Part shown: in pieces, positions 1 to 21,114 of the stretch | How positions within the stretch are numbered: position 1 is the first letter of the stretch | Layout of the letters: each line of letters starts with the position of its first letter | Source of the DNA: a virus | Virus record (IMG/VR): IMGVR_UViG_3300025536_000040 | Location: 1-21,114 of that record | Length of the DNA: 21,114 nt | Reading direction: 5' to 3' (one strand) | Position numbers and translations under genes: made by a program | The notes under the pieces: model-generated | What the model was told of the DNA's origin: nothing | What the model saw: the letters and a program-made list of their open reading frames with translations, nothing else | The model's database searches: none

Positions 1-199
1 AAGTAATTTCGCTGACGTTGCAAATAACTAACTGGCCGTCGGCTGATATAACCTCAACAGCTCCAGCTATCTTTTCGTCTACATTTATTCTTACCACTGT
101 TACGGTAGTGGTTACGCCGTCGTTGGCTATGAAGCCACGCTTGCCGAGTAATTCTTTCATAGGAATTACGTTCGGTTCTTGTGTAGTAGTATCTGACAT
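1..199 (-). CDS. Partial hypothetical protein, 3' end outside the window
   Basis: An open frame starts at ATG 199-197 on the minus strand and runs off the left edge, giving at least 66 residues that begin MSDTTTQEPNVIPMKELLGK. It is preceded by a strong ribosome-binding site in the box GGAGACCTAAC (complement of 202-212) and by a good promoter at 264-236, so it is the first gene of its own leftward transcript. The visible part is rich in Thr, Val and Ile with alternating hydrophobic residues, suggesting a beta-rich small protein. I do not recognise the family. The plus-strand open frame over the same bases lacks these signals and is a shadow. Confidence 0.75.
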   Translation of the reverse strand, partial: MSDTTTQEPNVIPMKELLGKRGFIANDGVTTTVTVVRINVDEKIAGAVEVISADGQLVICNVSEIT

Positions 200-201
200 T
201 C

Positions 202-212
202 GTTAGGTCTCC
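202..212 (-). promoter_or_regulatory. Leader ribosome-binding box GGAGACCTAAC (copy 1)
   Basis: The minus strand reads GGAGACCTAAC two bases upstream of the start codon at 199. The GGAG core is the Shine-Dalgarno element; the ACCTAAC extension is shared exactly with the boxes at 1999-2009 (-) and 16931-16941 (+), and with one mismatch at 2826-2836 (+). It is complementary over 10 bases to the predicted small RNA loop at 2140-2149. Confidence 0.7.
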
Positions 213-214
213 TT

Positions 215-412
215 TTAACGTTTGTTACGCTTATTATTATAGCCCGACCGCTTCCGTTTTACAAGCATATTTTGTTCGGAATTATCATCATCGAAACGGC
301 GTCGCTTGTGTTTCTTTTTAGGCACTCCCTCCACTTTCTCGAAGTGCTGGTGAGTTAGCCCGGCCAAAGGACAATCGTCCCGACAAGGTATTTCAATTTG
401 ATTACTGGCCAT
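215..412 (-). CDS. Small basic hypothetical protein
   Basis: This 65-residue protein starts at ATG 412-410, one base after the stop of the preceding gene, with a G-rich ribosome-binding site (GGGGGG) about nine bases upstream. The N-terminal half holds a CRDDC pair of cysteines; the C-terminal half is strongly basic, with clusters KKKHKRRR and KRKRSGYNNKRNKR separated by a short acidic DDDN segment. Such a tail could bind nucleic acid, but no known domain is recognisable. The promoter P1 for the next gene is embedded in the codons of its basic tail, so codon choice there may be constrained. Confidence 0.6.
   Translation of the reverse strand: MASNQIEIPCRDDCPLAGLTHQHFEKVEGVPKKKHKRRRFDDDNSEQNMLVKRKRSGYNNKRNKR
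236..264 (-). promoter_or_regulatory. Leftward promoter P1
   Basis: On the minus strand TTGTAA (264-259) is separated by 17 bases from a perfect TATAAT (241-236). The start codon at 199 lies 37 bases beyond the -10 element, exactly as in P2. The spacer contains AAACGGAAGCGGT and the motif CCGAACAAAAT ends four bases upstream of the -35; both are shared with P2. The promoter lies inside the 3' end of the upstream gene (215-412), so it gives the next gene independent transcription. Confidence 0.7.
269..281 (-). promoter_or_regulatory. CGAACAAA box upstream of P1
   Basis: The minus strand reads TTCCGAACAAAAT immediately upstream of the P1 -35 element, with a gap of four bases. The identical 13-mer lies at the same distance from P2 (2066-2078). 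Conserved sequence and position suggest a regulator site contacting RNA polymerase near the -35; which protein binds is inference. Confidence 0.5.
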
Positions 413-413
413 T

Positions 414-758
414 TCAGAAGCCCCCCATTCCCTTTATAGTTACCGTTCGACGATCGACCTCTTCAAGAGTGTCGGCTCGCTTCAGAATATAAGCTGTTTC
501 ACTATTGCCGATTTCGTGATTGCTTTGGCCTTCTAGTATGAAACCAGCGTCGGCCAAGGCTTGCTTCGATCGGACGCCTGACAGTCCATTCTTATCGAGC
601 ATATCGAAAACCATTCTGTCGGTCTTTTCTGAAAGGTCTTTGGCCAGTTGGAAGTAATTATTCACGGTGAGTACAACTTCCGTCGTTACAATCGTGGTGC
701 TTCCAGCAAGTACTTTGTCCGTCTTCTTGGCCGGGCGTAACACAAACACAACCTTCAA
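414..758 (-). CDS. Hypothetical protein, probably the C-terminal part of a frameshifted gene
   Basis: The open frame gives 114 residues from a TTG at 758-756 that has no convincing ribosome-binding site. An in-frame stop lies just upstream of this TTG, so no better start exists. The body (from VFVLRPAKKTDKV onward) has ordinary composition and ends in KGMGGF. It overlaps the upstream gene (658-969) by about 100 bases in the +1 frame. Removing one G of the GG pair near 752-753 would give a continuous reading ...LAVERIEVVFVLRPAKK..., so I think this is the second half of one gene. No function is recognisable. Confidence 0.5.
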   Translation of the reverse strand: MKVVFVLRPAKKTDKVLAGSTTIVTTEVVLTVNNYFQLAKDLSEKTDRMVFDMLDKNGLSGVRSKQALADAGFILEGQSNHEIGNSETAYILKRADTLEEVDRRTVTIKGMGGF

Positions 759-969
759 TTCGTTCGACCGCTAGGCCGCTGGCCGTCTCGATCGCTTCGA
801 CTAAACTACCTTCACTCAAATTAAGCTTAGTAGTCGAGCCGAAAGGGTCGCCTTTATTGAAGCCCTCGATATATTTACTGTCGATCGTGATTTCTACGTT
901 GTTACTATCATCGACCTCGATTGTCATTTTGCCTTCTGATAAGGCCATTAGTCGCTGTATGTTTCTCAC
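658..969 (-). CDS. Hypothetical protein, N-terminal part of a probable frameshifted gene
   Basis: The frame opens at GTG 969-967, overlapping the previous stop as GTGA, with a strong GGAGG ribosome-binding site about nine bases upstream. The first ~70 residues look like a normal small beta-rich domain (MTIEVDDSNNVEITIDSKY...). The last ~30 residues are full of Cys and His and look like out-of-frame translation. The coding signal seems to continue in the +1 frame, in the open frame at 414-758. Either a one-base change broke the gene, a sequencing error is present, or two genes overlap unusually deeply. Confidence 0.55.
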   Translation of the reverse strand: MRNIQRLMALSEGKMTIEVDDSNNVEITIDSKYIEGFNKGDPFGSTTKLNLSEGSLVEAIETASGLAVERIEGCVCVTPGQEDGQSTCWKHHDCNDGSCTHRE

Positions 970-1208
970 TTTGGAATACCCTCCTTCAAAATGATGAACT
1001 GATTATTTTTATATATGATTAAGTAAGCGTTACCTTGATAGAACCAACCCCAAGTCGGGAGGCTATTAAGGAACTTAGTTGTTTGAAATGTTCCCGGTGG
1101 AATTATTTCCCAGTACGTTATTTTCGTTCGAGACGTTCGACGTATTTGTAGCTGGTGCTGGTAGCGGTTCTGGTGTCGGGTCGAACTCAACTTCTGGAGC
1201 TGGCTCAT
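966..1208 (-). pseudogene. C-terminal domain of the secreted protein, in a shifted frame
   Basis: Only the part after about residue 30 of this frame looks genuinely coding (positions about 1120-966): it is rich in aromatic residues, with YWEIIPPGTFQ, LPTWGWFYQGN and YKNNQFIILKEGIPK. That looks like a compact folded domain and ends by overlapping the next gene start (GTGA). The frame is +1 relative to the upstream secreted protein (1075-1488), whose own last residues are low-complexity. Dropping one A of the AAAA run at the complement of 1121-1124 would fuse signal peptide, linker and this domain. The ATG at 1208 is probably not a real start. Confidence 0.45.
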
Positions 1209-1488
1209 TAGATACCTCGTTGTTCGTGTTTGTTTCTGAATTAACTAAAGGAGTGGCGGTTTTTTGTGTATCAGTAGTAGGACGATCGTCCGAACCTGTA
1301 TCAGAATTTGGAGTTTCTGATACTACTTCGCTCCTAACTGGAGCTGGTTCAGGTCGCTTAACTTGCTCGACGTTCGAAGGCCGAGTTGTTGGTATGATCT
1401 GAATGTCGGAATACGCGGCCGCGATACCAGTAATACTTACGCTGGCTATGACGGCTAAGGTTACAATCGTTGGTTTAGTAAATTTCAT
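1075..1488 (-). CDS. Secreted or membrane-anchored Pro/Thr-rich protein
   Basis: This 137-residue protein starts at ATG 1488-1486, overlapping the previous stop as ATGA, with GGAGAG about nine bases upstream. Residues 1-25 form a classic signal peptide or anchor (MKFTKP, then a hydrophobic run ending GIAAAYS). Residues 30-137 are a disordered linker rich in Pro, Thr, Ser, Asn and Glu, like spacers that hold a domain away from the envelope. The expected terminal domain is not in this frame but appears in the +1 frame at about 1120-966. The product as read would be a linker without a functional head. A cell-surface role such as altering the host envelope is inference. Confidence 0.6.
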   Translation of the reverse strand: MKFTKPTIVTLAVIASVSITGIAAAYSDIQIIPTTRPSNVEQVKRPEPAPVRSEVVSETPNSDTGSDDRPTTDTQKTATPLVNSETNTNNEVSNEPAPEVEFDPTPEPLPAPATNTSNVSNENNVLGNNSTGNISNN

Positions 1489-1757
1489 TGAATTATATCT
1501 CTCCTCTTACTATATACGATTTGGTTATATTGACGAACCGTAAGCCGTTTCGGAGTTTTGATCTCCTCGACTGTTACACCGAAAGACTGAAATATTTTCC
1601 CAGCTTGCTCGAGTGCAATATCTGTTCTGGTCCTGGTAGCACGATCGAGAAGCGTCGGGTCGGTAAGTGCCTCGAGTTGCTGAGTAACTTTCATGTTACG
1701 GCTTCGTTCTAGCCGACGTACACGGACCACGACGTTTATAGTGGAGGTTAAGCTCAT
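1485..1757 (-). CDS. Hypothetical protein
   Basis: This 90-residue protein starts at ATG 1757-1755, overlapping the stop of the upstream gene as TAATG, with a GGAG eight bases before. It is basic and mostly helical in composition, with an Arg-rich N-terminus (VRVRRLERSR) followed by a predicted amphipathic region and a C-terminus KRLTVRQYNQIVYSKRRDIIQ. An alternative internal start at the Met before KVTQQ lacks a ribosome-binding site. I do not recognise it. Its coupling to neighbours on both sides shows it belongs to the P2 operon. Confidence 0.65.
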   Translation of the reverse strand: MSLTSTINVVVRVRRLERSRNMKVTQQLEALTDPTLLDRATRTRTDIALEQAGKIFQSFGVTVEEIKTPKRLTVRQYNQIVYSKRRDIIQ

Positions 1758-1996
1758 TACGCTCGCTCCAAGCCGTGAGCGTTGATTAGTCGCTCAGCGT
1801 TATTCTTAAGGCTGATAAATGTTTTGAAGGTGGCCTTAAGTTCACCGTTCACGAATAGCTTGAAAGGGTTATCCCAGCTGGTGATTTGCTGGAACTCGGC
1901 TTCGACTTCGAAACTGTCTTCCCAAGGCTTGTTAGAATTGTTGAAAAGAATGATCTCTTCGTCGATCAACTCTTGTTTAGTAAATAGTTCTTGCAT
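1757..1996 (-). CDS. Hypothetical protein, first gene of the leftward operon
   Basis: This 79-residue acidic protein starts at ATG 1996-1994, with the box GGAGACCTAAC (complement of 1999-2009) two bases upstream and promoter P2 37 bases further. It contains several aromatic residues (PWEDSFEVEAEFQQITSWDNPF) and no Cys. No family is recognised. As the first gene of the operon it is the best-matched target of the predicted antisense RNA at 2124-2212: 13 contiguous bases spanning the ribosome-binding site and the first base of the start codon. Confidence 0.7.
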   Translation of the reverse strand: MQELFTKQELIDEEIILFNNSNKPWEDSFEVEAEFQQITSWDNPFKLFVNGELKATFKTFISLKNNAERLINAHGLERA

Positions 1997-1998
1997 TT

Positions 1999-2009
1999 GT
2001 TAGGTCTCC
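1999..2009 (-). promoter_or_regulatory. Leader ribosome-binding box GGAGACCTAAC (copy 2)
   Basis: The minus strand reads GGAGACCTAAC just upstream of ATG 1996. With the flanking AAA it forms a 13-base perfect complement to the loop of the predicted small RNA at 2137-2149, only about 140 bp away on the opposite strand but not overlapping it, so pairing would be in trans. Confidence 0.7.
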
Positions 2010-2032
2010 TTTATTTAACTTATGCTACTACT

Positions 2033-2061
2033 AATTTACCGCTTCCGTTTAGCTATGTCAA
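2033..2061 (-). promoter_or_regulatory. Leftward promoter P2
   Basis: On the minus strand a perfect TTGACA (2061-2056) is followed after 17 bases by TAAATT (2038-2033). It drives the operon starting at 1996. It shares with P1 the 13-mer CCGAACAAAAT element (same four-base gap to -35), the 13-mer AAACGGAAGCGGT in the spacer region, the 37-base distance to the start codon and the leader box, so P1 and P2 look like copies of one regulatory cassette. Confidence 0.75.
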
Positions 2062-2067
2062 TACCAT

Positions 2068-2087
2068 TTTGTTCGGAAATTTGTTCG
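2068..2087 (-). promoter_or_regulatory. Tandem CGAACAAA boxes upstream of P2
   Basis: TTTGTTCG occurs twice on the plus strand (2068-2075 and 2080-2087), i.e. CGAACAAA twice on the minus strand, 12 bp apart, about one helical turn, so two proteins could sit on the same face. The proximal copy is five bases upstream of the P2 -35. The distal copy also abuts the weak -35 of the rightward small-RNA promoter. GAAC half-sites are the known target of Gram-positive-type LexA wings; the phage encodes a LexA-type domain at 4181-4429. Confidence 0.5.
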
Positions 2088-2088
2088 A

Positions 2089-2117
2089 TTTATCCACAAG
2101 CAGTTTTAAGGTAGAAT
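2089..2117 (+). promoter_or_regulatory. Possible promoter of the antisense RNA
   Basis: A -10-like TAGAAT at 2112-2117 lies 17 bases after a weak -35-like TTTATC (2089-2094). The predicted start, about seven bases after the -10, falls at the first base of the 8-bp stem of the RNA (2124). The weak -35 next to a TTTGTTCG box suggests dependence on an activator. Without the downstream RNA structure this promoter would not be convincing. Confidence 0.4.
2090..2098 (+). other. DnaA-box-like site TTATCCACA
   Basis: TTATCCACA is a perfect match to the bacterial DnaA box consensus. It overlaps the putative -35 of the antisense RNA. A further cluster of related sites lies at 2731-2760. A single 9-mer can arise by chance, so the meaning rests on that cluster. 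Confidence 0.4.
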
Positions 2118-2123
2118 AAACAG

Positions 2124-2212
2124 TAGCCGAAAAGATTTTGTTAGGTCTCAACTCTCGAAACGTTCGGCTAGGGCTCACCCCCGGCCACCGTCATAAAGGC
2201 GGTGGTTTTTAT
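2124..2212 (+). ncRNA. Predicted small RNA antisense to phage ribosome-binding sites
   Basis: No protein is encoded rightward here. The region has a -10 element, then a perfect 8-bp stem TAGCCGAA (2124-2131) with TTCGGCTA (2163-2170), closing a 31-base loop, and ends in an intrinsic terminator (2184-2210). The loop displays TTTTGTTAGGTCTCA (2136-2150). Its core GTTAGGTCTC is the exact complement of the leader box GAGACCTAAC at 202-211 and 1999-2008 on the minus-strand mRNAs and 16932-16941 on the plus-strand mRNA; TAGGTCTC (8 bases) matches 2827-2834. Against the mRNA starting at 1996 the match is 13 bases. Stem-presented seed plus terminator is the usual layout of trans-acting antisense RNAs. 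Function is inferred. It might instead be a chance relic of a third leader cassette. Confidence 0.5.
2184..2210 (+). terminator. Intrinsic terminator of the small RNA
   Basis: CCACCG (2185-2190) pairs with CGGTGG (2200-2205) around a nine-base loop, with an extra G-U pair at the base, followed directly by TTTTT (2206-2210). The opposite strand lacks a T run, so it works rightward. The U run touches the stop codon of the convergent gene at 2209-2505. Confidence 0.8.
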
Positions 2213-2505
2213 TTAGCTTTTCTTAGCTCACGCTTCATACAGGTAATGAAATAAGCCAACTCGCTATTCTTGCCTGTACTGGCCTCGATTGCATTATTTA
2301 TAACAGCCTCGCTTAAGTCCCAACCGACACGCCTGAAGAGCGGTATATGGCTCTCAGAACGAAAGCGATCGACTAAGCGAGCTACTATTCCGTCTACCTG
2401 ATTTACGCTCTTATGATTTCTTATGATCTTATGAGTATTTAACTCGTTAAATTTCTTATGGTCATATGAGGAACGAGACGCTAAAGTTTGTTCGATTTTT
2501 TCCAT
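2209..2505 (-). CDS. Small hypothetical protein, possibly replication-related
   Basis: I place the start at ATG 2505-2503 (98 residues): GGGGGTG lies eight bases upstream, whereas the TTG two codons earlier would be only two bases from it. The N-terminal part is basic and polar (DHKKFNELNTHKIIRNHK); the C-terminal part, from VARLVDRF through GWDLSEAV to ELAYFITCMKRELRK, is helical. The C-terminal YF-x-x-x-(K)RE pattern vaguely recalls the end of phage and plasmid replication initiation proteins, at low confidence. It is transcribed against both small RNAs; the RNA2 promoter overlaps its start codon, so the two transcripts may exclude each other. Confidence 0.6.
   Translation of the reverse strand: MEKIEQTLASRSSYDHKKFNELNTHKIIRNHKSVNQVDGIVARLVDRFRSESHIPLFRRVGWDLSEAVINNAIEASTGKNSELAYFITCMKRELRKAK
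2487..2494 (+). promoter_or_regulatory. CGAACAAA box near the RNA2 promoter
   Basis: TTTGTTCG lies ten bases upstream of the RNA2 -35 and inside the N-terminal codons of the leftward gene. It matches the other boxes but is single here and is also constrained by coding, so the assignment is weak. Confidence 0.3.
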
Positions 2506-2533
2506 TGACAATACACCCCCAGCCCCCTATAAT
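2505..2533 (+). promoter_or_regulatory. Perfect consensus sigma-70 promoter of RNA2
   Basis: TTGACA (2505-2510) and TATAAT (2528-2533) are both perfect with the optimal 17-base spacer. It is the strongest-looking promoter in the window. It overlaps the start and ribosome-binding region of the leftward gene at 2209-2505, and the only thing downstream before a terminator is about 60 bases with no open frame. Confidence 0.8.
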
Positions 2534-2539
2534 TGAAGT

Positions 2540-2598
2540 CAGACTAAGTACGAGAGCAAACTCTCAACAAAGCCTCCGACAAAATTTCGGGGGTTTTT
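2540..2598 (+). ncRNA. Predicted 60-nt non-coding RNA (RNA2)
   Basis: From the expected start near 2540 the transcript runs to the terminator at 2573-2598 without a useful open frame. It contains a small hairpin GAGAG (2552-2556) - CAAA - CTCTC (2561-2565). Its 5' part GACTAAGTACGA is repeated at 2655-2666. The CGAGAG of its hairpin could pair with CTCTCG in the loop of the other small RNA (six bases), a possible but weak link between the two. A consensus promoter spent on a 60-base product suggests a regulatory RNA, a replication-priming transcript or a promoter that silences the opposing gene by interference. Confidence 0.55.
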
Positions 2599-2666
2599 AA
2601 TTTTACCCTGTTATCAGGCGACTAGTACGCTTGAATTGTTTTACTCGGTTCGACGACTAAGTACGA
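2542..2666 (+). repeat. Short direct repeats GACTAAGTACGA
   Basis: GACTAAGTACGA occurs at 2542-2553 and 2655-2666, and a one-base-deleted form GACTAGTACG at 2620-2629. The exact 12-mer pair within 113 bases is unlikely by chance. These may be iteron-like sites for a replication protein or operators. I did not notice other copies in the window. Confidence 0.5.
2573..2598 (+). terminator. Intrinsic terminator of RNA2
   Basis: CCTCCGA (2573-2579) pairs with TCGGGGG (2587-2593, one G-U pair) around a seven-base loop and is followed by TTTTT (2594-2598). Confidence 0.8.
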
Positions 2667-2730
2667 AAACGAGGTAGATTTATCATAACCTATCGCCTTG
2701 CTAGTTGTAAATGGTTATGTTCGGGCTACC

Positions 2731-2760
2731 TGTGAATAAAGCTGTGGAAACAGTGGATAA
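2731..2760 (-). other. Cluster of DnaA-box-like sites
   Basis: Within 30 bases, TGTGAATAA (2731-2739) fits the reverse form of TTATNCACA perfectly, TGTGGAAAC (2743-2751) fits seven of nine and AGTGGATAA (2752-2760) eight of nine, all in the same orientation. With TTATCCACA at 2090-2098 this supports host DnaA binding in the control region. Confidence 0.45.
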
Positions 2761-2778
2761 CTCCGAAGCAAAAGCGTA

Positions 2779-2807
2779 TTGTTTAAGCCGAACAAATTGG
2801 GTATACT
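2779..2807 (+). promoter_or_regulatory. Rightward promoter P3 with an internal CGAACAAA box
   Basis: TTGTTT (2779-2784), a 17-base spacer and TATACT (2802-2807) form a good promoter ahead of the rightward gene block. The motif CGAACAAA (2789-2796) lies inside the spacer, where a bound protein would block RNA polymerase, so P3 is probably repressed by the box-binding factor. Confidence 0.7.
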
Positions 2808-2825
2808 AGGGACACCACGCTAAAC

Positions 2826-2836
2826 GGAGACCTAGC
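2826..2836 (+). promoter_or_regulatory. Leader ribosome-binding box GGAGACCTAGC (copy 3)
   Basis: This differs in one base from the common GGAGACCTAAC and precedes the GTG start at 2840. It supports GTG as the start and marks the first gene of the P3 transcript. Confidence 0.6.
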
Positions 2837-2839
2837 ATA

Positions 2840-3271
2840 GTGCCATTACTGAATTACACGACCAAAGTTCCAGTTACAAGGAGTGTCGAAGCCATACAAA
2901 AAGTGCTCGTTAAACACGGTGCTTCTAGTATCATGCAAGATTTCGACGATCATCAGCAATTACTAGCGATTTCATTCAAGCTTAAGCTTAACGGTCAGGA
3001 GTTGGCTTTTCGCCTACCTATCGACTGGCGTTCGACTTTCGAAGTCATGAAACAGGACGGAACTCCTCGAGCCTTGCTTAACGAAGATCACGCTCGCCGG
3101 GTATCGTGGCGAATTATCAAAGACTGGGTAGAAGTCCAGTTAGCGATCGCCGAAACGAAAATGGTTACTATTCCTCAAGTGTTCTTACCATACGCCGTAA
3201 ACCAAGACGGAAAAACTTTATATCAAATTGTCGCTGAGAACCCGACGCTATTACTTGGAGGTGGAGAATAA
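2840..3271 (+). CDS. Conserved-looking hypothetical phage protein
   Basis: This 143-residue protein starts at GTG 2840 just after the GGAGACCTAGC box and P3. It has an N-terminal region with alternating hydrophobics (LLAISFKLKLNGQELAFRLP), then a helical part containing RRVSWRIIKDWVEVQLAIAETKM and a VFLPY motif, ending in a Gly-rich tail. I recall similar short proteins, with an 'ikdWveaqla' helix and a 'evflPY' segment, in other phages, where their function is unknown. It ends by overlapping the next gene as TAATG. Confidence 0.75.
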   Translation: MPLLNYTTKVPVTRSVEAIQKVLVKHGASSIMQDFDDHQQLLAISFKLKLNGQELAFRLPIDWRSTFEVMKQDGTPRALLNEDHARRVSWRIIKDWVEVQLAIAETKMVTIPQVFLPYAVNQDGKTLYQIVAENPTLLLGGGE

Positions 3272-3459
3272 TGTTCCCTATGAAACTGATCGAAGATTAT
3301 AAAGTTTTAAGCTACTATCCTGACCCTAATAATTTAGAGAAGGAAGTCCAGAAGCGATTAAAAGACGGCTGGACTTTACTCGGCTCGGTTCAGACAACTT
3401 TTAGCCCCGAGCATGGTTTGGTATATACCCAAGTCATGATTAAGGTGGCTGATAAATGA
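3271..3459 (+). CDS. DUF1737-like small protein
   Basis: This 62-residue protein starts at ATG 3271 with GGAGGTGG just upstream; ATG 3280 is an alternative. The pattern YKVLSYY, LEKEVQKRLKDGWTLLGS and YTQVMIKV matches the small DUF1737-type fold (a conserved 'GW.L.G' and a final 'y.Q.m'). These are short beta-alpha-beta proteins of unknown role, frequent in phages. It overlaps both neighbours by a few bases. Confidence 0.7.
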   Translation: MFPMKLIEDYKVLSYYPDPNNLEKEVQKRLKDGWTLLGSVQTTFSPEHGLVYTQVMIKVADK

Positions 3460-3809
3460 GCCGCGTCTTTACGATAATGCTTCGACCTCACGGCGAGACT
3501 ACTGGCCTTATGATCTACCAAGCTCGAGCCAAGGACTATAACTCGGCCGTATTGCTTATGAAAATTCAGGGCGTCGTTCCGAAATTCGATATTCTTAGTT
3601 ACACTGAACGGCCAACTCGTGAGTTCGTTACTGGCTTGCTATTTCCCAGGACCATAAAATCAGCCAAGGGCGTCGCCGAAAATCAGGCTGGCGGTTGGCG
3701 TGATTATTTCCGTCCGATCATTTGCTGGCTGAAAAGAAACCACCAACTCGCTAGGTTCGGGAAGCATGGTAGTTATTGCAAAAAATGTAAAGGAGTATTC
3801 CCAGAATGA
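3456..3809 (+). CDS. Hypothetical protein with a C-terminal CxxC
   Basis: This 117-residue basic protein starts at ATG 3456 inside the previous stop (ATGA), with AAGGTGG nine bases upstream. A beta-rich N-terminus (MSRVFTIMLRPHGETTG) precedes a middle region of mixed character and a C-terminal CKKC (residues 108-111), which could be half a metal site. I do not recognise the family. Confidence 0.7.
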   Translation: MSRVFTIMLRPHGETTGLMIYQARAKDYNSAVLLMKIQGVVPKFDILSYTERPTREFVTGLLFPRTIKSAKGVAENQAGGWRDYFRPIICWLKRNHQLARFGKHGSYCKKCKGVFPE

Positions 3810-4012
3810 CCGAACTAGAAACCGTAAAGGGAGCGGCTATATTGCTCTCGCAAATACTCTGTATGAATACCAACGCCACGACTGGCTCAATCACTATAGG
3901 CGGTCTTCAGCGTAAGGACGGCTCGGACAAACCAAAAAACTATCGTGTCGTAGTAACTGAACTTTCCGACGAGGAAGTAGAACATTATCAAAAACAGGAG
4001 ACTAAAAAATGA
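3806..4012 (+). CDS. Small hypothetical protein
   Basis: This 68-residue protein starts at ATG 3806 (ATGA overlap) with AAAGGAG eleven bases upstream. It has a helical start (MTELETVKGAAILLSQIL), a Gly/Thr-rich middle and an acidic-basic C-terminus (ELSDEEVEHYQKQETKK). No family is recognised. Confidence 0.65.
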   Translation: MTELETVKGAAILLSQILCMNTNATTGSITIGGLQRKDGSDKPKNYRVVVTELSDEEVEHYQKQETKK

Positions 4013-4188
4013 AAAAAACAATGACCTTATTCCAACACTTATTTCTATGCTTAGTAGTATTCTTTAGCTGTTTCGGTGGAGCTTATTTATTCCTCATGAA
4101 CTGGCAAATTCAACACGCCGTTCTTTGGTATATCTTTTGTTTGATCGTCCTAATTTTAATTCTGTTTAAGCGAGGCTCAGATGAATGA
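4009..4188 (+). CDS. Small two-helix membrane protein
   Basis: This 59-residue protein starts at ATG 4009, overlapping the previous stop as ATGA. Two hydrophobic stretches, about residues 8-30 and 36-53, are separated by a short polar turn (MNWQIQ); the N-terminus is basic (MKKT) and the C-terminus ends KRGSDE. Size and layout would fit a small holin-like or membrane accessory protein, but no lysis enzyme lies nearby, so I leave the role open. It overlaps the LexA-type gene by eight bases, suggesting translational coupling. Confidence 0.7.
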   Translation: MKKTMTLFQHLFLCLVVFFSCFGGAYLFLMNWQIQHAVLWYIFCLIVLILILFKRGSDE

Positions 4189-4429
4189 TACTCAAAAACG
4201 AATACTGAATTATATCCGTCGCTATACTAAGCGGAACGGCTTCGCTCCTACTCAAAGGGAGATCGCCGCTCACGCCGAGCGTTCTGTAAGTACCGTAAGT
4301 GAAGCTCTGGCTGGGCTTGAAGCTCTGGGTAAGATTACTCGGAATTCAGCTCGATCAGCTAACCAAGGAAAAGGGCGAACAATTAGTTTACCCGGCTCTG
4401 ATTTGAACTCTCGGAGGGTAGACCTATGA
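4181..4429 (+). CDS. LexA-type winged-helix DNA-binding protein
   Basis: This 82-residue protein starts at ATG 4181 with GAGG five bases upstream. Residues 3-70 match the LexA N-terminal winged-helix domain: an opening helix (QKRILNYIRRY), the typical GFAPTQREIA, a recognition helix SVSTVSEALAGLEALGKI and a wing ending in RTISLPG. It lacks the LexA protease domain, so it cannot self-cleave; it is a stand-alone binder. LexA relatives of Gram-positive bacteria bind GAAC half-sites, which fits the CGAACAAA boxes at phage promoters and the two boxes 17-35 bases downstream of this gene. A role as phage regulator is inference. Confidence 0.8.
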   Translation: MNDTQKRILNYIRRYTKRNGFAPTQREIAAHAERSVSTVSEALAGLEALGKITRNSARSANQGKGRTISLPGSDLNSRRVDL

Positions 4430-4445
4430 TCGCCCGAAACCTCCG

Positions 4446-4464
4446 TTTGTTCGTTTTTTGTTCG
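4446..4464 (+). promoter_or_regulatory. Tandem CGAACAAA boxes after the LexA-type gene
   Basis: TTTGTTCG occurs at 4446-4453 and 4457-4464, an 11-bp direct repeat (CGAACAAA on the minus strand). Spacing near one helical turn resembles that of the P2 boxes (12 bp). The pair sits between the regulator gene and the structured region before the next gene, so it may control expression of 4586 onward. Confidence 0.5.
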
Positions 4465-4549
4465 CTCCCCTACCCTGCTGATACAGCTAAAAAAAGTCCC
4501 CTAACAGGGGTGAAACTTTTTTCTATGCGAGAGCGGGGGAGTAGGGGAG
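4465..4549 (+). other. Large nested hairpin, possible terminator or attenuator
   Basis: CTCCCCTAC (4465-4473) pairs perfectly with GTAGGGGAG (4541-4549). Inside lie a small GCTG-ATA-CAGC hairpin (4477-4487) and a second stem AAAAAAGT (4490-4497) with ACTTTTTT (4515-4522) enclosing CCCC-TAACA-GGGG (4498-4510). The inner hairpin is followed by a T run on both strands, so it could terminate in either direction. The outer stem could modulate it. It fills the gap between the regulator gene and 4586. Confidence 0.55.
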
Positions 4550-4585
4550 TGCTAAGCATAAGTATATAAAAAGAAGGGGTGAGTA

Positions 4586-4924
4586 ATGTCAAAACTAAGC
4601 GATCGTGTACCACAAAACAATATATGTCCAGTTGATCGAACACTGTTCGAAGAGAACGCCAGCGGAAGTAAAATCTACTGCTCGCCTAAGTGTAAGAAGA
4701 TAGCCGACGCCGAGAAGCGTCGCCAGAAAAAGTTCCACGTTAGGTTAGCTGAGTATCGTCGTCTCGGCGGTATACTTGGTCTCGAAGACGGCCAAGAAGC
4801 GACCATGCTTCGGAAGCAACTCCAGAACGCCGACAATCAACTATCAACAAATGGCCGAGTAATTTTATTTAGCTGGCTCGTTATCGCGGCTCTAGTGGTG
4901 GCTCTGATTGTGGTAGCTCAGTAA
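4586..4924 (+). CDS. Zinc-ribbon-like tail-anchored membrane protein
   Basis: This 112-residue protein starts at ATG 4586 after AAGAAGGGGTGA. The N-terminus has C14, C32 and C36 in a NICPVDRTLF ... IYCSPKCKK arrangement, like short zinc ribbons in which one ligand is replaced or supplied elsewhere. A basic helix (KKIADAEKRRQKKFHVRLAEYRRL) follows, then residues 92-111 are a C-terminal transmembrane helix. It would therefore be anchored with its metal site and basic segment in the cytoplasm. Function is unknown. It is the first gene after the structured region and starts a new coupled run of genes. Confidence 0.7.
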   Translation: MSKLSDRVPQNNICPVDRTLFEENASGSKIYCSPKCKKIADAEKRRQKKFHVRLAEYRRLGGILGLEDGQEATMLRKQLQNADNQLSTNGRVILFSWLVIAALVVALIVVAQ

Positions 4925-5100
4925 TGGAGGGAGAGAAACCTTTCGTTTCTGGCCGAGCTGTTGAAGCCGAAATTAAACGATATAAATACCAGACTTTCGA
5001 CAAGCTCGTTGATCTCGCTTTGGACGGAGTGGTTACAATGCCCGAAGCTTTGAAGGCGGTTCGTGAAGAGTTCGCTGAGGACGTTACAGAAAATGCCTAA
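4924..5100 (+). CDS. Small hypothetical acidic protein
   Basis: This 58-residue protein starts at ATG 4924, overlapping the previous stop as TAATG. It is a mostly helical acidic-basic protein (AEIKRYKYQTFDKLVDLALDG ... PEALKAVREEFAEDV). It is too short for family assignment but has the codon use of its neighbours and fills the gap between coupled genes exactly. Confidence 0.65.
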   Translation: MEGEKPFVSGRAVEAEIKRYKYQTFDKLVDLALDGVVTMPEALKAVREEFAEDVTENA

Positions 5101-5302
5101 ACGCCCGGAGGAAATCAACCAGCTTATAGCCGACGAATATCGGGTCCAGGCTGAGCTTGATAGAATTCACTCGCGGCTCGAGCAATTACTCGGAGAAGTG
5201 GCGGTCGGTCAAATAACCGAACCGCCACGCTATCGAGCTTATGGAAACTTAATAGTCCTTCGGGCTCAGTCCGATCGACCAGAAGGAGATACTCCAGCAT
5301 GA
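5093..5302 (+). CDS. Small coiled-coil-like hypothetical protein
   Basis: I choose ATG 5093 (69 residues, MPKRPEEINQLIADEYRVQA...) over the earlier GTG at 5063, because GAGGA lies about 11 bases upstream and the shorter overlap matches the neighbours. Residues 8-35 form a heptad-like helix (INQLIADEYRVQAELDRIHS, then RLEQLLGEV). No family is recognised. It overlaps the next gene as ATGA. Confidence 0.65.
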   Translation: MPKRPEEINQLIADEYRVQAELDRIHSRLEQLLGEVAVGQITEPPRYRAYGNLIVLRAQSDRPEGDTPA

Positions 5303-5538
5303 GCGACGTAAGTCCCTATATAGAAATTGTTGAGGCTGGAACTTCCGATAGTGGGAAGACTAAAATCTGGTACGTCAATAACAAACGAGACCCCAGTGAT
5401 ACACCGGGTATTATCAAGTGGAACGGTGGCTGGCGTAAGTACGTTTACTATTCGTCCGAAGCTTACTATGACTGGGAATGTCTTCGCCAGATCGCTAATT
5501 TTATCGAGGCGGCTACTCAGGAGCATAAATTGAAATGA
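5299..5538 (+). CDS. Hypothetical protein
   Basis: This 79-residue protein starts at ATG 5299 with GAAGGAG ten bases upstream. It is rich in aromatic residues (WYVNNK, WNGGWRKYVYYSSEAYYDWE), suggesting a compact beta-rich fold followed by a short C-terminal helix. No function is recognised. Confidence 0.65.
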   Translation: MSDVSPYIEIVEAGTSDSGKTKIWYVNNKRDPSDTPGIIKWNGGWRKYVYYSSEAYYDWECLRQIANFIEAATQEHKLK

Positions 5539-5744
5539 AAAAAGGCGACAAAGTTAAAGTTCAAGTCAAGCCATATATGACCCGAGAGGGAGTATTCGTC
5601 CGTATGATTAGACAACCTGTTTGGATAAGGCTCGCCAACAAATCGGGAATGGGCTATCCTCGCTGGTGCTACGTCCAGTTTCGGCCTAATAAACTACCTA
5701 GCCGCGTACTCTACGCTCATGTGAGTAAAATTTATGATAATTAA
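5535..5744 (+). CDS. Small basic protein with a KOW-like start
   Basis: This 69-residue basic protein starts at ATG 5535 (ATGA overlap) with CAGGAG upstream. The opening MKKGDKVKVQVKPYMTREG resembles the KOW/SH3-type beta motif of nucleic-acid-associated proteins, and a WCYVQFRPNKLP segment follows. The family is uncertain. Confidence 0.6.
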   Translation: MKKGDKVKVQVKPYMTREGVFVRMIRQPVWIRLANKSGMGYPRWCYVQFRPNKLPSRVLYAHVSKIYDN

Positions 5745-5928
5745 GCGTACTGGAAAATGTCAGGCTTGCGGCTCTCCAGTGGCCGACGTTAAAAATTTCC
5801 CCGAGGTTGTGAATATGTTTGAACCCGACGTACCCAAGGGGACTATCACCAAAGACATAGGCGAGGAGATCAGGGCTTGGAAAAAGCGACCGCTTCGCTG
5901 TGAATACCATAGGAAGGTAGCAAAATGA
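5734..5928 (+). CDS. Small protein with a zinc-knuckle-like arrangement
   Basis: This 64-residue protein starts at ATG 5734 inside the end of the previous gene. C9 and C12 (GKCQACGSP) and C56 with H59 (LRCEYH) form a CxxC...CxxH set well suited to bind one zinc ion. The start has no clear ribosome-binding site, so translation is probably coupled. Function is unknown. Confidence 0.65.
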   Translation: MIIKRTGKCQACGSPVADVKNFPEVVNMFEPDVPKGTITKDIGEEIRAWKKRPLRCEYHRKVAK

Positions 5929-6287
5929 AAAAAGTAATTATAGCTTTCGACGTAGACGGTACTTTAATTCGTAATGATAGCGACGGAGATATGGACGGTG
6001 GAGTTCCTGTCGCCAACGAACGTATTCGCTCTATGCTTGTCGCCTTCGCTAGTTTCAAGAATACTAAGATCGTTGTTTGGTCTGGAGGTGGTGAATTATA
6101 CGCTCGCCAAATCGCCAGTCGTCTCGGAATAGATAAATATGTGGACGCCTATTACTCCAAAAACCTCACTGGAAAAAATGCCGACGGAAGCCATACGTTC
6201 ACCCCTGAAATCGTTCCAGATATTGCTATAGACGATATACAAAGCTGTGAGCTGGGACTAATCAACCTTATCGTCCGAGAAAAGTAG
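5925..6287 (+). CDS. HAD-superfamily phosphatase-like protein
   Basis: This 120-residue protein starts at ATG 5925 (ATGA overlap) with GGAAGG seven bases upstream. It carries HAD motif I (AFDVDGTL, nucleophile D9 and acid D11), motif II (VVWSGG, S53), a lysine at 79 or 84 as possible motif III, and motif IV (PDIAIDD, D103/D104). It has no large cap domain and at 120 residues is a minimal Rossmann HAD, like phage polynucleotide 3'-phosphatases or deoxynucleotidases. The substrate cannot be told from sequence. It closes the small-gene block before the terminase genes. Confidence 0.85.
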   Translation: MKKVIIAFDVDGTLIRNDSDGDMDGGVPVANERIRSMLVAFASFKNTKIVVWSGGGELYARQIASRLGIDKYVDAYYSKNLTGKNADGSHTFTPEIVPDIAIDDIQSCELGLINLIVREK

Positions 6288-6306
6288 ATAGTAGAAAATA
6301 AGTAGT

Positions 6307-6324
6307 CGAACAAAGTGATATAGT
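6307..6324 (+). promoter_or_regulatory. Possible promoter and CGAACAAA box before terminase genes
   Basis: CGAACAAA (6307-6314) is directly followed by the extended -10 TGATATAGT (6316-6324) with no good -35. The ATG of the next gene lies seven bases after the -10, where transcription would begin, so the mRNA may be nearly leaderless. Confidence 0.4.
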
Positions 6325-6330
6325 AGAACC

Positions 6331-6975
6331 ATGAGCAAGAAGAGTAGCAATAGTAAACCAGTAGCTCCCAACAAGAAGACAATTCCTTGGGACGTTATTC
6401 GTGCTGAATTTATTGCTGACGAAACGCTAACCTTCTCTGTTATCGCTAAAAAACATGGTATATCTAAATCATCTGTTGGGAAAAAAGCAAAAGCTGAAGA
6501 CTGGAAAAGTTTGCGAAAAGTTTCTACTGATAAAGGCGTTGAGGCTGTTCAAAACCAAAAGGCCGACCAAATCAAGGACGCTAACAAACGCCACCTCGAG
6601 GAAGCTCAGCTTATTCAGGCGGCTACTATCGAAGGTATTCGTAGAATTAAGGATAACGAAGTAGAAGAGACTATTTGGTTTCGCTCTGGTGAAGAGGACG
6701 CCCCGGCTGATCTTGAAGAGGGTGAACGCCGAGAGAAGGGTCGTCGCTATATCAACGGTCCAGTCTATTACTCAAAGACACTCAGCGAGCTTATTCGATC
6801 GTATCGTATCGCCGCTGACCTTGAACGAAATGTACTTGGCTTAGCCAACAACGTAACTAAATTTGGAGACGAAGACGGCGTAGAACAGCCGATCGTTTAC
6901 GACATTATGGGAGGGGCTACGAGTGGAAAATCAGAACAGCCAAGCGACAGCGACCTTACCTCAGCCTCCAGTTAG
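6331..6975 (+). CDS. terS: Terminase small subunit
   Basis: This 214-residue protein directly precedes and overlaps the large terminase, the standard place for the DNA-recognition subunit. Residues 18-50 contain a helix-turn-helix (IPWDVIRAEFIADETLTFSV, then IAKKHGISKSSVGKKAKAEDW), the homeodomain-like fold of many small terminases. A central helical region (residues 70-110) would form the oligomer, and the C-terminus is acidic and Ser-rich. ATG 6331 has no ribosome-binding site; it lies close to a putative transcription start. It overlaps the large subunit by 53 bases. Confidence 0.8.
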   Translation: MSKKSSNSKPVAPNKKTIPWDVIRAEFIADETLTFSVIAKKHGISKSSVGKKAKAEDWKSLRKVSTDKGVEAVQNQKADQIKDANKRHLEEAQLIQAATIEGIRRIKDNEVEETIWFRSGEEDAPADLEEGERREKGRRYINGPVYYSKTLSELIRSYRIAADLERNVLGLANNVTKFGDEDGVEQPIVYDIMGGATSGKSEQPSDSDLTSASS

Positions 6976-8395
6976 CCCGAAGCAAGCGGAGTTCATTCAA
7001 GCCCTTCGCTCGCTACGTTATCGTTTCATGTTATTCGGTGGCGGTACTGGTGGAGGGAAATCTTGGTTAGGTGCTCAGCTATTCATTAACCTCGCTATGA
7101 ACCAGCCGGGGACGGCCTACGGTATCTTCCGTAAGAACTCCACCACTCTAAAGCGAACCACGCTCCGAACGTTCCAGAAGTACGCTCGTAAGCACAATAT
7201 CAAGGAAGGCCGCGACTACGAAGTTAATCAGTCGGGCGGTGTTACTTGGCGTTTCAAGAACGGTTCGACTATCGACTTTATGGAATTGGACGTCTCTAAA
7301 GACCCTGAATTGAATAAGCTCGGTGGTTTGGAACTTACCGCCGCTATGATCGACGAAGCCGACGAAGTGGCCGAGCAAGCTTTCAACACCCTTCGTTTCC
7401 GTATCGGTCGTAATAACTTCAACGGTGAGAAGGCTTTCATTTACCTTACTTGCAACCCGAACCAGACTTGGGTAAAGCGTATGTTCTACGACCCAGCCAA
7501 GAAGGGAACACTCGGCGAGCCGTTCTATTTCCTCGAGAGTTTGATTACTGATAACCCCTTCCAAAGCTCCGAGGCCTTGGCTTCAGCGTCCGACCCGACA
7601 GCTCCGAAGCAATACGTCGAACGTTACTTTAAGGGTAACTGGAACTACGTCCAGTCCGATAACGCTATCATTCAGCTCGTGGAGTTCGAGTATTCATTCC
7701 TCGAAGTGCTTCCACCAAGAGAAACGGAAAGCTACGTTGGCTTCGACCCTAGCCGTGAAGGAGACGACATTCCAGCCCTTGCTCGTTGGGACGGTGGCGT
7801 TCTGGCCGATCTGGTTAGCCACGAAGTACCTGAAGACCTGAAGAGCGAACACTTTGATTACGGTGCTTATCACGGCCAGTTTATTATCGACTACTGTACG
7901 GCTCACAATATCCCAGCTCAGAACGTCGCAATCGACGGCGTTGGTAACGGTGGAACGGTGATCGACTACCTGAACGGAAAAGGCTTTTATGTTCGGACTT
8001 ACAAGAGTGGTTTCACTGACGGCTTAGAGCAAATCATAGACCCTAACACGCCAACGAATAGCAAGGGCGAACGATCAGGAACTAAAAAGTACCCAGATAT
8101 TCGCTCTCAAACGTACTGGAATATGTGTCGTGATTTGGCCTCTCGTAAGTGTCGAGTGTACGAGGACATACCATATCGGGACGAATTTCAAAAAGATTTA
8201 TTGGCTCATACCTATACTACTGACAGCAAAATGCTTATAGTAGAGGGCAAGGATAAAGTCAAGAAGCTACTCGGCCGATCACCTGACTTTTCCGACGCCG
8301 CCGAAATGGGGTATTGGGTTTCCAAGCTTCCACGCCGAGGAGGTGAAATCATATCAGGTAGAAGTTATAGAGACATTTTGAAATCTAGGCGTTAG
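6923..8395 (+). CDS. terL: Terminase large subunit (packaging ATPase-nuclease)
   Basis: This 490-residue protein starts at GTG 6923, five bases after GGGAGGGG. It cuts concatemeric phage DNA and drives it into the prohead. The ATPase half has a Walker A motif FGGGTGGGKS (residues 38-47), a Walker B motif IDEADE (143-148) and a coupling motif TCNPN (176-180). The RNase H-like nuclease half has acidic residues in YVGFDPSREGDD (D275), AIDGVGNGG (D338) and DFSDAAEMGYW (D455, D458). Length and order fit the terminase_6 class. All key residues are intact. Confidence 0.95.
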   Translation: MENQNSQATATLPQPPVSPKQAEFIQALRSLRYRFMLFGGGTGGGKSWLGAQLFINLAMNQPGTAYGIFRKNSTTLKRTTLRTFQKYARKHNIKEGRDYEVNQSGGVTWRFKNGSTIDFMELDVSKDPELNKLGGLELTAAMIDEADEVAEQAFNTLRFRIGRNNFNGEKAFIYLTCNPNQTWVKRMFYDPAKKGTLGEPFYFLESLITDNPFQSSEALASASDPTAPKQYVERYFKGNWNYVQSDNAIIQLVEFEYSFLEVLPPRETESYVGFDPSREGDDIPALARWDGGVLADLVSHEVPEDLKSEHFDYGAYHGQFIIDYCTAHNIPAQNVAIDGVGNGGTVIDYLNGKGFYVRTYKSGFTDGLEQIIDPNTPTNSKGERSGTKKYPDIRSQTYWNMCRDLASRKCRVYEDIPYRDEFQKDLLAHTYTTDSKMLIVEGKDKVKKLLGRSPDFSDAAEMGYWVSKLPRRGGEIISGRSYRDILKSRR

Positions 8396-8406
8396 AATAC
8401 CTCTAA

Positions 8407-8415
8407 TGCTACAAT
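8407..8415 (+). promoter_or_regulatory. Extended -10 element before the portal gene
   Basis: TGCTACAAT lies 24 bases upstream of ATG 8439 in the short gap after the terminase. No -35 is recognisable. It resembles the elements at 11200 and 16903 (TGCTAYARTA). Confidence 0.4.
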
Positions 8416-8438
8416 ATCAACAGAAGGAATGAGGCCAA

Positions 8439-10643
8439 ATGATAACGACAAAAATCGACGACAAAGCACTAGCCCGACCGGGTAGAAAAGACCTCGAGAG
8501 CGAACTCGGTACAGCTGGCTCGACGGTTGGTTATTTTAAGGACTTCGGCCTCGATACTCCACCAACTATTCAGAAGCTCGAAAGAATGTTGAATAACGAC
8601 GGTACTATCCGAGCGTTATATCAAATTCTTACCTTGCCGATCTTGGCCAACAAATACCGCTTCGTAGCTGACCCAGAAGACGAACTCAAAACAGGAGACG
8701 ATCTTACTCACCCTCAGCGAGACGTCATTAAGAATAACTTTGAATTGCCACCTCACAAGGGCGGTCTTTCAATTCCCTTTCAGTCAGTTATCGCTCGTAT
8801 GCTTAGGGCTCGGCTCACTGGCTACCAGCCTTTCGAGAAGGTATTCACCAAGAACAAGGACGGCCTGATCGTTTATAAGAAGCTGGCTTTTCGCCCGGCC
8901 GACGGTGTAGAAATTCAGAGAGACGCTAACGGCGGTTTCGCTGGCTTCAAACAGTACGTCATGAAGGAAGGTAAGGCTGGCTACGTTACGATCGACACCG
9001 ATAAAGCGTTCCTATTTACCGTGAACCAAGACGTAGACCCTGTTACTGGTGAGAGCGATTTCCGAACCGCTTATTACAGCTACGATAAGAAACACCGACT
9101 TTATTACCTCTACGAACGTCAGGCTGAAACTGGAGCTATGCCTCCTAAAATGCTCAAGCCTGTCGGCGAGAACAACGATACCAAGGAACAGAAGGAAGCT
9201 AATCTCGCGGCTGTTGAAGATTTCGGTTTGAATACCAGTGTCCTCGTTCCAGCTGGCTATACTCTCGAGCCTTTCGATATGGGTTCTGGCCGTCTCGACC
9301 CTCTCCCGGGCGTCGAACACTATAACGGTGAAATGAGCCGATCAGTATTAGCCCAACAGATTTTAATGGGTACTGACGGTAAGACTGGTTCTTACAACTT
9401 GGCCGAAACTCACTCAGACGTACTTATCATGAGCCTCGAAAGCACTATGCGAAATATCGAGCAGTTTATTAACTTCTACCTAATTCCTCAAATTCACGAG
9501 TATAACTTCGATAAGCCTCTCTATTGTGAGTTCCACTTCGACGATATGACGGACGAAACTCGCCAAGTTACTATCGACATCTTCACGAAGCTAATCGACA
9601 AACTTCCTACTGGTATACCGCTCGAGTTCCTTCAAAAGCTTACTGAGCAAATGGCTGATCGCCTTGGTATTGACGTCGAGAACTACGAGCCTAACAGCCT
9701 GGTCCCAGCGAAAAGTGAAACTACTCCAGCTAAAACGGACACCAGCAAGGCTTCAAAAAAAAAAGAACTAGCCAGCGATAAATGGCGACGCCCTGTTTTT
9801 GATTACGAGAACAAGGTAGACTTCGCTGGTATTGAGGTTAAAATGGACACGCTCGAAAGCGAGTTTGTGGATAACCTTCGCCCTGTATTCAATAAGGTAT
9901 TAGACCAAGCTATCGACGATGTTCGCCCTATGCTGGACGCTGGAGAGATCGACAAGCTCGATACTCTGGTTATGAAATTCCCTAACGAATACAAGAACAT
10001 TATCAAGGCCACTATGACGGACGGCTACAACTTCGCTAAAAAGGGAGCTTCTGAAGAGCTTGAGAGTAAGATACCAGCAACGCCGACTTCAAGTAAGGAC
10101 TTCGTAAACCAAACCGCTCAGTCAATCACTGATAAGCAACTCGAAGACCTTCGTTTCATTATTACCTCGACTATCACCGGGGAATTCCATAAAGGCCAGC
10201 TCTCAAATGAGAAGGTTAATCTCTCGGCCGACGACGTAATTAGCCAGCTTCAGGAACAGTTCGAAGAGTTCTTTAGCGGTAAGATTGCCCTAACTGGTGG
10301 CGTGATCGTAGCCGAAAGCGTTAATCGTGGCCGCGACGATGTATTCAGCAAGTATAAGAGCAAGATTTCGAACTATACCTTCTCGGCTATCCTGGACCGA
10401 AAGACTTGTGATTTATGTGCCGCCTTGGACGGTTCGGTAGTTACTGAACAGGAATATAAGAATACTCGATTTGTTTGTCCTCTCCATTATCTCTGTCGCT
10501 GTATCTGGGTAGCGGTGCTTAAAACCGACCCGAATATCCCCGACAATACTGGTTTCCCCGACGGTATAGACGACCTGATCGAGAAGTTCCAAACATTAAG
10601 TAGGGAAGCTGGCCACGCCGACCAGTTGCATAACCATAACTAG
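8439..10643 (+). CDS. Portal protein fused to a MuF-type head morphogenesis domain
   Basis: This 734-residue protein has two parts. Residues about 1-420 match the portal family related to Mu gp29: DGTIRALYQILTLPIL near the start, the crown/stem region LARLTGYQPFEKVF-like, and RSVLAQQILMG followed by a long helix. After a Lys/Ser/Thr-rich linker (about 424-445) the C-terminal part is a Mu gpF-like domain, with D..TC..C at 653-660 (C657, C660), LDG, and CPLHYLCRC at 680-688, a likely metal site. The portal forms the DNA entry ring; MuF proteins occupy the head interior or vertex and can be ejected. Separate genes are usual; here both are one open frame. Confidence 0.88.
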   Translation: MITTKIDDKALARPGRKDLESELGTAGSTVGYFKDFGLDTPPTIQKLERMLNNDGTIRALYQILTLPILANKYRFVADPEDELKTGDDLTHPQRDVIKNNFELPPHKGGLSIPFQSVIARMLRARLTGYQPFEKVFTKNKDGLIVYKKLAFRPADGVEIQRDANGGFAGFKQYVMKEGKAGYVTIDTDKAFLFTVNQDVDPVTGESDFRTAYYSYDKKHRLYYLYERQAETGAMPPKMLKPVGENNDTKEQKEANLAAVEDFGLNTSVLVPAGYTLEPFDMGSGRLDPLPGVEHYNGEMSRSVLAQQILMGTDGKTGSYNLAETHSDVLIMSLESTMRNIEQFINFYLIPQIHEYNFDKPLYCEFHFDDMTDETRQVTIDIFTKLIDKLPTGIPLEFLQKLTEQMADRLGIDVENYEPNSLVPAKSETTPAKTDTSKASKKKELASDKWRRPVFDYENKVDFAGIEVKMDTLESEFVDNLRPVFNKVLDQAIDDVRPMLDAGEIDKLDTLVMKFPNEYKNIIKATMTDGYNFAKKGASEELESKIPATPTSSKDFVNQTAQSITDKQLEDLRFIITSTITGEFHKGQLSNEKVNLSADDVISQLQEQFEEFFSGKIALTGGVIVAESVNRGRDDVFSKYKSKISNYTFSAILDRKTCDLCAALDGSVVTEQEYKNTRFVCPLHYLCRCIWVAVLKTDPNIPDNTGFPDGIDDLIEKFQTLSREAGHADQLHNHN

Positions 10644-10660
10644 GAAGGTAGTATTAGACT

Positions 10661-11986
10661 ATGAATGATAAAAACCAAGTGCTAACTTATTTGAACACCG
10701 AAGGCAAGCGAGACTTCGCTAAGGTCGCTGGTGCTTCTGGCAAGGTTTACTCAAAGCAAATCATTAAGTTCGGAGATTATGTAGACCCTTGGTTTCCTGA
10801 CTGGCCTATGACGCTTGATAGCGAATGGGGCGATATGATTGTTGCTAACTACGATAAAGGTGTCGTTGGCCGGGTAGCTGTTCCAGCTTCTCATACTGAC
10901 GACCCTGAAAAGAACCGAGGCGAGTTGATCGCTTTGGAAAATGACGGTGAAGGACTTGTTGGCCAGCTAGATATTCGAGACCCTGAAATGGTCGATCGAA
11001 TTGAGAATAACCTAGTCTGGGACGACAGTATTTCGTTCACGAATAACTATGTGGACGAAAAGGGTATCGGTCATGGTCCCGTATTGTTCCACGTTGCGTT
11101 AGTGAACAACCCTTATATTACTGGAATGAGTGGCTTCCAAGCTCTCAGTAAAGTAGTATCAGACCTTCGGTTCAGCTTTAGCAAAACTCATAAAGGTAGT
11201 GCTATAGTATTAAGTAAATCAGTAAAGGAGTTCAATAAGATGTTAAAGACTATCAAGAACGAAAAAGAGTACGAAGTAAAAGTTAATTATCAAGACGCTG
11301 ACGGAAAAGATCAGGAAGTTACTATTGCCGCTGGCGGTGAAATCGAAGTTCCTGAAGCTACTGCTGAAGCAGTTACTCAGCAAATCGAAGCTTCTGTTGC
11401 TCCTGAAAAGGAAGAGACAGCTGAAGAGAAAACCGCTCGTGAAGCTAAAGAAGTTGAAGACGCTAATATTGCCGCTGGCAAAAACGCCGACGGTTCTGAA
11501 AAGACCAACGACGGTAACGTTGCAACTCCTCCAGCTGACGCCGCTGGTACTACTACCGACAACCCCGACGCTGGTACTCAGGGCGATCTATCTAAAAAAG
11601 ACCGTGAAGAGCTTGAAGCTTTCCGCTCTAACGCCGCTGAAGCGACATTCAGTAAATTAGTGGACGAAGGTAAAGTCGTTCCAGCTCAAAAGGCCGAGAT
11701 CGTTGAGTTCGCAAAAACTCACGGAACGGAAGCCGTCGTTAAGATGTTCTCAAACGCTAAACAGGTTATTGACTTTTCTGAGCGTGGAAGTCAAACTAAC
11801 GATAAGGATAAGCAAGACGAAAGTCAGGCCTCCGGTGGTAAAGACCTTTCAAAGAATGTCAAACAGTGGAGCGACCTTTCGCAAGCTGAACGAGATACTA
11901 ACCAAAAACTCGGCGTCAGTGAAACGATGTTCAACGAAACAGCTTTGGCAAACCCAGCGTTTTACCAAAAACCTGTTAGTAAATAA
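10661..11986 (+). CDS. Head maturation protease with C-terminal scaffold (Mu I-like)
   Basis: This 441-residue protein follows the portal, as expected for a prohead protease. Residues 1-175 form the protease: AVPASHTDDP with a probable catalytic H78 and DDSISF with S123 or S125, in the order seen in Mu gpI-type serine proteases. Residues 194-441 are helical, acidic and low in complexity (TAEEKTAREAKEVED, GTTTDNPDAGTQGD), typical of a scaffold that fills the prohead and is then degraded. The start ATG 10661 has GGAAGG about 12 bases upstream. An internal start can produce the scaffold alone (see 11240). Confidence 0.85.
   Translation: MNDKNQVLTYLNTEGKRDFAKVAGASGKVYSKQIIKFGDYVDPWFPDWPMTLDSEWGDMIVANYDKGVVGRVAVPASHTDDPEKNRGELIALENDGEGLVGQLDIRDPEMVDRIENNLVWDDSISFTNNYVDEKGIGHGPVLFHVALVNNPYITGMSGFQALSKVVSDLRFSFSKTHKGSAIVLSKSVKEFNKMLKTIKNEKEYEVKVNYQDADGKDQEVTIAAGGEIEVPEATAEAVTQQIEASVAPEKEETAEEKTAREAKEVEDANIAAGKNADGSEKTNDGNVATPPADAAGTTTDNPDAGTQGDLSKKDREELEAFRSNAAEATFSKLVDEGKVVPAQKAEIVEFAKTHGTEAVVKMFSNAKQVIDFSERGSQTNDKDKQDESQASGGKDLSKNVKQWSDLSQAERDTNQKLGVSETMFNETALANPAFYQKPVSK
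11200..11208 (+). promoter_or_regulatory. Internal extended -10 element for the scaffold
   Basis: TGCTATAGT lies inside the protease gene, 31 bases upstream of an in-frame ATG with a strong ribosome-binding site. It fits the TGCTAYARTA pattern found before other structural genes. Confidence 0.4.
11240..11986 (+). CDS. Nested scaffold protein (Mu Z-like), in frame with the protease
   Basis: Codon 194 of the protease gene is an ATG (11240) preceded by AAAGGAG (11224-11230) at nine bases, better than the signal of the full gene. Translation from here gives 248 residues, the whole scaffold region without the protease. In phage Mu (I/Z) and lambda (C/Nu3) the scaffold is likewise made from an internal in-frame start, so several scaffold copies are produced per protease. 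The extended -10 at 11200-11208 may give it a separate transcript. Confidence 0.7.
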   Translation: MLKTIKNEKEYEVKVNYQDADGKDQEVTIAAGGEIEVPEATAEAVTQQIEASVAPEKEETAEEKTAREAKEVEDANIAAGKNADGSEKTNDGNVATPPADAAGTTTDNPDAGTQGDLSKKDREELEAFRSNAAEATFSKLVDEGKVVPAQKAEIVEFAKTHGTEAVVKMFSNAKQVIDFSERGSQTNDKDKQDESQASGGKDLSKNVKQWSDLSQAERDTNQKLGVSETMFNETALANPAFYQKPVSK

Positions 11987-12021
11987 TTAAGTAAGTAAAA
12001 AAGAAAGTATAGGTAAAAGTC

Positions 12022-12441
12022 ATGGCTAACCAAACCCAAGACCGAGAACCGAGCCGACAGGAAGGACTTCAGTTAGCTCTCAAGGCTACCAACGTTAAGT
12101 TCTTTCGTGGTGCATTGGCTATGTTCGACGCTACGACTGGTTTCGTAGTTAAAGCCGCTGACGCCGCTGGCGGTGTTCTAGCTGGCGTTGTAACAGGTCA
12201 AAAAGACCTATCAGCTTTGGCCGCTGGAGCTGGCCGAGTTGAATTGTATCGTAAGGGAGTTTTCGAATTCACTTATGGTCCAGGCGGTGCAACCGACGCT
12301 CTAGTTGGGGACGTAGTTCACGTTCTTGACGACCAAACAGTAACAACCCCAGCCGCGTCAGCAAACGACGTAGTAGCTGGCTCGATCGTAGAAGTAGTTT
12401 CGGCTACCAAAGTTCGAGTAGAAATTAAGACGGGAGCTTAA
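12022..12441 (+). CDS. Head decoration or stabilisation protein
   Basis: This 139-residue protein lies between scaffold and major capsid genes, the normal site of the decoration protein. It is Ala/Val/Gly-rich with alternating beta segments (AGVVTGQKDLSALAAGAGR, VFEFTYGPGGATDALVGDVV) as in DUF2190-like or gpD-like proteins that bind the capsid surface as trimers. The ribosome-binding site is weak (AGGT). The exact family is uncertain. Confidence 0.75.
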   Translation: MANQTQDREPSRQEGLQLALKATNVKFFRGALAMFDATTGFVVKAADAAGGVLAGVVTGQKDLSALAAGAGRVELYRKGVFEFTYGPGGATDALVGDVVHVLDDQTVTTPAASANDVVAGSIVEVVSATKVRVEIKTGA

Positions 12442-12445
12442 TCAA

Positions 12446-13345
12446 ATGAACCCGAACACTCTCCGAGAAGGTTTCCAAACGATCTTCCTAAAAGCCTACA
12501 ATGAGGCGACACCTGTTTGGCCAAAAATCGCTACCAAAACTACTTCCGAAGGTTCTGAAGAGGACTACGGTTGGTTAGGTAACGTACCGGGTATTCGTGA
12601 AATGAACGGTGAGCGTATGCCTAAAGGCCTTAGCTCATACGATTACACGATCAAGAACAAAGAGTTTGAAGGTACTGTTGAAGTCCGTCAGACCGACATC
12701 GACGACAACAAGATTGCAACGAAAGACGCTCTTGTTACCGCTCTCGGTGCTCGTGCCGCTTTGTTCCCTGACCAGTTAGTATTCGATCTTCTTAAGTCAA
12801 ACGGCCTAGCCTATGACGGTCAGAACTTCTTTGACAACGATCACGAAGAGGGTCTTAGTGGCACTCAGAGTAACGTCTTGTCTGGTTCTGAAATCGGTAG
12901 CTCAACAACTCTTACTGAGGACGTTTACGCGGCCGCTAAGGTTCGCCTCGGTGGTTTCTTGGACGACCAAGGTGAGGTTATGTACCCAGATATGGGTAAG
13001 CCTATCGTTCTTGTACCGCTTGCTCTTGAAGGAGCGGCTAAGAAGTTGTTCCGAGCTAACGTAGGTGGTGGTGATACCAACATTTACAGCGACGACGCCG
13101 AAGTTGTAGCTTCTGCTCGCCTAACTGCTCCGAAGGTATTCTACGTCTTGAACGTAAATCAGGGTATCAAACCTCTGATCTACCAAGAGCGTCAGTTTAT
13201 CCCTATGGAGTACGACGGTGGAGACGCTTCACAAGAAGCTTCTCACGAACGCTTCATGCGTCGCCGATTGCTGTTCGGTCCATATATCCGAGCGGCCGCT
13301 GGTTACGGCGACTGGCGAACTGCTGTTCGTGTAACACTATCCTAA
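12446..13345 (+). CDS. Major capsid protein, Mu gpT-like
   Basis: This 299-residue protein matches the Mu T family: an N-terminal helix (LREGFQTIFLKAYNEA), then the diagnostic YGWLGNVPGIREMNGER, YTIKNKEFEGTVEVRQTDI, LVFDLLKSNGLAYDGQNFFD and a C-terminal FGPYIRAAAGYGDW. T-type proteins have the HK97 capsid fold and form the icosahedral shell. Start ATG 12446 has GGGAG ten bases upstream. A strong hairpin follows the stop, probably shaping mRNA levels for this abundant product. Confidence 0.93.
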   Translation: MNPNTLREGFQTIFLKAYNEATPVWPKIATKTTSEGSEEDYGWLGNVPGIREMNGERMPKGLSSYDYTIKNKEFEGTVEVRQTDIDDNKIATKDALVTALGARAALFPDQLVFDLLKSNGLAYDGQNFFDNDHEEGLSGTQSNVLSGSEIGSSTTLTEDVYAAAKVRLGGFLDDQGEVMYPDMGKPIVLVPLALEGAAKKLFRANVGGGDTNIYSDDAEVVASARLTAPKVFYVLNVNQGIKPLIYQERQFIPMEYDGGDASQEASHERFMRRRLLFGPYIRAAAGYGDWRTAVRVTLS

Positions 13346-13354
13346 TCGGTAGTT

Positions 13355-13378
13355 AGGGAAGCCCTTCGGGGCTTTCCT
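13355..13378 (+). terminator. UUCG hairpin after the capsid gene
   Basis: AGGGAAGCCC (13355-13364) pairs with GGGCTTTCCT (13369-13378, one G-U pair) around the very stable TTCG tetraloop. It lacks a T run, so it is at most a leaky terminator. It may protect the 3' end of capsid mRNA. Confidence 0.5.
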
Positions 13379-13420
13379 CTAGTGCCGACTAAATAGCACT
13401 CTTAAGGAAGGAGACCACTT

Positions 13421-13924
13421 ATGTCAAAACTATACAAAGTCCGTTTACTCGCTCACGCTGGCCTACACCGCCGTCGTGCTGGTTTATATCTCGAAAAAGG
13501 TGTACCTCAAACACTAGAACTTAGTAAAGACCAACTCGCCGAGCTTGAGGCCGACGAATTTATTCAGGTTAAAGAAGCTGACGGCGTTGTTTCAAACGCT
13601 GGAGAAGGCTCTACAACTCCTCCACCAGCTCCAAAACGTGCCGAGCTTGACGCTAAGGCTACCGAATTAGGCTTGAACCCTAAAGATTACAAGAATATCG
13701 AACAGGTAACTACTGCTATCGAAGAGGCTGAAAAGGCTCTCGAGAACCAAGACGACGACGAAGAGGAAGAGGACGTTGTTCTTACCGATCTCTCAATCGA
13801 CGATCTAAAAGTTATCGCTACCGAGCTTGAATTGAATACGGCTGACTACGCCGACGAAGACGCTGATACCGAAAAGCTTAAGCTGATCGAAGCTATCGAA
13901 GCAAAAAAAGCTACTGAGGAATAA
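13421..13924 (+). CDS. FluMu-like protein with HeH/SAP-type repeats
   Basis: This 167-residue protein starts at ATG 13421 after AAGGAAGGAGACCA. Residues 1-55 resemble the N-terminal domain of Mu gp35-type proteins (RRAGLYLEKGVPQTLELSKD, then QLAELEADEFIQV). A Pro-rich linker leads to two helix-extended-helix repeats (AELDAKATELGLNPKDYKN; LSIDDLKVIATELELNTADY) separated by a highly acidic run QDDDEEEED. HeH/SAP repeats often bind DNA or RNA; the position next to the capsid gene suggests a minor head protein. Confidence 0.7.
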   Translation: MSKLYKVRLLAHAGLHRRRAGLYLEKGVPQTLELSKDQLAELEADEFIQVKEADGVVSNAGEGSTTPPPAPKRAELDAKATELGLNPKDYKNIEQVTTAIEEAEKALENQDDDEEEEDVVLTDLSIDDLKVIATELELNTADYADEDADTEKLKLIEAIEAKKATEE

Positions 13925-13929
13925 GCCTC

Positions 13930-14604
13930 ATGAGTTACCTCACTCGCCAGTCTGTCCGAGAGGAAGCAGGGTTTCAGGAAGTAGAAACTGAAGCCCTTGC
14001 TGGCGTTGCTGACGGTACTAACCAGAATTTCGCGGCTTCCCGAACGCCGATCGTTGATAATACCGACGACGACGTTCTGGGGGTAGCCGATGTTCTTGTT
14101 AGAGTAAACGGCGTCCCTGTAGACGTCTCTGAAATAAATGGCACTACTGGCCTTATCACTTTGGCCGTTGCTCCACCTGAAGACGCTGAAATTACTTGTC
14201 AGTATGCAAGCTCAGCTCTTCCAGACAGCTATATTACTAAGCTGATTACTGAAGCCGAGAGTATGGTAAACGGTTCAATTCGTAAATATGCGATCACTCC
14301 ACTATCAGAAGAGAACCCAAACTATCCAAGGGCTCGCCGAATTGCCGTCCTTTACGCTGGTGGCTTCGCTCTTATTCGTGATTACGGTAAAAATACCGAC
14401 ACCGAGGAAACTTCCAAGGACGGTTACGAGAAATTGAAGACCGCTAAAAAGCTTCTCGAAGAGCTTATGACTGATATGAAAGATAATTCCGACAGCTCTT
14501 CCACTGGTGGCGAGGCTAAAACTGTCTCTGAAGGACATATCTTTAACCACCATAACGGAGAAGATCGAACGTCGCACAATTACTTCATGCGTAAGAGGTG
14601 CTAA
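13930..14604 (+). CDS. Head-tail connector (adaptor) protein
   Basis: This 224-residue protein starts at ATG 13930 after GAGGAAT. Helical ends (SYLTRQSVREEAGF; LPDSYITKLITEAESMVNGS) match the adaptor that docks under the portal. Between them, residues about 27-97 form an inserted beta domain (VLVRVNGVPVDVSEINGTTG, ITLAVAPPEDAEITCQY), which many siphovirus adaptors carry. The C-terminal 30 residues are Ser/His-rich and polar. It corresponds in position to Mu gp36. Confidence 0.75.
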   Translation: MSYLTRQSVREEAGFQEVETEALAGVADGTNQNFAASRTPIVDNTDDDVLGVADVLVRVNGVPVDVSEINGTTGLITLAVAPPEDAEITCQYASSALPDSYITKLITEAESMVNGSIRKYAITPLSEENPNYPRARRIAVLYAGGFALIRDYGKNTDTEETSKDGYEKLKTAKKLLEELMTDMKDNSDSSSTGGEAKTVSEGHIFNHHNGEDRTSHNYFMRKRC

Positions 14605-14605
14605 T

Positions 14606-15034
14606 ATGGCCTTCCGATTACAAATGTCGCTCGAAGGGGAGACACAAATAGACCGTATTTTAGGTATCGCTGTTCAAGGCGTTACCGATTTTCGTGAACC
14701 GCTCCAAGCCAGCAAGGTTATAATCATGGACCGAGTGGAACAGAACTTCGATCGCCGGGGAGCTTTATTCGGTGGCTGGACGCCTCGTAAAAAAGATAAG
14801 CCTTGGCCACTACTCGAACAGACTGGGAAAATGCGTCGATCATTTACTAGCGACGTATCGGCCACTCAATTAAGGGTCGGAAACTCTGACGATAAATTCA
14901 AGTACCACCAGAGTAATAAAGCTAGGACTAAAATTCCTCGCCGTGTAATGCTCGCTATTGACGAACCCTCAGCTATACTAATAACTAAAGCGTTTCAACT
15001 TTATCTCGTAACGCTAATGAGAGGAAACAAGTAA
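14606..15034 (+). CDS. Virion morphogenesis / tail completion protein (Mu gpG-like)
   Basis: I place the start at ATG 14606, seven bases after AGAGGTG and just after the previous stop, giving 143 residues (MAFRLQMSLEGET...). A longer reading from an upstream TTG overlaps the preceding gene by about 100 bases and has no signal. The sequence has family hallmarks: a long helix (REPLQASKVIIMDRVEQNF), FGGWTPRKK, PLLEQTGKMRRSF, then KYHQSNKARTKIPRRVMLAI. These proteins finish the head-tail joint or tail stem. Confidence 0.8.
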   Translation: MAFRLQMSLEGETQIDRILGIAVQGVTDFREPLQASKVIIMDRVEQNFDRRGALFGGWTPRKKDKPWPLLEQTGKMRRSFTSDVSATQLRVGNSDDKFKYHQSNKARTKIPRRVMLAIDEPSAILITKAFQLYLVTLMRGNK

Positions 15035-15579
15035 TGGTCCAGGCTAAGAAACACAACTATCGAGACCCGATTATTACCAAGCTGATTGCCCTATTCGAAG
15101 AGCTTGGACCAGAAGAGCTTAAGGGTAAATACTATTACGGTAGCTTATACGCTCTTCCTCAAAACCAGAACGTTCTCCCGGCTGTATTTATCAGTCAGGG
15201 TAGAGATCAAGGTTCAGCTGAAGGAACTGGCCGCGACCAAAGCCGAAAGACTTACCGAATAGAAGTTTCTGTTGAATTGAAAAAAGAGTGGGGTCGGTCA
15301 GCCAAGGCCGTCGAAACTCACATGGACTTACAGCGTTATTTATGCGGTATGGACGAAGAGACTTTCGACTGGCTACCAGATAGCTTTATGTCAATACTTC
15401 GGGCTCACGAAACGCTCGACGGTGAAAAGAAACTGTATATCGACCTCGGCTCGATTACTGACGCTACGATTTTACCCGGCGTTGAAGCTCGGGGTGTCGG
15501 TATATTTACTTACGAAGGAATGATACAATTTCAAGTAAGACATAACCAGCTTAGGCCAGTTAAGCCTTCCCAAGCATAA
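15034..15579 (+). CDS. Tail terminator-like protein
   Basis: This 181-residue protein starts at ATG 15034, overlapping the previous stop as TAATG. An N-terminal helix (DPIITKLIALFEELG) is followed by beta strands (LPAVFISQGRDQGS; KTYRIEVSVELKKEW) and an EAR-x-V-G-I-F strand near the end, the fold of tail terminators that cap the tail tube and join it to the head. The family assignment rests on order, size and pattern. Confidence 0.65.
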   Translation: MVQAKKHNYRDPIITKLIALFEELGPEELKGKYYYGSLYALPQNQNVLPAVFISQGRDQGSAEGTGRDQSRKTYRIEVSVELKKEWGRSAKAVETHMDLQRYLCGMDEETFDWLPDSFMSILRAHETLDGEKKLYIDLGSITDATILPGVEARGVGIFTYEGMIQFQVRHNQLRPVKPSQA

Positions 15580-15584
15580 GAACA

Positions 15585-15614
15585 TTGTATTATTCAAGCA
15601 ATAAAGGCTATAAT
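15585..15614 (+). promoter_or_regulatory. Promoter before the tail gene block
   Basis: TTGTAT (15585-15590), an 18-base spacer and a perfect TATAAT (15609-15614) precede the gene starting at 15636. It lies in the short intergenic gap after the terminator gene. Confidence 0.6.
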
Positions 15615-15635
15615 TTAATCAACAGGAGAAATATC

Positions 15636-15896
15636 ATGAGCGAACCAGCAAAAAACGAAGATCACGATTTGACACTACCAGAAGGCGAAAACCTTCCGAC
15701 TATAAACGATACCGAAGTTCAAACCGATCTTCCTGAAGCTACGGACGACAGTCAGGAACACCAAGAAGCCAGCGATACCGAAACGTATATGGTAACTCTT
15801 GGCGGTAAAGTTTACTCTGTTAAAGCTAAAAACAGTGTTGAGGCTGGTAAAAAAGCTCGGTCTCTCTACGATAAAGAAACGAAGGAGACAAAATAA
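15636..15896 (+). CDS. Hypothetical tail-module protein
   Basis: The start is ATG 15636 (86 residues) with AGGAGA six bases upstream; an earlier ATG in the same frame lies within the promoter and is rejected. The N-terminal half is acidic and disordered (LPEGENLPTINDTEVQTDLP), the C-terminal half a small alpha-beta domain (TYMVTLGGKVYSVKAKNSVE, AGKKARSLYDKET). It directly precedes and overlaps the tail tube gene. Function is unknown. Confidence 0.65.
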   Translation: MSEPAKNEDHDLTLPEGENLPTINDTEVQTDLPEATDDSQEHQEASDTETYMVTLGGKVYSVKAKNSVEAGKKARSLYDKETKETK

Positions 15897-16885
15897 TGAG
15901 TGATGTTATTGGCCGAAACGTAGCCTTCGGCTTCCAAAAAGAAACTGTTCGTGGTACTGCTATTCAATCAGCCGTTAAGTGGGTCGGTAAATTAGACTTT
16001 GACTTTAAGCCAACTGTCGAAACTATCACCAACGAGAGCGGTTTTAACCATATCGCTAAGAACTCTCGTGTCGATATTATCCGTAAGGGCGGTTCTGGTG
16101 GACTGACTTCAAAGATTTTCGATAAGCAAGTCGGCGACCTTCTAACTATGGCCTTCGGTCAAGTTCCTACTTCAGTAGCCGTTTCTGGCGATACTACTGT
16201 CTACGATCATACCTTCGCTTTATTGAACAGTAACTCTCACCAGTCTTACACGCTTCATACTGTTGAAGGCGATATTATCCAAAATAGCTACCCCGGTGCA
16301 ATCTTGGACGAAATCACGATCGACATTGTTTCGGACGACTACGCTAAGATAGCCAGCTCATTCATGAGCCGAAAAGCTGTCGTTCCAAGTCCTACACTAG
16401 TCCCAGCCTACACCGAAGAGAACGAGTTCCTTCCTGTTCACGCTGGCCTTAAGGTAGTTGCTAAGGGTGGCGATCTTACAGCCGCTTCAGTCGTAGCCGA
16501 TGTTACTGAAGCTCACCTTACTATCAGTAAGAACGCTTTCAATAAGGTCTCTCTCGGTACTGACGATAGCGACCCTCGTAACACTGTTGTCGAAGCCAAC
16601 CTTGAAGTTAAATTATGGTACAACGGAACAACCTTCCGAGCTTACCGTGATAACCAAACTAAGCTCGCGGCTCGCCTTCAGGTAATCAACACTGACGTTA
16701 CAATCGGTACTACCAGCAAGCCTACGCTTACGATCGACCTTCCTTATATCCGAGTTGCTGAATGGGACGCTGATTACTCAGCTGACGACTTGGTTCAACA
16801 GACAATTAACTGTCCTGTCCTTCTCGACTTGGCTACAGGTACTTTCCTTACTGCTAAGGTTCGAAACCTCCAAACTAGCTACTAG
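15896..16885 (+). CDS. Major tail (tube) protein
   Basis: This 329-residue protein starts at ATG 15896, overlapping the previous stop as TAATG, with AAGGAG upstream. Beta-rich composition, the opening GRNVAFGFQKETVRGTAIQ ('ke..rGta' is common in tail tube proteins) and position before the frameshifted chaperone pair and tape measure identify the tube subunit. The C-terminus SADDLVQQTINCPVLLD (a late beta strand) is also typical. Confidence 0.85.
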   Translation: MSDVIGRNVAFGFQKETVRGTAIQSAVKWVGKLDFDFKPTVETITNESGFNHIAKNSRVDIIRKGGSGGLTSKIFDKQVGDLLTMAFGQVPTSVAVSGDTTVYDHTFALLNSNSHQSYTLHTVEGDIIQNSYPGAILDEITIDIVSDDYAKIASSFMSRKAVVPSPTLVPAYTEENEFLPVHAGLKVVAKGGDLTAASVVADVTEAHLTISKNAFNKVSLGTDDSDPRNTVVEANLEVKLWYNGTTFRAYRDNQTKLAARLQVINTDVTIGTTSKPTLTIDLPYIRVAEWDADYSADDLVQQTINCPVLLDLATGTFLTAKVRNLQTSY

Positions 16886-16902
16886 TCTCCCCAAGGTGCT
16901 TT

Positions 16903-16911
16903 TGCTATAAT
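16903..16911 (+). promoter_or_regulatory. Extended -10 promoter element before the tail chaperone
   Basis: TGCTATAAT is a perfect extended -10 with no recognisable -35. It lies 31 bases upstream of ATG 16943, in the short gap after the tube gene. Confidence 0.5.
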
Positions 16912-16930
16912 ACGAGTACCATAAATAAAA

Positions 16931-16941
16931 GGAGACCTAAC
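16931..16941 (+). promoter_or_regulatory. Leader ribosome-binding box GGAGACCTAAC (copy 4)
   Basis: This exact copy precedes ATG 16943 and is complementary over 10 bases to the loop of the predicted small RNA. It is the only exact copy inside the structural region, placed just after the extended -10 element. Confidence 0.65.
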
Positions 16942-16942
16942 T

Positions 16943-17314
16943 ATGGCAGATCAAAGAGAAACTGTAGAATTCAAAACTAAGTCAGGACAGAACACCGCTG
17001 TTCTGAACACTTACCTTACTCGCCGCGAACGTCGAGCGATTAAGAACGCTATGTTCGGTGGTAAGGAAATCTCAGTAGACGGAAAAAACGACGTTAAAGC
17101 TTCTATCAGCATGGAGGCCACCGACCTAGCCGAAGATAAAACCTTCGAGCTTGTGATCGTGGAACTCAACGGTTCGAAGGAAGGTATTCTCGAACGTATG
17201 CTGGAGCTTCCCGACGACGAAGCTGGCGAAATTAAGGAAGAGATCGACCGACTGACTAACCCCGAGCAAGACCCAAAAAAAGCGTCTGGCTCGAAGGCTA
17301 CCAACGCCTCTTAA
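16943..17314 (+). CDS. Tail assembly chaperone, short form (gpG-like)
   Basis: This 123-residue acidic protein lies between tube and tape measure genes, the position of lambda gpG. It contains YLTRRERRAIKNAMFGG and long acidic segments (LPDDEAGEIKEEID). It ends shortly after the slippery run at 17272-17282. Chaperones of this type hold the tape measure protein soluble and recruit tube subunits. Confidence 0.85.
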   Translation: MADQRETVEFKTKSGQNTAVLNTYLTRRERRAIKNAMFGGKEISVDGKNDVKASISMEATDLAEDKTFELVIVELNGSKEGILERMLELPDDEAGEIKEEIDRLTNPEQDPKKASGSKATNAS

Positions 17315-17514
17315 GGGGCGAGCCGTCCAAGAAGATTTCCTCCAAACATTACGACGCCCTAATCGTTGAGAAAACTGGTTGGCCTTACGAAGTTCTAAGA
17401 GCACAACCAGAATGGCTATTAGAAGCTTTATCTACTATTATAATTACAGATAAGCAAGCCGAAAGAGCGTTTAGGAAGGAAATCAAACAGATATGGACCA
17501 ACAGCAAGCGTTAG
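16943..17514 (+). CDS. Tail assembly chaperone, -1 frameshift long form (gpG-T-like)
   Basis: A -1 shift at the A7 run joins the first 113 codons to a 77-codon open frame ending at TAG 17512-17514, giving about 190 residues. The added part has normal protein character (SKHYDALIVEKTGWPYEVLR; QPEWLLEALSTIIITDKQAE; FRKEIKQI) and resembles the T extension of other siphoviruses. It has no start of its own and overlaps the tape measure start (17493) by 22 bases. The frameshift efficiency is not deducible. Confidence 0.8.
17272..17282 (+). other. Slippery sequence for -1 frameshifting
   Basis: CCCAAAAAAAG is read C CCA AAA AAA G in the zero frame, so both C CCA AAA (17272-17278) and A AAA AAA (17275-17281) are X XXY YYZ heptamers allowing tRNA re-pairing in the -1 frame. 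The gene-level context makes a programmed shift very likely. Confidence 0.8.
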
Positions 17515-20447
17515 CGGTCGTAATCAAGGCTCAGGACGAAGCCTCCGCTACGTTGAAGAAAATTCAGCGAGAGCTTGCTAATACGTCCTCCTCTATCAAA
17601 GGCGTTGGCGACAATTCGGAAAGCTTAAACCGCTTGAACGGTACTTTCGACGGTATCGGGACGGCGGTTTCTCGCTTTGGTATGATCGCTGGAGCGGCTA
17701 CGGCGGCCGCTGGTATCGCCTCTGTTAAAATGGCTGGAGACTTCCAACAGTCCCTAAATATATTGGGGTCTGTTACGAACGCTACAGCTGGTCAAATGGC
17801 CATGTTATCCGACAAGGCTAGGGAACTCGGTCAAGATGTTTCGCTACCGGGTATCTCCGCTAAAGACGCGGCCGCCGCTATGACGGAACTCGGTAAAGCT
17901 GGTCTCTCCGTAAATGATATTATGGGAGCTTCGAAGGGTGTCCTATCGCTCGCCAAGGCTGGCCAGATTGACGTCGGAACAGCCGCGACTACGACGGCTC
18001 GAGCATTAAACGCCTTCGGCCTAGCTGGTTCAGAAGCTTCACGAGTTGCTGACTTACTCTCAGCTGGTGCTAACGCTTCGACGGCTTCAGTCGGCGATAT
18101 GGCTATGGGACTTCAGCAAGTAGGAGCTTCAGCCGCTACTATGAAAGTTCCGCTTCAAGATACCGTTACCGCCTTGGCTATGTTCTCCAACGCTGGTATT
18201 AACGGTTCTGACGCTGGTACTTCACTCAAGACTATGTTCGCTCGGCTTGTTCCTCAAACTGACGACGCGGCCGCTACTATGAAAAAACTCGGCCTTGATT
18301 TCTTCGACGCTAAGGGTAACTTCGTTGGCCTACAAGAAACTTCTCGCCAGCTTCAAAAATCTCTCGGCTCTTTATCTACTGAGCAAAAAACAGCCGCTCT
18401 AAATACGATCTTCGGTTCGGACGCTTCCCGAGCGGCCGCTATATTCGCCAGCCAAGGAGCGACGGCGTTCAACGATATGAGCAAGGCCGTTAATAAATCA
18501 GGAGCGGCTACCGATCTTGCGGCCGCTCAGAACTCAGGCTTCAACGGTGCTTTAGATAACCTTATCAGCACGTTAGAGACCGTCGGTACTGACTTAGGAA
18601 CGAAAGTCCTCCCTCCACTCACTAAATTCATTCAAGCCCTCTCAAATGGCGTTAAACCAGCCGTAGACTGGGCGATAAACAACTTCCCTATCCTCGCCGC
18701 TGTGATTACTTCAGTCGGTGTAGCTATTGCTACCTTCAAGATTGTCGCTTTCATAAGTGCTTTACAGGCTGTCGGCTTCGCGGCTACCAACGTCGGTATC
18801 GCTTTCAATTTCCTAATGGCTAACCCGATTATCCTGGTCCTGGCGGCTCTTGCTGGAACTCTGGTATTCCTCCAACTCAAGTTCGATATTTTCGGTAAGG
18901 CGATCGCTCTCGGTAAAACTCTGATCGACGGTTTTAACCCAGCTGTCGAAAGTGCTAAGAACTTCCTCGCTGGGCTTGCAAGCGGTGGACTTGATCTCGC
19001 TAGGGGGGCGGTCGAAACATTCAACTCAGCAATCGACGCTTCTAAGAAATTTATTACCGATCACAAAAACGAAATACTTATCGCCGCTGGGGTACTGGCT
19101 ACGATCTTCGGACCGACGCTCGTAATGCTCGGAGTTCAGGCTATCGCCGCTGGTGTTCAAATCGCCGCTGGTGCTGTAATGGGAGCGGCCGCTTGGGTTG
19201 CTAACGCCGCTGTCGCTACTGGAGCTTGGCTCGCTAACCTTCCGAGGGTTGTCGCTTCGGCCGTATCAACGGCTATCGCAAATACTGTTCAGGCGGCTAT
19301 CGCTGGTGGAGCTTGGATATTACAAGCAGGTCGTTCAGCTCTCGCTTGGATAGCTCAGTTCGCAATTATGAAGGGTCAGGCGTTACTTGCTGGGGCTACA
19401 ATGGTCGCTCAGGCTTCACTCGCTGGCTACGCTTGGATAGCCCGAGGAATTGCTGTCGCTATACCTTGGCTGATCGCTTTTGGTTCTATGGTAGTCGGTG
19501 CTATAGCCGCTGGTATCTCAATCGCGGCCGCTGGTATCGCCGCCGCTCTACCTTGGATAATTGCCTTCGCTCCAGTAATTGCGATTATCGCCGCCGTTGC
19601 GGCCGCCGCTTTCCTGATCGTCTCAAACTGGGGAGTTATCACCGAGTTTATGGGTAAGCTTTGGGACGGTGTTCTCAGCGTGATTAACGGCTTTATTGGC
19701 TGGGTTCGTGGAAACTGGCCTCTATTACTGGCTATTATTACTGGTCCTATCGGACTGGCTGTTAAATTCATTATCGACCACTGGCAACAAATAAAAGACG
19801 GTGCTTCGAATATGATAGGTGGCTTAGTAAGCTTCTTTGGCGGTCTCCCCGGTCGAGTAATGGGAGCTATAGGAAGCTTCGGCTCGTTGCTCTACAACTC
19901 AGGTCGAGACCTGATTAACGGTTTCATTAACGGAGCTGGCTCGCTTCTATCAAATATCGGAAACTTTTTCCTCGATAAAGTCCCCGGCTGGATAAAAGAC
20001 CCGTTCAAAAAAGCTCTCGGAATTCATTCACCGAGTACCGTTTTCGCTGGCTATGGTAAGAACACCATTCAAGGTTTGGCCAACGGTATCAACGGAGCTA
20101 AGGGAATAATCAAGTCGGCTATGGGTTCAGTAAGCTCAGCCGTCTCTAGCGGTCTGAGTATTGTCGCTTCGCCAACGATCACGGCTAATATGGCTTCTGA
20201 TAATCAAATGGCTATCAGTACCACTACAGGTAGTGCAAACAACGCTATTCAATCTTCAGGCACTCCTACCGCCGCTGGCTCGAGCAACGGCTCAGCTCCT
20301 CAGATAATTGTACCGATTACAGTCCAAGGTAATATAATTGGTAATGACAGTGGCCTTCGGGACTTAGGTATTATGATCGCCCAACAAGTTCAGAACGCCA
20401 TGAAAGCCCAAGGAACAACTGATATAAATATGTTGAGGACTACTTAA
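17493..20447 (+). CDS. Tail tape measure protein
   Basis: This 984-residue protein sets tail length and is ejected with the DNA. Residues 1-55 are helical; about 90-340 match the TP901-type core (ARELGQDVSLPGISAKDAAA, MTELGKAGLSVNDIMGASKG, ALAMFSNAGINGSDAGTSLK). Several very hydrophobic Ala-rich segments occupy about 395-460 and 520-745, likely membrane-inserting during injection. The C-terminus has the recurrent motif GIHSPSTVFAGYGKNTIQGL. From about 0.15 nm per residue the tail would be near 150 nm, a siphovirus length. Its Ala runs are coded with GCG/GCC, avoiding GCTGC and GCAGC. Confidence 0.95.
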   Translation: MDQQQALAVVIKAQDEASATLKKIQRELANTSSSIKGVGDNSESLNRLNGTFDGIGTAVSRFGMIAGAATAAAGIASVKMAGDFQQSLNILGSVTNATAGQMAMLSDKARELGQDVSLPGISAKDAAAAMTELGKAGLSVNDIMGASKGVLSLAKAGQIDVGTAATTTARALNAFGLAGSEASRVADLLSAGANASTASVGDMAMGLQQVGASAATMKVPLQDTVTALAMFSNAGINGSDAGTSLKTMFARLVPQTDDAAATMKKLGLDFFDAKGNFVGLQETSRQLQKSLGSLSTEQKTAALNTIFGSDASRAAAIFASQGATAFNDMSKAVNKSGAATDLAAAQNSGFNGALDNLISTLETVGTDLGTKVLPPLTKFIQALSNGVKPAVDWAINNFPILAAVITSVGVAIATFKIVAFISALQAVGFAATNVGIAFNFLMANPIILVLAALAGTLVFLQLKFDIFGKAIALGKTLIDGFNPAVESAKNFLAGLASGGLDLARGAVETFNSAIDASKKFITDHKNEILIAAGVLATIFGPTLVMLGVQAIAAGVQIAAGAVMGAAAWVANAAVATGAWLANLPRVVASAVSTAIANTVQAAIAGGAWILQAGRSALAWIAQFAIMKGQALLAGATMVAQASLAGYAWIARGIAVAIPWLIAFGSMVVGAIAAGISIAAAGIAAALPWIIAFAPVIAIIAAVAAAAFLIVSNWGVITEFMGKLWDGVLSVINGFIGWVRGNWPLLLAIITGPIGLAVKFIIDHWQQIKDGASNMIGGLVSFFGGLPGRVMGAIGSFGSLLYNSGRDLINGFINGAGSLLSNIGNFFLDKVPGWIKDPFKKALGIHSPSTVFAGYGKNTIQGLANGINGAKGIIKSAMGSVSSAVSSGLSIVASPTITANMASDNQMAISTTTGSANNAIQSSGTPTAAGSSNGSAPQIIVPITVQGNIIGNDSGLRDLGIMIAQQVQNAMKAQGTTDINMLRTT

Positions 20448-20448
20448 A

Positions 20449-20787
20449 ATGACTATAGACGGAAACACAATTCTAACCCCTCAAGGGCTCAAAGAGTATT
20501 ACGACTACGCTCGTAATGATAACTTTTCGCTCAATCATACAATGCAACGAAATCAGCTTGGGAAAAAGAAGGTCGCTGAAATGACTTGGACGAATTTATT
20601 CCCCGACGAACTCGCGGCTATATTAGCTTGGGCTGACGATCTGAACAGTCATGTTTACGGAAATACCGATAGCTCTCGAGGCTTCTTAACGTTTACTGGC
20701 CTCTGTACTATTACTGACGACGGTCAATATCAAAAGGGAGGCTCGTATATGATAGACACCTTCAGCGTAAGAATTCGGGAGGTATAA
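20449..20787 (+). CDS. Minor tail protein
   Basis: This 112-residue protein starts at ATG 20449 one base after the tape measure stop, with GAGGA upstream. It is mixed alpha-beta (LTPQGLKEYYDYARNDNFSL; MTWTNLFPDELAAILAWADD) and ends in a strand MIDTFSVRIREV. Its place right after the tape measure suggests a small tail-tip or distal tail component. The family is not recognised. Confidence 0.7.
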   Translation: MTIDGNTILTPQGLKEYYDYARNDNFSLNHTMQRNQLGKKKVAEMTWTNLFPDELAAILAWADDLNSHVYGNTDSSRGFLTFTGLCTITDDGQYQKGGSYMIDTFSVRIREV

Positions 20788-20788
20788 C

Positions 20789-21114
20789 GTGCAAGCCGTT
20801 AGCTCAGCCTTCACGACAGCGGCCGCCGCTCCAGCTAACCAGCCGAATTTCGGCCTTCTTGTTTCGTGGCTTAAAACCTTCGACCCGACTGTTCAGTTCT
20901 TTCAAATCGGGGTATCTCCTATCGGTGGTAATCACCCTATCAGGGGAAACAATACCGATATTACTCTCTTCGATAAATACAACTACGTCGTAGAAACTCC
21001 CCAAGTAAATAACCTGACAATCGAGCGAACTATATCTACTATTCCTATTGGTATTATGTCGGCTCAGCTTGATCTCGAGCTAGATAATACTACTAAGCGA
21101 TACCTCCCCGGCTA
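20789..21114 (+). CDS. Partial distal tail protein, 3' end outside the window
   Basis: An open frame from GTG 20789 (GGGAGG just upstream, next to the previous stop) runs to the window end, at least 108 residues. It begins with an Ala-rich stretch (MQAVSSAFTTAAAAPANQ) and continues as a beta-rich domain (SWLKTFDPTVQFFQIGVSPI; MSAQLDLELDNTTKRYLPG). Position and pattern fit a tail-tip or baseplate hub protein. The opposite-strand frame here is a shadow. Confidence 0.7.
   Translation, partial: MQAVSSAFTTAAAAPANQPNFGLLVSWLKTFDPTVQFFQIGVSPIGGNHPIRGNNTDITLFDKYNYVVETPQVNNLTIERTISTIPIGIMSAQLDLELDNTTKRYLPG

Follow-up and report, generated by a model that had tools for sequence, protein, structure and literature searches.

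A predicted small phage RNA may act as an antisense regulator of the leader of a divergent gene ahead of replication and recombination genes

The closest described RNA to the one considered here is RNAII of the streptococcal plasmid pMV158, a 48-nt transcript with a 17-nt free tail and one terminator hairpin, which is complementary to the sequence immediately preceding the translation signals of repB and whose tail is decisive for binding and inhibition (PMC4485353). In the case of the lambda OOP RNA, a primer role was set aside for an antisense effect on cII, although the promoter does still influence replication (PMC3985674). Extrachromosomal mycobacteriophage prophages carry RNA-based origins beside parABS (PMC7157519), and the regulatory RNAIII of S. 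aureus binds two distant regions of coa mRNA (PMC2837412).

We analysed a window of 21,114 nt, which is the entire 21.1-kb IMG/VR virus record IMGVR_UViG_3300025536_000040. The best explanation of its segment at 2505-2598 is that a consensus sigma-70 promoter would produce an untranslated antisense RNA of approximately 60 nt, sRNA2, with the existence and the starts of both this transcript and the opposing one predicted from sequence. We consider it rather probable that sRNA2 acts as an antisense regulator of the leader of the divergent, overlapping mRNA that encodes ORF 2505-2209. Scans of viral contigs gave one relative with the same block, IMGVR_UViG_3300025875_000066 (37,672 bp, 37.7 kb), cited below as L009 and G001 (a G001 coordinate equals the L009 coordinate plus 18046). 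Positions 1992-2836 of the window align to it at 71% DNA identity, and its terminase, capsid and 98-aa ORF proteins are 80%, 84% and 76-77% identical to those of the window. The features of sRNA2 are as follows.

2505-2533, plus strand: predicted sRNA2 promoter, TTGACA-17-TATAAT, hexamers and spacing identical at L009 3068-3096
2540-2598, plus strand: predicted sRNA2, about 59-60 nt, start placed from the position of the -10 element; layout common to both phages
2542-2557, plus strand: pairing segment GACUAAGUACGAGAGC (copy 1), comprising the 5' tail of sRNA2 and the 5' arm of hairpin 1
2552-2565, plus strand: hairpin 1, GAGAG-CAAA-CUCUC, with one compensatory change (G-C to A-U) in L009
2569-2598, plus strand: predicted intrinsic terminator of sRNA2, 11 pairs in both phages, with two G-U pairs in each

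The original prediction of a perfect consensus promoter at 2505-2533 is borne out, with TTGACA at 2505-2510, a 17-nt spacer and TATAAT at 2528-2533. This 12/12 match is the sole site in the window, on either strand, that agrees at 11 or more of 12 positions, and the number of perfect promoters expected in the window is 0.002 for a spacing of 17 and 0.006 for spacings of 16-18. As had been claimed, the promoter overlaps the opposing start codon, since the first base of TTGACA is the first base of the ATG (2505-2503) of the minus-strand ORF 2505-2209, and an intrinsic terminator follows soon after, with a stem at 2569-2597 (11 pairs) and then a T run. The RNA would start near 2540, about 7 nt past the -10 element. 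As to the accompanying claim that no open frame is present, a frame of 44 codons (2466-2600) does cross the segment, but it is not wholly carried on sRNA2, because it begins approximately 74 nt before the point at which the RNA is predicted to start.

Terminator-like sites as a class show no excess in the window (20, against 20.5 in shuffles) and the sRNA2 terminator alone therefore proves nothing; its weight lies in its position and in its conservation in the relative. A comparison of related phages had been proposed for conserved hairpins, and in the one relative found the sRNA2 hairpin and terminator are indeed kept, together with the tail and the promoter hexamers and spacing, at the homologous place and opposite the same divergent gene. 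The predicted fold has an energy of -20.2 kcal/mol (z = -5.3 against shuffles; z = -3.3 in the relative), and in both phages it consists of an unpaired 5' tail of 11-12 nt, a 5-bp hairpin and an 11-bp terminator hairpin. A stable fold with a single-stranded part for contact, as expected of antisense RNAs, is thus predicted in both phages. The compensatory change in hairpin 1 concerns a single pair, which is not significant alone, and the terminator differences between the phages preserve pairing through G-U; with two sequences, one of them the only relative found, such covariation is suggestive only. The G-U pairs of the terminator become mismatches if read on the other strand and are compatible with the plus strand only. 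Specifically, in both phages the plus-strand RNA gives a far more stable stem than the complementary strand does (-13.6 versus -6.5 kcal/mol in the window, -13.7 versus -8.1 in the relative), which points to the plus-strand RNA as the one under selection.

Further searches gave no other example of the block. A DNA search against annotated phages yielded no further relative with it, and no close relative of phages of this group was present among the annotated phage records searched. Searches with the terminase (alone and as a three-member profile), with ORF 2505-2209 (alone and as a profile), with two DNA patterns of the small RNAs and with another neighbouring gene returned no further contig with the block. 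The rightward gene product led to seven loci with unrelated surroundings and no further relative, and the capsid protein, searched in genomes, had one distant Neisseria match. Rfam covariance models at gathering score, whether lambda OOP or any other family, had no match in the window.

The opposing transcription unit contains the following features.

2682-2711, minus strand: predicted leader promoter, TTTACA-18-TATGAT, 10/12, hexamers and spacing identical in L009 by sequence and alignment
2506-2675, minus strand: predicted mRNA leader of ORF 2505-2209, about 170 nt, placed from the promoter and the start codon; antisense to sRNA2 over 2540-2598
2655-2670, minus strand: candidate second target site (complement of copy 2; repeat D8), 16-bp pairing kept in both phages
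2209-2505, minus strand: 98-aa ORF, putative target gene, 76-77% identical in G001 and first in the leftward gene cluster
2614-2634, no strand assigned: conserved hairpin GGCG-ACTAGTA-CGCT, identical core with a C-G to G-C stem swap in the relative

The predicted leader runs antisense through the whole of sRNA2, which is fully complementary to the middle of the leader. At the level of sequence the arrangement is that of a countertranscript, with a promoter of its own opposite the target and overlapping transcripts, and the promoters are conserved on both strands. The antisense region ends at 2540, the G-rich Shine-Dalgarno (SD) region lies at 2513-2527 and the ORF starts at 2505, so that complementarity is found immediately upstream of the translation signals of the target, as in pMV158. 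The 2614-2634 hairpin around GGCGACTAGTACGCTT folds better on the plus than on the minus strand, yet lies outside any predicted plus-strand transcript.

Like pMV158 RNAII, sRNA2 is short, has its own promoter, is predicted to combine an unpaired 5' tail with a terminator hairpin, and lies opposite an untranslated region just upstream of the start of its target, where pairing would begin with the tail. Only one hairpin and one target, in cis, are present in the case of RNAII, whereas sRNA2 has an extra hairpin and a duplicated second target at the 5' end of the leader. Furthermore, sRNA2 is phage-borne, and its putative target has no family match that would mark it as a rep gene. The comparison with lambda OOP concerns another short antisense phage RNA of a replication region that has been considered both as primer and as regulator; OOP is antisense to the cII gene rather than to a 5' leader, and the available parts of the two sources do not describe a duplicated pairing site for it (PMC3985674, PMC12197685).

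Family, PDB and phage searches with ORF 2505-2209 gave no usable match, and its AlphaFold model (pLDDT 49) is unusable. Relative to its homologue, 40 of the 76 substitutions are at third codon positions; translation might alternatively begin at a TTG at 2511. From this ORF to the next leftward gene (1996), no terminator-like site was flagged on the minus strand. The leftward genes of the relative include matches to a polymerase processivity factor (sliding-clamp-like, E 2e-8), an exonuclease-like protein (4e-9) and, weakly, a RecT-like protein (0.003). Therefore sRNA2 probably represses the first gene ahead of leftward replication and recombination genes, as plasmid antisense RNAs do rep genes, a direction of control that we infer; that the repressed gene serves replication initiation is more speculative.

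The extensive cis complementarity is accompanied by a second potential contact. A 12-bp direct repeat, GACTAAGTACGA (D8), occurs at 2542 and 2655, and through it sRNA2 2542-2557 can form 16 contiguous pairs, G-U allowed, with leader positions 2670-2655 (-25.3 kcal/mol). This site corresponds to approximately +6 to +21 of the leader, within its first 20 nt or so, and to the loop region of a predicted 5' hairpin. At the homologous site of the relative there are again 16 unbroken pairs (-28.1 kcal/mol). In each genome the site at the leader 5' end is, the cis complement aside, the best for sRNA2 (12 pairs form at the next best), and none of 1000 dinucleotide shuffles exceeded 13 pairs, compared with the 16 observed. 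Between the phages the repeat has undergone two substitutions and a one-base deletion, the same three changes in both copies, and cross-phage pairing of sRNA2 with the leader fails, the longest runs being 8 and 7. The sequences flanking the two copies are unrelated, so the repeat is not accounted for by the recent duplication of a longer segment. Regulatory RNA, one of the functions first proposed for this transcript, is thus well supported: promoter, hairpin and terminator recur in the relative, and the 16-bp pairing with the leader has been maintained through sequence change.

The shared changes are also what would be seen if the duplicated 12-16 bp elements were DNA sites for a regulatory protein acting at both convergent promoters, and the copies do lie just downstream of the two predicted starts, at about +3 for the sRNA promoter and +6 for the leader promoter. 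In that case sRNA2 would be of minor importance. We regard this as unlikely, given that the element is not palindromic in the relative, that repeat identity extends just over the pairing stretch and that a terminator and a tail structure of its own are conserved in sRNA2. The differences between copies within a phage (two in the window, one in the relative) always place G in copy 1 and A in copy 2, and all keep G-U pairing in the proposed duplex, although three cases are too few to weigh alone. A point against antisense regulation itself is that, with a perfect complement in cis, a second site would seem superfluous. S. aureus RNAIII is not known to be encoded opposite its coa target, whereas sRNA2 is cis-encoded and the same tail matches both sites. 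What the two would share is one regulatory RNA addressing two separate sites of one mRNA (PMC2837412). In a limited literature search we came across no cis-encoded antisense RNA with a second, duplicated tail target at the 5' terminus of the leader that it overlaps.

The surroundings of the locus contain further elements.

2731-2739, minus strand: TTATTCACA, which matches a DnaA box and lies between the divergent promoters; the relative has TTATACACA
2409-2434, no strand assigned: three TCTTATGA octamers inside ORF 2505-2209, found nowhere else in both genomes
2779-2807, plus strand: predicted rightward promoter TTGTTT-17-TATACT, with CCGAACAAA between the hexamers, read from sequence; the -10 element and CCGAACAAATT are conserved in L009
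2118-2210, plus strand: predicted sRNA1, with TTTGTTAGGTCTC at 2137-2149 (repeat D1); anti-SD segment and terminator position conserved

DnaA boxes and octamer repeats belong to the features that are found near origins. The relative retains the DnaA-box matches (TTATNCACA) at 2090-2098 and 2731-2739, with a different base at the free position of the latter; these are two of the three exact DnaA-box matches of the window, and both fall within this 650-bp stretch. The octamers lie inside or beside 14 identical codons (p = 0.0004), in a gene where synonymous changes are common elsewhere. The GC-skew minimum of the relative, at 21195, falls inside the sRNA2 locus, but its range (about 210) is at the random-walk level for the length, hence not significant by itself, and divergent gene orientation confounds it. 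A role in replication for the sRNA2 locus is a plausible extension of these observations rather than a finding.

Two alternatives draw on this neighbourhood. In the first, transcription itself would be the active process, either because convergent polymerases interfere with the leader promoter (2711-2682) or because a nearby origin is opened, with the RNA as a by-product. A strong and a weaker promoter do converge, with start points approximately 135 bp apart, DnaA boxes are close, and origin opening has been proposed for lambda pO (PMC3985674). Interference by the sRNA2 promoter with the convergent leader promoter is possible; as a complete account, however, the act of transcription seems quite unlikely, as it needs neither a second pairing site that changes in concert nor the tail and hairpin structure.

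In the second, sRNA2 would be a replication primer or initiator RNA, for which the RNA-based prophage origins, where a noncoding RNA is encoded at a replication-linked phage locus, offer a looser parallel (PMC7157519). These origins lie beside parABS, whereas neither the window nor the relative has a ParA family match; nor was an integrase or resolvase family found in either record, both of which may be incomplete, and the idea of a phage-plasmid was set aside. The primer transcript put forward in the original prediction gained no positive support: sRNA2 is short and ends in a terminator, and the hints come only from the neighbourhood, namely the DnaA boxes, the conserved octamers, the position of the skew minimum and genes of replication type. 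We consider a primer function highly improbable.

It had also been suggested that the CGAGAG arm of sRNA2 pairs with CTCTCG in the loop of sRNA1, which would make titration or regulation of sRNA1 its main task. This six-base match exists in the window, where the longest complementary run is 11 nt and lies elsewhere, in the terminator. Neither match is conserved: sRNA1 of the relative reads CAACTTTACTTC, and the longest run there, 8 nt, is at chance level, being equalled or exceeded in 80% of shuffles. We give this proposal hardly any credence.

sRNA1 is nevertheless conserved in the relative, and GTTAGGTCTC, which lies in its unchanged part, is complementary to the SD module GGAGACCTAAC. In the window, gene starts near 199 (minus strand), 1996 (minus strand), 2840 and 16943 are directly preceded by this module, as GGAGACCTAAC or GGAGACCTAGC, with GGAGACCTA(A/G)C target positions at 199-211, 1996-2008, 2827 and 16932. 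About six genes of the relative also have the module before them, among them that of an amidase-like lysin (G001 9155). sRNA1 therefore looks like one small RNA that would address a shared ribosome-binding module.

Other repeated elements accompany the promoters of the window. CGAACAAA occurs at or beside several of them (264-276, 2064-2076, 2788-2800 and 4439-4463), twice just after gene 4181-4429. This gene encodes an 82-aa protein with a LexA-type DNA-binding domain (PF01726, E 1.8e-9), and the element is possibly an operator for that protein. ACCGCTTCCGTTT, at 247-259 and 2038-2050, lies in the spacers of two leftward promoters, adjoining the -10 element, with the second copy largely kept in the relative, and may be a shared regulatory site.

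If sRNA2 is an antisense regulator, its action could be envisaged as follows. Any polymerase of the sigma-70 type should use the sRNA2 promoter, so that the RNA would be present early. The target mRNA would begin near 2675 on the minus strand, and its leader 5' end, emerging first, would form a small hairpin, with the loop of which the free tail and the 5' arm of hairpin 1 of sRNA2 could pair over 16 nt on emergence. A full-length duplex over 2540-2598 could also form, after this tail-loop contact or alongside it. The likely outcome would be a lower level of the ORF product, brought about by RNase III cleavage, by removal of a protective 5' hairpin or by a block to translation. Predicted folds with and without bound sRNA2 show no clear hiding or exposure of the SD of ORF 2505-2209, which speaks against SD sequestration as the switch, and therefore we claim no specific silencing step.

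A tentative and rather doubtful extension is that sRNA2 and the leader 5' hairpin form a phage-specific pair, which would set the timing of the replication and recombination operon and confer incompatibility or superinfection specificity, with the duplicated site acting during transcription. If this is true, the sRNA2 of each phage recognises the leader of that phage and no other. Plasmids provide the best-known cases of antisense control of replication genes, and here such control would operate in a phage, ahead of replication and recombination genes. Duplication of the contact site at the 5' end of the target would illustrate a way of making an antisense RNA act early in transcription, and the pairing element would be a simple, swappable specificity element in this phage group.
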